From positions 496,001 through 560,000 of the forward strand of contig NZ_JAJJMN010000001.1 of NCBI RefSeq assembly GCF_020905335.1: a stretch of DNA of 64,000 nucleotides. Reading direction: 5' to 3'. Below, in pieces: positions 1 through 64,000 of this stretch. This stretch comes from Flavobacterium lipolyticum (lineage in GTDB: Bacteria; Bacteroidota; Bacteroidia; Flavobacteriales; Flavobacteriaceae). The notes under the pieces were generated by a model. The model saw nothing but the letters and a program-made list of their open reading frames with translations. It was not told where the DNA came from and made no database searches. Each line of letters opens with the position of its first letter. The stretch's first letter is position 1. The translations under genes were made by a program, and so were the position numbers.

Positions 1-237
1 TGCAGCATTCATCACGAACGTGGTGTTACGGGAGTTTTACACGATGATTCTCAAATAAAAAGAAACATGATTCAACACTCTGATTTTGTGATCGCTCTGG
101 GCTCTATCGAAAAAGTAGGCACTGCTGAATCTTATTTCGTTTGTCCGATTAAAGATATTGACGTACTGGTGACCAATATTGATCCGGAGGATGAAACTTT
201 AAAACCTTATCAAAATGCAGGAGTGACACTTGTTTAA
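1..237 (+). CDS. DeoR/GlpR-type transcriptional regulator, C-terminal part
   Basis: The window opens inside a reading frame that runs from base 1 to a TAA at 235-237, giving 78 residues. The stretch SDFVIALGSIEKVGTAESYF followed by a VxPIxDIDxLVTN segment matches the end of the DeoR-family sensor domain, which binds phosphorylated sugars or related metabolites and controls an N-terminal winged helix. The DNA-binding half lies outside the window, so neither target nor ligand can be judged. It is about 27 kb from the glp genes here, so position gives no reason to call it GlpR. Confidence 0.7.
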   Translation, partial: CSIHHERGVTGVLHDDSQIKRNMIQHSDFVIALGSIEKVGTAESYFVCPIKDIDVLVTNIDPEDETLKPYQNAGVTLV

Positions 238-409
238 AAACTTTTGGATTTCATTACACACTATAACATCAGAATTATAAACCTAAAAGTGCGTCTTTAA
301 TTTCTGTTCCCCACGATAAAATTCGCCTTACTATTTTTCATAACTTTACATCTATCAATAAATTAATCCTAAAAATCCATTTACTATTTGAAAATTAAAC
401 ATCCGTAAA

Positions 410-1219
410 ATGCAATTCCAATATTTTTTGCCATCAGAAATCCTGAAGCCTTATATCAAACATTACTATATTTTTGAATCAGATTCGGATAAGGAGTTTG
501 AAGACACGGTATTTCCGAGTGGCGAAATGGAAATTATTTTCAATCTTGGCGATGGCATTTGGGAATCATTGGTTGACCAGACTTTCTACAAAACTCCAAA
601 AATTGAATTTTGGGGGCAGATCACTAAACCTCTTTCCATAAAGTCACAAGGCAAACATATGATGTTAGGAATTCGGTTTTATACTCATACTGCAGCTTAT
701 TTTTTTAAGGATGATATCGGAATATTCAACAATCAGATTTTCGATCTCGAAGATATAGTTGGTAATCTGATAAAAAAATTACACGAACAGCTTTTAGAAA
801 CTTCTGATATAAAAAAAAGGATCGAACTGATCGAAGCATTCCTGATACAAAAAATTATAACAAACGATAAAAGAGCGGATAAGATTGAAAAAGTAGCTCA
901 CATCTTATCGAGTTTACTCAACGACCCGACGGAAAGTAATATCAACAGTATTTCGGTAAAATATGGTATAACGCCCCGTTATCTTCATAAACTAGTCTTT
1001 CAGCATACGGGACTCGCTCCAAAAGCATTCAATAAAATCAAACGTTTCCAACACAGTCTTAAGCTCATTAACACTACCGAATATCCCTTTACTTCTATTG
1101 CTTATGATTCCGGCTATTTTGATCAATCCCATTTCATAAGGGATTTTAAATCCTTTACGGGAACTACGCCAACTTCCTATTTAGAGAACCAGTTCCCTAT
1201 CAATCAATTAATTATTTAA
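410..1219 (+). CDS. AraC family transcriptional regulator
   Basis: This 269-residue protein has the layout of an AraC-type activator. The N-terminal ~110 residues (HYYIFESDSDKEF, then FPSGEMEIIFNLG) resemble the cupin-like DUF6597 ligand domain found in many Bacteroidota AraC proteins. The C-terminal ~100 residues carry two helix-turn-helix motifs, ending with the family signature GYFDQSHFIRDFKSFTGTTP. The inducer and target are not evident. The last 38 codons plus 3' flank are repeated directly downstream as a broken copy (1283-1459). A weak promoter-like TAACTTTA lies at 341-348. Confidence 0.88.
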   Translation: MQFQYFLPSEILKPYIKHYYIFESDSDKEFEDTVFPSGEMEIIFNLGDGIWESLVDQTFYKTPKIEFWGQITKPLSIKSQGKHMMLGIRFYTHTAAYFFKDDIGIFNNQIFDLEDIVGNLIKKLHEQLLETSDIKKRIELIEAFLIQKIITNDKRADKIEKVAHILSSLLNDPTESNINSISVKYGITPRYLHKLVFQHTGLAPKAFNKIKRFQHSLKLINTTEYPFTSIAYDSGYFDQSHFIRDFKSFTGTTPTSYLENQFPINQLII

Positions 1220-1459
1220 AAAGAATACGCTGCATTACAGAATTAATTCTTAGTACCTTAGAAACTAAGCCCCTTTATTTAAGATTCCGGCTATTTTGAT
1301 CAATCCCATTTTATAAGGGATTTTAAATCCTTTACGGAAACTACGCCAACTTCCTATTTAGAAAACCAGTCCCCTATCAATCAATTAATTATCTAAAAAG
1401 AATATACTGCATTACAGAATTAATTCTTAGTACCTTAGAAACTAAGCCCCTTTATTTAA
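1106..1459 (+). repeat. 177-bp tandem duplication of the araC-type gene 3' end
   Basis: Bases 1106-1282 (last 38 codons including the stop, plus 63 bp of flank) are followed immediately by a second copy at 1283-1459. The copies differ at seven positions, all transitions, about 4%. Unit length is a multiple of three, but the stop codon at the end of the first copy prevents any in-frame extension. The second copy is therefore a non-translated gene fragment. Both copies carry a CTTAGTACCTTAG micro-repeat near their end. Confidence 0.92.
1283..1397 (+). pseudogene. Duplicated C-terminal fragment of the AraC regulator
   Basis: This is the coding part of the second copy of the 177-bp duplication. 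It reads DSGYFDQSHFIRDFKSFTET and onwards to a TAA at 1395-1397, with two amino-acid changes (G to E, F to S) and three silent ones relative to the intact gene. It has no start codon and no N-terminal part, so it is a fragment rather than a gene. Confidence 0.75.
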
Positions 1460-1502
1460 AATTCAGTTCCGATTTGTACAATTCAGACGTTTTTAACCTG
1501 AC

Positions 1503-1510
1503 TATCTTTG
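1503..1510 (+). promoter_or_regulatory. -7 promoter element for the NTF2-like lipoprotein
   Basis: TATCTTTG matches the Bacteroidota -7 consensus TAnnTTTG perfectly and lies 34 bp before the ATG at 1545. This places the start site just upstream of the gene and separates it from the AraC duplication. Confidence 0.6.
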
Positions 1511-1544
1511 ACAAAAATAATAGTCAATCAAAAAACTTTATACT

Positions 1545-2102
1545 ATGAATTCTTTTACCACTACATCAGAATTGAATCCAAAATCGGCCTTTTTCTTAGT
1601 CGATTTTTACAACCTATTTTTTAGTCGAAATCTCATTTATCCGACATTCAAATTCATTGCAGTTGTCTTATTACTTTCGGGCTGTACTTCTTCTTCAAAA
1701 AATAAAACAGCAGATTTAAGCGAAGCAAAAAAAGCAATACAGGAAAGCAATGCCATTTATTTTGATTCTTTTAAAAATAATGATCCCTCCCTATTCATAG
1801 ACCGATATGCTGAAGATGCTTCTATCTTACTCCCGAACGCACCACAAATTTATGGAAAAGAAGGTGCTGCCAAATTTTTCAGAAAAGCTTATGATGAATA
1901 TGGTCTAAGAGGCGGAAAGTTTATTACCACAGCAGTATACGGTGACGGTGTAGAGTATGTTACCGAAGAAGGTTTGTGGCAATCCTTAAACTCCAAAGGT
2001 GAATTAATGGATGACGGGAAATTTTTGGTTCTCTGGAAGAAAACTTCAAAAGGCTGGAAAATGTTCAGAGATTCTTTTAGCAGTAATCGAGAAGCTAAAT
2101 AA
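1545..2102 (+). CDS. NTF2-like (DUF4440/SnoaL-type) lipoprotein
   Basis: The 185-residue product has a lipobox (LLLSGC) ending at about residue 47, preceded by a hydrophobic stretch FIAVVLLLS. The mature part resembles the YybH/DUF4440 branch of the NTF2-like fold: an amphipathic N-terminal helix, YAEDASILLPNAPQIYGKEG, and a strand-rich C-terminus ending in WKMFRDSF. Such proteins are ketosteroid-isomerase-like small domains with mostly unknown substrates. The ~34 residues before the signal sequence are unusually long for a lipoprotein. No internal ATG offers a shorter start, so initiation at a non-ATG codon nearer the hydrophobic stretch remains possible. Confidence 0.75.
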   Translation: MNSFTTTSELNPKSAFFLVDFYNLFFSRNLIYPTFKFIAVVLLLSGCTSSSKNKTADLSEAKKAIQESNAIYFDSFKNNDPSLFIDRYAEDASILLPNAPQIYGKEGAAKFFRKAYDEYGLRGGKFITTAVYGDGVEYVTEEGLWQSLNSKGELMDDGKFLVLWKKTSKGWKMFRDSFSSNREAK

Positions 2103-2141
2103 TTGAAATAATCTCTTTTACATTCTTTTCACCCGCAATTA

Positions 2142-2179
2142 AAAAAGCCTTTCAAGTATAAAATCTTGAAAGGCTTTTG
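2142..2179. terminator. Bidirectional intrinsic terminator
   Basis: A perfect stem AAAAGCCTTTCAAG / CTTGAAAGGCTTTT with an 8-nt loop sits between the convergent lipoprotein gene and the efflux operon. It carries A and T runs on both sides and could serve both directions. Confidence 0.85.
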
Positions 2180-2200
2180 TCTACAAATTAAAAAGCAATA

Positions 2201-3661
2201 TTATTTCCAACCACCGCCTAAGTCTCTGTAAACATGGACTGCAGCATTCAATTGTTCTTTTTTAGTATCTACCAATTCCAGTTTGGCTTCTAATGCATCT
2301 CGTTGTGTCATTAAAACCTCAAAATAATCTACTCTGGCCGATTTAAACAAATCATTAGAAACATCTATTGAAGTGTTCAGAGCATCTACCTGTTGCGATT
2401 TAAGATCATACCCTTTTTGTAAGTTTTCGATCTTTGAAAGCTGATTGGACACTTCTAAATAAGCATTCAAAATGGTACGATCGTAATTGTACAAAGCCTG
2501 AAGCTGTCTGGCATTTGCGCTGGCGAATTCTGCTTTAATGGCATTTCTGTTGATCAGTGGTGCAGCCAAATCTCCGGCTAATGAATACAGAAGTGACTCC
2601 GGAAATGTTAACAGATAAGAAGGTTTAAACGCCTGTACTCCTATCGCAGCCGAAATATCCAATGAAGGATAGAATTCGGCACGTGCTACTTTTACATCTA
2701 ATTTTGAAGCGACCAATTCTAATTCGGCCTGTTTCACATCAGGACGATTTGCCAGTAATTGAGACGGAATTCCGGAACTCACCGCAGCCGGTAGTAAGCT
2801 CAGGAAGTTGTTTGTATTGGTTCTTTTGATTTCCTGTGGATATCTTCCCAATAAAAAGTTGATTTTATTCTCCGTTTCTTTTATTTGCTGAAGAATTCCA
2901 AATTCCAGACTTTTTGAAGTTAAAACCTCTGCTTCAAACTTCTTCACGCCCAGTTCGGTTGCTCTTGCCGCCTGCTTCTGAATTTTTACAATTTCCAAAG
3001 CATTCGTCTGTAATTTGATGGTTTGTTTTACAATGTCCAATTGGGCATCTAAAGCCAGTAACTCATAATAAGAATCGGCTACTTCGGCAATAAGATTCGT
3101 AATTACAAAGTTCTTCCCTTCTACTGTTGCTAAATATCGGTTTAAAGCTGCTTTTTTAGAATTGCGCAGTTTTTTCCAGATGTCAACTTCCCAGTTTGCA
3201 TAGGCCGAAATAGTAAAATCTCCCAATGGATCCGGGGTCTTTACGCCTGGTTTGATATCTGTATTGGCATCACCCGCACCCTGACTGGTGTAGCGCCCCA
3301 CTTTCTCTACTCCCGCTCCGGCACGAACACCAACAGTAGGCAGTAGAAGTCCTTTTTTTACACGAATGTCATTTCTTGCAATCTCGATTTCCTGCAAAGT
3401 AATGTTTAATTCCTGATTGTTCTTAAGCGCGACATCAATTAGCTCTACCAGATTCTGATCTTTAAAATAATCTTTCCATGCTAATACTGCCGTATTGCTG
3501 TTTGCATCCTGACTCTGAGTTGTTGTACCAAACGACTCTGGAACTGGTGTGCTTGTTGTTGTAGTCTCAGGAGCAGGGGTTTTACACCCTGCAACCATGA
3601 GACATGCACTCAATGCAATACTATATTGATATGATTTGAATTTATACATGATTGTTATCAA
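2201..3661 (-). CDS. Outer-membrane efflux lipoprotein of an RND pump (OprM/NodT type)
   Basis: This is a 486-residue TolC-family outer-membrane factor that forms the exit duct of a tripartite pump. A lipobox (MVAGC, Cys at about residue 26) shows that it is a lipoprotein, as in the OprM/CusC group. Two OEP repeats follow, with typical phrases such as NWEVDIWKKLRNSKKA and LANRPDVKQAELELVASKLD. It is the last gene of the operon and its start overlaps the stop of the pump gene by 20 bases. A second ATG four codons in (3649) would shorten the overlap to 8. The shared terminator lies just downstream. Confidence 0.92.
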   Translation of the reverse strand: MITIMYKFKSYQYSIALSACLMVAGCKTPAPETTTTSTPVPESFGTTTQSQDANSNTAVLAWKDYFKDQNLVELIDVALKNNQELNITLQEIEIARNDIRVKKGLLLPTVGVRAGAGVEKVGRYTSQGAGDANTDIKPGVKTPDPLGDFTISAYANWEVDIWKKLRNSKKAALNRYLATVEGKNFVITNLIAEVADSYYELLALDAQLDIVKQTIKLQTNALEIVKIQKQAARATELGVKKFEAEVLTSKSLEFGILQQIKETENKINFLLGRYPQEIKRTNTNNFLSLLPAAVSSGIPSQLLANRPDVKQAELELVASKLDVKVARAEFYPSLDISAAIGVQAFKPSYLLTFPESLLYSLAGDLAAPLINRNAIKAEFASANARQLQALYNYDRTILNAYLEVSNQLSKIENLQKGYDLKSQQVDALNTSIDVSNDLFKSARVDYFEVLMTQRDALEAKLELVDTKKEQLNAAVHVYRDLGGGWK

Positions 3662-6600
3662 TTTCTTCTGTTAATGGATTCTCTTCTTCATGTTTCACTA
3701 ATTTGTATCTCTCTGCTATTTTTCCAAAGATGTAATACAATCCAGGAATCAAAAACACCCCACAAATCGTTCCGATAAGCATACCTCCTGCCGCAGCAGT
3801 ACCAATCGTACGGTTACCAATTTTTCCGGGACCGGTAGCAAATGCAAGTGGTAATAAACCCGCAATAAAAGCAAAGGAAGTCATCAAGATTGGACGGAAC
3901 CTTGCTTTGGCTCCTTCCATTGCTGCTTCCAGAACTGATTTACCTGCAGCATGTCGCTGGATTGCAAACTCTACAATCAACACAGCATTTTTACCCAATA
4001 AACCAATAAGCATTACCATGGCCACCTGTGCGTAAATGTTGTTCTCTAATCCTGTTAATTTCAGTAAAAAGAAAGCTCCAAAAATACCTGCCGGTAAAGA
4101 AAGAATTACAGACAATGGTAAAATAAAACTCTCGTATTGAGCAGCCAGTACCAGATATACGAATCCTAAACAGATCAGGAATACCCAGATTGCCTGATTC
4201 CCCTGTGCCACCTCATCAGCAGAAATACCTGCCCAGTCGATGTCGTATCCTCTAGGCAATTTTTTAGCAGCAACTTCCTGAATAACTTTAATTGCCGTAC
4301 CGGAACTATATCCCGCTGCAGCCGAACCACTAATTTGCGTGGAAGTGTACATATTATGTCTTGTGATTTCAGAAAGTCCGTATACTTTTTCCAATCTCAT
4401 AAAAGCGGAATAAGGTACCATTTCATCACGGTTGTTTTTCACATACAATTTTAAGATATCATCGGGCTGAGCACGATATTCCGGAGAAGCCTGAACAATT
4501 ACTTTATAGTTAATTCCGAATTTAATAAAACTGATTTCATAGTTACTTCCTACAAGAGTTGACAAGGTATTCATGGCATTTTCGATGGAAATTCCTTTTT
4601 GTTGTGCCAGATCATTGTCGACTTTCATCATGTATTGAGGAAAACTCGAGCTATAAAAACTGAACACGTTAGACAATTCCGGATGTTTGTTCAATTCAGC
4701 AACAAAGTCATTATTTACCTTTTCCATTTTTTTGTAATCTCCGGAACCTGTTTTATCCAATAAACGAAGTTCAAATCCTCCGGCAGCACCATATCCCGGT
4801 ACAGCAGGCGGTTGGAAAAACTCGATATTAGCTCCTGCAATATCTTTACATTTTTCCTCCATTTCATGCATGATCTCCAAAACAGATTCTTTTCGATCGC
4901 TCCAATCCTTAAGGTTAACCAAACAAGTTCCTGAGTTTGCTCCTGTACCTTCAGAAAGAATTTCGTAACCTGCCAATGAAGAAACTGATTTTACTCCGTC
5001 TATATCTTCAGCAATTTTCTGAACTCGCTCTGCAATATTGTTGGTTCTTTCTAATGAAGAACCCGGAGGTGTCTGAATTACAGCATAGAACATTCCCTGA
5101 TCCTCATTCGGAATAAATCCGGAAGGAACGGTACTGCTCACTAACCATGTTCCGGCACAAAATCCTAACAAAGCAATTATAGTAACGGCTCTTCTGTTTA
5201 CGATCTTACCTAATACATTTTGATATTTCCCCTGAGCCAGATTAAACTTATTGTTAAAACCATCTATAAAAACATTAACAGGTGTTTTCTTTTTAGGCAG
5301 AGCATGATTATTTTTTAACATCATAGCACAAAGTGCCGGTGTCAAGGTTAAAGCCACAATACCCGAAAGTATAATCGCCGTTGCCATAGTAACTGAGAAC
5401 TGACGGTAAAACACCCCAACAGGACCTGACATAAAAGCCACCGGAATAAATACCGCCGCCATCAGGAATGTAATCGCTATAATTGCCCCTGCAATCTCAT
5501 GCATCGCTTTTTTAGTTGCTTTAAGAGGCGACAGATGTTCTTCTTCCATTTTGGCGTGAACTGCCTCGATCACAACGATCGCATCATCGACGACGACTCC
5601 AATTGCTAATACTAAAGCAAACAAAGTAATTAAGTTCAATGAAATATCTAAGAAAGTCATGAATACAAAGGTTCCGATCAACGATACCGGTACCGCAATT
5701 GCCGGAATAACAGTCGAACGCCAGTCTCCCAAGAAAAGAAAGACCACTAAACCTACCAAAATAAAAGCTTCTACCAGCGTGTGGATTACTTTTTCGATAG
5801 AGGCGTCCAAAAATTTGGAGACGTCGTATGAAATCTCATAATCCATTCCTTTTGGGAATTTCTGCTTAATTTTTTCCAATTTCGCTTTTACCTCCTCAAT
5901 AACCTGATTGGCATTACTACCAAAAGATTGTTTCAATACAATAGCTGCTGAAGGTTTACCATTTAAGTTCGAGTAAATATCATACATCGAACTTCCAAAT
6001 TCAATAGTAGCAATATCCTTCAAACGCAGAAGTTCTCCGTTAGCATTAGATTTTACGACAATATTTCCATATTGCTCTTTTGTGGTAAAACGTCCGGAAT
6101 ATTTCAATACATACTCAAATGCCTGAGAACGTTTACCCGAACTTTCTCCTGTTTTACCGGGAGACGCCTCCAAACTTTGACTTGACAATGCTTCCATTAC
6201 CTCATCGGCGGAAATTTTGTAAGCCAGCATACGATCCGGTTTCAGCCAGATACGCATAGCATATTCACGAGTTCCCAGGATATCTCCGGAACCAATACCA
6301 TTTACCCTTTTCAATTCTGAAAGTACGTTGATATCAGCGTAGTTGTACAAGAACTTCATGTCGGTATTTTTGTCTGTACTGTAAAGGTTCACGTACATCA
6401 ACATACTTGGTACTTCTCGGGTAATTTTTATACCCTCTCTAATTACCAATGGAGGTAATTTATTGGTAACCGAAGCTACACGATTCTGAACGTTAATCGC
6501 CGCTTGGTTGGGATCTGTTCCTAAGTTAAAAACTACTTTTATAGTCGCCTCACCATCATTTCCGGCATCAGAAGACATGTATTTCATTCCCGGAACTCCA

Positions 6601-6809
6601 TTTAAAGCTCTTTCTAAAGGAATGATAACTGCTTTGATCATCAATTCACCGTTAGATCCGGGATAATCTGCAGTAACATTCACCATTGGCGGTGAGATTG
6701 TAGGGAATTGTGTGATAGGTAAATTCAATACCGACAATACTCCTAAAAAGACAATTATAAGCGATATTACTATCGACAGTACAGGTCTTTGAATAAATTT
6801 ATTAAACAT
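3642..6809 (-). CDS. RND efflux pump, HAE1 family inner-membrane transporter
   Basis: The 1055-residue protein is full length for an AcrB/MexB-type proton-driven drug exporter. It begins with FNKFIQRPVLSIVISL (first membrane helix), has the large periplasmic loops, and carries the essential Asp pair at D408-D409 (GVVVDDAIVVIE) in the fourth membrane helix. The partner Lys is in GLLGKNAVLIVEFA near the C-terminus. It takes substrates from the periplasm or membrane and passes them to the outer-membrane duct via the adaptor encoded 24 bp upstream. The acidic pair and overall sequence favour hydrophobic or amphiphilic substrates over heavy metals, but the substrate is not known. Confidence 0.96.
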   Translation of the reverse strand: MFNKFIQRPVLSIVISLIIVFLGVLSVLNLPITQFPTISPPMVNVTADYPGSNGELMIKAVIIPLERALNGVPGMKYMSSDAGNDGEATIKVVFNLGTDPNQAAINVQNRVASVTNKLPPLVIREGIKITREVPSMLMYVNLYSTDKNTDMKFLYNYADINVLSELKRVNGIGSGDILGTREYAMRIWLKPDRMLAYKISADEVMEALSSQSLEASPGKTGESSGKRSQAFEYVLKYSGRFTTKEQYGNIVVKSNANGELLRLKDIATIEFGSSMYDIYSNLNGKPSAAIVLKQSFGSNANQVIEEVKAKLEKIKQKFPKGMDYEISYDVSKFLDASIEKVIHTLVEAFILVGLVVFLFLGDWRSTVIPAIAVPVSLIGTFVFMTFLDISLNLITLFALVLAIGVVVDDAIVVIEAVHAKMEEEHLSPLKATKKAMHEIAGAIIAITFLMAAVFIPVAFMSGPVGVFYRQFSVTMATAIILSGIVALTLTPALCAMMLKNNHALPKKKTPVNVFIDGFNNKFNLAQGKYQNVLGKIVNRRAVTIIALLGFCAGTWLVSSTVPSGFIPNEDQGMFYAVIQTPPGSSLERTNNIAERVQKIAEDIDGVKSVSSLAGYEILSEGTGANSGTCLVNLKDWSDRKESVLEIMHEMEEKCKDIAGANIEFFQPPAVPGYGAAGGFELRLLDKTGSGDYKKMEKVNNDFVAELNKHPELSNVFSFYSSSFPQYMMKVDNDLAQQKGISIENAMNTLSTLVGSNYEISFIKFGINYKVIVQASPEYRAQPDDILKLYVKNNRDEMVPYSAFMRLEKVYGLSEITRHNMYTSTQISGSAAAGYSSGTAIKVIQEVAAKKLPRGYDIDWAGISADEVAQGNQAIWVFLICLGFVYLVLAAQYESFILPLSVILSLPAGIFGAFFLLKLTGLENNIYAQVAMVMLIGLLGKNAVLIVEFAIQRHAAGKSVLEAAMEGAKARFRPILMTSFAFIAGLLPLAFATGPGKIGNRTIGTAAAGGMLIGTICGVFLIPGLYYIFGKIAERYKLVKHEEENPLTEEIDNNHV

Positions 6810-6833
6810 TTTTTATTTTTTTAATGATTAAAC

Positions 6834-7916
6834 CTATTCTGCTTTTAAGCGTAAATTGTTCATTACCGCTTTAGGAGATTGGAATTCATATTTGATTTTG
6901 TCGTTTTCTTTTACTTTTTGAACTCCTTCAAGTAAAATTTTATCGGTATCGGCAAGTCCGGTTCTGATCACATACAAATCAGGGATTTCGCCTGTTATTG
7001 TGATTTCTCTTGAATTTACTTTATTGTTTTTATCGATTACAAAAACGTATTTTTTATCCTGAATTTCGTAAGTCGCTTTTTGAGGGATTACAATGGCATT
7101 TTTAAGCGGAACAATCATCTGAACCTGTCCTGTTTCTCCATTTCTAAGCAATTTTCCTGAATTAGGGAAACGTGCTCTGAACGCAATATTTCCGGTTTCA
7201 TTATTAAATTCGCTTTCGATAACTTCTACATTTCCTTTTTCTTTAAAAGTTTCACCGTTAGCCAAAACCAAACTTACTCTGTTATCAGCACGGTCTTTTA
7301 CATCGGTTTGATACTGCAGATATTCCGGTTCTGAAACATTGAAATAAGCAAACATCTGACTGTTGTCTGAAAGACTTGTCATCAATTCACCTTCATCAAT
7401 AAGGCTTCCTAATTTTAATGGAATACGATCGATAGTTCCGTCAAACGGCGCTCTGATTTCTGTAAATGACAAATGAAGTTTTGCCAATGCTACTTCGGCT
7501 TTTGCAGATTGCAATTTTGCCTGTGCTACACTTAATTCGTTCTTAGAAACGATATTTTTATCTGCCAGTAATTTGGCATTTTGAAGTTCTATTTCTACTG
7601 ATTTTTGTTCAGCTTGTGCTTTTAGTAATTCTGCCTGATACATATTGGGCATAATTTTAAACAACAGCTGTCCTTTTTTTACAAATTGTCCTTCATCCAC
7701 AAAGATGTTTTGTAAAAAACCTTTTTCCTGAGCACGGATCTCAATGTTACGTACTGATTTGATTTGTGAAACGTACTGTTTCGTAAACGAAGTGTCTATT
7801 TTTACCGGATTGGTAACAACAAATTTTTCTACTTCTTCTTTTTCTTCTTTTTTAGTTGTACAACTAGTTAGGCACACCAGGGCAATTAAGCCTGTGAACA
7901 AGATAATTCTTTTCAT
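6834..7916 (-). CDS. RND efflux periplasmic adaptor (MFP) lipoprotein
   Basis: This 360-residue membrane-fusion protein is the AcrA-like adaptor of the operon. A lipobox LTSC puts the acylated Cys at residue 19. It is followed by a lipoyl-like half (FVDEGQFVKKGQLLFKI), a coiled-coil hairpin rich in Ala, Glu and Lys (about residues 95-145), the second lipoyl half (IRAPFDGTIDRIPLKLGSLI) and a beta-barrel. It is the first of the three pump genes, in the usual adaptor-pump-duct order. The 176-bp gap to the next upstream gene holds a GGAATACAGTGATTCC inverted repeat (7951-7966) that could be a regulator site. Confidence 0.93.
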   Translation of the reverse strand: MKRIILFTGLIALVCLTSCTTKKEEKEEVEKFVVTNPVKIDTSFTKQYVSQIKSVRNIEIRAQEKGFLQNIFVDEGQFVKKGQLLFKIMPNMYQAELLKAQAEQKSVEIELQNAKLLADKNIVSKNELSVAQAKLQSAKAEVALAKLHLSFTEIRAPFDGTIDRIPLKLGSLIDEGELMTSLSDNSQMFAYFNVSEPEYLQYQTDVKDRADNRVSLVLANGETFKEKGNVEVIESEFNNETGNIAFRARFPNSGKLLRNGETGQVQMIVPLKNAIVIPQKATYEIQDKKYVFVIDKNNKVNSREITITGEIPDLYVIRTGLADTDKILLEGVQKVKENDKIKYEFQSPKAVMNNLRLKAE

Positions 7917-8092
7917 GATTTTAATGGAAATTAAGCGATTGAGTGCTTGGAATACAGTGATTCCTTTAGATGAAAAAATGCATCAGGTGCCCTTAGTCAG
8001 AACTTAACTTTCATATAAGATGAAGTAGCAAAAAAATACATCAACAAAATATGCAGATCACAACTTAGGCAACCGATGTATATATTGTTGAA

Positions 8093-8479
8093 TCAAATTC
8101 TTAGTACTCGTTGAGTAATGTAGATAGGATTTGAGTTGCCAAAGAATGGCAGGAAGATTTTAAAACGATTATAATCGTTTGCAGCAGTTTGACTGGTAGC
8201 AAAGGAAAGATACCAACTGTCAAGTAAGCTGTAGTTTGTTGCGAACAAATGGTTGGAAAGACCACCTTTAAGATCATCACTTCCCAGGCATTCTTCTTCA
8301 GTATCACAGTCCGCATCTTCTATGATCGAACTGCCCTGATCCTGATTGGTGAATTTCACACGGTGTCTTTTCTCAAGATGATGAGAATGGGAGTCTTTAG
8401 GAGTACCCGCATTAAGATATTGCCCTCCGCCAAGCAGAAGCAAATTCATAAATACTAAAAAGACTATTAACTTTCTCAT
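8093..8479 (-). CDS. Small secreted protein of unknown function upstream of the RND operon
   Basis: The 128-residue product has a clear signal peptide (residues 1-24, FLVFMNLLLLGGGQYLNAG). A short His-rich segment HSHHLEKRH follows, then an acidic Cys-containing patch DADCDTEEECLG, and then a C-terminal half with aromatic residues. I do not recognise the family. The His and Cys/acidic clusters could bind a metal, which is inference only. It lies upstream of and co-oriented with the efflux operon, 176 bp away. TACTTTCG at 8488-8495 (minus) resembles a -7 element and would give a very short leader. Confidence 0.55.
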   Translation of the reverse strand: MRKLIVFLVFMNLLLLGGGQYLNAGTPKDSHSHHLEKRHRVKFTNQDQGSSIIEDADCDTEEECLGSDDLKGGLSNHLFATNYSLLDSWYLSFATSQTAANDYNRFKIFLPFFGNSNPIYITQRVLRI

Positions 8480-8739
8480 TTGGTTGCGAAAGTAAGGAAA
8501 GTATCGAAAGAAAAAAAGATTTTTTTATAAGCTTTAACATTTATTAAAATACGAAAACGTTTTCAGGATTTTATTGCACTCAAATTATGATTAAAAGTTA
8601 TGCTTTCTTATCAAAAAATCATAAAAAATTGAGTCTGATTCAGAATCAAATAGATAACATTCTAAAAACCAGCAAAAAAACATCAAAATCTCAAATACCT
8701 GAGGATGTAGATTTTACGATTAAAAATGCATTTTATTTT

Positions 8740-9144
8740 TTAAATTAAAACTTCCATTATCGTAAATTCCTGTCCGGCTTTTGTAAAAATCTGCCCTGTA
8801 TCCTGCATGCCCAATTTCTCATAAAAAGCTTTTTTGTTAACTCTGGCGTTACACCAAACTTTCTTCAATTTCTTTTCTTTTGCTAATTGCAAAATATATT
8901 TTACAAGCTCAGAACCAATGCCTTTCCCCTGACATTCTTCCAGTGTCGCCAGCTTTCTGAACTGCATTCCGTCATCACTGATGAAACAGGAAACAATTGA
9001 AACCAACTTATCCTGCACAAAAAAGCCAAAGTGTAATCCTAAAGCATCTTCTTCTAACTGTACAAATTCAAACGGCTGATCGGGCCACATTACTTCATGC
9101 CTGATCTGCCAGGTCTCCGAAGCTAATATTGTTTTGATTTTCAT
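8740..9144 (-). CDS. GNAT family N-acetyltransferase
   Basis: This 134-residue protein has the GNAT acetyl-CoA loop in ECQGKGIGSELVKYIL (about residues 81-96), preceded by the beta-4 strand FRKLATL. The C-terminal ARVNKKAFYEKLGMQDTGQ is the usual helix-strand signature for this fold. It resembles the YjgM/ElaA-like small acetyltransferases, but the substrate cannot be told. It is monocistronic in appearance. Confidence 0.85.
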   Translation of the reverse strand: MKIKTILASETWQIRHEVMWPDQPFEFVQLEEDALGLHFGFFVQDKLVSIVSCFISDDGMQFRKLATLEECQGKGIGSELVKYILQLAKEKKLKKVWCNARVNKKAFYEKLGMQDTGQIFTKAGQEFTIMEVLI

Positions 9145-9200
9145 TGTTTTGCTTATTACTCCAGATTACTCTTTTACACATAAAGATATTTCATAAAAAC

Positions 9201-9232
9201 AAAAAAGGGAATCTAAGTTGATTCCCTTTTTT
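9201..9232 (-). terminator. Intrinsic terminator
   Basis: The stem AAAAAGGGAATC / GATTCCCTTTTT with a 6-nt loop follows directly after the stop codon of the 9234-9845 gene on the minus strand. Confidence 0.8.
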
Positions 9233-9233
9233 A

Positions 9234-9845
9234 CTATTCTACTTTTATATAAAATCGCTCTGTATTATTGTCGGTTATTTTTTCAATACCCCCATCTCCT
9301 TTCTTAGCAACATTAATAACATGCAATTCGTTTCCATTTATGGTGCAATTCCAAACTGTACCATCAGATAAAATAATATCCGAAAACAATGCATCTGATT
9401 TTTCTTTGTTGTAATACACTAATTTTTCAGACTTGATAAGTTTTTTTTCCTGCGTTTTCTTATTTTTCTCATACGAAGAGATTTCATTATCCTTGATCTC
9501 AATTAATTCCTCAAAATCTTTCTGAGAAGCTGCATTGTTTTGATTAGCAGCCCAAACCGGCTTATCTCCAACCATCTTCCAGGTACCAATGGCCTGCTTT
9601 AAAAGATGTTCTCTCAAAACTGTTCTTAAGGTATCTACTTTTTTAATCGATTCCTGACCTATTTCATTATCAGGTTTAATTTTAAAGGCAATATAAAATA
9701 AATCAATCGCTTTCTTATAATCCGCTTTTTCGTAGTAGTCTAAAGCTAATTCGTATCTGCTTTTCTGAAATGCGATTTTAGGATTGTTTTGGGCAAAGCT
9801 TTTAAAAGAGATTAATAAAACAATAAAAAATAGTTTCTTTTTCAT
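9234..9845 (-). CDS. Secreted protein with TPR-like N-terminus, function unknown
   Basis: The 203-residue product starts with a signal peptide (LFFIVLLISFKSFAQ, cleavage near residue 18). A single tetratricopeptide-like helix pair follows (ALDYYEKADYKKAIDLFYIA, about residues 33-52). The C-terminal half is strand-rich, starting at IGTWKMVGDKP, and reminiscent of small lipocalin-like domains that assess a molecule with a barrel. No enzyme motif is visible. A perfect TAGGTTTG -7 element lies just upstream and a terminator directly downstream, so it is a single-gene unit. Confidence 0.7.
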   Translation of the reverse strand: MKKKLFFIVLLISFKSFAQNNPKIAFQKSRYELALDYYEKADYKKAIDLFYIAFKIKPDNEIGQESIKKVDTLRTVLREHLLKQAIGTWKMVGDKPVWAANQNNAASQKDFEELIEIKDNEISSYEKNKKTQEKKLIKSEKLVYYNKEKSDALFSDIILSDGTVWNCTINGNELHVINVAKKGDGGIEKITDNNTERFYIKVE

Positions 9846-9872
9846 TAATAATGTAGGTTTTCATTTTTTTTG

Positions 9873-9880
9873 CAAACCTA
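9873..9880 (-). promoter_or_regulatory. -7 promoter element of the TPR-like gene
   Basis: On the minus strand this reads TAGGTTTG, a perfect TAnnTTTG match 28 bp upstream of the start codon. Confidence 0.6.
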
Positions 9881-10022
9881 GTTTTTTAATAGCAGACTTC
9901 CACATCCTTTTTAACTTTTTTTAATACGAACATTAAGATTTAACTTACAGATAGTCAGGGTGAAAATTCAATAACTCTGCCTCTCTTATATTTACCGCCA
10001 CTTTTTACCATTTTACCCTAAT

Positions 10023-10415
10023 TTAGACTGAAAATAAATTTAAAACCTCCATAGCCTTGTCTGTGTCTTTTTTAGCCACAAAGATATGATCGTGGTAAAA
10101 AGCAGCCACAACATTACAGCTTATTCCATTCTCAGAAAGTGCCTTTGAAAATGCTGCTGTCAAACCAACTGCTTCTAATGACGAATGCACAGTGAGTGTG
10201 ATCCAGGACATTACAACTGAGTAATCCAGCTTTAAGGTATCTGCCGTTTCTTTTTTCAAAATCAGAGTAATTGCTTCATTTTCTTTGAACAACATTACAA
10301 TATCATCCATAGCTATGTTCTCGATCTTTTCTACTTTACAGAAAACATAATCTCCTAAATTATGCTGAGGTTTCATGCTTTTTAGCAATTTTTCCAAATC
10401 TTTTTCTCCTGACAT
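10023..10415 (-). CDS. ACT domain protein (COG3602/DUF2241 type)
   Basis: The 130-residue protein contains paired ACT-like modules of the CASTOR/DUF2241 type. Signatures are MKPQHNLGDYVFCKV at the N-terminus and VHSSLEAVGLTAAFSKALSE in the second half. ACT modules bind amino acids and usually regulate something, and this short family has no known partner. It lies 21 bp downstream of the esterase gene on the same strand and may be co-transcribed with it. Confidence 0.85.
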   Translation of the reverse strand: MSGEKDLEKLLKSMKPQHNLGDYVFCKVEKIENIAMDDIVMLFKENEAITLILKKETADTLKLDYSVVMSWITLTVHSSLEAVGLTAAFSKALSENGISCNVVAAFYHDHIFVAKKDTDKAMEVLNLFSV

Positions 10416-10436
10416 TTTAAGTTTTTATTAAATGGG

Positions 10437-11693
10437 TTATTTTAGTTTTCCCAGCTTTTCCTTTGCTTCCGAAAAATTTTTATCCAACAGCAGCGCCTTT
10501 TCATAACTGACAATTGCATTTTTCTTATCACCATTAGCTTCATAAAAATCTCCAAGGGAATCATACACATTTGGACTTTGAGGATAATTGGTAACATTTA
10601 ACCTGAACAGATAACCTGCCAGCTCCATATCTTTTTTACCCAAAGACTGGTAGCCATATGCATTAACGGTATTTTCAGGAACATTAACGGTATAACCTAA
10701 ATGTTTTGAGACATTTTGGAAGTGCTTTTCAATCTTAGTAAACACCGCTTTATTAAAGTTAAACTGTTCCGTAATGGAAAGTTTTAACTGATTGAACTTA
10801 AATAGAAAACGCAGACCATCATAGATTGCGATCAATGGTACAGATCCGTGATTATCATCGCTGTAATACTGGTACTCATAATTCAGATTACTCTTTTTAT
10901 TGTTCTCCAAAAAATCATTAAAATCTAAAATGGAGCGGATATGTTTGGTAAGAAGTGTTGTATCTTTTCTAACTTTTTCAATATTCATCCCCTCATCCAT
11001 AGTATTTGCAGCCGCCATAAATAAGGAAACTTTTGACAGGTTTTTATTGGCTAATTTTTTCTTCGTATCTGCTAAAAACTTCTGACGATCCCACCACAAA
11101 CTTGGATCGATCGCAATATAAGAGTGAAATAAATCCGTATGATTAGCCAGAATATTCAAGGCTGTCAACCCTCCAAAAGAATGTCCAATCAAAGTTTTAA
11201 AAGGTGCTGTGGGGTATTTACCGTCGATATACGGAATCAATTCTTTCTGAAGAAATTCAACAAATTTTTCTCCTCCCCCAGACTGATCACTCAGGCTTTG
11301 GGGTACAAACGGGGGATCAACTTCCGAATGGGTTGGGGTTAAATCCCGATTCCTATTGGTGTTTGTTATACCCACTATAATCATTTCAGGACAATTTGTG
11401 TTTCCGTTCACTTCGCTCATTTCTTCAATTATCCCAACAACGGAGCTAAAATGTCCCTCTGCATCGAGTAAATAAACGACCGGATACTTTTGTTTTGCTA
11501 AACCAGTATTTCGGGCACTTTTAGGAAGATGTATCCATATTTTTCTATTTTCATTTAAAATTTTAGACGAAATACTATCTATGGTTCCTATTTCAATTCT
11601 ATTTTTATTTTGAGCAAATGCCAAACTCGTTGACAATACAAATAAACTGAAGAAGAGTATCTTTTTTCCAAAAACAATTTGTAGACTATTCAT
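10437..11693 (-). CDS. Secreted alpha/beta-hydrolase esterase (COG2819 type) with C-terminal TPR
   Basis: This 418-residue protein has a signal peptide (to about residue 28, LAFAQ). The esterase-D-like alpha/beta hydrolase domain has the nucleophile elbow GHSFGG (Ser172) and a probable acid in the DPSLWWD region. The catalytic His is probably in DDNHGS. Related enzymes hydrolyse iron-siderophores or other esters in the periplasm. The last ~70 residues contain a tetratricopeptide pair (SPNVYDSLGDFYEANGDKKN), an addition common in Bacteroidota members. There is no siderophore gene nearby, so the substrate remains open. Confidence 0.88.
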   Translation of the reverse strand: MNSLQIVFGKKILFFSLFVLSTSLAFAQNKNRIEIGTIDSISSKILNENRKIWIHLPKSARNTGLAKQKYPVVYLLDAEGHFSSVVGIIEEMSEVNGNTNCPEMIIVGITNTNRNRDLTPTHSEVDPPFVPQSLSDQSGGGEKFVEFLQKELIPYIDGKYPTAPFKTLIGHSFGGLTALNILANHTDLFHSYIAIDPSLWWDRQKFLADTKKKLANKNLSKVSLFMAAANTMDEGMNIEKVRKDTTLLTKHIRSILDFNDFLENNKKSNLNYEYQYYSDDNHGSVPLIAIYDGLRFLFKFNQLKLSITEQFNFNKAVFTKIEKHFQNVSKHLGYTVNVPENTVNAYGYQSLGKKDMELAGYLFRLNVTNYPQSPNVYDSLGDFYEANGDKKNAIVSYEKALLLDKNFSEAKEKLGKLK

Positions 11694-11759
11694 TTCTTAT
11701 GGACTTTTTCAATTCGTTACTAAAAATTCAAAACTTATTGTGCTGCTTTTATAAAACAC

Positions 11760-11799
11760 AGAAGTCGTCTTTTTAGTTAAAAAAAAACGACTTCTGTGG
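11760..11799 (-). terminator. Probable terminator after the M1 peptidase
   Basis: The arms CAGAAGTCGT and ACGACTTCTG flank a loop rich in T and A (CTTTTTAGTTAAAAAAAA). This forms a stem-loop between the peptidase stop and the esterase gene. Confidence 0.6.
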
Positions 11800-11806
11800 T
11801 ATTCTT

Positions 11807-13678
11807 TTATTTTCCTGACCAGGTATTGTCGGCAGGAGTAGCATCCATAAAAATACCACCATCTAGAACTACTTTTTTAATTTGCTTGCTGCTCTTCACT
11901 GTAACTGCGGCCAGTTTTTGATTCACCTGCCAAACAGCCGGTGTGCTATGAACTGTTTCTGTCGTATTATCTGCGTAGGTCACAATGGCATCAAACGGAA
12001 TGGCAAAACCACCAACATTGGCAACAGAAATAACATTCTTAGCCACCTTTTTAACGGAAAGATCTAAGTAATTATTCGTGAAAAACCAATTATCAAAAAA
12101 CCAATTCAAATTTTTACCCGAAGCTGTATTGATCGAATTAAAATAATCCCATGGAACCGGGTGTTTACCATTCCAATTGTCCATATAGGCATGCAATGCT
12201 TTTTTAAACAAATCATCACCCAACAAGTCTTTTAAAGCCAGGTAAGACAAAGAAGCTTTTCCGTATGAATTATTGCCATAACCTGAATCTGATAACTGAG
12301 ACGACATCGTGATGATAGGCTGATCTTCTTCTGTAGACGGGTCATTTATATATTGCTCTACTCGAAATTCTTTATAAAACTTATCGGCAGCTTCTTTTCC
12401 ATGCTCCGCGATTCCTATCAAATATTCAAAAGTTGTCGCCCAGCCTTCGTCCATAAAAGCATAACGCGTTTCGTTGATTCCCATATAAAAAGGAAAATAG
12501 GTATGAGCTACTTCATGATCCTGAACCAATTGTGCAAAAACAGGATCTCCCATTTGCGAATCATTGCACATCATTGGATATTCCATATCTGCAAAGCCCT
12601 GAAAAGCCGTCATTTTAGAATACGGATAGGGAACTCCCGGCCAATTGTGTGAAAAGAAATCCAAAGCATATTGGTTGTACTTAATCGAATTTTCGAAATC
12701 GGTTCCTTTTACATCATAAGCTGCTTGGATACTGGCACGTCGCTTTGTTTTTTTATCCACAATTACACTTCCGGCATCCCATAAATAATGATCACTTAAG
12801 CCAAAACACACATCTGTAATGTTTTTAGCTTCAAATTTCCAAACGTTCCAATCGCTTTGTTTTGTTACCAAACCGCTTTTCATTTCCTGCTCATTGGCAA
12901 TGTGTAAAATTTCATCTGTTACGTATGATTTTTTTAAACGTGCAGCAAATTCAGGCTGTAAAACCTCATCCGGATTCAATAAATCTCCCGTTCCGTAAAC
13001 CACATAATTTTTAGGTGCTTTTACAGAATACATATAATCATTAAAATCATTATAAAACTCCTGACCTGAAGTATGAGGCAGGTTATCCCATTTGTTGTAA
13101 TCATCAAAAACAGAAACACGAGGATAACTATAGGCTACAAAAAAAGTAGTGTTGTCGATTTGCCCCTCTCTCCCGCTCACTTCTGATAGCGGATAATTCC
13201 AATCGATATCAATTGTAATTTTACTATGAGGCGGCAAAGGTTTCTTCATTTTTACGCTCCCAACTGTACCCCAGCTTTTTGCATCTTCTTTGTAAACTTC
13301 GCCTTCGATTTTCAAATTTGTAATTGTCAATCCTTCTGTAAAAAAACCTTCGCTATTTAATACCGCTCGTGGCGAGGTTTTTTTATGAATATTATTCACA
13401 AATCTAATTCGCAAATTTCTTAACGTATCATTACTGTTGTTTTCATACACGATCGTTTCGGTCCCGCTAACTACTTTTGTATTGGCATCTACAGTCAAAG
13501 CCATGTCATATTTACCATGGTTTTGCCAATAATTTTTCCCGGGTTTTCCATCCATAGAACGAACACCGTTCGTATAAGATTCTTTAATATTTCTTGGCAT
13601 GTAAAGTTCCTGTGCAAAACTATTTTGTGCTAAAAACAAAAACGCTATAAATAGCAATTGAAGTGATTTTTTTTCCAT
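11807..13678 (-). CDS. M1 family aminopeptidase, secreted
   Basis: The 623-residue protein has a signal peptide (to about residue 22) and the gluzincin active site: HEVAH at 388-392, then 18 residues, then the third zinc ligand Glu411. The upstream GFADMEYP (361-368) stands where M1 enzymes have the substrate-anchoring GxMEN motif. It should be a zinc aminopeptidase of the periplasm or cell surface that removes N-terminal residues from peptides. It looks monocistronic, with 113 bp to the esterase downstream. A run of A and T with AGAAGTCGT / ACGACTTCT arms (11760-11799) follows its stop and may terminate it. Confidence 0.93.
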   Translation of the reverse strand: MEKKSLQLLFIAFLFLAQNSFAQELYMPRNIKESYTNGVRSMDGKPGKNYWQNHGKYDMALTVDANTKVVSGTETIVYENNSNDTLRNLRIRFVNNIHKKTSPRAVLNSEGFFTEGLTITNLKIEGEVYKEDAKSWGTVGSVKMKKPLPPHSKITIDIDWNYPLSEVSGREGQIDNTTFFVAYSYPRVSVFDDYNKWDNLPHTSGQEFYNDFNDYMYSVKAPKNYVVYGTGDLLNPDEVLQPEFAARLKKSYVTDEILHIANEQEMKSGLVTKQSDWNVWKFEAKNITDVCFGLSDHYLWDAGSVIVDKKTKRRASIQAAYDVKGTDFENSIKYNQYALDFFSHNWPGVPYPYSKMTAFQGFADMEYPMMCNDSQMGDPVFAQLVQDHEVAHTYFPFYMGINETRYAFMDEGWATTFEYLIGIAEHGKEAADKFYKEFRVEQYINDPSTEEDQPIITMSSQLSDSGYGNNSYGKASLSYLALKDLLGDDLFKKALHAYMDNWNGKHPVPWDYFNSINTASGKNLNWFFDNWFFTNNYLDLSVKKVAKNVISVANVGGFAIPFDAIVTYADNTTETVHSTPAVWQVNQKLAAVTVKSSKQIKKVVLDGGIFMDATPADNTWSGK

Positions 13679-13893
13679 AACTTGTTTTAAGATTTTGGTG
13701 GTTTGATTGATTATAGTAGTTAGATGACATTTTTAACTTTAAGTTACATAATTCAAAAAAATTATTTCTAAAAATAAACAATAAAATCAGAACCTCAATC
13801 ACACAGAAAATCAAAGACTTAAAAAGAAAATAAAAACCGTCCAATTCAAAAAAGAAAAAGACGGCCTCTACAATTAATATATAACCCTGATAA

Positions 13894-15474
13894 CTACAAA
13901 ATATAATCGGTATTAATAAAATTCGATTCTCTGCTGTTTAGCAATTCCTGCAAAATTTCATTGTTATAAGCGATGTCTTTTGAAGCCACAAACGTACGGA
14001 TAGAAAAAGAACGCAAGGCATCCGGAATACTTAAAGTTCCTACCGCAGAATCTTTACGTCCTGTAAACGGGAAAGCATCAGGGCCACGCTGACAAGAACT
14101 GTTGAGGTTTACTCTGCATACTAAATTAACTAAGGCATCAATAAGCGGTGCCAAAGTTGTAATATCTTTTCCGAACAAACTCACCTGTTGTCCGTAATTG
14201 GATTCGGCCATATCTTCAAGTGGTTCTTTGATATCTTTAAATGAAATAATAGGAACCACCGGTCCAAACTGCTCTTCATGATACACGCGCATTTCTTTGT
14301 TTACGGGATACAAAACTGCCGGAAAAATATAATTTTCACTATGCTTCCCACCTTTTTCATTCAATACTTTTGCGCTCTTATGTAGGGCATCATCAATTAA
14401 GCCCTGAATGTATTTTGGCTTGTCCGTTTCCGGAAGCGGTGTTAAAGAAACTCCTTTTTCCCAAGGATTTCCAAATGCCAGACCGTCTACCTTTTCAGCA
14501 AAACGTTTATTGAATTCTTCCGCAATAGATTCATGTACGTACAGAACTTTTAATGCCGTGCAACGTTGTCCGTTAAAAGATAAAGTTCCTGCAATACATT
14601 CCTGAATCGCCAGATCTAAATCGGCATCGGGTAAAATAATAGCAGGATTCTTCGCTTCCAGACCTAAAATCAAACGCAATCTGTTTTTATTTGGATGCTG
14701 ATCCTGTAATGCTATGGCTGATTTACTGTTTCCAATTAGTGCCAAAACGTCAATTTTTCCCGACTTCATAATAGGCGAAGCTACTTCTCGGCCACGGCCG
14801 TAAACAATATTAATGACTCCTTTAGGAAAACTGCTTCTGAACGCTTCCAACAAAGGCGAAATACATAAAACACCATGTTTTGCCGGTTTGAAAATCACAG
14901 TATTTCCCATAATTAAAGCAGGAATCAACAATGAAAAAGTCTCATTCAAAGGATAGTTATAAGGTCCAAGGCACAAAACTACCCCAAGTGGCCCACGACG
15001 AATCATCGCATTTACACCCTGCACTTTTTCAAAATGAGAACTACGTCCGTTCAGTTCTTTATAACTATCAATGGTATCCCGAATATATTCAACGGTTCTG
15101 TCAAATTCTTTTTGCGAATCGCCCAGATTCTTTCCAATTTCCCACATTAAAAGTTTCACCACCTCTTCGCGGGTTTCCTTCATCTGTTTTACGAAATTTT
15201 CCATGCATTTAATACGGTCAACCACCTTCATCGTTGGCCATAAACCCTGACCTTTGTTGTAAGCGGTATTGGCAGCTTCCACTACTTCAGCAGCCTCTTT
15301 CTCTTCCATAAACGGAATCGATCCTAATAAAGTTGGTGTGTATTTTTCGGTTGAGGAAATGGTCGAAAAAACCGGGGTTGTCTGTCCCGTCCATGGTTTT
15401 AATTCTCCATTTACAAGATAAGTATCTTGATTGATCAAACTTTTAATTTGAAATTCTTCGGGTATTAAACTCAT
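13894..15474 (-). CDS. gapN: NADP-dependent glyceraldehyde-3-phosphate dehydrogenase (aldehyde dehydrogenase family)
   Basis: This 526-residue aldehyde dehydrogenase carries the oxyanion Asn in GPYNYP (N174), the general base in LGLEAKNP (E273) and the catalytic Cys in [10 protein letters not shown] (C305). Length and the [11 protein letters not shown] context fit the non-phosphorylating GapN branch, which oxidises glyceraldehyde 3-phosphate directly to 3-phosphoglycerate and makes NADPH. A cytosolic role in supplying NADPH is inferred from the family. It stands alone, with a terminator-like rhodanese gene spacer upstream. Confidence 0.88.
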
Positions 15475-15522
15475 AATTTGGTCTGTTATAGTTTGGTTAT
15501 TAATAGCATTTGAAAAAGAAAA

Positions 15523-15543
15523 AAGAGGCTTTATAGGCCTCTT
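15523..15543 (-). terminator. Intrinsic terminator after the rhodanese gene
   Basis: AAGAGGC / GCCTCTT form a 7-bp stem around a 7-nt loop between the rhodanese stop and the gapN start region. Confidence 0.55.
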
Positions 15544-15551
15544 CTTCTCTC

Positions 15552-15863
15552 TTATGGGTTTACGGTTTCACCTTCCCAATCCAGAATTCCACCAAGCAAA
15601 TTGTAGGCATTACTAATCCCTAACTCATTCATAATCTGACATGCTTTGGCACTTCTGGCACCAGAACGGCAATACACATAATAATTTTTGTTTTTATCAA
15701 GCTCTTCGATTTCATAAATAAACCCTTGTCCTTTATTAATGTCGATGTTTACGGCATTCTCAATATAGCCGTCATTAAATTCGTCTTCAGTTCTTACGTC
15801 CAGTATAACTGCATTCTCGTCAGCAGTCAGCTGATTAACCCAATCTTCTTGTGATAAATTCAT
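15552..15863 (-). CDS. Single-domain rhodanese (sulfurtransferase)
   Basis: The 103-residue protein is one complete rhodanese domain. It shows [14 protein letters not shown] at the front and the active-site loop CRSGAR with Cys65, which carries the persulfide. Residues after the loop ([12 protein letters not shown] and [10 protein letters not shown]) are typical for PspE/GlpE-like single-domain enzymes. No signal peptide is seen, so it is cytosolic. It is close to the Crp/TauE/CstB sulfur genes and may feed or receive persulfide sulfur, which is inference. Confidence 0.92.
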
Positions 15864-16532
15864 AGTAAATGTGTTTTTGTAAAATTACGACGTTTCTATT
15901 GATTAAAAACGTGCCAAATGCGATTTCGATTATTATTCTCAGAAAACGTTTTAGAGAAAGTACTATAATCAGTGAAAAGCAAATTTACTTACTATTTTTA
16001 AAAATATAGTCTATAAATTCGATAGAAAATAGGATTTTTTCATTTACACAAAACACCTCTTAAATATAATTTTCTGATAATTTATACCATTGCAATCCCC
16101 TATCTTTGTAATAAATTATAGATTTTAATTTTAATTTAATAAAAATGTTCTTTACGAATGTTTTTTTTGCCACAGCATAAAAGGATTAGATTGATTAAAA
16201 TTGTTTGCCACGAATCGCACGAATTAATACAAATTAATTCACATTGATTCTTGAAATTGGTCCGCCTGTTTGCTATCGCTCGGGTTGTACAAAAAAATAA
16301 AAAATCAACACATAGAATCATAGATTTAATTTCTAAGTTTAGAACAAAATAAAATAATACATTATTTACACATAGCGATGTGTGTTCATGTAAAGTGAAA
16401 CGTCTTTTTTTAAGCTTAAAAAACTATGTTTCTATGCGTCAAAATATTTTAAGCCTTGATTTCAAAAAATAAAATCTGTGTAAACCTGTTCAAATCGTAA
16501 AACCCGTGGGCATTAATTCCCTCCTATTATCA
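15864..16532. repeat. Long gene-free spacer with dispersed repeats
   Basis: No gene is supported here. A perfect TAnnTTTG element (TATCTTTG, 16101-16108) sits about 430 bp before the Crp/Fnr start. It is followed by repeat fragments found elsewhere in the window: GCCACGAATCGCACGAATTAAT (16200 on), an ACACATAG...CTATG pair (16300-16440) and a TGTGTAAACCTGTTCAAAT stretch. The pattern suggests that repeats were inserted between promoter and gene. Confidence 0.55.
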
Positions 16533-17159
16533 ATGCAAAACTCACTAAAAAATATATTTCCCAATTTCTCCGATGAACTTATCGAAACAATTGAAGAAAA
16601 CGGAACTCTGCAGGATTTTGAAGCCGGAACCATCTTAATGCGAACCGGACAATACATTAAAAACACGGTGTTAATTACCAAAGGGAAAATTAAAATTTAC
16701 CGCGAAGGTGAAGATGGCGGTGAATTTTTAATGTACTACCTACAACCCGGGCAAGCCTGCGCTATTTCGATGATCTGCACCGCTAAAAGCGAAAAAAGCC
16801 AGATAATGGCAAAAGTTGTCGAAGATGTTTCGGTTATGATGATTCCCTTGCAAATGATGGACAAATGGATGATGGAACACCGAACCTGGTATGAATTTGT
16901 AATTGATACCTACCGCAGCCGTTTTGAAGAAGTTCTCGAAGTAGTAGACAATATCGCTTTCCGTTCCATGGACGAGCGTCTGGAGTTTTACCTCAAACGA
17001 CATTCGGATGCTTGTGGCTGCTCTGAAGTAAATCTTTCGCATCAGGAAATTGCAACGGAATTGAATACTTCCAGAGAGGTAATTTCCCGACTCCTTAAAA
17101 AAATGGAGCAAAGAGGCCTGGTCAAACTCAACCGCAATCAGATTGAGCTTTTAAAGTAA
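16533..17159 (+). CDS. Crp/Fnr family transcriptional regulator
   Basis: This 208-residue regulator has an N-terminal cyclic-nucleotide-binding-like domain (FEAGTILMRTGQYIKNTVLI) and a C-terminal helix-turn-helix (LSHQEIATELNTSREVISRLL). The start used is the ATG at 16533. An upstream ATG at 16506 adds nine residues without homology. It has no FNR-type N-terminal cysteine cluster. It has four cysteines, C76 and C82 in the sensory domain and C161/C163 in an ACGC motif before the helix-turn-helix, that could respond to persulfide or redox state. It stands next to tauE. Matching 5-4-5 palindromes lie before tauE and the CstB-like gene, suggesting it controls sulfide detoxification. Confidence 0.9.
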   Translation: MQNSLKNIFPNFSDELIETIEENGTLQDFEAGTILMRTGQYIKNTVLITKGKIKIYREGEDGGEFLMYYLQPGQACAISMICTAKSEKSQIMAKVVEDVSVMMIPLQMMDKWMMEHRTWYEFVIDTYRSRFEEVLEVVDNIAFRSMDERLEFYLKRHSDACGCSEVNLSHQEIATELNTSREVISRLLKKMEQRGLVKLNRNQIELLK

Positions 17160-17220
17160 AAACATTTACTTTTTTGTTCTTAACCATTAAGAGATTAAGA
17201 AAAATTAAGAGTTAAAGACA

Positions 17221-17310
17221 ACGATTGTCACATTGAGCGAAATCGAAATGCTTTGCGTGTTCTCGACTCCGCTCGAACTGACCAATAAATTTGTGTAATT
17301 CGTGGCAGAA
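17221..17310. repeat. Dispersed repeat fragments
   Basis: ATTGTCACATTGAGCGAAAT and CTCGACTCCGCTCGAACTGA belong to the GTCATTTCG hairpin class seen more completely at 18285, 23104 and 44444. They are followed by AATTCGTGGCAG of the ATTCGTGGC repeat class. Confidence 0.5.
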
Positions 17311-17321
17311 AAAAAACTTAT

Positions 17322-17335
17322 GTGATAAATGTTAC
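17322..17335. promoter_or_regulatory. Candidate Crp/Fnr-type operator before tauE
   Basis: GTGAT-AAAT-GTTAC is an imperfect palindrome with 5-4-5 spacing, the geometry of FNR-like sites. Its centre (17328.5) is 29.5 bp before the first base of the -7 element. The site upstream of the CstB-like gene has exactly the same offset. It is about 43 bp upstream of the expected start site, a class II activator position. Confidence 0.55.
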
Positions 17336-17357
17336 TGTAGTTTTCTTTCCAACAAAG

Positions 17358-17365
17358 CATCTTTG
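17358..17365 (+). promoter_or_regulatory. -7 promoter element of tauE
   Basis: CATCTTTG has one mismatch to TAnnTTTG and lies 17 bp before the ATG at 17382. A weak -7 fits dependence on an activator bound at 17322-17335. Confidence 0.45.
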
Positions 17366-17381
17366 CATTAAAACAACTGCA

Positions 17382-18167
17382 ATGGAATATTTGGGATATT
17401 TTGCTTCAATCATTATCGGGATTTCACTAGGCCTTATTGGCGGCGGCGGATCTATATTAACCATTCCGATTTTGGTGTATTTGTTCAAAGTAAATCCGGA
17501 GCAGGCTACTTCTTATTCTTTATTTATTGTGGGATTAACTGCCATGTTTGGAAGTTACAGTCATTACAAAATGGGGAATCTTAAATTAAAATCAGCTTTG
17601 TATTTTGCGATTCCTTCTGTCATTTCGATTTTGATTATTCGGGAAGTTATTTTTCCTCAAATTGCTTCTACCCTGTTTTCTATAGCTTCATATTCGGTTT
17701 CCAAAGATTTTCTCATTATGATTATCTTCTCTGTATTGATGATTACAGCAGCAATTTCAATGATCCGAAAAAACAAACCCGAAACAAAAGCCACCGAAAC
17801 TAATTATGTTCAATTAAGTCTAATTGGATTTTTAGTTGGAATTGTGACTGGATTTTTGGGTGCCGGAGGTGGTTTTTTAATTATTCCTGCACTGCTTTTC
17901 TTTGCCAATTTACCCATGAAACAAGCCGTTGGAACTTCATTGTTGATTATTACGATTAACTCTTCGATAGGTTTCGGCGGCGATTTATACATCGGAACTC
18001 CCATAGATTATACCTTTTTACTAGGAATTTCTGCAATGGCACTCTTTGGAATGTTTATAGGAAGTCAGCTTTCTAAAAAAATCGACGGTGCAAAACTAAA
18101 ACCCATTTTCGGATGGTTTGTTTTGGTGATGGGGTTTTATATTATTACAAAGGAAGTTTTGTTTTAA
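17382..18167 (+). CDS. TauE/SafE family sulfite/organosulfonate exporter
   Basis: The 261-residue protein has about eight hydrophobic segments arranged as two homologous halves. Each opens with a Gly-rich motif (ISLGLIGGGGSILTIPIL and LVGIVTGFLGAGGGFLIIP), which is the TauE/SafE (DUF81) signature. I chose the ATG at 17382, because the 20 residues encoded upstream from 17322 overlap the putative operator and -7 element. These carriers move sulfite, sulfoacetate or related anions out of the cytosol, and export of sulfite made by the CstB-like enzyme is a reasonable inference. A Crp/Fnr gene precedes it. Confidence 0.88.
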   Translation: MEYLGYFASIIIGISLGLIGGGGSILTIPILVYLFKVNPEQATSYSLFIVGLTAMFGSYSHYKMGNLKLKSALYFAIPSVISILIIREVIFPQIASTLFSIASYSVSKDFLIMIIFSVLMITAAISMIRKNKPETKATETNYVQLSLIGFLVGIVTGFLGAGGGFLIIPALLFFANLPMKQAVGTSLLIITINSSIGFGGDLYIGTPIDYTFLLGISAMALFGMFIGSQLSKKIDGAKLKPIFGWFVLVMGFYIITKEVLF

Positions 18168-18284
18168 ATTTATTTTTTTCTCGCAGATAAAGCAGATTTT
18201 TATTTTAGTTAAGTGTAGAATATCTTTACTAAAGATGTAAAAAAAACATAAAAACTTTATTTTTAAACCAAATAATCACAATCA

Positions 18285-18385
18285 TTGTCATTTCGATGAA
18301 GGAGAAATCTCCGCGAGAAGCTCAACAAAGATTGACTTTCGTTGCGGAGTTACTTGCGAAGTTTCCTCGTACCTCGGAATGACAA
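18285..18385. repeat. GTCATTTCG-class hairpin element
   Basis: This ~100-bp element starts with TTGTCATTTCG and ends with CGGAATGACAA, inverted ends with one mismatch. Similar elements lie at 23104-23219 and 44444-44547. It sits between the convergent tauE and GNAT genes. Confidence 0.75.
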
Positions 18386-18419
18386 AAGTGTACAGGCTAA
18401 CTTTACACTTAAGCCTTTT

Positions 18420-18866
18420 TTACTTCCACCAATAATAATAGTTATGTTGACCGTCATATTCAAAACCACAGCGCGGATATAATTGGTTTCCTATATCATT
18501 TGTTTTTTCGGTTTCCAGCATCAAACCACAAGCATTGGTTTCCTCACACCATTCTTTACTGCGATCAATTAATGCCACAGAAAATCCTTTACCTCTATAA
18601 TCAGGATGTACAAAAAGATCATTTAACAGCCATAGTCTTTGCATTTTAGTAGAGCTAAATAATTTATAGAGCTGCACAAAACCAACTGCTTTTCCGTCTG
18701 CAATCGCTAAAAAAATATCCGACTCATTATGTAACAATCGTTCTTTAAGAAAGACTTTCCCTGCCTCAACATCAGATTTCTGACGATAGAAAACACGATA
18801 GAGGTCAAAAAGTTCAGCTGTTTCATTGAGATCTTCTAAACTTGCTTTTTTGATTTGGTAATTCAT
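18420..18866 (-). CDS. GNAT family N-acetyltransferase
   Basis: The 148-residue protein has the acetyl-CoA loop in HPDYRGKGFSVALIDR (about residues 92-107) after the strand LWLLNDLFV. It also has the C-terminal ETEKTNDIGNQLYPRCGFEYD pattern of the Ard1/YjgM-like GNAT group. The substrate is not evident. It points away from the repeat array behind it and toward tauE. A one-mismatch -7 (TATTTTCG on the minus strand, 18893-18900) lies just upstream. Confidence 0.85.
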   Translation of the reverse strand: MNYQIKKASLEDLNETAELFDLYRVFYRQKSDVEAGKVFLKERLLHNESDIFLAIADGKAVGFVQLYKLFSSTKMQRLWLLNDLFVHPDYRGKGFSVALIDRSKEWCEETNACGLMLETEKTNDIGNQLYPRCGFEYDGQHNYYYWWK

Positions 18867-19016
18867 TATTGTAAATTTTGAGATTAAAAGAACGAAAATA
18901 TTCTAAAACTTAAACTCTTTTATAGTCCAGATTTCATAAAACGGGATCATCCAGAACTTAATTCTTTTCAAGAGATTCTTAAACAAAAAAACAAATTATC
19001 TCTTTTACTATTTCTA

Positions 19017-19961
19017 TTAAACCCTGAATTTTGATCAAGATGAAAACCCAAAGAAAATACATACTAAAAATTACCTACGTTCGAAACCTTGCGCTCTGAA
19101 AGAGCCTTAGCAACAACATGGTGCGAAGCACTATGAATGAAAAAAGATCATGATGATAAGCCCTGAAAGGGCGAAAGCATAATCTCAAAAAAATATTTAT
19201 TATATATTTTTGAGAAACATTCATACTTCTTTAATCTATTACTCATTTGCTTTTGCCCTTTCAGGGCAATATTTGCTCCTTCATAATTCGTAGTGCGATG
19301 CACTACTCTAATGCTTTAAGGCTTTCAGCCTATTTTTGTCTAAAATGATGAAAAACCAAAGAAATTACAAACTAAAAATTACCTACGTTCGAAACCTTGT
19401 GCTCTGAAAGAGCCTTAGCAACAACATGGTGCGAAGCACTATGAATGAAAAAAGATATGATGATAAGCCCTGAAAGGGCGAAAGCATAATCTCAAAAAAA
19501 TATTTATTATATATTTTTGAGAAACATTCATTCTTCTTTAATCTATCACTCATTTGCTTTTGCCCTTTCAGGGCAATATTCACTTCTCCTTAATTCGCAG
19601 TGCGATGCACTACTCTAATGCTTTAAGGCTTTCAGCCTATTTTTGTCTAAAATGATGAAAACCCAAAGAAATTACAAACTAAAAATTACCTACGTTCTAA
19701 ACCTTGTGCTCTGAAAGAGCCTTAGCAACAACATGGTGCAAAGCACTATGAATGAAAAAAGATCATGATGATAAGCCCTGAAAGGGCGAAAGCCTAATCT
19801 CAAAAAAATATTTATTATATATTTTTGAGAAACATATATTCTTCTTTAATCCATTACTCATTTGCTTTTGCCCTTTCAGGGCAATATTTGCTCCTTCATA
19901 ATTCGTAGTGCGATGCACTACTCTAATGCTTTAAGACTTTCAGCCTATTTTTAAAGGTCTC
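19017..19961. repeat. Array of three ~307-bp repeat units
   Basis: Units start at 19039, 19347 and 19654 (308, 307 and ~300 bp) and are nearly identical. The array is bounded by TTAAACCCTGAATTTTGATC at its left end (from 19017) and AAAGGTCTC at its right end (19953-19961). Each unit is itself a long imperfect inverted repeat. GCCCTGAAAGGGCGAAAGC pairs with GCTTTTGCCCTTTCAGGGC around a central CTCAAAAAAATA / TATTTTTGAG hairpin, so a transcript or single strand would fold into one long stem. No protein is supported in it. Confidence 0.93.
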
Positions 19962-19979
19962 TACTTATATTCTGTCTCA

Positions 19980-20016
19980 GTTAAAACCAACGGCTATGCA
20001 TATCATTAATTCGTGA
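19980..20016. repeat. 37-bp direct repeat, first copy
   Basis: This begins GTTAAAACCAACGGCTATGC and runs through CATTAATTCGTGA. It recurs exactly at 20474-20510, on the far side of the single-unit repeat element. Confidence 0.9.
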
Positions 20017-20050
20017 ATTGCTTCGCCGTGCGCTATCGCTTGCGCCGTTG

Positions 20051-20379
20051 TTAAACCCTGAATTTTGATCAAGATGAAAACCCAAAGAAAATACAAACTA
20101 AAAATTACCTACGTTCGAAACCTTGCGCTCTGAAAGAGCCTTAGCAACAACATGGTGCGAAGCACTATGAATGAAAAAAGATATGATGATAAGCCCTGAA
20201 AGGGCGAAAGCCTAATCTCAAAAAAATATTTATTATATATTTTTGAGAAACATTCATTCTTCTTTAATCTATTACTCATTTGCTTTTGCCCTTTCAGGGC
20301 AATATTTGCTTCTTCTTAATTCGTAGTGCGATGCACTACTCTAATGCTTTAAGGCTTTCAGCCTATTTTTAAAGGTCTC
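20051..20379. repeat. Single copy of the ~307-bp repeat element
   Basis: This holds one core unit (20073-20370) with the same left border (TTAAACCCTGAATTTTGATC, 20051 on) and right border (AAAGGTCTC, 20371-20379) as the three-unit array. The element therefore seems to be border-core(n)-border, present here as n=3 and n=1. Confidence 0.92.
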
Positions 20380-20537
20380 AAATCACAAAATTTATAAAAA
20401 TATTCTTTTCCAACTTTACCTAACAACTCTTTTTTTGCTAAAGCCATCTCGGAATCAAACAAAAAAAACCGTTGGTTAAAACCAACGGCTATGCATATCA
20501 TTAATTCGTGAAAAATTGTGAATTCGCGACTATAAAT
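20380..20537. repeat. Spacer with second 37-bp repeat and small hairpin
   Basis: CCGTTGGTTAAAACCAACGG (20469-20488) forms a hairpin, and the 37-bp repeat shared with 19980-20016 covers 20474-20510. The hairpin lies just after the cydB stop on the minus strand and may act as its terminator. No gene is seen. Confidence 0.6.
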
Positions 20538-21614
20538 CTAATGTTCCCCATACCCGATATCATCCATTTTCCCACTAAAAACACGGTATTGAATAACAAA
20601 ATAGACAATCACCAAAAACAATGCGATGAAAAACCAATTCATCCCAGCGCTCAGTCCGTATTCGTGCGCCGCAGTGTTGTAAATGGTTAAGGACGGATTC
20701 ACTTTATTTGTAGAAGGCAAAACATTTGGAAAAATGGAAACAGCTGTTGAAGCAAATCCACCTACCAAAAACAGAGATGAAAACAAAAATCCATAACCGT
20801 CTTTTTTCCACGAACGTACTTTGAATAATCCTAAAATCCCAACAAAGGTCATCAATGGAAAAAACCAAAGAATTGGATTCTCTACAAAATTATGGAAAGG
20901 CTTTGGCTCAATAAAGTGCCAGATTTGCAATGAAATACACACCAAAACCAACAAGACAATATTCAATTTAAAAACAACATTTTTAAGCTGTGGATTCAAA
21001 GCTGAATTGGTTTTAAAGATGATCCAGTTCGCACCGTGGATGGTTAAGGAAACCACACTCACAATTCCCAGAAAAAGTGTAAACCAGTCGATAATCCCCA
21101 ATTCACTTGCCTGTGGACTAAATGTTGGATTCCACAAAGGCAAAAAGAAATAATGCGCCTCCTGAGTTGAAACTCCGTTGGTAACCATACCAAGGTTGAC
21201 ACCGCGTACAATATTACCCAAGGCAATTCCGAAGAATAGAGCCAACAGTAAACTCGCCATTCCGAAAGCCTTATCCCAGATTGCTTCCCACATGGGATGA
21301 TGCACCTGTCCTCGCATTTCCAAACCAATGGCACGAAAGATCAGCAACCATAAAATCATAATTAAAGGCAGATAAAATCCGCTGAAAGAAGAAGCATACA
21401 AAGTAGGGAAAGCAAAAAACAAAACACCACCAGCGGCGATAATCCAAACTTCGTTGGCATCCCAAAACGGACCGATTGCATTTGTAATTGCTTTTTTATC
21501 TTTTTCTGTTTTGGCAAAAAATAAATGAATAATTCCTGCTCCAAAATCATAACCGTCTAAGACAATATAAACGGCCAAAATTCCCATTAAAACTACGTAC
21601 CAAAAAAATTCCAT
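20538..21614 (-). CDS. cydB: Cytochrome bd ubiquinol oxidase subunit II
   Basis: The 358-residue integral membrane protein shows the CydB/AppB start (VLMGILAVYIVLDGYDFGAG) and the conserved NEVWIIAAGG segment. About eight to nine hydrophobic helices follow. CydB stabilises the heme centres of CydA and helps form the high-affinity quinol oxidase that reduces oxygen to water and resists nitric oxide and sulfide. It follows cydA with a 2-bp gap, so the two are co-transcribed. No CydX-like micro-ORF was recognised after it. Confidence 0.96.
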   Translation of the reverse strand: MEFFWYVVLMGILAVYIVLDGYDFGAGIIHLFFAKTEKDKKAITNAIGPFWDANEVWIIAAGGVLFFAFPTLYASSFSGFYLPLIMILWLLIFRAIGLEMRGQVHHPMWEAIWDKAFGMASLLLALFFGIALGNIVRGVNLGMVTNGVSTQEAHYFFLPLWNPTFSPQASELGIIDWFTLFLGIVSVVSLTIHGANWIIFKTNSALNPQLKNVVFKLNIVLLVLVCISLQIWHFIEPKPFHNFVENPILWFFPLMTFVGILGLFKVRSWKKDGYGFLFSSLFLVGGFASTAVSIFPNVLPSTNKVNPSLTIYNTAAHEYGLSAGMNWFFIALFLVIVYFVIQYRVFSGKMDDIGYGEH

Positions 21615-21616
21615 AC

Positions 21617-22960
21617 TTATATATTTTCAGTTATGACTTCAGTGTGAGGTCCTTTATTGATAATTTTTCCAATCAAAAGCAAAAACAGCATTCCAAGTAA
21701 AAGATACAATCCTATAAATCCCAGTAAAGTAAATAGTGTATTTCCGGAAGAAACAGTTGGAGAGGCTCCGGCTGCTGTTCGCATTAAATTATAAACAAGC
21801 CAGGGCTGTCTGCCCAACTCCGCCGTATACCAGCCAGTCGTATTGGCAATGTAGGGGAATGGCATCATAAAAAGCAAGGACCAGAGAATCCATTTGGTTT
21901 CGTACAATTTACCTCTGATCAATTGAAACAAGGCCAAGGACATCAAACCAATAAAAAGCGTTCCAAGTCCCACCATAATATGATACGCATAATACAAACC
22001 TGAAATATTAGTAGGATGAAGATCTTCTTCAAACTGATCCAAACCTTTAATTTCCTGCTCCCAGTTTCCATAAGTCAGGAAACTTAAAATATTAGGTACA
22101 GCAATCTTGTTGTCCAGTTTTTTATCTTTAACATCCGGCTGTCCAATTAAAACAATTTCAGAACCCTTTTTCTCAGTATGAAAAATTCCTTCCATAGCCG
22201 CAAACGTTACAGGTTGGTATTTCACCACATTTTTGGCTAGTAAATCTCCCGTTGGAACAGCCACAATCATACTGGCAATCAATCCAAAGATCACTCCCGT
22301 TTTAAGAAACAGTTTTCCGAAAACAATATTCTTTTTGCTTAAAATATAGAAAGAACCAATTCCTGCCACAACAAAAGAACTTGTCACTAAAGACGCGGCC
22401 TGATTGTGCAGATACGATGGCCACAGCCAAGGATTTAGAAACAGTGCTTTGAAATTGGTCAACACAAATTTTCCGTTCTCCAGAATCTCGTAACCTACGG
22501 GATTCTGCATCCACGAATGTGTTGCGATAATTAAGTAACCACTGGCCCAGGAACCGATACAAATTAGTAATCCGGTGACAAAATGCCATTTATGTCCCAG
22601 TAATTTTTCTCCAAACAAAAACAGTCCTAAAAAGGAAGATTCTAAAAAGAACGAAAACATGCCTTCCATGGCTAATGTCTGTCCGATAATCCCTCCGGTT
22701 AACTCGGAGAATTTTGCCCAGTTGGTTCCAAACTGAAACTCCATCGGAATTCCGGTTACCACCCCCATCGCAAAATTCAGGGCGAAGATTCTCATCCAGA
22801 AATGGGTGGCGTGATTGTATTGTTCGTTTTTAGTTTTGAGATATTTCCATTTGAAGTACACAATGATCAGCGAAAGACCCATTGTAAGTTGCGGAAAAAG
22901 ATAGTGGAAAGTAATTGTGAAGGCAAATTGCATTCGGTCATAAAAAAGCATTTCTTCCAT
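21617..22960 (-). CDS. cydA: Cytochrome bd ubiquinol oxidase subunit I
   Basis: The 447-residue protein begins RMQFAFTITFHYLFPQLTMG, placing the heme ligand His19, and later carries the invariant GRQPW motif. It binds hemes b558, b595 and d and oxidises quinol at the membrane. At 447 residues it is shorter than the ~520-residue E. coli form, so the quinol-binding loop is of the short type. A -7 element (TAAATTTG, minus) lies just upstream, and the operon is cydA-cydB. The neighbouring sulfide-related genes are notable because bd oxidases tolerate sulfide, though the link here is inference. Confidence 0.96.
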   Translation of the reverse strand: MEEMLFYDRMQFAFTITFHYLFPQLTMGLSLIIVYFKWKYLKTKNEQYNHATHFWMRIFALNFAMGVVTGIPMEFQFGTNWAKFSELTGGIIGQTLAMEGMFSFFLESSFLGLFLFGEKLLGHKWHFVTGLLICIGSWASGYLIIATHSWMQNPVGYEILENGKFVLTNFKALFLNPWLWPSYLHNQAASLVTSSFVVAGIGSFYILSKKNIVFGKLFLKTGVIFGLIASMIVAVPTGDLLAKNVVKYQPVTFAAMEGIFHTEKKGSEIVLIGQPDVKDKKLDNKIAVPNILSFLTYGNWEQEIKGLDQFEEDLHPTNISGLYYAYHIMVGLGTLFIGLMSLALFQLIRGKLYETKWILWSLLFMMPFPYIANTTGWYTAELGRQPWLVYNLMRTAAGASPTVSSGNTLFTLLGFIGLYLLLGMLFLLLIGKIINKGPHTEVITENI

Positions 22961-22986
22961 AGTGGTAATTTATTTATGAAGTCCCA

Positions 22987-22994
22987 CAAATTTA
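22987..22994 (-). promoter_or_regulatory. -7 promoter element of cydAB
   Basis: On the minus strand this reads TAAATTTG, a perfect TAnnTTTG match, 27 bp before the cydA start codon. About 50 bp further upstream, TTGTTAAACTTTTCAACAA (23046-23064) is a partial 19-bp palindrome that could bind a regulator. Confidence 0.55.
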
Positions 22995-23103
22995 CCCATT
23001 AAAACCCGAAATTCCTGCCTTTAAAAAAAGTTTATCCCCTAATAATTGTTAAACTTTTCAACAATTTAGTTGTACAAACTGCACTTATGTTTTTAAACCA
23101 GAA

Positions 23104-23219
23104 TTGTCATTTTGACCGAAGGGAGAAATCGCATTAGAAAACCCACAAACAGAATTGCCAATCTTTGTCGAGCTTCTTGTGTCATTGCGCGCGATTTCTC
23201 CCTTTGGTGGAAATGACAA
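23104..23219. repeat. GTCATTTCG-class hairpin element
   Basis: TTGTCATTT and AAATGACAA form the ends. Inside, GACCGAAGGGAGAAATCGC pairs with GCGATTTCTCCCTTTGGTGG. The ~116-bp element fills the gap between cydA and the HD-domain gene. Confidence 0.8.
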
Positions 23220-23230
23220 GATTATCCATA

Positions 23231-23824
23231 CTATTCTTTCTTCAAAATCCCTTTTTCAACACTTTCGTTTATTAATCCTTCAGCATAACTCCATAATGTT
23301 TTAGAACCTTCTTTTATCACGCTCTTTTTCTCGTACACTTTATCATAACTTACACCGAACTCTTTCCAGGTTCCGCCATTGTTAGAAGTATTCTGTAATA
23401 AAGGCTCTAAACGATCCATCGATCTGGCAAATTTAGCTTCGTTGGTCTCACCTGCTTCAAATTCTTCCCAGATAGCAATTAATTCTTCGGTCTGCTTTTT
23501 CGGTAGCAAACCAAAAATACGATTCGCCGCCAATCGTTCTTCATCGGTATTCGAATGATTTTTCTGTGAATCATATATAAAGGTATCACCTGCGTCAATT
23601 TCTACAATATCGTGTATCAAAACCATTTTCACCACTTTCAAGACATCAATTGGTTCATCTGAATGTTCGGCCAAAACGATTGCCATTAAAGCCAAATGCC
23701 AGCTGTGTTCTGCGTCATTTTCGTTTCGGTCACTATGAAACAGCTTCGTTTTTCGCTGAATGTATTTTACCTTATCAATTTCTTTTATAAAAGCAATCTG
23801 ATTCAATAAGTCTTCTGTATTCAT
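23231..23824 (-). CDS. HD domain hydrolase (YfbR/HDDC2-like 5'-deoxynucleotidase family)
   Basis: I start this at the ATG at 23824, giving 197 residues. A longer ATG-led form from 23869 adds 15 residues lacking homology. The metal-binding HD signature is seen as AEHSWHLALM and VLIHDIVEIDAGDT, with a later Asp in MDRLEPLL. This pattern matches the HD family that includes E. coli YfbR and human HDDC2, which dephosphorylate deoxynucleoside monophosphates. That activity is inferred from the family only. It appears to be a single gene. Confidence 0.85.
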   Translation of the reverse strand: MNTEDLLNQIAFIKEIDKVKYIQRKTKLFHSDRNENDAEHSWHLALMAIVLAEHSDEPIDVLKVVKMVLIHDIVEIDAGDTFIYDSQKNHSNTDEERLAANRIFGLLPKKQTEELIAIWEEFEAGETNEAKFARSMDRLEPLLQNTSNNGGTWKEFGVSYDKVYEKKSVIKEGSKTLWSYAEGLINESVEKGILKKE

Positions 23825-23965
23825 TTTGTAACTGTTTATTTGTTTTAAAATGACATTCGTCATGTGCAAAATTATAAGTTAAAGCTTAATTGCAAGGGTT
23901 TAAATCAAATAATATAACTTCTATGATAAAATCCGCTTTTTATTTCACACGGAATTTAAATTTCT

Positions 23966-23979
23966 GTAACAATAGTCAC
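23966..23979. promoter_or_regulatory. Candidate Crp/Fnr-type operator before the CstB-like gene
   Basis: GTAAC-AATA-GTCAC is a 5-4-5 palindrome with one mismatch. Its centre is 29.5 bp before the -7 element, the same offset as the related site at 17322-17335 before tauE. Confidence 0.58.
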
Positions 23980-24001
23980 GTAATTTCCCGAAAAACAGAC
24001 T

Positions 24002-24009
24002 TACCTTTG
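24002..24009 (+). promoter_or_regulatory. -7 promoter element of the CstB-like gene
   Basis: TACCTTTG is a perfect TAnnTTTG match, 26 bp upstream of the ATG at 24036. The putative operator occupies the place where a -33 element would be, fitting activator-dependent transcription. Confidence 0.6.
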
Positions 24010-24035
24010 TATCACATTATTTTAGATTTCAAATC

Positions 24036-25451
24036 ATGAAAATAGAACAAATTTACACCGGATGCCTTGCGCAGGGTGCCTATTATATTACTTCAAATGG
24101 CGAAGCCGCAATTATTGATCCGTTAAGAGAAATTCAGCCTTACTTAGACCGTTTAGAGCGCGATGAGGTAAAATTGAAATATATTTTTGAAACGCATTTT
24201 CACGCCGATTTTGTTTCCGGACATGTTGATTTAAGTAAAGAAACTCAGGCGCCAATCGTTTATGGCCCAAATGCTGCTTGCGAATTTGACTGTATTTCGG
24301 CAAAAGACGGACAGGAATTCAAAATTGGAAATATCACGATCAAAGCGCTGCATACTCCGGGTCACACCATGGAAAGCACCACTTATTTACTGATTGATGA
24401 AAACGGAAAAGATCACGCCATTTTCTCCGGAGATACTTTATTTATTGGAGATGTTGGACGCCCAGATTTGGCTCAGAAAGCAGCCGGGATGACGCAGGAT
24501 CAATTAGCCGGGATTTTATATCATTCGTTACGAGATAAAATTATGACTTTGGCTGATGATGTGATCGTTTATCCTGCCCATGGTGCGGGAAGCGCCTGTG
24601 GTAAAAACATGAGCAAAGAAACGGTCTCTACAATAGGAAATCAAAAAGCAACCAACTATGCGTTGCGCGCTAATATGACCGAAGCCGAATTTATTACTGA
24701 AGTCACAGACGGATTATTGCCTCCTCCTGCCTATTTCAGTATGAATGTGGCGATGAACAAACAAGGTTACGAAAGTTTTGAAACAGTTTTGTACAATGGA
24801 ATGAAAACCATCAAAGCAGAGGAATTTGAAGCCGTAGCCGAAGAAACAGGTGCTTTGATTCTGGATACCAGAAGTGCTGCCAATTTTAGTAAAGGGTTTA
24901 TTCCGCAATCTATTAATATTGGAATCAATGGTGATTTTGCTCCTTGGGTTGGAACTTTAATTGGTGATGTAAAACAGCCTATTGTATTGGTAACGGAAAC
25001 CGGTCTTGAAGAAGAAACTGTAACCCGTTTAAGCCGTGTAGGATTTGATTCGATTATTGGTCATCTGGAAGGCGGTTTTGAAGCCTGGCAAAAAGCAGGT
25101 TACGAAGTAGACACTGTAAACAGAATCACTGCGCAACAATTTTCAAATGAGTTCAAATTCGGAGAACACAAAGTAATCGACATTCGTAAAGAAACAGAAT
25201 ATGCTGCAGAGCACATCGAAGACGCGTACAGCAAACCACTGGCTTACATTAATGATTGGGTAAAAGACATTAACCCAAACGAACATTTTTATCTGCATTG
25301 CGCCGGAGGATATCGCAGTATGATCGCGGCTTCAATTTTACAGGCTCGCGGTTTCAGAAATTTTAGCGAAATTGAAGGCGGTTTTGGAGCCATTTCTAAA
25401 ACAGAAATTCCGAAATCAGATTTTGTTTGTCAAAGTAAAGTACTGAAATAA
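24036..25451 (+). CDS. CstB-like persulfide dioxygenase fused to two rhodanese domains
   Basis: The 471-residue protein joins three modules. Residues 1-~230 are an ETHE1-type metallo-beta-lactamase fold with iron ligands in THFHADFVSGH (H54, H56, D58), H110 (HTPGH), the GDTLF Asp133 and H181. Residues ~255-357 are a rhodanese fold whose active loop reads VTETGLEE and has no Cys, so it is a pseudo-rhodanese. Residues ~375-457 are a rhodanese with the active loop HCAGGYRS (Cys422). Dioxygenase, inactive rhodanese, active rhodanese is the order in staphylococcal CstB, which turns persulfides into thiosulfate. Followed by two YeeE/YedE genes, it probably forms a sulfide-detoxification operon. Confidence 0.92.
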   Translation: MKIEQIYTGCLAQGAYYITSNGEAAIIDPLREIQPYLDRLERDEVKLKYIFETHFHADFVSGHVDLSKETQAPIVYGPNAACEFDCISAKDGQEFKIGNITIKALHTPGHTMESTTYLLIDENGKDHAIFSGDTLFIGDVGRPDLAQKAAGMTQDQLAGILYHSLRDKIMTLADDVIVYPAHGAGSACGKNMSKETVSTIGNQKATNYALRANMTEAEFITEVTDGLLPPPAYFSMNVAMNKQGYESFETVLYNGMKTIKAEEFEAVAEETGALILDTRSAANFSKGFIPQSINIGINGDFAPWVGTLIGDVKQPIVLVTETGLEEETVTRLSRVGFDSIIGHLEGGFEAWQKAGYEVDTVNRITAQQFSNEFKFGEHKVIDIRKETEYAAEHIEDAYSKPLAYINDWVKDINPNEHFYLHCAGGYRSMIAASILQARGFRNFSEIEGGFGAISKTEIPKSDFVCQSKVLK

Positions 25452-25454
25452 AAT

Positions 25455-25583
25455 CACTTAGGCTCTAAGTCGCTAAGATTCTAAGATTTTACCTTTGAAA
25501 TTTAACGACGAGACCTTATTACTAAAACACTTAAAAATACAACTCAGAACCTTAGAATCTTAGTAACTTAGAACCTCAAAAAA
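25455..25583. repeat. CTTAG-class micro-repeat cluster
   Basis: Short units of the form CTTAGnnnCTAAG / CTTAGAATCTTAGTAACTTAG recur with a period of about 10-11 bp on both sides of a short central stretch. They separate the CstB-like gene from the YeeE/YedE pair. The same class is found at 37441, 38583, 49523 and 59164. Confidence 0.75.
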
Positions 25584-25584
25584 A

Positions 25585-26148
25585 ATGCTTGAAATCTTAA
25601 AAGAACCTTGGCCTTGGTACGTTTCCGGGCCGCTAATCGGATTAACAGTTCCTGTTTTATTGATTCTTGGAAATAAATCTTTCGGAATCAGTTCCTCTCT
25701 TCGTCACATTTGCGCGGCTTGTATTCCTGCCAATATTTCTTTCTTTAAATACGACTGGAAAAAAGAAAGCTGGAATTTATTCTTCGTTTTTGGAATTTTC
25801 CTGGGCGGAGTCATTGCGGCTTATTTTCTGGCGAATCCAAATCCAATAGAAATTAGTCCCGAATTATCAACGAAATTAGCTGCCTACGGAATTACCGATT
25901 ACAACGGTTTAGTTCCTGCACAATTATTTTCCTGGGAAAGTTTATTCACGCTTCGTGGTTTTATCATGATTGTGGCAGGCGGATTTCTGGTAGGTTTTGG
26001 AACACGTTATGCCGGCGGATGTACCAGCGGACATGCCATTATGGGAATTTCAAATTTACAATGGCCATCATTGGTAGCGACAATCTGTTTTATGATTGGA
26101 GGTTTTGTAATGACACTTTTGATCTTACCTTATATTCTTTCACTTTAA
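25585..26148 (+). CDS. YeeE/YedE family membrane protein, first half-transporter
   Basis: This 187-residue protein has about five hydrophobic helices and the conserved Cys motif GTRYAGGCTSGHAIMG. That is the signature of the TsuA/YeeE thiosulfate-uptake family, in which exposed cysteines pass thiosulfate through the membrane. It is about half the length of full YeeE proteins and is followed 10 bp later by a second half, so the two probably form one transporter. Import or export of sulfur species together with the CstB-like enzyme is inferred. It also keeps the CAACIP motif near residue 43. Confidence 0.92.
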   Translation: MLEILKEPWPWYVSGPLIGLTVPVLLILGNKSFGISSSLRHICAACIPANISFFKYDWKKESWNLFFVFGIFLGGVIAAYFLANPNPIEISPELSTKLAAYGITDYNGLVPAQLFSWESLFTLRGFIMIVAGGFLVGFGTRYAGGCTSGHAIMGISNLQWPSLVATICFMIGGFVMTLLILPYILSL

Positions 26149-26158
26149 AATTTCAAAA

Positions 26159-26635
26159 ATGAGTTTAGAAAACAAAACAGTCGACGGCGAAGGAATCAAT
26201 GCCAGCCAGAAAAAAGAAACAGTCTTTGGAAATCTTAAATATTTAATCGTTGGTATCTTTTTCGGAATCTTATTCGTAAAAACTGAAATCATAAGCTGGT
26301 TCCGTATCCAGGAAATGTTTCATCTTGAATCATTTCATATGTACGGTGTAATTGGAAGTGCTGTTGCCGTTGGAGTAATCTCAGTATTTCTTATTAAAAA
26401 GTTCAACATAAAAACACTGCAAGGCGAAAAAATCGAAATTCAGCCCAAAACGTTCAGCAAAGGGCAAATTTATGGCGGATTGTTGTTTGGTTTTGGATGG
26501 GCCATTACAGGCGCTTGTCCGGGACCTTTATTTGCCCAAATTGGTACCGGTGCAACTGTTATTGTTGTAACGCTGATAAGTGCCATCTTAGGAACCTGGG
26601 TTTATGGTTTTATTAAAGACAAATTGCCTCATTAA
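26159..26635 (+). CDS. YeeE/YedE family membrane protein, second half-transporter (DUF6691)
   Basis: The 158-residue protein has about four hydrophobic helices and the second family Cys motif GWAITGACPGPLFAQIG (about residues 119-135). It is the partner of the preceding gene. The ~35-residue hydrophilic N-terminus is followed by GILFVKTEIISWFRIQEMF, a segment typical of DUF6691. A strong terminator follows at 26662. Confidence 0.92.
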   Translation: MSLENKTVDGEGINASQKKETVFGNLKYLIVGIFFGILFVKTEIISWFRIQEMFHLESFHMYGVIGSAVAVGVISVFLIKKFNIKTLQGEKIEIQPKTFSKGQIYGGLLFGFGWAITGACPGPLFAQIGTGATVIVVTLISAILGTWVYGFIKDKLPH

Positions 26636-26661
26636 TATTCTTATTTAATATCATACACATC

Positions 26662-26694
26662 AAACCCGACAGATTTTAAAAACCTGTCGGGTTT
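26662..26694. terminator. Intrinsic terminator after the YeeE/YedE pair
   Basis: The perfect arms AAACCCGACAG and CTGTCGGGTTT flank an 11-nt loop. A near-identical hairpin ends the next gene (27261-27288). Confidence 0.9.
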
Positions 26695-26709
26695 ACTAAT
26701 AACTAACAG

Positions 26710-27231
26710 ATGAGCCACACAACAGAAAATTTAATTTTAAGAAAAGCGGATACCTCTGAAATACCACAAATATGGAGTATTCTGCAAGATGCTATTGAAC
26801 AGCGAAGACTGGACGGAAGTACACAATGGCAGGACGGTTATCCTAATGAGCTAACCATTCGTACCGATATTGAAAACGATCATGGGTATGTGCTTACAGA
26901 AAATGACACTATATTATCTTATGCGGCGATTCTTTTTGATAAAGAACCAGCCTACGAAATCATACAAGGTAAATGGCTCACTGACGGTGATTATGGAGCT
27001 ATTCATCGTGTTGCCGTATCGAAACTCGCAAAAGGTAAAGGTATTGCAACCAAACTGTTTGAAAAGATAGAAAGTTTATGCCTCAAACAAAACATATACA
27101 GTATAAAGGTAGACACGAATTTTGACAATATCCCAATGCTTAAAATTTTAGACAGACTGAAATATACCTATTGTGGTGAAGTTTTTTTCAGAGGAGGAGC
27201 ACGAAAAGCATTTGAAAAAAAATTGATTTAG
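26710..27231 (+). CDS. GNAT family N-acetyltransferase
   Basis: The 173-residue protein has a front segment common to amino-acid-type GNATs (DTSEIPQIWSILQDAIEQRR) and the acetyl-CoA loop VSKLAKGKGIATKLFEKIE (about residues 107-125). The C-terminal IPMLKILDRLKYTYCGEV completes the fold. The substrate is unknown. It is bracketed by two almost identical terminators, so it looks like an insulated single-gene unit. Confidence 0.85.
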   Translation: MSHTTENLILRKADTSEIPQIWSILQDAIEQRRLDGSTQWQDGYPNELTIRTDIENDHGYVLTENDTILSYAAILFDKEPAYEIIQGKWLTDGDYGAIHRVAVSKLAKGKGIATKLFEKIESLCLKQNIYSIKVDTNFDNIPMLKILDRLKYTYCGEVFFRGGARKAFEKKLI

Positions 27232-27260
27232 AAAATAAAATCACAAAATAAAACAAACGG

Positions 27261-27288
27261 ACCCGACAGATTTTAAAACCTGTCGGGT
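27261..27288. terminator. Intrinsic terminator after the GNAT gene
   Basis: ACCCGACAG / CTGTCGGGT form a stem followed by a T-rich tail. It is near-identical to the hairpin at 26662-26694. Confidence 0.88.
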
Positions 27289-27424
27289 TTTATTTTGCCT
27301 GTGATTAAGTTCTATAGTTTTTTAAGACATTTTTTTCGACTAAGAGTATTATCTTCCTTTTACTTTCATTAAGTTTACAATACCAGATTTAATCTTACAA
27401 AAACAGCGAACCAATCACAGCCCT

Positions 27425-29002
27425 ATGAAACGCTCAGAACAATTGTCGAAACTAGAAAATACGGAACAATGGGATGTAATCATAATTGGCGGGGGAGCAA
27501 GTGGTTTGGGGACTGCTCTAGATGCCGCAAGCCGGGGTTATAAGACCATTCTGCTTGAAGCAGTCGATTTTGCAAAGGGAACCTCCAGCCGAAGTACCAA
27601 ATTAGTTCACGGTGGTGTTCGCTATTTAGAGCAGGGAAATATCCATCTGGTCATCGAAGCCCTGAAAGAAAGAGGATTACTGGCTAAAAATGCCGGCCAT
27701 TTAGTAAAAAATCAATCTTTTATAATTCCTAATTACAACTTCTTTGCCGGTTTATTCTACACCATCGGATTGACTGTTTATGATTTATTGGCAGGGCGTT
27801 TAAGTTTGGGGCGATCAAAATACCTTTCCAGAAAAAAAACAATTGAAATGCTTCCTGCTGTAGCAGAAAGAAATCTAACCAATGGCGTAATTTATCATGA
27901 TGGCCAATTTGACGATTCCCGACTGGCGATAAACATTGCCCAAACGGCCATTGAAAAAGGAGCCTGCCTTTTAAATTATGTCAAAGTTGTTCATTTACTA
28001 AAGAACGATCAAGACCAAATCATCGGTGTTGAAGCCATAAATCATGAAACAGGCAAAAAGTACGAAATCAAAGGGTCGGCTATTATCAATGCAACGGGTG
28101 TTTTTACAAATGCCATCATGAAACTAAACGACACGGTATACAAAAAATACATTGTGCCAAGTCAGGGAATTCATCTTGTATTTGATCAATCCTTTTTGCC
28201 GGGCGAACACGCTTTGATGATTCCTAAAACAAGTGACGGAAGAGTTTTGTTTGCCGTTCCCTGGCACAATCGAATTGTAGTCGGAACTACTGATACTTTA
28301 ATTCGAAAACACAGTCTCGAACCCATTGCGTTAGAGAGTGAAATTGAATTTGTTTTGGAAACTGCTCAACGTTTTCTGGCTAAAAAACCCACAAGAGCCG
28401 ATGTTTTATCTGTTTTTGCCGGTTTACGACCTTTAGCTGCACCGGAAGAAGAAGGCAAAAGCACCAAAGAAGTTTCCCGAAGCCATAAAATCATAGTTTC
28501 AGAAACCGGATTAATCACAATTACCGGAGGCAAATGGACTACTTACAGAAAAATTTCTGAGGATATTATTGATAAGGCTATCAAAATAGGCAAATTGCCT
28601 AAAAAAGCTTGTATTACCGAACAGCTTCCCATTCATGGAAATAAAGCCACTACAAATTCAGACAGAACAAATCATTTATATATCTATGGATCAGACCTTC
28701 CTAAAATAGTAGAATTGCTGCAAAGAGAACCTGAACTGAAAGAAAAATTACATCCGGATCACGAATTCATAATGGCCGAAGTGGTTTGGGCTATTCGATA
28801 TGAAATGGCAAGAACAGTAGATGACATTCTCGCAAGACGTGTCCGCTTGTTGTTCTTAGATGCCAGAGCTGCCATAGCTTCTTCTGAAAAAACAGCGCGC
28901 CTTCTGGCAAAGGAACTCGGTCATGATGAAACCTGGATCCTTAGAGAAATAACCAACTTTCATGGAATTGCAAAAGGCTTTCTTCTAAAAGAATTTCAAT
29001 AG
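27425..29002 (+). CDS. glpD: Aerobic glycerol-3-phosphate dehydrogenase
   Basis: The 525-residue flavoprotein opens with the FAD-binding Rossmann motif IIGGGASGLGTALDAASRG (about residues 20-38). GlpD signatures follow: TSSRSTKLVHGGVRYLE and the RPLAAPEE segment. It oxidises glycerol 3-phosphate to dihydroxyacetone phosphate and delivers electrons to the quinone pool at the membrane. It heads a glpD-glpK-glpF cluster on the same strand, with a 230-bp gap to glpK containing a repeat hairpin. Confidence 0.95.
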   Translation: MKRSEQLSKLENTEQWDVIIIGGGASGLGTALDAASRGYKTILLEAVDFAKGTSSRSTKLVHGGVRYLEQGNIHLVIEALKERGLLAKNAGHLVKNQSFIIPNYNFFAGLFYTIGLTVYDLLAGRLSLGRSKYLSRKKTIEMLPAVAERNLTNGVIYHDGQFDDSRLAINIAQTAIEKGACLLNYVKVVHLLKNDQDQIIGVEAINHETGKKYEIKGSAIINATGVFTNAIMKLNDTVYKKYIVPSQGIHLVFDQSFLPGEHALMIPKTSDGRVLFAVPWHNRIVVGTTDTLIRKHSLEPIALESEIEFVLETAQRFLAKKPTRADVLSVFAGLRPLAAPEEEGKSTKEVSRSHKIIVSETGLITITGGKWTTYRKISEDIIDKAIKIGKLPKKACITEQLPIHGNKATTNSDRTNHLYIYGSDLPKIVELLQREPELKEKLHPDHEFIMAEVVWAIRYEMARTVDDILARRVRLLFLDARAAIASSEKTARLLAKELGHDETWILREITNFHGIAKGFLLKEFQ

Positions 29003-29027
29003 ATTTATATTAACTTAAACCTGTTGA

Positions 29028-29203
29028 GTGAAATTGAATTACATTTAATTTTAACACATAGTAACATAGGTATTAATATGCAAAAGAGGAAGGCAAAGCA
29101 GAAACACCTTTCTTTCACATAGTATATTATGTGCTTTTTAACTAGTGAAATACCTTTTTTAAGTTTACAAAGACTATGTTACTATGTGTTAAAACAATTT
29201 CAC
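29028..29203. repeat. Inverted-repeat element between glpD and glpK
   Basis: A perfect 21-bp inverted repeat (29049-29069 with 29174-29194, reading TTTTAACACATAGTAACATA and its complement) encloses 104 bp. GTGAAATTG (29028-29036) and CAATTTCAC (29195-29203) form further arms. Related ACACATAG sequence lies at 16300-16440. It could fold in a glpD-glpK transcript. Confidence 0.85.
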
Positions 29204-29232
29204 CCACCGGGCTAACTTAAAAATATGCGATC

Positions 29233-30729
29233 ATGCAGGACAAATTAATTCTGGCTTTGGATCAGGGAACTACTTCTTCCAGAGCCATTGTATTCAATCA
29301 CAAAGGAGAAATAGTCAGTATTTCTCAAAAGCCATTTAAACAAATTTTTCCAAAACCGGGATGGGTCGAACATGATCCTAACGAAATCTGGTCTTCGCAA
29401 GTTAGTGTCGCTGCCGAAGTAATAGCAAAAGTTGGAATTACGGGCCGCGAAATTGCTGCTATAGGAATTACCAACCAGCGGGAAACTACCATTGTATGGG
29501 ATCGCGAAACAAGCGAACCTGTTTACAAGGCTATTGTCTGGCAAGACCGCAGAACGGCAAAATACTGCGACGAACTAAAAGCAAAAGGTCATACAGAAAT
29601 GATCCAGAAGAAAACCGGATTAATTCTCGATGCTTATTTTTCCGGAACCAAAGTAAAATGGATATTGGACAATGTTCCCGGAGCACGCGAAAAAGCAGAA
29701 CAGGGAAAACTTTGTTTTGGAACTGTAGATACCTGGTTGATTTGGAAACTAACCCGAAGTAAATTGTTTATGACGGACGTTTCTAATGCCAGCAGAACTT
29801 TATTATTCAATATAAATACTTTGGACTGGGACGACGAGTTGCTGGCATTATTTGATATTCCGAGAGCCATGCTGCCTGAAGTAAAAGAAAGCAGCGCGAT
29901 ATATGGAGAAACGAGCACTACCCTATTCTCAACAAAAATCCCGATTAGCGGGGTTGCCGGAGATCAGCAGGCAGCCCTTTTTGGTCAGCTGTGTACCAAT
30001 TCCGGAATGATTAAAAACACCTATGGAACAGGTTGTTTTATGCTGATGAATACCGGTGAAAAACCTATTTTTTCAGCGCACAACTTATTGACTACAATTG
30101 CATGGAAAATCAACGGAAAAACTACGTATGCGTTAGAAGGCAGCGTTTTTGTTGGAGGTGCAGCCGTACAATGGTTACGAGACGGCGCAAAAATAATCAA
30201 TTCATCAGATGAAATCGAAGCTCTCGCAGCAAGCGTGCCTGACAATGGCGGTATTTATTTTGTTCCTGCTTTGACCGGTTTAGGAGCACCACATTGGGAT
30301 CAATACGCAAGAGGCGCCATCGTTGGAATCACCAGAGGGACGACAAATGCACATATTGCCAGAGCTACTTTAGAAGGAATTGCTTATCAGGTAAACGATC
30401 TCCTCAAAGCTATGGAAGCAGATTCCGGATACAAAGGAATAGAACTACGAGTAGACGGTGGTGCAGCAGCAAACAATTTATTAATGCAATTTCAATCAGA
30501 CATATTTGGGTCTAATGTAACCCGACCTACCACATTAGAAACTACCGCTTTGGGAGCCGCGTATCTGGCAGGACTAGCCGTGGGATATTGGTCGAGTTTA
30601 GACGATCTGAAAGAACAATGGTCGATCGACCAAGTATTTTCTCCAAAAATGGATCAGGCTAAAGTAAAGCTACTGGTGAAAAACTGGGACAGAGCTGTTG
30701 GCCGCGCATCGCATTGGATTGAAGAATAA
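29233..30729 (+). CDS. glpK: Glycerol kinase
   Basis: The 498-residue FGGY kinase has the phosphate-binding start [15 protein letters not shown], the glycerol-contacting [10 protein letters not shown] and the hinge motif [13 protein letters not shown]. Its length equals the usual ~500. It phosphorylates imported glycerol to glycerol 3-phosphate, the substrate of GlpD, and traps it in the cell. It is followed 28 bp later by the facilitator gene. Confidence 0.97.
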
Positions 30730-30757
30730 TTTTTAACTACTAACTAAACCGTAAAAA

Positions 30758-31489
30758 ATGACTCCTTTTATAGCAGAAATTTTAGGCACAATGATTATGA
30801 TTTTATTAGGAAATGGCGTTGTGGCAAACGTATTACTTAAAGATACCAAAGGAAACAATTCGGGTTGGATGGTGATCACATCAGCTTGGGCATTTGCCGT
30901 TTTTGTGGGCGTTACGATCGCGGGACCCATTAGCGGTGCTCATTTAAATCCTATTGTTACGTTAGGTTTGGCCCTGATTGGAAAATTTACCTGGAATCTG
31001 GTTCCTGCTTACATCCTTGCTCAAATGATTGGAGCAATGTCAGGTGCTTTTTTAGTGTGGCTGTCTCATAAAGATCATTTTGCAGCAACCGAAGATGAAG
31101 GAGTTAAACTGGCCTGTTTCTCTACCTCACCGGCAATCAAAAACAATCTCTCCAACTTAATCAGTGAAGTAATTGCGACTTTTGTCTTACTATTTTCAGT
31201 CTTTTATATTGCCGGACCAAGTTTGCAAATCGCAACCGATGCGAATGCAACAATTGGTTTAGGAACCATTGGAGCGCTTCCGGTAGCAATAGTCGTATGG
31301 GCAATTGGTCTGTCGTTAGGAGGAACTACAGGTTACGCCATAAACCCCGCAAGAGATTTAGGCCCGAGGATCATGCATGCTATTTTACCTATAAAAGGAA
31401 GCAGTAACTGGACGTATGCCTGGATTCCAATTGTAGGACCCATAATTGGTTCGGGATTAGCTGCCGCATTATATTTGACGATTAATTAA
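30758..31489 (+). CDS. glpF: Glycerol uptake facilitator (aquaglyceroporin)
   Basis: The 243-residue MIP-family channel has six membrane helices and two pore loops. The second loop is the glycerol-type NPARDLGPR, while the first reads GAHLNPIVTLG, with Ile in place of the usual Ala of NPA. It lets glycerol diffuse through the inner membrane and completes the glp cluster. No regulator is adjacent. Confidence 0.94.
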   Translation: MTPFIAEILGTMIMILLGNGVVANVLLKDTKGNNSGWMVITSAWAFAVFVGVTIAGPISGAHLNPIVTLGLALIGKFTWNLVPAYILAQMIGAMSGAFLVWLSHKDHFAATEDEGVKLACFSTSPAIKNNLSNLISEVIATFVLLFSVFYIAGPSLQIATDANATIGLGTIGALPVAIVVWAIGLSLGGTTGYAINPARDLGPRIMHAILPIKGSSNWTYAWIPIVGPIIGSGLAAALYLTIN

Positions 31490-31510
31490 TGCCTAACAAA
31501 CGGAGAGTTC

Positions 31511-31670
31511 TGAAATTTAGGGCTCGCGGGTTTCTCCTATTATGAGCTCGCGTGAGGGATAGAAGCTATCTGCCGAAGCAGTGCGGATAGCCCGACAGCA
31601 TCCTGATAAGAGGGCGTATAAGCACAACGTAACTTTGCCCTCTTATCGGGATGGTGGCACGCCCTGCTCA
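31511..31670. repeat. Dispersed intergenic repeat with hairpin
   Basis: A 160-bp stretch unlike coding DNA holds GGCTCGCGGGTTTCTCC and GAGCTCGCGTGAGGGATAG. A 17-bp inverted repeat with one mismatch also lies here (31599-31615 with 31637-31653, around CATCCTGATAAGAGGGC). Its higher GC content stands out from the flanks. It may also terminate glpF transcription. Confidence 0.7.
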
Positions 31671-31867
31671 GCATTAAATTACTTCTTTATATAAGGTTTT
31701 GCCAAGGTTTTAAATTTTTGAAAAAGCTTAGTTCGTTTTAAATAATCATTAAATAATTCCCCAATCTTGCATTAAATTAAAAACTTATACTATTTTTACT
31801 ATAGTTCTATAGGGTATATAAAGTTTAAAAGTAGTGTTATTTTTAATTAACAAAAAATTAACAATAC

Positions 31868-31913
31868 ATTTGTATATACAAATATGAAAAGTTATACATT
31901 TGTATATACAAAT
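31868..31913. promoter_or_regulatory. Twin identical palindromes (MarR operators) over the marR promoter
   Basis: ATTTGTATATACAAAT occurs at 31868-31883 and again at 31898-31913, exactly 30 bp apart. A promoter is read as TTG (31870-31872), 22 bp, then TACATTTG (31895-31902). The first palindrome thus covers the -33 element and the second the -7 element. The arrangement suits repression by the MarR protein encoded next. Confidence 0.82.
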
Positions 31914-31928
31914 TATACACTTACGACT

Positions 31929-32390
31929 ATGACAATTGAAGAGGTTATAAAAAGTACAGTTAAGATGGATAATGCGAGAAAAGTTATTCTGAATATCATG
32001 TACACGCAAAATGTGATTCAGGATCATTTCAACGAATTGATAAAACCGTATGATCTGTCCGGAGAGCAATACAATGTACTGCGTATATTAAGAGGACAAA
32101 AAGGAAACCCTGCTAATATGTGTGTGATACAGGAGCGAATGCTGGCCAAAACGAGCAACACGACCCGATTAGTAGACAAATTATTATTGAAAGATTTCGT
32201 TACCAGAAATGTTTGTCCCGGTAATCGACGTAAAATTGAAGTTCTAATCACCCAAAAGGGATTGGATGTATTGAAAGAATTAGATCCGAAAGTAGACGAG
32301 CACGAGCGTTTGTTTGCCAAGAACATAAGTCCAGAAGAATTAGAATTATTAAACCAATTATTAGAAAAATACAGAACCCAACAAAATTAA
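31929..32390 (+). CDS. MarR family transcriptional regulator
   Basis: This 153-residue winged-helix protein starts at the ATG at 31929. An earlier ATG at 31884 lies between the two operator palindromes and would make the operator part of the gene. MarR features are the recognition region QERMLAKTSNTTRLVDKLL and the wing NRRKIEVLITQKG (about residues 98-110). It likely represses its own operon, which continues with a nitroreductase and a YceI protein. The inducer is unknown. Such units usually answer to small aromatic or oxidising compounds. Confidence 0.92.
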   Translation: MTIEEVIKSTVKMDNARKVILNIMYTQNVIQDHFNELIKPYDLSGEQYNVLRILRGQKGNPANMCVIQERMLAKTSNTTRLVDKLLLKDFVTRNVCPGNRRKIEVLITQKGLDVLKELDPKVDEHERLFAKNISPEELELLNQLLEKYRTQQN

Positions 32391-32394
32391 AATT

Positions 32395-33027
32395 ATGAGT
32401 ACATTATTAGACAATCTAAACTGGAGATATGCAACAAAGAAATTTGATGCCACCAAAAAAATATCTTCACAAGATTTAAACACTTTAAAAGAAGCTGTTA
32501 GATTAAGTGCTTCTTCATACGGATTACAACCCTACAAAGTTATTATTGTTGAAAATCCGGAAATCAGAGAAAAATTAAAAGCTGCTGCTTACGGACAGAC
32601 GCAAATTACAGATGCTTCTCAAATATTTATTTTCGCCAACGACTTAAATCTTGGAGCAGATTCTGTAGATGCTTACATCAACACCATCAGTGAAACAAGA
32701 GGTGTTCCTGCTGACGCTTTAGGCGGATTCAGTGACATGATGAAAGGTACTATTTCAAATCTTTCAGTTGAAGCAAAAAATATTTGGACAGCAAAACAAA
32801 CTTATATCGCTTTAGGTACTTTATTGAGTGCTGCTTCTGAATTAAAAATCGATGCGACTCCAATGGAAGGATTTAATGCTGCTGCATTTAATGAAATATT
32901 AGGTTTTGACAAATTAGGATTAAACACTTCTGTTATCGCAACTGTAGGATACAGACATGATGAGGACGAAACTCAGCACTACAAAAAAGTTAGAAAATCA
33001 AACGAGGATTTATTTATCACTATATAA
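32395..33027 (+). CDS. Nitroreductase family NAD(P)H-dependent oxidoreductase
   Basis: The 210-residue flavoprotein starts LLDNLNWRYATKKFDATKKI, and later has SASSYGLQPYKVIIV and IDATPMEGF. This marks the NfsB/YdgI-like FMN branch of the nitroreductase superfamily. It probably reduces nitroaromatics or quinones using NAD(P)H. It follows marR by 4 bp, so expression under that repressor is expected. Confidence 0.92.
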   Translation: MSTLLDNLNWRYATKKFDATKKISSQDLNTLKEAVRLSASSYGLQPYKVIIVENPEIREKLKAAAYGQTQITDASQIFIFANDLNLGADSVDAYINTISETRGVPADALGGFSDMMKGTISNLSVEAKNIWTAKQTYIALGTLLSAASELKIDATPMEGFNAAAFNEILGFDKLGLNTSVIATVGYRHDEDETQHYKKVRKSNEDLFITI

Positions 33028-33057
33028 TTATTATTAATCAAAATCAATTTTAACAAA

Positions 33058-33624
33058 ATGAAAAATTTAAAGACAATTGCAATAGCATTATTCGTAGCAG
33101 TAGCTGGACTTTCAGTAAACGCACAAACTAAAAAAATCGATGTAAAAGCAAGTACTATCAAATGGGTAGGTAAAAAAGTAACCGGAGAGCACTCAGGAAC
33201 TGTAAACTTCAAAGAAGGTGCAGTAGTTTTCAAAGGAAAAAAATTAACAGGTGGTAGCTTCACTGTTGATATGACTTCATTAACAGCAACTGATATCACC
33301 GGAGAATACCAAGGAAAATTAAACGGCCACTTAAAAGCTGACGATTTCTTTGGAACTGACAAATTCCCAACTGCAAAATTAGTTTTCAAAACTATCGGAG
33401 CAAAATCAACTGATGTATACACTGTAACTGCTGATTTAACTATAAAAGGAATCACTAAACCTGTAACTTTTGATATCGCTGTAAAAGGAAATACTGCTAC
33501 AACAGCTTTCAAAGTAGACAGAACTAAATACGATATCAAATACAACTCTGGTAATTTCTTCCAAAACTTAGGAGACAAAACTATCAATGACGAATTTGAA
33601 TTGACTGTAGCTTTAAAATTCTAA
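33058..33624 (+). CDS. YceI family periplasmic lipid-binding protein
   Basis: The 188-residue product has a signal peptide (cleavage after about residue 22, SVNAQ). The YceI barrel follows, with KASTIKWVGKKVTGEHSGTV, DDFFGTDKFPTAKLVFK and the closing GDKTINDEFELTV. YceI proteins bind isoprenoid chains such as quinone precursors in the periplasm. It is the third gene of the marR operon, 30 bp after the nitroreductase, which suggests a shared link to quinones. That link is inferred. A strong terminator follows. Confidence 0.94.
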   Translation: MKNLKTIAIALFVAVAGLSVNAQTKKIDVKASTIKWVGKKVTGEHSGTVNFKEGAVVFKGKKLTGGSFTVDMTSLTATDITGEYQGKLNGHLKADDFFGTDKFPTAKLVFKTIGAKSTDVYTVTADLTIKGITKPVTFDIAVKGNTATTAFKVDRTKYDIKYNSGNFFQNLGDKTINDEFELTVALKF

Positions 33625-33660
33625 TAGCATAAAAATCAGCAATTCCTTATTTTATAAGAA

Positions 33661-33691
33661 AAACCCCAATAGTTTAACACTATTGGGGTTT
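33661..33691 (+). terminator. Intrinsic terminator of the marR-nitroreductase-yceI operon
   Basis: The perfect arms AAACCCCAATAG and CTATTGGGGTTT flank a 7-nt loop and are followed by T-rich sequence. Confidence 0.92.
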
Positions 33692-33831
33692 ATTTTTATA
33701 TTTTTCCCAAAAAAATAACATTCTTAATACTCCCCTAACGCTTTCGTAATACCATACTGGACTTTGATTAACATTGGCCTTCTACTTTTGAACTTATTAA
33801 AAATCAAAAACTGGAAATCAAAATCATAGTT

Positions 33832-35112
33832 ATGAAAGCAAAAATACATCTTATAGTTGTCACGGTTCTTAGTACTTTTTTTCTACAGGCACAACAACAG
33901 CCTAAAGGTATTATTGGTACCTCAAACTGGATGAACAACTGGACCAATTTTAAACCTGCCAATACCGAATATAGCGAAGCCACAAACATTATTGCAGGAA
34001 CTATTAACAAAGACACCAAACTCCTTAAACGCAATACGTATCAGTTAGTTGGAGTTGTTTACGTTACCAACAATGCCGTATTATCTATCGAACCGGGAAC
34101 TGTAATAAGAGGCGACGATAAAACATGTGGAACTTTGGTAATTACAAACGGATCCAAAATTGTAGCCGAAGGTTTAGAAACAGACCCTATTGTTTTTACA
34201 TCCAATAAAGAAACGACCCAAAGAAAACCGGGAGACTGGGGTGGAATTATCATTTTGGGAAAAGCACCAATCAATACACTTGGAGGAGTACATACTTTAC
34301 CTTTTGATCTCGAACCAATGCTAAACCACTATGGCGGTCAGGATGCCGAAGACAACTCGGGAGTTTTAAAATATATTCGAATTGAATATTCCGGACGAAA
34401 ACTAAGTGCTGCCAAAGAACTTAATGGACTTTCGCTTGCCGGAGTAGGAAAAAAAACAATTTTAAGCAACATTCAGATCAGTTACTCTAATGATGACTCT
34501 TTCGAATGTTACGGAGGAGATTTAAACCTGAATAATCTGGTTTCTTATCGAACTACCGATGATGATTTTGATTTTACTCAGGGTGCACAAATCAACATCA
34601 ATAACAGTATTGCCATTCGTCATCCCTTTTCATCGGATATTTCGGGCTCAAGATGTTTCGAAGTTGATTCTTATGACAAAATCGGAAATACAGACATGAG
34701 CAAAAAATTAACTAAAATAAACGCCAGTAACATTACACTTATAAATCTGGAAGAAAATAATCAGGGACTTGTGAGAGAATCAGTCTATGTGAGAGAAAAC
34801 ACTTTTTTTAATTTTACGAACAGTATTGTTTCCGGATTTACACCTTTTGTTCTACTGGAAGGAAATATTGGAAACGGCGAAGTTAATTTAGGAAAAATTA
34901 CCTTCAAAAACTTAATCGTCAATAACTGTAATGGTGGAATCACAAGCGAAGCCGGCGGAGCAAATACTGCAATTGAAAATTATTACAACAATCCCATTTT
35001 TGACATTAACTTTACTAAAATCAAAAACAGCGAATTGTTTACAACACCAAATATCAAAGGAAGTCCGGACTTTAGGATGAACGTAAACAATACCATAGCC
35101 ATTGGCAACTAA
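33832..35112 (+). CDS. Secreted protein, probable parallel beta-helix, function unknown
   Basis: The 426-residue product has a signal peptide (to about residue 21, FFLQAQ). The mature part is rich in short strands, Asn and Gly, with repeated phrases such as NNAVLSIEPGTVIRGDD, KTILSNIQISYSNDDSFECYGG and NNLVSYRTTDDDFDFTQG. This resembles right-handed beta-helix proteins of Bacteroidota surfaces, a fold used for polysaccharide binding or cleavage. No catalytic motif can be assigned. It is a stand-alone gene between two operons and ends about 100 bp before the trp promoter. Confidence 0.7.
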   Translation: MKAKIHLIVVTVLSTFFLQAQQQPKGIIGTSNWMNNWTNFKPANTEYSEATNIIAGTINKDTKLLKRNTYQLVGVVYVTNNAVLSIEPGTVIRGDDKTCGTLVITNGSKIVAEGLETDPIVFTSNKETTQRKPGDWGGIIILGKAPINTLGGVHTLPFDLEPMLNHYGGQDAEDNSGVLKYIRIEYSGRKLSAAKELNGLSLAGVGKKTILSNIQISYSNDDSFECYGGDLNLNNLVSYRTTDDDFDFTQGAQININNSIAIRHPFSSDISGSRCFEVDSYDKIGNTDMSKKLTKINASNITLINLEENNQGLVRESVYVRENTFFNFTNSIVSGFTPFVLLEGNIGNGEVNLGKITFKNLIVNNCNGGITSEAGGANTAIENYYNNPIFDINFTKIKNSELFTTPNIKGSPDFRMNVNNTIAIGN

Positions 35113-35189
35113 GACCTTAAAACAACCTTACAAGAACAAAATTTAACAAATTTTAAAATTTAAAGAAGTTTTTTTTTACTTTTTATACC

Positions 35190-35218
35190 TTGTAATTCAA
35201 ATTACATTTATATATTTG
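35190..35218 (+). promoter_or_regulatory. trp operon promoter
   Basis: TTG at 35190-35192, an 18-bp spacer and TATATTTG at 35211-35218 match the Bacteroidota -33/-7 pattern. The start site is expected near 35225, about 11 nt before the leader peptide. Confidence 0.75.
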
Positions 35219-35235
35219 TGAAATCAATATAAGAT

Positions 35236-35292
35236 ATGAAAACAATAATGAACAATACTTGGTGGTGGAAGAATTTACGTGAAACGTCGTGA
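35236..35292 (+). CDS. trpL: trp operon leader peptide
   Basis: The 18-codon frame reads MKTIMNNTWWWKNLRETS and stops with TGA at 35290-35292. Three consecutive Trp codons (35260-35268) are the hallmark of a ribosome-stalling attenuator peptide. It lies between the trp promoter and a terminator hairpin followed by trpE. Confidence 0.92.
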   Translation: MKTIMNNTWWWKNLRETS

Positions 35293-35363
35293 ACAAAGCT
35301 TCCTATGGTATTATAAAACTATAAATATAAAAGGCTTGTCATCACGACAAGCCTTTTTTTTTT
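35285..35363 (+). promoter_or_regulatory. trp attenuator: mutually exclusive antiterminator and terminator
   Basis: The terminator is AAAAGGCTTGTC (35329-35340) with GACAAGCCTTTT (35346-35357) plus a run of T. Upstream, GTCGTGA (35286-35292, over the leader stop codon) is complementary to TCACGAC (35342-35348), and nearby ACAA..GC extends pairing into GCTTGT. A ribosome stalled at the Trp codons leaves this segment free and blocks the terminator. A ribosome at the stop codon covers it and allows termination. Confidence 0.88.
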
Positions 35364-35413
35364 GGTCTGAACTCTGATAAGAAAATCTATTAAAAATAAA
35401 AAAACGAAAAACT

Positions 35414-36814
35414 TTGAAACCATTTACACTCAACACACACTACAAACAAATTCTGGCAGACACCATTACACCGGTAAGTGTTTATTTTAAAATCAGAGAC
35501 AAATTCCCAAATAGCTTACTATTGGAAAGTAGTGATTATCATGGAAATGATAATAGTTTCTCTTACATCTGCTGCAACCCTATTGCAACCATTAAAATTG
35601 AGAACGAAATCATTTCAAAAACTTTTCCTGACGGAACGAAAGAACGAATCACTATCGACAGTTCAACGAATATTCCGGAAATTATTCAGGAATTTTCGAG
35701 CCAATTCCAATCAGAAAAAAATGATTTTAAATTTATCAATAATGGTTTATTTGGATACATTTCTTACGATGCTGTTCGTTATTTTGAAAAAGTTTCGATT
35801 GCCAAAAAAGACAGAGCTACCTCAATTCCTGATGTATTTTATGCTGTTTATCAAAACATCATTGCCATCAATCACTTTAAAAACGAAGCGTACATTTTTT
35901 GTCATAGTGTTGATGGAAGAAATAATATTTCGGAGATCGAACAATTATTACAATCGAGAAATATAGCATCTTACAAATTCAGCAAGGAAGGCGAAGGTTT
36001 CTCTAATTTAACCGATGACGAATTCAAACACAATGTAGCTTTAGCCAAAAAACACTGCTTCCGTGGAGATGTTTTTCAACTGGTACTTTCACGTCGTTTT
36101 ACCCAAGGTTTCAAAGGCGATGAATTCAACGTATATCGAGCTTTACGAAGTATAAATCCTTCTCCGTACTTATTCTTCTTCGATTATGGTGATTTCAAAA
36201 TATTTGGGTCTTCACCTGAGGCACAAATAATTGTAAAAAACAGAAAAGCCGAAATTCATCCTATAGCCGGAACTTTCAAAAGAACCGGAAATGACGAACA
36301 GGACGCTGTTTTAGCCAAACAACTATCAGAAGATAAAAAGGAGAACAGTGAACACGTGATGCTTGTCGATTTGGCCAGAAATGATTTAAGCCGAAATGGA
36401 CATGATGTAAATGTTGAAAAATACAGAGAAGTTCAGTTTTTCTCGCATGTAATTCATTTGGTTTCCAAAGTAACCGGTTATTTACATGAAAAAGCAACCA
36501 CTATGCAGGTGGTAGCCGATACTTTCCCGGCAGGAACTTTAAGTGGAGCTCCAAAACACAGAGCCATGCAACTGATCGAAGATTATGAAAAAACAAATCG
36601 TAATTTCTACGGAGGAGCCATTGGGTTCATGGATTTTGAAGGTAATTTCAATCACGCTATTATGATTCGAACTTTCCTGAGTAAAAACCACCAATTACAC
36701 TGCCAGGCTGGTGCCGGAATTGTTGCCAGTTCTGATGAAGAAAGTGAAATGCAGGAAGTTTACAACAAACTAAGAGCCTTGAATACAGCCTTAGAGATGG
36801 CAGAGAAAATATAA
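35414..36814 (+). CDS. trpE: Anthranilate synthase component I
   Basis: The 466-residue enzyme converts chorismate and ammonia (from TrpG) to anthranilate. The LLESS motif of the tryptophan feedback site is near the N-terminus. The chorismate-binding half carries VFQLVLSRRF, GSSPEAQII, HPIAGTFKRTG, VDLARNDLSRNG and TLSGAPKHRAM, ending with AGAGIVASSDEESE. The only in-frame start is a TTG at 35414, since no ATG is available between the attenuator and the conserved region. This suggests deliberately modest translation. Confidence 0.96.
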   Translation: MKPFTLNTHYKQILADTITPVSVYFKIRDKFPNSLLLESSDYHGNDNSFSYICCNPIATIKIENEIISKTFPDGTKERITIDSSTNIPEIIQEFSSQFQSEKNDFKFINNGLFGYISYDAVRYFEKVSIAKKDRATSIPDVFYAVYQNIIAINHFKNEAYIFCHSVDGRNNISEIEQLLQSRNIASYKFSKEGEGFSNLTDDEFKHNVALAKKHCFRGDVFQLVLSRRFTQGFKGDEFNVYRALRSINPSPYLFFFDYGDFKIFGSSPEAQIIVKNRKAEIHPIAGTFKRTGNDEQDAVLAKQLSEDKKENSEHVMLVDLARNDLSRNGHDVNVEKYREVQFFSHVIHLVSKVTGYLHEKATTMQVVADTFPAGTLSGAPKHRAMQLIEDYEKTNRNFYGGAIGFMDFEGNFNHAIMIRTFLSKNHQLHCQAGAGIVASSDEESEMQEVYNKLRALNTALEMAEKI

Positions 36815-36849
36815 GTCATTTTGTTTCAGGTTTGTCTGCGTTACAACAA

Positions 36850-36925
36850 CGTGAAACTTAAAACTTAAAACTTAAAACTTGAAACTTGAAACTTGAAACA
36901 AAAAGAACCTGAAGCTTGAAACAAA
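36850..36925. repeat. TTTCAAG-class micro-repeat in the trpE-lipoprotein spacer
   Basis: GAAACTTAAAACTTAAAACT and CTTGAAACTTGAAACTTGAAAC are near-perfect 7- to 10-bp tandem repeats. Related blocks lie at 38066-38130 and 39621-39700, also between trp genes. Confidence 0.85.
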
Positions 36926-36962
36926 ACTAAAAAAACAACCATAAACCCAACCTAAAAAAACG

Positions 36963-37412
36963 ATGAAGAACATTATTCCATTTTTGATTGCCATTGTATT
37001 ATTTACTTCCTGTGAAGCTAAAAAAGAATCAAACACACTTCCTTTAAGCGGAACCTGGCGTCTGATATCAGCTGAAACCACCGAAAAAGATTCTACGTTC
37101 TCAACTTTCAATCCGAAAACAAAAATGATTAAAATTATAAATGATAGCCATTTTGCTTTTTTTAATCATGATTTAAATAGCGGTAAGGATTCAACGAATG
37201 CGGTTTTCTTTGGCGGAGGTGGAAAATATACTTTAAAAGACAGTATTTATACCGAAAATCTGGAATACTTCAATAACCGTCAATGGGAAAACAATAAGTT
37301 TGAGTTTGTTGTAAAAATTAAAAACGATACTCTGATTCAAAAGGGAATCGAAAAATTAGAAAAATTAGGAATCGATCGTATTATCACTGAAAAGTACGTT
37401 CGGGAGAAATAA
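36963..37412 (+). CDS. Small lipocalin-like lipoprotein inside the trp operon
   Basis: The 149-residue product has a lipoprotein signal (LFTSC, Cys at about residue 18). The remainder starts with LSGTWRLISAETTEKD and consists of alternating strands, in the style of Bacteroidota lipocalin-like domains. No ligand or function can be stated. It lies between trpE and trpG on the same strand, with repeat-filled spacers on each side, so it is probably a passenger in the operon. Confidence 0.75.
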   Translation: MKNIIPFLIAIVLFTSCEAKKESNTLPLSGTWRLISAETTEKDSTFSTFNPKTKMIKIINDSHFAFFNHDLNSGKDSTNAVFFGGGGKYTLKDSIYTENLEYFNNRQWENNKFEFVVKIKNDTLIQKGIEKLEKLGIDRIITEKYVREK

Positions 37413-37429
37413 ACAGAAATCAGTTGCCA

Positions 37430-37492
37430 GTCACAGTATTCAGTCTCAGTAAACTTAGCACCTGAGAATCTTAGCAACTTAGAACCTTAAAA
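37430..37492. repeat. CTTAG-class micro-repeat before trpG
   Basis: CAGTCACAGTATTCAGTCTC is followed by CTTAGCACCTGAGAATCTTAG and ACTTAGAACCTT, the same class as at 25455, 38583 and 49523. Confidence 0.75.
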
Positions 37493-37494
37493 AA

Positions 37495-38061
37495 ATGAAA
37501 AAAATATTAGTTATAGACAATTACGATAGTTTCACTTATAATTTAGTACACTATCTGGAAGATTTAAACTGTGAAGTTACGGTATACAGAAACGATGAGT
37601 TTGATATTGATGAAATTGCATCTTTTGAAAAAATACTACTTTCACCAGGTCCCGGCATACCGGATGAAGCAGGGTTATTAAAAGCGGTGATTCAGAAATA
37701 TGCTCCAACAAAAAGTATTTTAGGCGTTTGTTTAGGACAACAGGCTATCGGAGAAGTTTTCGGAGGAACACTTTCAAACCTGGACAAGGTATATCATGGT
37801 GTCGCTACAAATGTAAAAACAGTAGTTTCAGACGAAATTTTGTTCGAAGGTTTGGGTAACGAATTCGAAGTTGGTCGCTACCATTCCTGGGTTGTTGATG
37901 CCAACTTGCCCGATGTTCTTGAAGCCACTTCAGTTGATGAAAACGGACAAATCATGTCTTTAAGACACAAAACTTTTGATGTAAGAGGTGTACAATTTCA
38001 TCCGGAAAGTGTTCTGACACCAAAAGGAAAAAGGATTTTAGAGAATTGGATTAAGAGTTAG
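37495..38061 (+). CDS. trpG: Anthranilate synthase component II (glutamine amidotransferase)
   Basis: The 188-residue class I amidotransferase has DNYDSFTYNLVHY at the front, the oxyanion loop PGPG and the nucleophile Cys79 in GVCLGQQAIGE. The His/Glu pair is in VQFHPESVLTPKG. It supplies ammonia from glutamine to TrpE. It is a separate gene, not fused to trpD as in enterobacteria. A lipoprotein gene separates it from trpE. Confidence 0.96.
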   Translation: MKKILVIDNYDSFTYNLVHYLEDLNCEVTVYRNDEFDIDEIASFEKILLSPGPGIPDEAGLLKAVIQKYAPTKSILGVCLGQQAIGEVFGGTLSNLDKVYHGVATNVKTVVSDEILFEGLGNEFEVGRYHSWVVDANLPDVLEATSVDENGQIMSLRHKTFDVRGVQFHPESVLTPKGKRILENWIKS

Positions 38062-38065
38062 TAAA

Positions 38066-38130
38066 AAAATAGTTTCAAGTTTTAGGTTTCAAGTTATTGT
38101 AACCTGAAATCTGAAACCTGACACTGAATA
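38066..38130. repeat. TTTCAAG-class micro-repeat after trpG
   Basis: GTTTCAAGTTTTAGGTTTCAAG and CCTGAAATCTGAAACCTGA are inverted and tandem short repeats that form a hairpin. Confidence 0.75.
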
Positions 38131-38133
38131 ACG

Positions 38134-38541
38134 ATGGAAATACAAATCAAAGAAACTAAAGATATTAATATTGAGGAAATAATAGTACTGTACAAAGCAA
38201 ACGAATGGAGTTCTGCTCACAAACCAAATGAATTGTACAATGGTCTTTTAAATTCTGAAACTTTAATAACAGCCTGGGAAGGAAAAAAATTAATAGGACT
38301 AGGAAATGCTATTTCTGATGGGCATTTAACCGTTTATTATCCACATTTACTAATACTTCCGGAATATCAGGGAAAAGGGATCGGAAAATTAATTTTGGAT
38401 AAGATGCTCGAAAAATATCGTCATTTTCATATGCAAATGCTGACTGCTGACGGAAAATCAGTTGACTTCTATAAAAAGAATGGATTTGAACGCGCGGGAA
38501 AAACAGAGCCCATGTGGATTTATCAGGGGAATGAACATTAG
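38134..38541 (+). CDS. GNAT family N-acetyltransferase inside the trp operon
   Basis: The 135-residue protein has the acetyl-CoA loop in EYQGKGIGKLILDKM (about residues 88-102) and the C-terminal DGKSVDFYKKNGFERAG pattern. It resembles small YjgM-like acetyltransferases with no assigned substrate. It sits between trpG and trpD with short repeat spacers on both sides. Nothing connects it to tryptophan synthesis except position. Confidence 0.87.
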   Translation: MEIQIKETKDINIEEIIVLYKANEWSSAHKPNELYNGLLNSETLITAWEGKKLIGLGNAISDGHLTVYYPHLLILPEYQGKGIGKLILDKMLEKYRHFHMQMLTADGKSVDFYKKNGFERAGKTEPMWIYQGNEH

Positions 38542-38554
38542 AAAAAATTTACAG

Positions 38555-38624
38555 TCTCAGTCTCAGTATCCAGTATTAGTGAAACCTTAGGATCTTAGTA
38601 CCTCAAAACCTTAGCAACTTTAAA
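38555..38624. repeat. CTTAG-class micro-repeat before trpD
   Basis: CAGTCTCAGTCTCAGTATCC is followed by CCTTAGGATCTTAGTACC and CCTTAGCAACTT. The order (CAGTCTCAG, then CTTAG units) is the same as before trpG. Confidence 0.75.
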
Positions 38625-38626
38625 AA

Positions 38627-39619
38627 ATGAAAAACATACTAAATAAATTAATCAATCACGAAGTACTTTCGAAAGAGGAAGCCAAAGACGTGTTGATCAA
38701 CATCTCAAGCGGGGCTTACAACCCAAGTCAGATTTCGGCATTCTTGACTGTATTTATGATGCGAAGCATTACCATTGATGAACTTTCCGGATTTCGCGAA
38801 GCTTTATTAGAATTGTGCATTCGTGTGGATTTATCGGCCTACAACGCTATTGATTTGTGCGGAACGGGTGGTGACGGAAAAGATACTTTCAACATTTCGA
38901 CTTTAGCTTCATTCGTAGCTGCCGGAGCAGGAATAAAGGTAGCAAAACATGGAAATTATGGGGTCTCCTCTATTTCGGGATCAAGCAACGTGATGGAAAA
39001 AATGGGAATAAAATTCAGCAACGATCCGTCATTTTTAGAAAAATGCATTGATCAGGCAGGAATTTGTGTTTTACACGCTCCTTTATTTCACCCTGCTATG
39101 AAAAATGTAGGACCAATCCGAAAAGAACTAGCGGTAAAAACATTTTTTAACATGTTAGGTCCAATGGTAAATCCATCTTTCCCTAAAAATCAATTAGTTG
39201 GTGTTTTTAATTTAGAATTGGCGAGAATGTATGCTTATTTATATCAAAACACCGACGTTAATTTTACCATCCTGCATTCGCTTGACGGTTACGATGAAAT
39301 CTCGTTAACCGGTCCGACAAAAATCATTACAAGCGATATGGAAGGCATGTTGAAACCCGAGGATTTCAACGTTCGCCTTTTATCGCAAAGAGAAATTGAG
39401 GGAGGAAGAACCATCGAAGAATCAGCCGATATGTTTGTGAGTATTATTTCCGGAAAAGGAAGTGAAGCTCAGAATAATGTGGTTTGTGCAAATGCCGCAA
39501 TGGCCATTTCAACCGTAACCAAATGCTCTCCTCAGGAAGGTTTTAAGCAGGCCAAAGAAAGTTTGTTTTCCGGAAAAGGGCATCAAGTGCTTAAAAAATT
39601 ACAAGAACTAAGTAAGTAA
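38627..39619 (+). CDS. trpD: Anthranilate phosphoribosyltransferase
   Basis: The 330-residue enzyme transfers phosphoribose from PRPP to anthranilate. It shows the CGTGGDGKDTFNIST phosphate loop, KHGNYGVSS, and the RKELAVKTFFNMLGPMVNP segment of the anthranilate-binding region. The length is usual for TrpD. It is the third trp gene in the operon. Confidence 0.97.
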   Translation: MKNILNKLINHEVLSKEEAKDVLINISSGAYNPSQISAFLTVFMMRSITIDELSGFREALLELCIRVDLSAYNAIDLCGTGGDGKDTFNISTLASFVAAGAGIKVAKHGNYGVSSISGSSNVMEKMGIKFSNDPSFLEKCIDQAGICVLHAPLFHPAMKNVGPIRKELAVKTFFNMLGPMVNPSFPKNQLVGVFNLELARMYAYLYQNTDVNFTILHSLDGYDEISLTGPTKIITSDMEGMLKPEDFNVRLLSQREIEGGRTIEESADMFVSIISGKGSEAQNNVVCANAAMAISTVTKCSPQEGFKQAKESLFSGKGHQVLKKLQELSK

Positions 39620-39620
39620 A

Positions 39621-39700
39621 AAATAGTTTCAAGTCTTTTTTGTTTCAGGTTTCAAGTTGTTGAAACCGGGAACTTGAAACCTGAAACCTGAAACCAATAA
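39621..39700. repeat. TTTCAAG-class micro-repeat between trpD and trpC
   Basis: GTTTCAGGTTTCAAGTTGTT pairs with GAACTTGAAACCTGAAACC, forming a hairpin of short repeats. Confidence 0.8.
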
Positions 39701-39704
39701 AACA

Positions 39705-40484
39705 ATGAACATTTTAGATAAAATAATTGTAGATAAAAAACGAGAAGTCGTTCTGAAAAAATCAATCATTCCCGTTTCACAATTGGAAGCTTCTGTATTT
39801 TTTGGAAGAGAAACGATTTCTTTAAGTCAAAAACTGAAGACAAGTTCGACAGGAATAATTGCAGAGCACAAACGCCGTTCTCCGTCTAAATCTGTAATCA
39901 ATCATAGCTTCACAGTAGAAGAAGTTGTTAAAGGATATGAGAATGCAGGCGCCTGTGGAATTTCAGTTTTAACTGATGGAAAATACTTTGGCGGTTCATT
40001 AGACGATTTACTTCTGGCAAGAGCAAGTGTAAATATTCCGCTTTTGCGAAAAGAATTTATCGTCGATGAATATCAGATTTTAGAAGCCAAAGCATACGGA
40101 GCCGATTTAATTTTACTGATTGCAGCCGTTTTAACCCGCGAAGAAATCAAATCCTTATCGGAATTTGCCAAACAATTAGGGTTAGAAGTTTTACTGGAAG
40201 TACACAATCAGGAAGAATTAGAGAAATCTATAATGCCGAGTTTAGATATGATTGGCGTGAACAACAGAAATCTGAAAACCTTTGAAGTAAGTCTGGATTT
40301 CAGCAAACAACTGGCCGCTCAAATCCCAAATGATTTTGTAAAAGTTTCAGAAAGCGGAATTTCATCTATTGAAGCCATTTCGGAATTAAGACCCTATGGT
40401 TACAGTGGTTTCCTAATCGGAGAAAACTTTATGAAAACAGATAATGCCGGTCAGGCAGCAACTGAATTTATTAGACAGCTGTAG
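39705..40484 (+). CDS. trpC: Indole-3-glycerol phosphate synthase
   Basis: The 259-residue TIM-barrel enzyme closes the indole ring from CdRP. The catalytic Lys is in AEHKRRSPSKS. LLRKEFIVDEYQILEAKAYGAD, IGVNNRNLKTFEV and SESGI are also present. It is a separate protein, not fused to TrpF. Confidence 0.97.
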   Translation: MNILDKIIVDKKREVVLKKSIIPVSQLEASVFFGRETISLSQKLKTSSTGIIAEHKRRSPSKSVINHSFTVEEVVKGYENAGACGISVLTDGKYFGGSLDDLLLARASVNIPLLRKEFIVDEYQILEAKAYGADLILLIAAVLTREEIKSLSEFAKQLGLEVLLEVHNQEELEKSIMPSLDMIGVNNRNLKTFEVSLDFSKQLAAQIPNDFVKVSESGISSIEAISELRPYGYSGFLIGENFMKTDNAGQAATEFIRQL

Positions 40485-40655
40485 GCTGTAGGCTTTAAGC
40501 TTTAAGCCGTAAGCTGAAAACCGAAAAACTTTCTTAACATTACTAATTTAGCCTAAAGCTTATTGCTTAAACTCTAACCAATCGATAAAAAATAATACGG
40601 CATGAAACAAAAGCTTATAGCTTAATGCCTATTGCTTAAAGCATAAAAATAAAAA
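40484..40655. repeat. AAGCTTA-class micro-repeat between trpC and trpF
   Basis: GTAGGCTGTAGGCTTTAAGC, GCCTAAAGCTTATTGCTTAA and AGCTTATAGCTTAATGCC are variants of a short motif in both orientations. No gene is seen in the 174-bp gap. Confidence 0.75.
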
Positions 40656-40658
40656 AAA

Positions 40659-41321
40659 ATGAAACTAAAAATATGCGGCATGAAATATCCCGACAATATA
40701 CTCGAAACAGGAGCACTCCTGCCCGATTATATGGGATTTATTTTCTGGAAAAAATCCGCACGTTATTTTGACGGAACGATTCCGGAATTGATTCATACCA
40801 TCAAGAAAACTGGTGTTTTTGTAGATGAAACGGTTGATAACGTATTATCAACAGCAGACAAGTATCATTTACAAGCCGTTCAGTTACATGGAAAGGAAAC
40901 CGTAGAATTTTGCCAGGAACTGAGAGCTAAGATCGATGCCAAAATTGATGTAACTATTGAAATCATAAAAACATTCTCGATAGATGAACATTTTGATTTT
41001 GAAATTCTGGCACCTTTTGAAAAGGTTTGCGATTATTTTCTGTTTGATACAAAAGGAAAATTACCGGGCGGAAACGGAACCACTTTTGACTGGAAAATAC
41101 TGGAAAATTATAAATCTGAGAAACCAATCTTTTTGAGCGGTGGCATCGGAATTGAAGAAATACCTGCGATAAAGAACCTCAAAGTACCTATTTACGCTAT
41201 CGACGTAAACAGTAAATTTGAGACAGAACCAGGATTAAAGAATATAAGTCTATTAAGAAAGTTTCAGAAAAATCTAAAACCTGCTACTTTAAACCCAAAA
41301 CAACTATACAATGAATTATAA
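40659..41321 (+). CDS. trpF: Phosphoribosylanthranilate isomerase
   Basis: The 220-residue TIM barrel isomerises phosphoribosylanthranilate to CdRP. It starts LKICGMKYPDN (catalytic Cys in KICGM), and has VQLHGKET, the DTKGKLPGGNGTTFDW loop and FLSGGIG. The stop overlaps the trpB start by 11 bp, which suggests translational coupling. Confidence 0.95.
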   Translation: MKLKICGMKYPDNILETGALLPDYMGFIFWKKSARYFDGTIPELIHTIKKTGVFVDETVDNVLSTADKYHLQAVQLHGKETVEFCQELRAKIDAKIDVTIEIIKTFSIDEHFDFEILAPFEKVCDYFLFDTKGKLPGGNGTTFDWKILENYKSEKPIFLSGGIGIEEIPAIKNLKVPIYAIDVNSKFETEPGLKNISLLRKFQKNLKPATLNPKQLYNEL

Positions 41322-42492
41322 TGTTAACGAAAAAGGATATTACGGAGAGTTTGGAGGCGCCTATATACCCGAAATGCTTTATCCGAATGTAGAAGAATTA
41401 CGTCAGAATTATCTAAAAATAACAAGCGAGCCAGATTTTAAAGCAGAATTTGACCAATTACTAAGAGATTATGTAGGTCGTCCTAGTCCGCTTTATTTTG
41501 CAAAACGTTTGTCGGAGAAGTACAATACTAAGATATATCTGAAAAGAGAAGATTTAAATCATACCGGGGCACATAAAGTCAATAATACTATTGGACAAAT
41601 TCTGGTTGCCAAACGCTTGGGTAAAAAAAGAATTATCGCCGAAACTGGTGCCGGTCAGCATGGTGTGGCAACCGCTACAGTATGTGCTTTAATGGGAATG
41701 GAATGTATCGTGTATATGGGTGAAATTGACATCGCACGTCAGGCACCAAACGTGGCACGTATGAAAATGTTAGGCGCCGAAGTTCGTCCGGCACTTTCAG
41801 GCTCCAAAACATTAAAAGATGCTACCAATGAGGCGATTCGTGATTGGATTAACAATCCCGTAGATACACATTATATCATAGGTTCAGCAATTGGACCACA
41901 CCCCTATCCCGATATGGTTACCCGTTTTCAAAGTGTCATTTCAGAAGAAATCAAATGGCAGTTAAAAGCAAAAGAAGGACGTGAAAATCCTGATTATGTA
42001 GTAGCTTGTATTGGTGGAGGAAGTAATGCGGCCGGAACTTATTATCACTTTCTACACGAACCTGAAGTGGGAATTATTGCCGTAGAAGCTGCCGGAAAAG
42101 GTGTAGACAGCGGTCATAGCGCCGCCACCAGTAAATTAGGGAAAATGGGAATTATTCACGGCTGTAAAACCCTTTTGATGCAAACTCCGGACGGACAAAT
42201 TACCGAACCGTATTCTATTTCTGCCGGTCTTGATTATCCCGGAGTTGGTCCTATGCATGCCCATCTGGCGCAAACCGGTCGCGGGGAATTCTTTTCTGTA
42301 ACTGATGATGATGCAATGAACGCAGGTTTACAGCTTACCAAACTGGAAGGAATTATTCCGGCAATTGAAAGTGCACATGCTTTTGCTGTTTTAGATCAGA
42401 AGAAATTCAAGCCAAGCGATATTGTAGTGATCAGTCTTTCTGGTCGTGGAGATAAGGATTTAGACAATTATATTGATTATTTTAAATTGTAA
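41311..42492 (+). CDS. trpB: Tryptophan synthase beta chain
   Basis: The 393-residue PLP enzyme joins indole and serine. PLP-binding Lys89 is in HTGAHKVNN, the phosphate loop is GGGSNA, and the N-terminal YGEFGGAYIPE is typical of TrpB1. It partners with TrpA, which is separated here by two extra genes. Confidence 0.97.
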   Translation: MNYNVNEKGYYGEFGGAYIPEMLYPNVEELRQNYLKITSEPDFKAEFDQLLRDYVGRPSPLYFAKRLSEKYNTKIYLKREDLNHTGAHKVNNTIGQILVAKRLGKKRIIAETGAGQHGVATATVCALMGMECIVYMGEIDIARQAPNVARMKMLGAEVRPALSGSKTLKDATNEAIRDWINNPVDTHYIIGSAIGPHPYPDMVTRFQSVISEEIKWQLKAKEGRENPDYVVACIGGGSNAAGTYYHFLHEPEVGIIAVEAAGKGVDSGHSAATSKLGKMGIIHGCKTLLMQTPDGQITEPYSISAGLDYPGVGPMHAHLAQTGRGEFFSVTDDDAMNAGLQLTKLEGIIPAIESAHAFAVLDQKKFKPSDIVVISLSGRGDKDLDNYIDYFKL

Positions 42493-42505
42493 TAAGATAG
42501 CAACT

Positions 42506-42826
42506 ATGGAAAAGTTATTCTCTTACGGAACATTGCGATCAAAAGAAATTCAGATGCGCCTTTTTAACAAGGTGTTAATCGGAACCCGAGATCAGCTTCA
42601 TGGTCACAAACTAAAAAGTCTGCAAATCGAAGAAGAATTTGGAATGGCAGATTATGTTGTAGTTGTACCAAGCGCATCCTCTACGGACCCTATACACGGT
42701 GTTGTTTTTGACGTCACAAATGCCGATTTAGCCAAAGTAGATCTATTCGAATCTAATGCGTATAAAAGAGTTCAGGTAACCTTGAATTCCGGAACAGTTG
42801 CCTGGATTTATATCGAAAACAAATAA
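42506..42826 (+). CDS. Gamma-glutamylcyclotransferase-like (AIG2/GGACT) protein
   Basis: The 106-residue protein starts with EKLFSYGTLRSKEIQ and shows FDVTNADLAKVDLFES, the GGCT fold pattern with an acidic catalytic residue in the DLFE segment. An upstream start at 42473 would overlap trpB by 20 bp and add 11 non-homologous residues, so I use 42506. It may cleave gamma-glutamylamines or cyclise gamma-glutamyl peptides. It is an unusual member of the trp operon. Confidence 0.85.
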   Translation: MEKLFSYGTLRSKEIQMRLFNKVLIGTRDQLHGHKLKSLQIEEEFGMADYVVVVPSASSTDPIHGVVFDVTNADLAKVDLFESNAYKRVQVTLNSGTVAWIYIENK

Positions 42827-42835
42827 TTCTATACC

Positions 42836-43573
42836 ATGATTCTGGCAGCAGCACAAACAAAACCACTCCGCGGGGATATTGATTCCAACTTATTAGAGCA
42901 CTACCGTCTTGTTGAACTAGCCGTTCAGAATGGAGCAAAATTAATTGCATTTCCTGAAATGTCAATCACGGGTTACGAAAGAGAGTACGCTCAAAAACTG
43001 GCGTTTCAAAAAGACGATTCGAGATTAGATCGTTTAAGAAAATTAGCCGTAGAAAATAATATCGTCATCATTGCAGGAGCACCAATCCAAATTGAAACAA
43101 AATTATTTATCGGCGAATTTATTATTGCTCCGGACAATTCTGTTTCGATATACACCAAGCAATTTTTGCATGAAGGAGAAGACGATTTTTTTCAATCTTC
43201 GTTTGATTATAATCCGATGATTGAAATTGAAAATCAGAAAATTTCATTTGCTATTTGTGCTGATATTGACCATCCACAGCATCCGCAAAATGCATGTAAG
43301 AGAGAAGCAAATATTTATATTGCCAGTATTTTCTTTTCGCCAAACGGGATTCCAAATGCTTACAGGCATTTACAAAGTTATGCCGAGAAACATCAATTGA
43401 ATGTGCTGATGTCTAATTTCAGCGGAGAATCGTGGGGATCACCATCGGCCGGACAAAGTGCTTTCTGGAATAATAAAGGTGAACTTATTGAACAAATGAA
43501 CGATACAGATACCGGACTTTTATTGGTGGAATATCAAAACGAAAACTGGACCAGTAAAGTTGTAAAAAATTAG
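42836..43573 (+). CDS. Carbon-nitrogen hydrolase (nitrilase superfamily)
   Basis: The 245-residue protein has the catalytic triad Glu41 (FPEMSITGYE), Lys108 (YTKQFL) and Cys141 (ICADID). This marks the amidase/nitrilase superfamily, which hydrolyses amides or nitriles with a Cys nucleophile. A deaminated amide such as omega-amidase substrates is possible, but the exact substrate is open. It lies between trpB and trpA, 9 bp after the GGACT-like gene. Confidence 0.88.
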   Translation: MILAAAQTKPLRGDIDSNLLEHYRLVELAVQNGAKLIAFPEMSITGYEREYAQKLAFQKDDSRLDRLRKLAVENNIVIIAGAPIQIETKLFIGEFIIAPDNSVSIYTKQFLHEGEDDFFQSSFDYNPMIEIENQKISFAICADIDHPQHPQNACKREANIYIASIFFSPNGIPNAYRHLQSYAEKHQLNVLMSNFSGESWGSPSAGQSAFWNNKGELIEQMNDTDTGLLLVEYQNENWTSKVVKN

Positions 43574-43646
43574 TACAAATCCCTTAATCCGGGAGAAGAT
43601 AAAATTTAAACCTATCTAACTTTTGTTAGGAGAAAAAATAAAAACA

Positions 43647-44408
43647 ATGAACAGAATAACTCAAAAATTACAAGAAGATAAAAAGATTCTTTCTATTTAT
43701 TTCTCAGCGGGATATCCCAATTTGAATGATACCGTTCCCATCATTCAGGATTTAGAAAAAAATGGTGTTGATTTAATCGAAATTGGCTTGCCTTTTAGTG
43801 ATCCTTTGGCTGATGGTCCAACCATTCAGGCGAGTTCAACACAGGCTCTTCACAATGGAATGACTACCCAAATTCTTTTTGATCAGTTGAAAAACATCCG
43901 CGAAAGCGTAAAAATTCCGTTAATTATTATGGGGTACTTCAACCCGATGCTGCAATACGGAATCGAAGAATTTTGTAAAAAATGTGCCGAAATTGGTATC
44001 GACGGCTTAATTATTCCGGATTTACCTGTTGATGTTTACGCAGACGAATACAAAGCAATTTTCGAAAAATACGGTTTAATCAATGTTTTCCTGATTACCC
44101 CTCAAACGTCAGAAGAGCGTATACATTTTATCGACAGCGTTTCAAATGGATTCATTTATATGGTGAGTTCAGCCAGCGTAACGGGTTCTCAGGCCGGTTT
44201 CGGAAATACTCAGGAAAGTTATTTCGAAAGAATTGCCCAAATGAATCTTAAAAACCCACAAATTGTAGGTTTTGGAATTTCAAACAAAGAAACATTTGAT
44301 CAGGCTACTAAATATGCCAAAGGGGCTATTATCGGAAGTGCGTTTATCAAACATTTAAGTGAAAGCGGTTCTGGAAAAATTAGAGAATTTGTTGGAGAGA
44401 TTCGATAA
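43647..44408 (+). CDS. trpA: Tryptophan synthase alpha chain
   Basis: The 253-residue TIM barrel cleaves indole-3-glycerol phosphate. LIEIGLPFSDPLADGPTIQ holds the catalytic acids and LIIPDLPVD follows. The ATG at 43647 is taken, because the in-frame TTG at 43623 adds only eight residues. It is the last trp gene. Confidence 0.96.
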   Translation: MNRITQKLQEDKKILSIYFSAGYPNLNDTVPIIQDLEKNGVDLIEIGLPFSDPLADGPTIQASSTQALHNGMTTQILFDQLKNIRESVKIPLIIMGYFNPMLQYGIEEFCKKCAEIGIDGLIIPDLPVDVYADEYKAIFEKYGLINVFLITPQTSEERIHFIDSVSNGFIYMVSSASVTGSQAGFGNTQESYFERIAQMNLKNPQIVGFGISNKETFDQATKYAKGAIIGSAFIKHLSESGSGKIREFVGEIR

Positions 44409-44443
44409 TTAATTTTTCTACTAAATATATAATACTGTCTAGT

Positions 44444-44547
44444 TTGTCATTTCTCCTCCGTCGAAATGACACTCGTAATTCGACAAAGATTGACTATTAT
44501 GCATGAGGAATTTCTTATGTGATTTCTCCCTTCGGTCGAAATAACAA
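44444..44547. repeat. GTCATTTCG-class hairpin element
   Basis: TTGTCATTT and AAATAACAA form the ends, and GATTTCTCCCTTCGGTCG is found near the right side. It is the third full copy of the ~105-bp class. Confidence 0.8.
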
Positions 44548-44556
44548 AAAACCATT

Positions 44557-44590
44557 AAAAGCTGAAAACAGGTCTGTTTTCAGCTTTTTT
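44557..44590. terminator. Intrinsic terminator at the end of the trp operon
   Basis: The arms AAAAGCTGAAAACA and TGTTTTCAGCTTTT with a short loop and T run lie between trpA and the tetR promoter. Confidence 0.9.
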
Positions 44591-44640
44591 TGTGCAAAAT
44601 TATCACGCTTAAAAAGTGTTAATATTTTGTTAAAATAAAA

Positions 44641-44678
44641 TTAAACAACTGTTTAATTTAAACGCTTGTTTAATTTTG
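44641..44678. promoter_or_regulatory. Twin TetR operators over the tetR promoter
   Basis: TTAAAC-AACT-GTTTAA (44641-44656) and TTAAAC-GCTT-GTTTAA (44658-44673) are 16-bp palindromes starting 17 bp apart. A TAATTTTG -7 element (44671-44678) overlaps the second, so bound repressor would block transcription. Confidence 0.82.
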
Positions 44679-44699
44679 TACCCGATTAGAAACAATACC

Positions 44700-45329
44700 A
44701 TGTTAAACTTCGAATTAAACGATAAAAAAATTCAAATTCTGGAAGTTGCTGAAAAGCTATTCTCAGAAAAAGGATTTGAAGGGACTTCGATACGGGATAT
44801 CTCCAAACATGCAAAAATTAATATTGCAATGGTTTCGTATTACTTTGGCTCTAAAGAAAGACTACTGGAAGCCCTTATTATTTACAAAACTGCCGATTTA
44901 AAGCTTCAACTTGAAAATTTATTACAGGAAAATATTGAACCTCTCGATAAAGTCAATAAATTAATCGAAATTTACATTACGAGAATAAGCTGTAACAAAG
45001 GGATTTTCAGAGTTTTACACTTTGAACTTAACTCTAAAAAAAGAGAGAAAAGTATGATCGCCTTCACAGAACTTAAAAAAGGAAATTTAAAATCGGTTGA
45101 GAGTATTATTGCACAGGGTCAGTCTAAAGGAGTTTTTAGAAAAGATGTAATTATTCCACTCATTACTCCTACCATCATTGGAACCTTTTTTCACTTTCAC
45201 ATGAATAGGCCTTTTTTTGAGGAACTATTAAATTTAAAAACAGAAGAGATGTACAACGAGTACATCAAAACCAGTCTTACAAAGCACATTCAACAAACTA
45301 TAAAAGCGCTACTTGTTTATGAAAATTAG
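44700..45329 (+). CDS. TetR/AcrR family transcriptional regulator
   Basis: The 209-residue protein has the N-terminal helix-turn-helix AEKLFSEKGFEGTSIRDISK and NIAMVSYYFGSKERLLEAL, followed by an all-helical ligand-binding domain. The ATG at 44700 is chosen. The in-frame TTG at 44676 lies within the -7 element. It probably represses the efflux operon that begins 11 bp before its stop codon. Confidence 0.94.
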   Translation: MLNFELNDKKIQILEVAEKLFSEKGFEGTSIRDISKHAKINIAMVSYYFGSKERLLEALIIYKTADLKLQLENLLQENIEPLDKVNKLIEIYITRISCNKGIFRVLHFELNSKKREKSMIAFTELKKGNLKSVESIIAQGQSKGVFRKDVIIPLITPTIIGTFFHFHMNRPFFEELLNLKTEEMYNEYIKTSLTKHIQQTIKALLVYEN

Positions 45330-46638
45330 TCAATTAATGCTCTTTGGGGTTTTCTTCATCGGAATTTCGTCAATAGAAGCACAAGAGAAAACAAGTTTAA
45401 CCTTAGGCGAGGCCGTAAAAATGGCTTGGGAAAAAAGTAACGAAGTTACACTTGCCAACTCTAAGGTAAACACAAAAAAATACGAATTAAAAAGCGTAAA
45501 AGACAATCAATATCCGGATATTAAAATTTCCGGTCAATACCAACGTCTTACAAAGGCATCGATTACTATGCCAAATCAAAGTGAAAATGCATCTATCGCA
45601 TCTCCGGACAGAGCAATGTTTGGAATGGCAACTTTGAGTCTTCCTTTATTTTCAGGATTCAAAATTCAGAATAGTATTGAAGCCTACGATAACTTGTACG
45701 AAGCGGAAAATGCTACTGCTGCCAAAACGAAAGAGGATGTTGCTTTAAAAGTAATTACCTATTACACTGCTTTGTACAAAGCTCAAAAAACATTGGATGT
45801 TTTAAATGAAAATCAAAAAAGTGCGAAACAACGTGTTACTGATTTTACAGAATTGGAGAAGAATGGAATTATTCCAAGAAATGATTTATTAAAGTCTCAA
45901 TTACTGGTTTCAAAAACACAATTATCTATTGATGAAGCCACTAACAATCTTAACAATATCAACTTCTATCTAACGACTTTATTAAAGTTAGACCCTAACA
46001 CAAAACTGCAGGTTAATGAAGCTGATTTTTTCAACTTAAAAACAAGCAATGCGCCAACATCAGATGCAATAGCTCTTGAAAACAGAAAAGATTTAGAAGC
46101 AATTCGTTTGCAGCAAAAAGCTACTGAGTCAAATATCAAAGTAGCAAAGGCTGCCTATTATCCTACATTAGCCTTACTTGGCGGTTATACGGCACTGGAC
46201 CTTAAAGACATCATAACGGTGAGATATGCTATGAACTTTGGATTAGGTTTAACTTATGACTTATCCGGAATTTACAAAAACAGTGCCCATGTACGAGTAG
46301 CGGAAAGCAAAGCTCTGGAAGTTAAAAATAGTGAGGCTGTAATGACGGACCGTATTAAAATCGAAGTTCAAAAATCAATTGAAGATTATGATTTGGCTAT
46401 AAATCAAAGTGTGGTTTACGATGAAGCTCTTCAACAGGCAAGTGAAAATTACAGACTTGTAAAAGATAAGTTTGACAATGGTTTATCAGATACTAATGAT
46501 TTGGTTGAAGCTGACGTTGAACAATTAAGCGCTAAAATAAATACCGCATTATCAAAAGCTACTATCATTCAAAAATATTACGAATTACTTTCGGTATCCG
46601 GACAATTATCACAATCATTCAATCTTTCTAAAATATAA
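45319..46638 (+). CDS. TolC family outer-membrane efflux protein
   Basis: The 439-residue protein has a signal peptide (cleavage near residue 21, SSIEAQ) and TolC-type repeats (LTLGEAVKMAWEKSNEV, ALENRKDLEAIRLQQKA). The start at 45319 overlaps tetR by 11 bp and is the first ATG. It should form the outer-membrane duct for the EmrA/EmrB pair downstream. Confidence 0.93.
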   Translation: MKISQLMLFGVFFIGISSIEAQEKTSLTLGEAVKMAWEKSNEVTLANSKVNTKKYELKSVKDNQYPDIKISGQYQRLTKASITMPNQSENASIASPDRAMFGMATLSLPLFSGFKIQNSIEAYDNLYEAENATAAKTKEDVALKVITYYTALYKAQKTLDVLNENQKSAKQRVTDFTELEKNGIIPRNDLLKSQLLVSKTQLSIDEATNNLNNINFYLTTLLKLDPNTKLQVNEADFFNLKTSNAPTSDAIALENRKDLEAIRLQQKATESNIKVAKAAYYPTLALLGGYTALDLKDIITVRYAMNFGLGLTYDLSGIYKNSAHVRVAESKALEVKNSEAVMTDRIKIEVQKSIEDYDLAINQSVVYDEALQQASENYRLVKDKFDNGLSDTNDLVEADVEQLSAKINTALSKATIIQKYYELLSVSGQLSQSFNLSKI

Positions 46639-46650
46639 TCGACAGCTCTC

Positions 46651-47730
46651 ATGGAAAAGAAAAAAACAAATACTAAATTCATCATTATACTAACCGTTTT
46701 GGTTTTAGTGGGCGGAACTTACGGAATAACTAAGTACATGCATTCTTTAGCTCACGAAGAAACGGACGATGCTCAAATCGAGAAAAAAATGAATCCGATT
46801 ATTCCAAGAGTATCGGGATATATTAGTAAAGTATACGTAAAAGATAATGATTTTGTAAAAAAAGGTGATACTTTGTTTACGATTGATAAAAGAGATTATC
46901 AGTTAAAAATAGATGAGGCTAATGCTGCTTTATTAGGCGCTGAAGGACAATACGAAGCCGCAAAAGCTGACATTGGAAGCGCTAGTGCAAGCATCTCTGT
47001 ATCGGATGCGCAAATGAGATCTGCAACAGGTTCTATCGAAAGTGCAAAAATTAGATTAAGACAGATTACAAACGATTACAACCGTTACAATAATTTGTAC
47101 AAAACACATACGATTACAAAACAACAATACGAACAGGCTCTATCTGCAAAAGAAGAAGCCGAAAACCAGGTACGTGTTTTGCAAGATCAACAACGAGCTA
47201 GTTCTTACCAAAAATCAGTAATTCAATCGAAATCAAAAGTTTCTGACAAACAAACTGAAGTAGCTTCCGCTAATATCAAAAAAGCGAAAACAATGTTAGA
47301 CGTTGCTCATTTAAACCTTAGCTATACGGTTGTAACTGCTGCAATTGACGGACAGGTTTCTAAAGTAGACATTCAACCAGGACAATTAGTTCAACCGGGA
47401 CAATCTTTATTCTACATCATCAACAACAATGAAGCTTGGGTTGTAGCTAACTTCAAAGAAACGCAATTAAACAAAATGGTTGCCGGACAAAAAGTAAGTC
47501 TAAAAGTGGATGCTTATCCAAACTATGAATTTAAAGGTACTGTAACCTCTTTTTCTCCTGCAACGGGATCTCGTTTTTCTTTATTACCTCCTGATAATGC
47601 AACCGGTAACTTCGTAAAAACAATTCAAAGACTACCAGTAAAAATTAGTTTAGACGAATCAAACGATCCGGAGAAAGTAAAATTACTAAGACCAGGGATG
47701 AATGTTGATGTAGATGTACATTTAAAATAA
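46651..47730 (+). CDS. HlyD/EmrA family membrane-fusion adaptor
   Basis: The 359-residue protein has one N-terminal membrane helix (about residues 9-28). An EmrA-like lipoyl domain follows (VSGYISKVYVKDNDFVKKGD), then a long coiled coil of Ala, Ser and Glu repeats (about residues 85-205). The second lipoyl half has YTVVTAAIDGQVSKVDIQPG. It bridges the MFS pump and the TolC-like protein. It is 12 bp after the TolC gene and 4 bp before the transporter. Confidence 0.95.
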   Translation: MEKKKTNTKFIIILTVLVLVGGTYGITKYMHSLAHEETDDAQIEKKMNPIIPRVSGYISKVYVKDNDFVKKGDTLFTIDKRDYQLKIDEANAALLGAEGQYEAAKADIGSASASISVSDAQMRSATGSIESAKIRLRQITNDYNRYNNLYKTHTITKQQYEQALSAKEEAENQVRVLQDQQRASSYQKSVIQSKSKVSDKQTEVASANIKKAKTMLDVAHLNLSYTVVTAAIDGQVSKVDIQPGQLVQPGQSLFYIINNNEAWVVANFKETQLNKMVAGQKVSLKVDAYPNYEFKGTVTSFSPATGSRFSLLPPDNATGNFVKTIQRLPVKISLDESNDPEKVKLLRPGMNVDVDVHLK

Positions 47731-47734
47731 CATA

Positions 47735-49321
47735 ATGGCAGCAGTACAAGCAGACGATGATTTAGTAGAATACGGATTCAGACGTGTCATTATTACGATT
47801 ACGGCGGTACTTTGTGCCCTGCTTGAAATCGTCGACACGACCATTGTAAACGTAGCACTAACAGACATGCGAGGTAGCCTTGGTGCTACTTTGACTGATG
47901 TGGCCTGGGTAATTACAGCATACGCCATTGCGAATGTGATTGTAATTCCGATGACGAGCTGGCTTTCACAACAATTTGGAAGACGTAATTATTTTGTGGC
48001 TTCTATCATAATATTTACGGTCTGTTCCTTTTTATGCGGAAACGCCTCCAATATTTGGGAACTGGTAGCCTTTAGATTTGTTCAGGGTATGGGTGGAGGT
48101 GCCTTACTGGTAACAGCACAAACCATTATCACCGAAAGTTATCCCGTAGCAAAACGTGGAATGGCTCAGGCTATTTACGGAATGGGGGTAATTGTTGGAC
48201 CAACTTTAGGACCGCCATTAGGAGGTTATTTAGTAGACAACTACTCCTGGCCTTATATTTTTTACATTAATATTCCATTGGGTATCATTGCTACAATTTT
48301 AGCATTAACCTTCGTAAGAAGTCCTAAGTATGGGGAAAAATTAAAAGCCAATCAGGTTGACTGGTGGGGAATTATATTGCTTGCAGCCTTTATCGGGTCT
48401 CTACAATTCGTTCTGGAGCATGGGCAACAAGACGATTGGTTCAACGATTCAACTATCATAACTTTAAGTGTGGTTACGGTTTTAGGATTGGTCTTATTTA
48501 TTTGGAGAGAGCTTACTTATAAACATCCAATCGTAAACTTAAGTGTTCTAAAGGATGGAAACCTTAGAATAGGAACTGTAATGTGTTTCATTCTTGGTTT
48601 CGGTCTGTACGGATCGACTTTAATTATACCAATCTACACGCAATCTATTTTAGGATGGACCGCAACCGATGCCGGGTTATTATTGATTCCGGGATCTATT
48701 ACCACAGCAATCATGATGCCTTTTGTCGGGAACATGATTCAGAGAGGAGTTCCGCAGGGCTATATGGTTGGAGTAGGATTTTTGGTATTCTTTTTCTTTA
48801 CCTTTATGATGCAGACCCGTATGACTCCTGATACCGGAGTTGAACATATGTATTGGCCTCTAATTTTAAGAGGAGTTGGTTTAGGATTACTTTTTGTACC
48901 TATTACGACACTCTCTCTATCAACCTTAAAAGGAAAACATATTGGTGAAGGAGCTGCTTTTACCGGAATGATGAGACAACTAGGAGGTTCGTTTGGTATT
49001 GCTATTATTACCACGTTTATTACTCGTTTAGGACAGGAACACCGAGTGAACTTACTAACCAAGTTAGATCCTGCAAAATATGAAGTACAACAGCGTATTG
49101 CAGGAATGCAAAGAGCTTTTATGTCTAAAGGATATAGCGCAGACGTTGCATTGAAAAAAGCCTACCAAGCCATTGAATATTCTGTAATGAAACAAAGTAC
49201 CGTAATGGCTTATATGGATATTTTCATGTATTTGGGAATTATGTTCTTATGCTGTATTCCAATTATTCTTTTAATCAAAAAAGGAAAAAACAAGATTAAT
49301 CCTGCTGATGCAATGCATTAA
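47735..49321 (+). CDS. DHA2 family MFS drug transporter (EmrB-like)
   Basis: The 528-residue protein has about 14 hydrophobic helices, as in the DHA2 family. The loop motif SQQFGRRNYF and the antiporter motif GMGVIVGPTLGPPLGG are present. It exports hydrophobic compounds with proton exchange through the EmrA/TolC partners encoded before it. The operon ends at a terminator 25 bp later. Confidence 0.96.
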   Translation: MAAVQADDDLVEYGFRRVIITITAVLCALLEIVDTTIVNVALTDMRGSLGATLTDVAWVITAYAIANVIVIPMTSWLSQQFGRRNYFVASIIIFTVCSFLCGNASNIWELVAFRFVQGMGGGALLVTAQTIITESYPVAKRGMAQAIYGMGVIVGPTLGPPLGGYLVDNYSWPYIFYINIPLGIIATILALTFVRSPKYGEKLKANQVDWWGIILLAAFIGSLQFVLEHGQQDDWFNDSTIITLSVVTVLGLVLFIWRELTYKHPIVNLSVLKDGNLRIGTVMCFILGFGLYGSTLIIPIYTQSILGWTATDAGLLLIPGSITTAIMMPFVGNMIQRGVPQGYMVGVGFLVFFFFTFMMQTRMTPDTGVEHMYWPLILRGVGLGLLFVPITTLSLSTLKGKHIGEGAAFTGMMRQLGGSFGIAIITTFITRLGQEHRVNLLTKLDPAKYEVQQRIAGMQRAFMSKGYSADVALKKAYQAIEYSVMKQSTVMAYMDIFMYLGIMFLCCIPIILLIKKGKNKINPADAMH

Positions 49322-49345
49322 TAATAATTGATTTATAATACGTAA

Positions 49346-49378
49346 AAACGCCGAGTTCATTCCTGTAACTCGGCGTTT
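49346..49378 (+). terminator. Intrinsic terminator of the tetR-tolC-emrAB operon
   Basis: AAACGCCGAGTT / AACTCGGCGTTT form a perfect 12-bp stem around a 9-nt loop, followed by T-rich sequence. Confidence 0.92.
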
Positions 49379-49400
49379 ATTTTTTTCAAACATTAATAAT

Positions 49401-49518
49401 TTAACCGCAAAGCACGGAAAGAATTTATTTCTAAGAAGCTTTAAATATGAAAAGTTCGCAAAGCTTTGTGTAAAAACTTTGCGAACTTTGTGTAAATCAT
49501 TGTGTTCTTTGCGGTTAA
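49401..49518. repeat. Nested inverted repeat (CGCAAAG class)
   Basis: Outer arms TTAACCGCAAAG (49401-49412) and CTTTGCGGTTAA (49507-49518) are perfect. They enclose a second pair, AAGTTCGCAAAG (49452-49463) and CTTTGCGAACTT (49477-49488). No gene is present. Confidence 0.88.
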
Positions 49519-49522
49519 AAAC

Positions 49523-49560
49523 CTAAGTATCTCAGCATCTTAGCCCCTCAGAACCTTAAA
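49523..49560. repeat. CTTAG-class micro-repeat
   Basis: CTAAGTATCTCAGCATCTTAG followed by CCCCTCAGAACCTT belongs to the CTTAG family and lies just after the yaaA stop codon (minus strand). Confidence 0.7.
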
Positions 49561-49566
49561 AAAAAC

Positions 49567-50325
49567 CTATCTCGTAAACACCAAATGATTTCCCTTTGAA
49601 AGATTACCATCAAACTGATACCCTTCATAATTAAATCCTTTTAAGTCTTCAATAGTTTCAGCATTCGTATCAATAATATAACGCACCATCATCCCTCTTG
49701 CCTTTTTGGCAAAGAAACTGATCATTTTGAGCTTTCCGTCTTTATAATCTTTAAAGTCCGGTGTGATCACAGGAACTTTTAAAGCTTTTACATCTACCGC
49801 TGAAAAGTACTCGTTACTTGCTAAATTCACGAACAGCTCTCCCTTAGACAACTCTTTATTTAATGCTTTTGTCACGGTTGGTTTCCAAAACTCGTGCAGA
49901 TTTTTATACTCCCCCACTGGCAATTTTGTTCCCATTTCCAGACGGTAAGCCTGCATTAAATCTAATGGTCTCAAAACGCCGTAAAGCCCTGACAGAATTC
50001 GAAGTTTGCTTTGAAGAACGTCGAGTTTCTCCACCGGAATAGTATAAGCATCTAAACCCGTATAAACGTCTCCATCAAAAGTATAGACTGCCGGACGGGC
50101 ATTTTCAGGTGTGAATGGTGTTTTCCAATCCTGATTTCTTTTCCAGTTCAAATCTGATAATTTAGCTGAAATCGACATTAATTCAGATAACTCAGCAGGT
50201 TTTTTAGTCTTTAAGATTTTATGAACCTCACGTGCTTCTTTTAAAAAATGAGGTTCTGTATGTTGAGTAGTAGGTAATTCTTTTTCGAAATTCAGTGACT
50301 TTGCAGGCGATATAACAATTTTCAT
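49567..50325 (-). CDS. yaaA: Peroxide stress protein YaaA
   Basis: The 252-residue protein starts MKIVISPAKSLNFEKELP and carries the YaaA/UPF0246 (DUF328) signatures YTGLDA, LRILSGLYGVLRPLDLMQAYRLEMG and KKARGMMVRYI. In E. coli YaaA limits free iron and DNA damage under peroxide stress. A -7 element (TATTTTTG, minus) precedes it, and it looks monocistronic. Confidence 0.96.
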   Translation of the reverse strand: MKIVISPAKSLNFEKELPTTQHTEPHFLKEAREVHKILKTKKPAELSELMSISAKLSDLNWKRNQDWKTPFTPENARPAVYTFDGDVYTGLDAYTIPVEKLDVLQSKLRILSGLYGVLRPLDLMQAYRLEMGTKLPVGEYKNLHEFWKPTVTKALNKELSKGELFVNLASNEYFSAVDVKALKVPVITPDFKDYKDGKLKMISFFAKKARGMMVRYIIDTNAETIEDLKGFNYEGYQFDGNLSKGNHLVFTR

Positions 50326-50345
50326 GTGTACATTTTTATATACTC

Positions 50346-50353
50346 CAAAAATA
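50346..50353 (-). promoter_or_regulatory. -7 promoter element of yaaA
   Basis: On the minus strand this reads TATTTTTG, a TAnnTTTG match, 20 bp upstream of the start codon. Confidence 0.55.
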
Positions 50354-50421
50354 CAAATTGAATTTTTAAAAATAACAGATCTGAATTGATTTGTTCGATC
50401 GCATTATAAAGGTTCCTTTTC

Positions 50422-50776
50422 GCCACGAATTCACGAATTAACTTTTTAAATTAAATAAAATCCGTGAGTTGTTTCGCACGTTCGCATTACTAAATATTTA
50501 TTTTGCCACAAATTTTCGCTAATTTCTGTTTCTATACCTAATCTAATTCGCAGAAATTCGTGTAATTAGTGGCAACCTTTCTTCTATTAATAAAATCCTA
50601 GCACTCAAACTGTGAATTTATTCAAAAAAGTGAGCCTTAGATTATAATAGGCATTTTCTATGTCGTAAATTTGCAACCATAAAATTCCAAAAACATTTTC
50701 AATGCAAAATTGAAAGTTGTATTCTAAATAATAGCCACGAATTAACTTTTTTAAAAATAATTCGTGAATTCGTGGC
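50422..50776. repeat. ATTCGTGGC-class repeats in a gene-free stretch
   Basis: The 19-bp left arm GCCACGAATTCACGAATTA (50422-50440) pairs perfectly with 50758-50776. An inner GCCACGAATTA (50734-50744) and another partial pair (AGAAATTCGTGTAATTAGTGGC near 50551) lie between. No protein-coding signal is visible in this 468-bp gap. It leads directly into the GxxExxY gene. Confidence 0.78.
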
Positions 50777-50793
50777 AGATAAAAATTTAGAAC

Positions 50794-51168
50794 ATGACAA
50801 AGATCTTGTACCAGCTGGAAAGTTATCAAATAATGGGAATTTTATTTGATGTTCATAGAAATTTAGGTGGAGGCTTTTCTGAAATCGTATATAAAGATGC
50901 TTTAGAATATGAATTTAAGAAAGAGAATATTCCATTTGAAAGAGAAAAAGAATATTTGGTAAACTATAAAGACATAATATTGAATCACAGATTTTACGCT
51001 GATTTTATTTTGTTCGATAAAATTGTACTTGAAGTAAAATCGAGTGAATTTTTACATCCAAAATACATTTCGCAATGTCTTAATTATCTCAAAGTTTCTA
51101 AAACGCATTTAGCAATTTTAGCGAACTTCAATTCTGTCTCACTTGAATACAAACGTATTATTTTATAA
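50794..51168 (+). CDS. GxxExxY family protein
   Basis: The 124-residue protein has the family motif in GGGFSEIVYKDALEYEF (G-x-x-E-x-x-Y). A later pattern FYADFILFDKIVLEVKSS resembles the core of PD-(D/E)xK nucleases (Asp, then Glu-x-Lys). The function is unproven. It is bounded by GTGAATTCGTGGC direct repeats at 50764-50776 and 51174-51186, 410 bp apart. Its end overlaps a possible long form of the cca gene. Confidence 0.9.
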   Translation: MTKILYQLESYQIMGILFDVHRNLGGGFSEIVYKDALEYEFKKENIPFEREKEYLVNYKDIILNHRFYADFILFDKIVLEVKSSEFLHPKYISQCLNYLKVSKTHLAILANFNSVSLEYKRIIL

Positions 51169-51181
51169 AATTAGTGAATTC

Positions 51182-52609
51182 GTGGCTATACAAACAAATT
51201 ATAAAACTGCATTACAACATAAAATCTTCGATATCATTTCGAAGGCATCCCGGGAACTTAACGTTGACAGTTACGTCATCGGAGGTTTTGTTCGGGATTT
51301 ACTTTTAAACAGAGGTTCTAAAAAAGATATTGATGTTGTTGCTGTGGGCAGCGGTATTGAATTGGCATTAAAAGTTTCTGAATTATTGCCCAACAAACCA
51401 AAGGTACAGGTTTTTAAAACTTACGGAACCGCCATGCTTCGTTTTGAAGATACTGATATTGAATTTGTCGGAGCAAGAAAAGAATCTTACAGTTCTGACA
51501 GCCGAAATCCGGTAGTGGAGAACGGAACCCTGGAAGACGATCAAAACCGTCGCGACTTCACCATTAATGCTTTGGCTTTATCATTAAACGAAAAAAACTT
51601 CGGAGATCTTTCTGATCCTTTTAATGGTTTGTCTGATTTAGAGAACAAAGTCATCAAGACCCCTTTAGATCCGGACATCACTTATTCTGATGATCCGTTG
51701 CGCATGCTTCGTGCGATTCGTTTTGCCACACAATTGAATTTCGAAATAGAAGAAAATTCATTGAATGCCATCACAAAAAATGCCGATCGCATTAAAATTA
51801 TATCAGGTGAAAGAATTGTTGACGAATTAAACAAAATTCTCTCCACTCCTAAACCTTCAACCGGCTTTTTACTATTGTACCAAACAGGACTTTTAGATTT
51901 AATTTTACCTGAATTAACAGCATTAAATCAGGTCGAAGAAATTGAAGGTCATACCCATAAAAACAACTTTTACCACACGCTGGAAGTGGTCGACAATATT
52001 TGCCCAAATACAGATGATGTCTGGTTACGCTGGGCAGCTTTATTGCACGATATTGGAAAAGCACCGACAAAACGTTTCAATAAAAAACAAGGCTGGACTT
52101 TTCACGGGCATGAGTTTTTAGGTGGTAAAATGACTAAAAAGATTTTCGAACGTCTGCACATGCCGTTGAATCACAAAATGAAATTTGTACAAAAAATGGT
52201 TATCATGAGTTCACGCCCTATTGTTTTGGCTGACGACATCGTAACCGATAGTGCAGTGCGTCGTTTGGTTTTTGATGCCGGTGAGGATGTCGAAAATCTA
52301 ATGACTTTGTGTGAGGCAGATATCACCACCAAAAATCCGTCAAAGTTTAAAAAATACCATAAAAACTTCGAGCTCGTCCGCAAGAAAATCGTTGAAGTCG
52401 AAGAACGCGATCATGTTCGTAATTTTCAACCGCCCATTTCGGGTGAAGAAATTATGGAAATCTTTGATCTGAAGCCTTCAAGAGAAATCGGAATTTTGAA
52501 AGAAGCTGTAAAAGAAGCAATTCTTGAAGGTGACATTCCAAATGAGTATCAGGCTGCTTATGATTTTGTGATTAAAAGAGCTGAAAAATTAGGCTTAAAA
52601 AAAGTATAA
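51182..52609 (+). CDS. cca: CCA tRNA nucleotidyltransferase with HD domain
   Basis: This class II enzyme adds CCA to tRNA 3' ends. It has the GGFVRDLLL nucleotidyltransferase loop, the catalytic KKDIDVV acids, RRDFTINAL and, in the C-terminal half, an HD metal-binding motif in WAALLHDIGKAPTKRF. No ATG precedes the conserved N-terminus. A GTG at 51182 gives 475 residues beginning close to TNYKTALQHK, while a TTG at 51143 gives 488. The GTG lies inside the ATTCGTGGC repeat. CtaA follows by 23 bp. Confidence 0.93.
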   Translation: MAIQTNYKTALQHKIFDIISKASRELNVDSYVIGGFVRDLLLNRGSKKDIDVVAVGSGIELALKVSELLPNKPKVQVFKTYGTAMLRFEDTDIEFVGARKESYSSDSRNPVVENGTLEDDQNRRDFTINALALSLNEKNFGDLSDPFNGLSDLENKVIKTPLDPDITYSDDPLRMLRAIRFATQLNFEIEENSLNAITKNADRIKIISGERIVDELNKILSTPKPSTGFLLLYQTGLLDLILPELTALNQVEEIEGHTHKNNFYHTLEVVDNICPNTDDVWLRWAALLHDIGKAPTKRFNKKQGWTFHGHEFLGGKMTKKIFERLHMPLNHKMKFVQKMVIMSSRPIVLADDIVTDSAVRRLVFDAGEDVENLMTLCEADITTKNPSKFKKYHKNFELVRKKIVEVEERDHVRNFQPPISGEEIMEIFDLKPSREIGILKEAVKEAILEGDIPNEYQAAYDFVIKRAEKLGLKKV

Positions 52610-52632
52610 AGAATTAAGTATTATTTTATAAA

Positions 52633-53658
52633 ATGAAAAAAGAAAATAAATCAGTAATCATCTGGTTGCTATCGGGTTGTGCTTTATTGTTTTTAATGGT
52701 TGTCGTTGGCGGAATTACCCGTCTGACCAATTCAGGTTTATCCATGACCGACTGGCATTTGGTAACAGATACTTTTCCTCCACTGACAGAAGCAAAATGG
52801 AATGAAGCATTTGAACAATACAAGAAATTCCCAGAATACCAAAAAATTAATATTCACAACGATTTTCAGCTTTCAGATTATAAATTCATCTATTTCTGGG
52901 AATGGTTCCACCGCTTCATTGGACGCATCATCGGACTGGTTTTCTTTGTTCCTTTTGTTTATTTTTTAATTCGAAAAAAACTCGATCGTCCAACCATAAA
53001 CAAATGTATTGTTCTTCTGGCAATGGGAGGTTTTCAGGGGTTCTTAGGATGGTTTATGGTGCGCAGCGGATTAATCGACAATCCGGATGTTAGTCATTTC
53101 AGACTTTCTCTTCATCTTACTTTTGCCTTTATTACTTTTGCATATACACTTTGGGTTGCCTTAGATTTAATTTATCCGGAACGCAATGTTTATAAAATAA
53201 TTCCGCTTCGTAATATCGCAAGAATTGCTCTTGTCGCTTTACTGATTCAAATTATTTACGGCGGATTTGTAGCAGGTCTTAATGCCGGTTTAATACACAA
53301 TCACTGGCCTTTAATGAGTGACGGACAATTTATTCACGATTCGGTTTTTATTGAACAACCAACTTTGGTTAAAAACTTAATCGAAGGAAAAAGCGGAGTT
53401 CAGTTTGTGCATAGAACTTTTGCTTATGTAGTAGTAGCGCTTATCCTTTTCTTATATTACAAAGGAACTCGATTTTCTCTAACCAGAAATCAGTCTAAGG
53501 GAATCGACGTTCTTCTTGTTTTTGTTTTCATTCAGTTCTTACTGGGCGTTTTTACACTTTTATACAGCGTTCCTTTAGCTTTAGGATTAATTCATCAAAT
53601 TATGGCTTTTTTCCTTTTGAGTGCCATGACCTACACTTTGCACCGATTGAGTAAATAA
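52633..53658 (+). CDS. ctaA: Heme A synthase (COX15/CtaA)
   Basis: The 341-residue membrane protein has about eight hydrophobic helices and the conserved heme-ligand His motifs EWFHRFIGR, FRLSLHLTFAF, QFVHRTFAY and GLIHQIMAF. It begins VVVGGITRLTNSGLSMTDW, typical of the Cox15 type (eukaryote-like) branch. It oxidises heme O to heme A for cytochrome oxidase. A terminator follows. Confidence 0.95.
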   Translation: MKKENKSVIIWLLSGCALLFLMVVVGGITRLTNSGLSMTDWHLVTDTFPPLTEAKWNEAFEQYKKFPEYQKINIHNDFQLSDYKFIYFWEWFHRFIGRIIGLVFFVPFVYFLIRKKLDRPTINKCIVLLAMGGFQGFLGWFMVRSGLIDNPDVSHFRLSLHLTFAFITFAYTLWVALDLIYPERNVYKIIPLRNIARIALVALLIQIIYGGFVAGLNAGLIHNHWPLMSDGQFIHDSVFIEQPTLVKNLIEGKSGVQFVHRTFAYVVVALILFLYYKGTRFSLTRNQSKGIDVLLVFVFIQFLLGVFTLLYSVPLALGLIHQIMAFFLLSAMTYTLHRLSK

Positions 53659-53676
53659 TAACTTAAATTATATAGA

Positions 53677-53704
53677 AAGAGCTGGAAAATTCCAGCTCTT
53701 TTTT
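53677..53704 (+). terminator. Intrinsic terminator after ctaA
   Basis: AAGAGCTGGA / TCCAGCTCTT form a 10-bp stem with a 4-nt loop and T run. Confidence 0.92.
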
Positions 53705-53733
53705 ATTTAGAATATGGCCCGAACTCAAGGCTC

Positions 53734-53945
53734 TCTATATTTGATAACCTTTTTTTTAAAGCGGATTAAAATCCGCTCCTACAAAATGCGTCGAGCCAAT
53801 GGCTCTTTGTCTTAACTATTAAAACTGTTCAGGCACATTATAAAATTCCGAAGGAATGACCAATATTGTAGCAATGGATTTTAATCCATTGAAAAATAAA
53901 TTCAACCCACAAAAAAGTTCCATAGGAACGATACATGTATTAAAT
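53734..53945. repeat. Dispersed hairpin-rich intergenic repeat
   Basis: AGCGGATTAAAATCCGCT, GAGCCAATGGCTC, AATTCCGAAGGAAT, CAATGGATTTTAATCCATTG and GTTCCATAGGAAC are five small palindromes in a row. There is no gene between ctaA and the LytTR regulator. Confidence 0.82.
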
Positions 53946-53949
53946 AAGT

Positions 53950-54717
53950 TTACCCCAGCCAGTTTTTAAAGTCCTGTACTTTCTCGCGGCTCACAATTAC
54001 CTCATCCTCTTTATAAGTAGGTAAAATTACCTTTAGCCGTGAATTGGTATATACCTGAATTTCTTTTATCGCGGTAAGCGGAACAATGAATTTTCGGCTA
54101 ACGCGAAAGAAATCTTTTTTATCGATTTCCTGCTCCAGGATTTCCAAAGTCGAATCAATTAAATAATTTCGATTATCAAAAGTATGAATATAGGTTCCTT
54201 TATTTTCACTAAAGAAACACTCAATTTCGTCTGTGGTAATAACCTTTAAGTGCTGTCCGATTTTAACTGTAAATCGTTTTTTATAATTCTTTTCAAAGGG
54301 GTTTGACAACATTTGACGAATTTGTTCAAAATCAAGTTGCAAATTTGAATTTTCTGAACTTGTTTTTGGTAATCTGGTTCTGAATTTTGCAACAGCAACT
54401 TCCAGATCATCTTCATCAATGGGTTTTAAAAGATAATCGATACTGTTTAATTTAAATGCTTTTAAAGCATATTCATCATAAGCCGTGGTAAAAATAATGG
54501 CGCTCTGAATATTTATTTTTTCGAAAATTTCAAACGATAAACCATCAGACAATTGAATATCCAGAAATATGAGATCCGGATGTTCGTTATTTTCAAACCA
54601 ATAAACGGATTCTTCAACAGAATGTAACATGGTCTTTACAGCAATATCTAACTTTTCGAGTTTTCGTTGTAGTAATCTTGCCGCCGGTTTTTCGTCTTCT
54701 ATAATTAATGTGGTCAT
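53950..54717 (-). CDS. LytTR family response regulator
   Basis: The 255-residue protein has a receiver domain with phosphoacceptor Asp53 in HPDLIFLDIQLSDG and the conserved Lys in YLLKPID (about residue 98). A C-terminal LytTR DNA-binding domain follows (about residues 155-253, FTVKIGQHLKVITTDEIECF and FRVSRKFIVPL). It pairs with the kinase at 56467-57825, the usual LytS/LytR arrangement. It is the last gene of the minus-strand cluster and follows five 2TM genes. Confidence 0.93.
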   Translation of the reverse strand: MTTLIIEDEKPAARLLQRKLEKLDIAVKTMLHSVEESVYWFENNEHPDLIFLDIQLSDGLSFEIFEKINIQSAIIFTTAYDEYALKAFKLNSIDYLLKPIDEDDLEVAVAKFRTRLPKTSSENSNLQLDFEQIRQMLSNPFEKNYKKRFTVKIGQHLKVITTDEIECFFSENKGTYIHTFDNRNYLIDSTLEILEQEIDKKDFFRVSRKFIVPLTAIKEIQVYTNSRLKVILPTYKEDEVIVSREKVQDFKNWLG

Positions 54718-54753
54718 TTTGTAAGATGCAAAAATTAAAAATTCAGTTTAAAA

Positions 54754-55122
54754 TTACTTCCATTTATTTTTATTTTCAGCCTCTTTCTTCATTATTTTTT
54801 GAATTTTCTTTTGCTCCCAATCCCTATTGAAAAAAACATCAGGGCCAAAAACGGAAATTCCATGAATCACTAAAGCAATCCCCCAAAAAAATGCAGTCGA
54901 GTAAATTTCCCAATCACGGAATCCTCTAATGACAAAATGATCTCCTATATAACTTTGATTCAGACTTGAAACAATGATGATAATGTTCACCAATATATAA
55001 ACTCTTAAATGCGAATAAAAGCCTTTAATTCTTTTTACTTTTTTATATGCCAAATTGAAACTTTCGTCTGTACTAAACTCATGTGAATACTCTTCGTACA
55101 TCTGTCTTCTAAACTGTCCCAT
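54754..55122 (-). CDS. 2TM domain protein
   Basis: The 122-residue protein belongs to the 2TM family: YKKVKRIKGFYSHLRVYILVN (start of first helix), a second helix around STAFFWGIALVIHGISVF, and the C-terminal DWEQKKIQKIMKKE. Two membrane helices (about residues 38-58 and 74-94) are followed by a charged tail. The function of this small family is unknown. It is the last of the 2TM array and is nearest the regulator. Confidence 0.9.
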   Translation of the reverse strand: MGQFRRQMYEEYSHEFSTDESFNLAYKKVKRIKGFYSHLRVYILVNIIIIVSSLNQSYIGDHFVIRGFRDWEIYSTAFFWGIALVIHGISVFGPDVFFNRDWEQKKIQKIMKKEAENKNKWK

Positions 55123-55140
55123 ATTATTTTGATTTAAAAA

Positions 55141-55512
55141 TTATTGCCATTTTTTATTATTGTTCTGTGCCTCTCTCTCCATATACTTTTGGATCTTTTT
55201 TTGTTCCCATTCACTGCTGAAAAAAATATCAGGGCCAAATACGGTAAAAGCATGAATGCCTAAAGCTACTCCCCAGCATATCGCTGTCGAATAGGTACGC
55301 CAGTCTAACAATCCGTTTTCATAAACACTATGGCTGAAATAATCTCTGTTTAAATTAGAAACTATAATAATGGCATTCACAATCAAATACACTTTTAAGT
55401 GCGTGTAAAAACCTTTGATTTTTTTCACTTTTCTGTAGGCTAAATTATAGTTTTCGTCTGTACTAATTTCATCCCTGAAAGCTTCATACCTGTCTCTTCT
55501 ATATCGTCTCAT
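55141..55512 (-). CDS. 2TM domain protein
   Basis: The 123-residue protein is clearly the nearest paralog of the next downstream 2TM protein, sharing an Arg-rich front and STDE-x-NLAY-K-VK-IKGFY. The first helix is around YLIVNAIIIVSNLN and the second around STAICWGVALGIHAFTVFGPD. The tail EWEQKKIQKYMERE repeats the family ending. The 18-bp gap suggests co-transcription. Confidence 0.9.
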   Translation of the reverse strand: MRRYRRDRYEAFRDEISTDENYNLAYRKVKKIKGFYTHLKVYLIVNAIIIVSNLNRDYFSHSVYENGLLDWRTYSTAICWGVALGIHAFTVFGPDIFFSSEWEQKKIQKYMEREAQNNNKKWQ

Positions 55513-55522
55513 TTTACTATAA

Positions 55523-55840
55523 TCATTGCCATTTATTTTTATTCTCTCTCTCTTTTTCCATCAGTTCTTTGATCTTTTTCTCTTCCCAGTCTTTTCCGAG
55601 AACCGGAAACACTTTAAAGACTTTCAAACCGTGAAAAACCACTCCAACTCCCCACCACATTAAGGGCCAGTAAAACCATAAATGTCTTGGTGATGTATAA
55701 AGATTGATAAAAATCAGAACCAGATTTACAATAACGTATGCCGTTAGATTGCCATAGAAACCTTTGATTTCCTCCACTCTCTTTTTTGCGAGGTAATATT
55801 TATCCTCTTCATTCAAATCTACTTCCATGATTACTCCCAT
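55523..55840 (-). CDS. 2TM domain protein
   Basis: The 105-residue protein has VEEIKGFYGNLTAYVIVNLVL, then PRHLWFYWPLMWWGVGVVFHGL and the tail DWEEKKIKELMEKE. It is the shortest member. Its start overlaps the previous gene's end by 10 bp and it may start at a later Met (MEVDLNEEDKYY) four residues in. Confidence 0.9.
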   Translation of the reverse strand: MGVIMEVDLNEEDKYYLAKKRVEEIKGFYGNLTAYVIVNLVLIFINLYTSPRHLWFYWPLMWWGVGVVFHGLKVFKVFPVLGKDWEEKKIKELMEKERENKNKWQ

Positions 55841-56160
55841 TTTTGTTTTTTTTCCTTTTTCTCTAAAATGCTTTTCATTTTACGCTCTTCCCATTCTTCT
55901 CCAAAAATTTTAAAAGAAGCGAATATCTCTATTGCCGATACTACAAAAACAGTAGTCCAAATACACATGACAAATCCGTTCAGATATTGTACAGGAAAAA
56001 TATTAAGCGGAAGCCCAAAATAATCTTTTAAAATATAAAGTATAAGACCTGCACTATAGAAAATCACATGAGTGTAAAAAGCCTTTAACTTCACCACCTT
56101 TTTACTTGCCATCTTTTGAAGTTCAAAATCTTCCTGTTCTTTATTAAAATTAGTTTCCAT
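55831..56160 (-). CDS. 2TM domain protein, diverged
   Basis: The 109-residue form from the ATG at 56160 (METNFNKEQEDF) is preferred. An ATG at 56253 would overlap the upstream gene by about 100 bp. The two helices (THVIFYSAGLILYIL and GFVMCIWTTVFVVSAIEIF) lack the WGxGVxIHG motif of the others, but the tail EWEERKMKSILEKK is conserved. Confidence 0.82.
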   Translation of the reverse strand: METNFNKEQEDFELQKMASKKVVKLKAFYTHVIFYSAGLILYILKDYFGLPLNIFPVQYLNGFVMCIWTTVFVVSAIEIFASFKIFGEEWEERKMKSILEKKEKKQKWE

Positions 56161-56464
56161 AATTATTTTTAGATTTGCTGGTTCTTTCTTTTTCCAAAAT
56201 TTCTTTGATTTTCTTCTCCTCCCAGTCTTTACTGAAAAATGGCGGGATATCAAACACTGTCAGTCCATGAATGACTACTCCTACTCCCCAACCCAAAACG
56301 CACCAGACAAACCATAAATATTCGGGCGAGGTTATAAGATTTACGGCTATCACAATAATGTTTACCAGTATAAAAACCGCCAGGTGCTCGTAAAACTCTC
56401 TAATTTCTTTTACTTTTTTCTTGGCCTGATAAAAACGTTCTGCTTCAATAAAATCCTTTTCCAT
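56150..56464 (-). CDS. 2TM domain protein
   Basis: I use the ATG at 56464 (MEKDFIEAERFYQAKK), giving 104 residues. The upstream start at 56530 would lie in the preceding kinase frame. It has VKEIREFYEHLAVFILVN, YLWFVWCVLGWGVGVVIHGLTVF and the tail DWEEKKIKEILEKE. It starts 3 bp after the stop of the kinase gene and its own stop overlaps the next start. Confidence 0.88.
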   Translation of the reverse strand: MEKDFIEAERFYQAKKKVKEIREFYEHLAVFILVNIIVIAVNLITSPEYLWFVWCVLGWGVGVVIHGLTVFDIPPFFSKDWEEKKIKEILEKERTSKSKNNYGN

Positions 56465-56466
56465 GG

Positions 56467-57825
56467 CTACTTCCAGTTTTTTTGTTTGTTTTCCCGTTCC
56501 AGAATCTCTCTTATTTTTCGTTCTTCCCAATCTGAGCTGTACCCAAATACTTTAAAAGCATGCATGACAACCCCAAACCCCCAGCCTAAAGCCGAGAACC
56601 AAAACCACTGAAATCCAGGAGAATACCTCAAATTTATAAAAATTAAAAATGGTATCACACAACAATATGAAATTACGTTACCGTAAAAACCTTTTAGTTC
56701 TTCTACTCTTTTCTTAGCTCTGAAATAAGCTTTATTTTCGTCGCTATATTCTGCACTTGTTTCCATGACTGTAATTTGTTTGGTTAAAATTGGAATTTTA
56801 ACGGTGAAATTTTCTTCGTTTTGTTCAATCAGAACTTTTCTGTTAGTTACAATTGAATATCGGTTCACAATGTTCTGCAATCCTACTCCCTGCCTGTCCT
56901 GCAAAACTTCTTTCTTCTGAAAATCATTTTGTATCGCCAGATAATCTCCCTCTACAAAAATCCTGATATGCAAAGGTTTTTGCTCGCTAACGATATTGTG
57001 TTTTACTGTATTCTCTAATAAAAGCTGCAAGGATAGCGGAACTACTTTTGCATCGGGATTGATATTGCTCGTTGGTAATTCATAAAACAAACTGTTCTCG
57101 AATCGCATTTTAAGCAAATTCATATAGGTTTTAGCAAACGACAGTTCATCTTCAACAGAAACCAGCTCCTTGTCTTTTTGCTCTAAAACGTAGCGATAGA
57201 TTTTAGATAAAGAGGTCGTAAATCGTTGTGCATTATCCGGATTTTCTTCGATTAAAGAACTAAGAACGTTTAAACTGTTAAAAAGAAAATGCGGGTCTAT
57301 TTGATTTTTTAAACTTTCGAATTTTGCATTGGCCGTTCCTGCAATAATCTTTTGCTGTGTTACTTCAAATTTGGATGCCTGTTTCCACTTCACCATAAAG
57401 CTTCGGGCCTGCATGAAAGTTGATACTCCGAGAGACAGAATCACATAAAAAAGGTGTGCCCAAATCATTCTTTCACTAAAAAACTGATCCGGCGGAAGGT
57501 CCTGAACAAATACACAAACAACATAATTGATTCCCAAAACAACCGGAACGGTATACAATATGGTAATCAAAATTCCGTAGTACACCCTTAGATTGGTTTG
57601 TTCCAGCCAATCCCATTTTTTATCTAAAAGAACGTTAATAAATCCGTTACCAAAGCCCAATCCAAAAGAGTAAAGGCAGCTTATCCCGAAGGTTAGTAAT
57701 ACATTTTCAATATTTAAATCGGTACCAAGAAAGGCACAGAATAAAATGGTAAAGACCATAGAAATCTTGAAACACATAATTGTTCCACTTTTTAAATCAG
57801 CAAATGAGTTTCTATGATCTTTCAT
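56467..57825 (-). CDS. LytS-like histidine kinase with C-terminal 2TM domain
   Basis: The 452-residue protein has four or five N-terminal membrane helices (about residues 15-145). A His_kinase domain follows with the phospho-His in KNQIDPHFLFNSLNVLSS (H179), and an N-box LLLENTVKHN (268-277) with G-box GVGLQNIV. Residues 354-452 then form a complete 2TM domain with YGNVISYCCVIPFLIFINL, LGWGFGVVMHAFKVFG and the tail DWEERKIREILERE. An ATG at 56766 (Met354) could also start the 2TM part alone. The partner is the LytTR regulator at 53950. Confidence 0.93.
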   Translation of the reverse strand: MKDHRNSFADLKSGTIMCFKISMVFTILFCAFLGTDLNIENVLLTFGISCLYSFGLGFGNGFINVLLDKKWDWLEQTNLRVYYGILITILYTVPVVLGINYVVCVFVQDLPPDQFFSERMIWAHLFYVILSLGVSTFMQARSFMVKWKQASKFEVTQQKIIAGTANAKFESLKNQIDPHFLFNSLNVLSSLIEENPDNAQRFTTSLSKIYRYVLEQKDKELVSVEDELSFAKTYMNLLKMRFENSLFYELPTSNINPDAKVVPLSLQLLLENTVKHNIVSEQKPLHIRIFVEGDYLAIQNDFQKKEVLQDRQGVGLQNIVNRYSIVTNRKVLIEQNEENFTVKIPILTKQITVMETSAEYSDENKAYFRAKKRVEELKGFYGNVISYCCVIPFLIFINLRYSPGFQWFWFSALGWGFGVVMHAFKVFGYSSDWEERKIREILERENKQKNWK

Positions 57826-57846
57826 TCTATTCTGTTGGTATTAAAT

Positions 57847-58470
57847 TTATTTTTTACAATTCTTTTGTGTTTCCAAAGCTCTTTCTAGTCCCCATTTTGG
57901 AGAAAAAGGTGTCGCTGGTTTAAAAGTAGCAAAAAGTTCGACAGCTTTATCCACTTGTGCACATAACGGTTTGGTATCAACCCCTGACCATTTTGCTCCT
58001 CCAATCTGATAATCCGCTTCACCAAAAACAATTCTCGGATTATTCGGGTCTATCGCTTTTCCTTTTGCATAAGCTTCCATCACCTTAGCCGAATATTTCA
58101 TTCCGTTTGTCATTGGATCAGCTACTACCCAGGCTGTATAGATTAAAGCCTGCATCGCATAAAGCTCGGCATTATTTTGATCTTTAATAAATTCTGTATC
58201 CAGTGCATCTTGCGCTTTCGTCAGCAACAAATCGATTTTCGTTTTATCTTTTTCAGAAAATGCTGCTGTAGTATTGATTAAGGCTACATAGTAATTTGGC
58301 AAATAACTGTTTTTTTCTGCTGCAGCAATTCTCTCAAACATAGCCGAAGCTTCCGTATTTTTTCCTTCTTTCCAAAGCCCGAAAGCTTTTCCCATTCCTT
58401 GTTCAAATTGTGTTTGTGCCGAAGTTAGCAATACGGTAAATAATGCGATTGTGGTAATAATTCTTTTCAT
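57847..58470 (-). CDS. Secreted protein of unknown function in the kinase operon
   Basis: The 207-residue product has a signal peptide (cleavage near residue 19, LLTSAQ). Helical repeats reminiscent of tetratricopeptides follow (GKAFGLWKEGKNTEASAMFERI). The conserved phrases MQALIYTAWVVADPMTNGMKYS and FGEADYQIGGAKW mark a Bacteroidota family lacking a clear function. It starts 21 bp before the kinase gene in transcription order, suggesting co-expression. Confidence 0.75.
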   Translation of the reverse strand: MKRIITTIALFTVLLTSAQTQFEQGMGKAFGLWKEGKNTEASAMFERIAAAEKNSYLPNYYVALINTTAAFSEKDKTKIDLLLTKAQDALDTEFIKDQNNAELYAMQALIYTAWVVADPMTNGMKYSAKVMEAYAKGKAIDPNNPRIVFGEADYQIGGAKWSGVDTKPLCAQVDKAVELFATFKPATPFSPKWGLERALETQKNCKK

Positions 58471-58513
58471 TTTGATAGTGTTAAATTGGTTACTGTTTTT
58501 AGTTTTAGATGTT

Positions 58514-58921
58514 TTAAAATACGATGTTAACTTTTGAATCGTTGTTTACGCTAAATTTAGCATCGTTATAGATTGGAGGTCCCATAAATCCTTTGGCATT
58601 ATTCGAACAGGCATAATCTTCAGAAGGAATTCCCATCATATTGCGGTCCAGTTTTCCGTTGCTGTTTTCGTCATGATAAGTCGAGATTCCGTATTCTCCT
58701 TTGGGAACCCCAACAAAAGTTACCGTAGCTTCATTATTTTTAATTTCGGAAACTATGCTTTTGTAAGTCGTTTTAAGAAATGTTGTATCGGAATTGTACA
58801 AACCTACTCTAACAGTTCCTTTATTGTTTTTCAAACCTGAAACAGCAACTGTAAGGTTTACATTCTGCGCAGATAACAAACTGCAGATAAACAGCATAAG
58901 TAAAGTGATAATTTTGACCAT
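58514..58921 (-). CDS. DUF2141 domain protein, secreted
   Basis: The 135-residue protein has a signal peptide (to about residue 18, SLLSAQ) and the DUF2141 core: VAVSGLKNNKGTVRVGLYNS and ISTYHDENSNGKLDRNMMGIPSEDY. The DENSNGKLD segment resembles a calcium-binding loop. Its function is unknown. It sits 43 bp before the next gene in the kinase operon and after the TonB receptor. Confidence 0.9.
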   Translation of the reverse strand: MVKIITLLMLFICSLLSAQNVNLTVAVSGLKNNKGTVRVGLYNSDTTFLKTTYKSIVSEIKNNEATVTFVGVPKGEYGISTYHDENSNGKLDRNMMGIPSEDYACSNNAKGFMGPPIYNDAKFSVNNDSKVNIVF

Positions 58922-59262
58922 GATTTCTTTTTTTAAGGTTCTAAATGACTAAAACTCTGATTTTTTCTGATGATGATTAAAACTCTTTTTTTTTTAGGTT
59001 CAAAGATTCAGGGTGACAAAAGGCTCAAAGGTTTTGATTTTGTAATTCTTAACCTCTCTCTCTATTCCTTTTAATTTATACTTCAAAAGTATATCGGATT
59101 TTATTCTTTTAAAATTAAATGATACCGAGTTGTTGATTTTGATGACTGAATTGTTTTTTTTTGAGGTACTAAGGTTCTGAGAGACTAAGGTACTAAGGTT
59201 TCTTCTAAATAGCTCAGTGTCATAAGTATCTTAGTACCTTAGTCTCTCAGAACCTCAGCAAC
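58922..59262. repeat. Gene-free spacer with CTTAG-class inverted repeat
   Basis: A perfect 26-bp inverted repeat (59172-59197 with 59230-59255, core GAGAGACTAAGGTACTAAG) encloses 32 bp. It lies just downstream of the TonB receptor stop. It could terminate the receptor transcript and separate it from DUF2141. The rest is AT-rich and shows no gene. Confidence 0.85.
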
Positions 59263-61422
59263 TTAGAGATTCTTCAACTGATTCTCATTCTTATTCTGAC
59301 TAATGGTCCAGAAGAAACCAACGAAGAAAAAGCGATCGGCGGTTGGTATCACGGCTTGTCTGTTGTAAACTCCGTTGGTATCGGGATTCCTTGCATAATC
59401 ATATCCAAAAACATTTTGAGTTCCCAATACATTTGAAACAGAGAAATACAGAATTTTTTGAGTGGTTAACAAATAAGCCCAGTTGAAGCTCAAACTATTA
59501 TATGCTTTTGTTCTTCCATTCATAAACTGCGTCTGATTTGGATCATTGTACGGACGTCCGGAGCTGAAACTGTTAGTAAAACCAATCTGAGATTTCCAAT
59601 CGGTAATAAAATATTTGGTTACGACAGACAGGGTATGATGAGCCACAAAACTAGGAGTTACCATCGCTGGAAAATTCTTGTACTGTCTCTCTGAATCGAT
59701 ATAAGAATAAGAAATCCAGTACTCCAGGTTTTTATGCAGATTGCTGTCTCTCCAAAACAAATCCAATCCTTTTGCATAACCCGAACCGTTGTTGTTGAAA
59801 ACCGAATTATACTGAATTTCTCTCGTATTGTATTGTACTAAATTGCTATAGTCTTTATAGTAGGCCTCTGCTCTAAAAGTTTGCCCCGGTTTGGTGAACT
59901 GATAATTTAAGATATAATGTCTCGCTTTTTCACTTTCAAACTGATGGTATTTGGAGTATTTAATATAATCAACTACTGGTGTCTGCGTAAAATCTCCGTA
60001 AGCAAATGAAAACTGACTGGTTTTTGAAATTTTATAAGCCAGAGAAGCTCTTGGTGCAATGTTGGTTTCGTTCAGCAAACTGTTATTTGAAAGTCGGAAA
60101 CCTACTTTTGCAGCCAGTTTTTTCGAGAATAGAATATCTCCTTCGGTGTAAAAAGCGGCAATATTAGAATCATAGCCATTTGCCGTTTTTATAGTATTAT
60201 TATCCGTAAAATTTTCATTAAACTTTGTGATGAAATAATCGGCTCCAAATGACAACTTGAAATAATTCGAGATGTTTTTTCTCAATTTTAATTTTAGCTG
60301 TGCTGCATTTTCATTGTTGTCTACATCATTAATATCAAACTTAATTTTGTTTTTGCTGTATCCGTAACTAACTCCAGATGTGAGTTGCCAACCTGTTCCA
60401 AAATCTCCTTTATAAGAGGCATTCAGATAAAAGTTATTGTTGTCCAGATCCGTTCGGATAGGATTAGCGAAATTGACATTTTTCTGATTCAAATCGAATT
60501 TCTCTGCATCAAAAGCAGCGTAGAATTTAAAAATTCCTCTCTCAAAATTATAGCGATATACAGCTTCCCCTCCCAAAGACTGATACGGATTATTCCAATC
60601 TACGTTTTGCGGAATTACAGCCTGGTAAGGTGCCAGATTAATATAATTGGTATTGATACTGAACGAGCTTTTTTTCCATTTTTGAGTATTCCCTACTCCT
60701 AAACCCACAGTCATTAAAGCAATATCCGTTTTATTCTGATCCGGTTCATCCTGAGTGTTTAGCAACAAAACACTTGATAAAGCTTCGCCATATTCTGCGG
60801 AATATCCTCCGGTTGAAAACGCAATTCCGCTAAACAAAAATGGAGAGAATCGGCTTCGGGTGGGTAAATTATTAGTCGTTGCGCCATAAGGCTGTGCTAC
60901 ACGAAGTCCGTCTACAAAAGTTTGTGTTTCGCTTGCCTCCCCTCCACGAACAAATAAACGTCCATCTTCGCCAACACTTTGTGTTCCCGGTAAAGTTTGT
61001 AAAGCTGCAATAATGTTTCCCGCTGATCCGGCAGTAGTCACAATATCCAGAGGTTTTAAAACTGAAACTCTTGCTTTATCACCTGATTCTAATGTTCCTG
61101 CAGTAATAACAACGGCGTCAAGTGCATTTACATTCTCTCTTAGTTTTACCGTTTGATCTTTATAATTGGTAACATCTATTTCCTGTTTGAAAGTTTCGAA
61201 AAGCAAAAAACTCACTACCAAAAATTTATTTCCTTTTTCACTGGTTTCAAATGAAAAACTACCATCTTCAGCACTTGTCGCTCCGTCATAAGTTCCGTCT
61301 ATGTAAATATTAGCGCCCTGAACCGGCTTTCCTTTTTGATCAACCACTTTTCCTGAAATCGTATTCTGGGCAAAAGTAAAAATGGTAAAGAATAATAAAA
61401 TAAAAGTAATTTTGGTTTTCAT
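59263..61422 (-). CDS. TonB-dependent outer-membrane receptor with carboxypeptidase-regulatory domain
   Basis: The 719-residue protein has a signal peptide (to about residue 19). A CarboxypepD_reg-like beta sandwich follows (VVDQKGKPVQGANIYIDGTY, about residues 22-100). The TonB plug has LDAVVITAG and DGRLFVRGGEASETQTFVDG, and a C-terminal barrel completes the protein. It lacks a SusD partner, so it is not a classical SusCD pair. Ligand unknown. Its last codons overlap the repeat cluster downstream. A TACATTTG -7 element precedes it. Confidence 0.93.
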   Translation of the reverse strand: MKTKITFILLFFTIFTFAQNTISGKVVDQKGKPVQGANIYIDGTYDGATSAEDGSFSFETSEKGNKFLVVSFLLFETFKQEIDVTNYKDQTVKLRENVNALDAVVITAGTLESGDKARVSVLKPLDIVTTAGSAGNIIAALQTLPGTQSVGEDGRLFVRGGEASETQTFVDGLRVAQPYGATTNNLPTRSRFSPFLFSGIAFSTGGYSAEYGEALSSVLLLNTQDEPDQNKTDIALMTVGLGVGNTQKWKKSSFSINTNYINLAPYQAVIPQNVDWNNPYQSLGGEAVYRYNFERGIFKFYAAFDAEKFDLNQKNVNFANPIRTDLDNNNFYLNASYKGDFGTGWQLTSGVSYGYSKNKIKFDINDVDNNENAAQLKLKLRKNISNYFKLSFGADYFITKFNENFTDNNTIKTANGYDSNIAAFYTEGDILFSKKLAAKVGFRLSNNSLLNETNIAPRASLAYKISKTSQFSFAYGDFTQTPVVDYIKYSKYHQFESEKARHYILNYQFTKPGQTFRAEAYYKDYSNLVQYNTREIQYNSVFNNNGSGYAKGLDLFWRDSNLHKNLEYWISYSYIDSERQYKNFPAMVTPSFVAHHTLSVVTKYFITDWKSQIGFTNSFSSGRPYNDPNQTQFMNGRTKAYNSLSFNWAYLLTTQKILYFSVSNVLGTQNVFGYDYARNPDTNGVYNRQAVIPTADRFFFVGFFWTISQNKNENQLKNL

Positions 61423-61442
61423 GATTTTGGTTTTTGATAGAG

Positions 61443-61450
61443 CAAATGTA
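61443..61450 (-). promoter_or_regulatory. -7 promoter element of the TonB receptor
   Basis: On the minus strand this reads TACATTTG, a perfect TAnnTTTG match 21 bp before the start codon. Confidence 0.62.
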
Positions 61451-61559
61451 TTTTAACATTTCCTGTTAAAAAATATTAAATAACCCAATTGTAGAATTTT
61501 AAGGATGAGTTGTAAATATCTAATTTGTATCTTAGCTATGAATTCTAAAATCTTCACTT

Positions 61560-62018
61560 ATGTCAGAAAGCAAAAGAATTTCAAATCTGTATCAATCCAT
61601 TTATAATGGTGATCCATGGCTGGAAGTTAACTTAACCAGAACTTTAGAAAATATAACTGCCGCACAGGCCTACCGGAAGATAAATCCTAACTTAAATACC
61701 ATTTGGGAAATTACCAACCATTTGATCCAATGGAGAAGAAACATTCTAAACCGTATGCAGGGAGAGACGGTAATAACGCCGGATCACAACTATTTTGTGC
61801 CTGTATTGGATCCATCAGAAGCGGCCTGGGAGCAATCACTTCAAAGTCTGGCAAAATCACAGGAAGCCTGGAGTACTTTCTTTCAGGATTTTGATGATGC
61901 CGATTTGGCTAAAATATATGTGCATAATGGTCATACTTATTATGAACATCTTCACGGAATTATTCAGCATGATGTGTATCATTTAGGACAAATTGTTATC
62001 TTGAAAAAACTTCTTTAA
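61560..62018 (+). CDS. DinB family protein
   Basis: The 152-residue protein matches the DinB/YfiT four-helix family, with metal-binding His in WEITNHLIQWRRN (about residues 45-57), HGIIQHDVYHLGQI (about residues 131-144) and AYRKINPN at the front. Such proteins often act as metal-dependent thiol transferases or hydrolases; this one's substrate is unknown. The following gene is 10 bp away. Confidence 0.9.
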   Translation: MSESKRISNLYQSIYNGDPWLEVNLTRTLENITAAQAYRKINPNLNTIWEITNHLIQWRRNILNRMQGETVITPDHNYFVPVLDPSEAAWEQSLQSLAKSQEAWSTFFQDFDDADLAKIYVHNGHTYYEHLHGIIQHDVYHLGQIVILKKLL

Positions 62019-62028
62019 AAATTTTATA

Positions 62029-62520
62029 ATGATTGATGAAAAATTAGATTACCGATGGCAGAAAATTAAAAATGGAAAACCTTTTCTTGCTATTATGAAT
62101 CTTGAAATCAGTAAAAACGATAATCAAAATGAAATCATAGAAGAATACGACGGTAAAGGCTGGGGCGGAATGGGCAATTTTGTAAGCATCCCAGCTAAAG
62201 ATGAACCTGGTAAAGCACATTTTAGAAATTGGAGAAAAGCAGTTATCAAGGGCCTCGAATTTGTTTTTTCTAAAACTGATACGAAATGGACTGTTAAGAT
62301 AAAAAAAGTAGAAGGACTAATTGCTACAGACACAAATCCTACAATTGTAGGCTATGCCGCTATATTAGCTTTTTGCAGACAAACTAATCTGGAACTGGAT
62401 TTTGATACCAGCCGCAAAATTGAAGATTTCACCTTCAAAAGCTGGGAAGTTAAAAATAGTGATATAAAAATTCCAAATTTTACAGATTTGAAATATGAAG
62501 ATGATGATTTCAATGAATAA
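62029..62520 (+). CDS. Conserved protein of unknown function
   Basis: I do not recognise this 163-residue protein. It is hydrophilic and has no signal peptide or membrane helix. The central part GKGWGGMGNFVSIPAKDEPG and the end IKIPNFTDLKYEDDDFNE are the most distinctive. It lies directly after the DinB gene and before a secreted YciI-like protein. Confidence 0.65.
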   Translation: MIDEKLDYRWQKIKNGKPFLAIMNLEISKNDNQNEIIEEYDGKGWGGMGNFVSIPAKDEPGKAHFRNWRKAVIKGLEFVFSKTDTKWTVKIKKVEGLIATDTNPTIVGYAAILAFCRQTNLELDFDTSRKIEDFTFKSWEVKNSDIKIPNFTDLKYEDDDFNE

Positions 62521-62569
62521 CGTCTCAAAGACTTCACAATATTTTACTGTAACTTTAAATTTTTCTCTC

Positions 62570-63028
62570 ATGAAAAAAAATCTCTTTTTACTCACATTCT
62601 TTATAGTTAATACTATCGCTCTTTCTCAGGAATCAGAAACTAAATTCGATGAAAAACTCGCTAAATCTCTGAATGCCGACGAATATGGAATGAAAAAATA
62701 TGTCTTCTGCCTTTTAAAATCCGGAAGCAACACCACCGCATCCAAAGAAGAAAGCAAGAAACTGTTTGAAGGTCATATGGAAAATATTGGAAAATTAGCC
62801 AAAGAAGGAAAATTGGTTGTTGCCGGTCCTTTTATGAAAAACGATCGAAATTATCGCGGCATCTACATTTTTAATGTTGAAACCATAGAGGAAGCAAAAG
62901 CATTGGTAGCTACAGATCCTGCCATAAAAGCCAATCTGCTGGAAGCCGAATTAACCCCTTGGTACGCCACAGCAGCTTTGCAGGAAACCTTAAAAATACA
63001 CGACAAAATTGCCAAGAAAAAAATATAA
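62570..63028 (+). CDS. YciI-like domain protein, secreted
   Basis: The 152-residue protein starts at the ATG at 62570 with a signal peptide (NLFLLTFFIVNTIALSQ). An ATG at 62495 overlaps the previous gene and hides the signal sequence. The mature part is a YciI-related ferredoxin-like domain (MENIGKLAKEGKLVVAGPFM and IFNVETIEEAKALVATDPAI). The His-Asp pair of catalytic YciI proteins is not clear, so its role is uncertain. Confidence 0.85.
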   Translation: MKKNLFLLTFFIVNTIALSQESETKFDEKLAKSLNADEYGMKKYVFCLLKSGSNTTASKEESKKLFEGHMENIGKLAKEGKLVVAGPFMKNDRNYRGIYIFNVETIEEAKALVATDPAIKANLLEAELTPWYATAALQETLKIHDKIAKKKI

Positions 63029-63037
63029 AAACACTTT

Positions 63038-63604
63038 ATGAAAACCGAAAAGGAAAAAATGATTGCCGGAGAATATTATCTGGCAGGTGACCCTATTTTA
63101 GTAAAAGAACGCCGAAAAGCCAAAAACTTACTGCAGCGCTTAAACGTCACCGAATACCGAATGACCAAAAAAGCCAAGGAAATTTTAGCAGAATTGATTC
63201 CGAATGCAGGCAAGAGTTTTTATATAGAACCTCCTTTTCATTGTGACTATGGCTACAATATTTCCTGTGGCGATAACGTTTATTTTAATGTAAACTGTGT
63301 TGTTCTGGACTGTGCTCCGGTCAATATTGGTTCAAATGTGTTCTTTGCACCAAACGTTCAAATTTATACCGCCACGCATCCACTTGACGCTGAGCTCAGA
63401 AAAACACTCGAAAATGCCTTACCCATTTCTATCGGGGACGATTGCTGGATTGGCGGAAATACGGTAATCTGTCCGGGGATCACCATCGGAAAAGGTTGTG
63501 TGATTGGTGCAGGATCAGTAGTGACCAAAGATATTCCCGACAACTCACTGGCCGTTGGAAATCCGGCAAAAATTATTCGAAAATTAAATCAGGAACCCCA
63601 ATAA
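63038..63604 (+). CDS. Maltose O-acetyltransferase-like hexapeptide acetyltransferase
   Basis: The 188-residue protein has the Maa/LacA N-terminal segment MIAGEYYLAGDPILVKERRKAK and a left-handed beta-helix of hexapeptide repeats (about residues 73-180). The catalytic His is in YTATHPLDAELR, and GDDCWIGGNTVICPGITIGKG marks the helix end. It transfers acetyl from acetyl-CoA to sugar hydroxyls. The stop is 7 bp before the next gene, so they probably belong to one operon. Confidence 0.93.
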   Translation: MKTEKEKMIAGEYYLAGDPILVKERRKAKNLLQRLNVTEYRMTKKAKEILAELIPNAGKSFYIEPPFHCDYGYNISCGDNVYFNVNCVVLDCAPVNIGSNVFFAPNVQIYTATHPLDAELRKTLENALPISIGDDCWIGGNTVICPGITIGKGCVIGAGSVVTKDIPDNSLAVGNPAKIIRKLNQEPQ

Positions 63605-63611
63605 TTAAACA

Positions 63612-64000
63612 ATGCTTACCTTAAATAAAGTTCACCATATTGCCATTTTATGCTCGGATTATCAAAAATCTAAAACATTCTATACCGAAGTTTTGGGACT
63701 TACCATTATTAGAGAAATCTATCGCGAGGAGCGTCAATCCTACAAACTCGATTTGGCTCTGAATGGTACTTATATCGTCGAATTGTTTTCGTTTCCTAAT
63801 CCTCCAAAAAGGCCTTCAAGACCCGAAGCTGTCGGATTGCGTCATTTGGCTTTTGAAGTCATTAACTTAGAGGAAACCATCGCTTTTTTAAACACTAAAA
63901 ATATCGAATCAGAACCTATCCGAATCGATGAGTTTACCGATAAGCGATTCACTTTTATTGCCGATCCAGACGAATTGCCTATTGAATTTTATGAAAGATA
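63612..64000 (+). CDS. VOC family protein, YaeR/SMU1112c-like glyoxalase-fold metalloprotein
   Basis: The frame starts with ATG at 63612 and encodes 129 residues up to the last complete codon. The window ends after TA, the likely first two bases of the stop. It reads LNKVHHIAILCSDYQKSKTFY, later SFPNPPKRPSRPEAVGLRHLAFE and KRFTFIADPDELPIEFYE. This closely follows E. coli YaeR (SMU1112c/YaeR glyoxalase-I-like family). Metal ligands would be His8, His74ish and the final Glu. The substrate is unknown. It is essentially complete. Confidence 0.9.
   Translation, partial: MLTLNKVHHIAILCSDYQKSKTFYTEVLGLTIIREIYREERQSYKLDLALNGTYIVELFSFPNPPKRPSRPEAVGLRHLAFEVINLEETIAFLNTKNIESEPIRIDEFTDKRFTFIADPDELPIEFYER

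What the first reader, a model, noticed from the sequence alone, without database searches (positions are those of the whole stretch)
53950..57825. A six-copy 2TM array joined to a LytS/LytR two-component pair
Seen: five separate 2TM genes and a sixth 2TM domain on the C-terminus of the kinase, with LytTR regulator last, all co-oriented and tightly spaced or overlapping. Every copy keeps a WE(E/Q)(K/R)K tail. Inference: the small proteins may associate with the kinase's own 2TM domain and set its signalling, acting as a membrane module. The family has no assigned function.
Basis: partly seen in the sequence, partly recalled or inferred. Interest (0 to 1): 0.76.

Follow-up and report, generated by a model that had tools for sequence, protein, structure and literature searches.

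The report
Sensor kinase with matching membrane partners
In Flavobacterium and its relatives a sensor kinase carries the same small membrane domain as a row of tiny proteins encoded beside it, all apparently switched on by the kinase's own regulator, which suggests a membrane signalling complex of unknown purpose whose parts can now be tested one by one.

Summary
One minus-strand operon holds a His_kinase-2TM fusion, five separate 2TM genes and a REC-LytTR regulator. It is not peculiar to this genome: 229 of 232 kinase loci read have a 2TM domain fused to the kinase, and 78 complete Flavobacterium-type loci hold one to seven separate 2TM domains in old, ordered paralog classes. The unit is larger than reported: a TPR-like gene, DUF2141 and a TonB receptor lie upstream. 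A direct repeat of LytTR type, at fixed distance from a promoter box, precedes both operon and receptor gene; the only other exact match in the genome is inside a coding sequence, so the circuit looks local and self-activating. New: an in-frame ATG at the kinase/2TM junction is conserved, and codons around it form the top synonymous-conservation window of the kinase gene in three disjoint sets that have it (P 0.009, 0.115, 0.002), not in 24 kinases lacking it. The gene probably also yields a free 2TM protein. Binding of the small proteins to the kinase is likely but not shown; direction of control and signal are unknown.

The parts
56467..57825 (-). Histidine kinase, 452 aa: four predicted N-terminal helices, His_kinase (PF06580), HATPase-like region (by eye, no Pfam hit), C-terminal 2TM domain (aa 369-442)
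   Evidence: Pfam; helices from the low-confidence model; fused in 229 of 232 loci
56467..56766 (-). Predicted nested ORF: free 99-aa 2TM protein from the in-frame ATG at codon 354 (56766-56764)
   Evidence: Met354 in 80 of 81 Flavobacterium-type rows, 59 of 71 and 62 of 80 other-genus rows
56761..56790 (-). Codons 346-355, strongest synonymous-conservation window of the kinase gene in the Flavobacterium-type set, around the internal ATG
   Evidence: neighbouring window 348-357 on top
56150..56464 (-). Separate 2TM protein T1, class A, 104 aa
   Evidence: PF13239, 102.9 bits; class by tree
55831..56160 (-). Separate 2TM protein T2, class B, 109 aa, most divergent
   Evidence: PF13239, 40.9 bits
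55523..55828 (-). Separate 2TM protein T3, class C, 101 aa
   Evidence: PF13239, 110.2 bits; class C in 75 of 79 loci; model
55141..55512 (-). Separate 2TM protein T4, class D, 123 aa
   Evidence: PF13239, 82.8 bits
54754..55122 (-). Separate 2TM protein T5, class D, 122 aa
   Evidence: PF13239, 85 bits; class D in 78 of 79 loci
53950..54717 (-). Response regulator, REC-LytTR, 255 aa
   Evidence: Pfam
57847..58470 (-). Weakly TPR-like protein, 207 aa, with a signal-peptide-like start (by eye); first gene upstream of the kinase (gap 21 nt)
   Evidence: no relevant Pfam hit; homologue upstream in 80 of 80 Flavobacterium-type loci and 31 of 41 others
58514..58921 (-). DUF2141 protein, 135 aa
   Evidence: PF09912, 118.1 bits; 43 of 80 Flavobacterium-type loci; one protein with a TPR-like part in L203
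59263..61422 (-). TonB-dependent receptor, 719 aa
   Evidence: PF13715, PF07715, PF00593; upstream in 79 of 79 Flavobacterium-type loci with enough space
59124..59154 (-). LytTR-type direct repeat before the DUF2141-TPR-kinase-2TM-regulator operon (ACAATTCAGT-N11-ACAACTCGGT)
   Evidence: same repeat, 21-bp period, in 81 of 81; exact match in own genome
59084..59091 (-). Promoter -7 box TACTTTTG, 32 bp after the repeat
   Evidence: 73 of 81 at exactly this offset; the box consensus is recalled
61483..61513 (-). LytTR-type direct repeat before the TonB receptor gene (ACAACTCATC-N11-ACAATTGGGT)
   Evidence: 71 of 79; exact match in own genome
61443..61450 (-). Promoter -7 box TACATTTG, 32 bp after the repeat
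   Evidence: 49 of 71 at exactly this offset; only 50 of the 71 rows are full length

Best explanation
A local, self-activating LytTR two-component circuit whose kinase works inside a membrane assembly built of 2TM subunits. Shown by sequence: the kinase carries its own 2TM domain; one to seven further 2TM domains of distinct, ordered classes lie in the same gene row; LytTR-type repeats with fixed promoter geometry precede that row and the adjacent TonB receptor gene. Supported but not shown: the kinase gene has an internal start (Met354) that yields a free copy of its 2TM domain. Inferred: the regulator binds the repeats and activates; the separate 2TM proteins and the free copy pack beside the kinase's 2TM domain through like-with-like contacts and set its output, most likely restraining it, so that activation of the operon also raises its own brake; the input comes from the envelope through the receptor, DUF2141 and TPR-like proteins.
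For: Fusion of the domain to the kinase in 229 of 232 loci read; 0 of 145 regulators fused; kinase with two 2TM domains and one or no separate copy in L202 and L204; unfused 2TM-kinase-regulator operon in L217 with the same repeat upstream; the two family kinases without the domain lie in genomes without array 2TM genes (G247 no 2TM at all, G277 only one in a 312-aa frame, the size of the DHFR-fused form; G277 is 87% complete); 13 of 13 Flavobacterium genomes without any 2TM lack the orthologous kinase, two of them holding a 32% paralog. Ordered classes. Repeats and box. Internal start.
Against: No contact between a 2TM protein and the kinase was measured or modelled. After control, distances of classes C and D correlate with the regulator (0.56, 0.53) more than with the kinase 2TM domain (0.41, 0.37), and class A with neither (0.09, 0.08). 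The sign of the effect (brake or booster) has no direct evidence. L205 has a fused kinase and regulator but no separate 2TM gene. For the internal start: Met354 borders a protein stretch that is itself conserved (342-351); position -3 is G rather than the favoured A and -12 is C; the site is not unusually unstructured in Flavobacterium; over all 69 family rows the top window is elsewhere (codon 185, with 347 second), and 22 pooled kinases without the Met have a top window at codon 303 with P 0.018, so windows of this strength also arise for other reasons. Eight of 42 loci of other genera and order-mates lack the repeat at the expected place, among them all four order-mates.
Confidence: 0.48

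Rival explanations
1. The separate 2TM proteins are the output, not the regulator: they act in the inner membrane (protection of the envelope or support of transport by the TonB receptor), and the kinase's fused copy senses the state or amount of the same assembly.
For: They lie in the operon preceded by the LytTR-type repeat, as the receptor gene does; 2TM proteins also occur away from kinases, e.g. beside or fused to dihydrofolate reductase, so the domain has uses without a kinase.
Against: Array 2TM genes are missing where the kinase or its domain is missing, which is less expected of a generally useful effector; no enzyme-like residues stand out, the positions conserved in 90% or more of 72 rows are mainly aromatic, WE and Lys.
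Confidence: 0.25
2. The 2TM proteins hold the LytTR regulator at the membrane, as the inhibitors of LytTR Regulatory Systems do, and the kinase only releases it.
For: LytTR Regulatory Systems have a small membrane inhibitor co-transcribed with a LytTR regulator and 9-bp repeats mostly 12 bp apart (passages of PMC6193735); distances of classes C and D correlate best with the regulator.
Against: Fusions are to the kinase, none to the regulator (0 of 145); this regulator has a REC domain and a kinase partner, which those systems lack.
Confidence: 0.15
3. The array is a neutral by-product of tandem duplication with no coordinated role.
For: Copy number varies from one to seven separate domains in 78 Flavobacterium-type loci.
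Against: Copies fall into four classes in conserved order, classes C and D are in 75 and 78 of 79 loci, and 0 of 286 separate copies have a sister clade only from their own locus.
Confidence: 0.03
4. Met354 and the conserved codons around it serve something other than translation, such as an RNA processing site or an internal promoter, or simply follow from the conserved protein stretch before it.
For: Synonymous conservation marks a nucleotide element but not its use; the Kozak-like context is only partly good.
Against: The signal spans the ATG and is missing from 12 and 12 kinases without Met354; no TAnnTTTG box lies in the 150 bp before the ATG in the window.
Confidence: 0.25

Closest known systems
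LytTR Regulatory Systems (HdrRM, BrsRM of Streptococcus mutans; PMC6193735, passages including the abstract seen)
   Same: LytTR regulator and small membrane protein in one operon; direct repeats of 9 bp mostly 12 bp apart before their own promoter; positive self-regulation shown there for HdrRM
   Different: Here there is a kinase and a REC domain, the membrane proteins are 2TM (PF13239) and several, and one copy is fused to the kinase
MgrB on PhoQ and ScrA on SaeS (titles and beginnings of abstracts seen in the search listing: PMC8404706, PMC10576120, PMC12239555)
   Same: A small membrane protein changes the activity of a sensor kinase; MgrB belongs to the regulon of the kinase it inhibits
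   Different: One small protein each in those accounts, and no shared domain is mentioned in the lines seen
LiaF in LiaFSR (LiaF domains from passages of PMC11237479; inhibition of LiaS recalled)
   Same: Membrane protein encoded with a two-component system
   Different: LiaF has DUF2154/DUF2157 domains, not 2TM, and is one protein
Pfam 2TM domain PF13239
   Same: All six copies belong to it
   Different: No function is known to me for the family (recalled); the kinase array is one context, the DHFR neighbour another

Membership tests
Pfam 2TM (PF13239) | Score above the curated cut-off | tested here: met
   Six of six copies, 40.9 to 110.2 bits against 24.8
Pfam 2TM (PF13239) | Two membrane helices with a short link | tested here: met
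   T3 model: helices 5-45, 53-70, 79-100, mean pLDDT 83.7; membrane insertion inferred; the other copies were not modelled singly
LytTR two-component system | PF06580 kinase with phospho-acceptor region | tested here: met
   90.7 bits against 25.2; invariant IDPHFLFNSLN in 35 rows
LytTR two-component system | REC-LytTR regulator | tested here: met
   LytTR 76.2 and Response_reg 52.5 bits
LytTR two-component system | Direct repeats with about 21-bp period before target promoters | tested here: met
   81 of 81 and 71 of 79; binding itself not tested
LytS/LytR proper | LytS 5TM domain; equivalog score for LytR | tested here: not met
   No 5TM-LytS hit; LytR model NF010684 108.4 bits against a cut-off of 375
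LytTR Regulatory System | No kinase; regulator without REC | tested here: not met
   Kinase and REC present
LytTR Regulatory System | Membrane protein inhibits the regulator | not testable with these tools
   Needs an experiment
LiaFSR / PSP-type system | LiaF (DUF2154) or PspC domain | tested here: not met
   Neither is among the Pfam hits

The most novel reading that the evidence does not exclude
The kinase gene is two genes in one: full-length kinase-2TM and, from a conserved internal start, a free copy of its own membrane domain. That copy and the ordered 2TM paralogs form a heteromeric membrane shell around the kinase whose composition, set by a self-activating operon, fixes the gain of the circuit.
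Probability: 0.3. Interest if true: 0.78.

Novelty: new variant of a known kind. Interest (0 to 1): 0.62.

Why it matters
PF13239 has, to my knowledge, no assigned function, and this locus gives it a testable one in a genus with a genetically tractable laboratory strain. If right, it shows a sensor kinase that shares its membrane domain with a set of co-encoded paralogs and makes a detached copy of that domain, a way to tune a two-component system not described in the papers found. It also gives a defined pair of target promoters for read-out.

Tried and rejected
Recent tandem amplification was considered and rejected: 0 of 286 separate copies have a sister clade only from their own locus, and the classes are ordered. 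Kinase-2TM fission was suspected where one search lists a stop inside the match. Of the ten such genomes that I read, L135, L195-L201 are fused kinases of 441-461 aa, in L183 the fused kinase frame is short (312 aa, its N-terminal part missing from the frame), and L206 has no 2TM domain; none is a split of kinase and 2TM. A wider regulon was sought with the repeat pattern: 61 matches with up to two mismatches against 49 for the reversed control, so no clear excess; of three exact matches two are here and one lies inside a coding sequence. Met354 as a buried residue was considered: the model puts residues 349-364 below pLDDT 50 (low-confidence model, pTM 0.37), and replacements are mixed (A, I, K, P, E, Q, V, S; V, K, I, T, A, H, Q, R, F), though V and I together make up 9 of the 18 in the last set, which leaves a hydrophobic preference possible. 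RNA openness at the internal ATG was not unusual in 41 Flavobacterium-type rows (every second row of 81; 35% of windows less structured) and somewhat more so in 57 other genera (15%). Distance correlation did not discriminate between kinase and regulator as partner. A fold search of the T3 model found no significant match (best E 3.0); by sequence the only solved hit for 2TM was at chance level (E 0.82), and the kinase matched 6swj over residues 175-300 only. A family-wide tree did not resolve the kinase copies as one clade (83 copies best fit a clade of 130, support 0.32), so one clade of fused copies is shown only for the Flavobacterium-type loci (79 of 79). The kinase/LytTR pair FJOH_RS09520/09515 mutated in a co-evolution study (PMC10197871, passages) was set aside because its two tags are adjacent and leave no room for an array; this was not checked in the genome.
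Full report
WHAT IS THERE. The window lies in a Flavobacterium-type genome (G000, 5.77 Mb; the nearest named kinase is 98% identical, in F. tructae). On the minus strand a kinase, five small 2TM genes and a REC-LytTR regulator follow each other with gaps of -11 to 36 nt. Six of six 2TM copies pass the Pfam cut-off. The genome has a seventh 2TM gene elsewhere, next to dihydrofolate reductase.

HOW WIDESPREAD. Eighty loci, nearly all titled Flavobacterium, were fetched by similarity to the kinase (the best 80 of 581). All 80 have the kinase-2TM fusion; 78 reach the regulator, and these hold 1 (4 loci), 2 (9), 3 (26), 4 (21), 5 (13), 6 (3) or 7 (2) separate 2TM domains. In the family sample 153 of 199 genomes have the kinase at E up to 1e-30; I read the kinase of 149 of them and not of G127, G142, G181 and G183. 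Over 152 loci examined together (80 Flavobacterium-type, 67 of other genera of the family, 4 order-mates, 1 outgroup) 149 kinases are fused, two of them to two 2TM domains, and 3 are not (L206, L208, outgroup L217); a further 80 genera gave 80 of 80 fused. Together that is 229 of 232. Retrieval used the full kinase as query, which favours fused ones, though unfused ones were still found. In 42 complete loci of other genera and order-mates the separate count is 0 (4), 1 (8), 2 (16), 3 (10) or 4 (4).

TIE TO THE KINASE. Fusions are to the kinase; 0 of 145 regulators carry the domain. In L217, whose genome shares only the class with this one, a separate 2TM gene, a kinase without the domain and the regulator form one row. 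The two family kinases without the domain belong to genomes without array 2TM genes: G247 has no 2TM at all and G277 (87% complete) only one, in a 312-aa frame, the length of the DHFR-fused form. Of 121 Flavobacterium genomes 13 have no 2TM match; in 11 of these 13 the kinase search finds nothing at E 1e-20 and in 2 only a 32% paralog. Of 13 further genomes with one 2TM gene only, G050 has a 46% partial match, G017, G028 and G074 have weaker ones, and nine have none.

ORDERED CLASSES. A tree of 365 domains from 79 loci (window included) puts the 79 kinase copies in one exclusive clade (support 0.86) and nearly all separate copies in four classes: A (T1) in 50 of 79 loci, B (T2) 53, C (T3) 75, D (T4, T5) 78. 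By my reading of the listing 72 of 79 loci follow the order kinase-A-B-C-D with classes missing or repeated, 5 break it and 2 hold an unassigned copy. None of the 286 separate copies has a sister clade only from its own locus. Across the family the tree is poorly resolved.

LARGER UNIT AND CONTROL. Upstream on the same strand lie a TPR-like gene (homologue in 80 of 80 Flavobacterium-type loci and 31 of 41 others with enough space), DUF2141 (43 of 80; 9 of 38) and a TonB receptor (79 of 79; 8 of 23). Before the first gene of the operon a direct repeat with 21-bp period is found in 81 of 81 loci, window included, and before the receptor gene in 71 of 79. Of 2000 random 350-bp pieces of the window, which include the real sites, 71 reach score 13, the lowest score of the 81 operon sites; the operon regions searched were up to 450 bp long. 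A TAnnTTTG box follows at exactly 32 bp in 73 of 81 and 49 of 71 (in the latter only 50 rows are full length). A matrix trained on these sites scores above 15 in 34 of 42 loci of other genera and order-mates and 24.9 before the outgroup row; 8 of 42 fail, including all four order-mates. In the own genome three exact pattern matches exist: the two here and one inside a coding sequence. The geometry is that of LytTR Regulatory Systems, 9 bp plus mostly 12 bp (PMC6193735, passages). Binding by this regulator is inferred.

INTERNAL START. Kinase residue 354 begins the fused domain (ITV-MET-S). It is Met in 80 of 81 Flavobacterium-type rows while residues 356-359 and 361 vary; the stretch before it (342-351) and Tyr360 are conserved too. 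In 71 rows that are mainly other genera it is Met in 59, with column entropy 1.13 bits against 1.99 to 2.83 for residues 350-353 and 355-357 (rows L117, L155, L206, L208 and L217 were dropped, and L118 and the window as well). In 80 further genera, fetched afterwards as a hold-out, it is Met in 62 (entropy 1.39 against 1.88 to 2.9 for the same neighbours), and 68 have a Met within residues 350-357. Synonymous conservation was scored by amino-acid-specific rank in 10-codon windows. In the 81 Flavobacterium-type rows the top window of 425 is codons 346-355 (z 3.55; P 0.009 for any window, by shuffling sites). In 57 other-genus kinases with Met354 the top window of 346 starts at codon 348 (z 2.95, P 0.115); over all 69 rows of that set the top is at codon 185 (z 2.68) and 347 comes second. 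In the 62 hold-out kinases with Met354 the top is again codon 348 (z 3.65, P 0.002); the two windows I had fixed beforehand, 344 and 346, rank 14th and 11th of 352 with P 0.034 and 0.019. In 12 and 12 kinases without the Met the region shows no such signal: z 0.41 and 0.83 at codon 344, and -0.3 at 346 in the second set (346 could not be scored in the first). Pooled, 119 kinases with Met354 top at 348 (P 0.02); 22 without any Met nearby top at codon 303 (P 0.018) and give z 1.15 at 344, so such windows can also arise for other reasons. Six hold-out rows with a shifted Met were not scored in either group. K349 is AAA in 78 of 78 rows with Lys and Q350 is CAA in 78 of 80. The shuffles ignore relatedness, so the P values are rough; the repeat in disjoint sets is the stronger argument. 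The context has A at -6 and -13 but G at -3 and C at -12, while A at -3, -6, -12 and -13 favours initiation in F. johnsoniae (PMC6847099, passages). Initiation is therefore likely but may be weak or coupled.

STRUCTURE. The T3 model (pLDDT 83.7) has a 41-residue helix, a second helix of 18 and a C-terminal helix of 22 residues that bears the WE motif; which parts lie in the membrane and their sidedness are inferred. The kinase model is poor (pTM 0.37) but shows four N-terminal helices, a catalytic part, a linker at 349-364 with pLDDT below 50 and the 2TM helices.

LITERATURE. Searches for '2TM domain' with LytTR, with histidine kinase or Bacteroidetes, as '2TM domain-containing protein' and with Flavobacter, for LytTR with Flavobacterium and histidine kinase, and for DUF2141 with TonB-dependent receptor showed no paper on this arrangement in the listings and passages seen; the held library is open-access only.

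VERDICT. The local self-activating circuit rests on good sequence evidence. The nested 2TM product is the most novel and the most easily tested claim.

Noticed in passing
G000:C1:2392172-2392417 (L234:4932-5276): The seventh 2TM gene of the genome lies directly before a dihydrofolate reductase gene and near thymidylate synthase; in L222 and L223 2TM and DHFR are one protein of 305-312 aa, and L229 has a 2TM protein of like size.
   Followed up: partly
P0133, P0143, P0150, P0200: Separate 2TM proteins of 105 aa are named 'histidine kinase' in public records, perhaps by transfer from the fused kinase.
   Followed up: no
L230-L232 (e.g. L231:4654-5223): In three order-mates a gene of 185-189 aa sits inside the 2TM array; the one tested (L231) is an ICMT/PEMT-type methyltransferase.
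   Followed up: partly
L206:3512-4000 and L192:5995-6465: A DUF2306 membrane protein gene lies between kinase or 2TM genes and the regulator; in L206 it is there in place of any 2TM gene.
   Followed up: partly
L213:1470-2612: An amidohydrolase gene sits between the last 2TM gene and the regulator; L197 has an uncharacterised gene of like size at the same place.
   Followed up: no
L203:2757-3785: A weakly TPR-like part and DUF2141 are one protein upstream of the kinase, which suggests that they work together.
   Followed up: partly
PMC10197871 Table 2: In F. johnsoniae an adjacent kinase/LytTR pair was mutated, in one gene or the other, in all five lines co-evolved with Burkholderia thailandensis; probably a different pair.
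   Followed up: no
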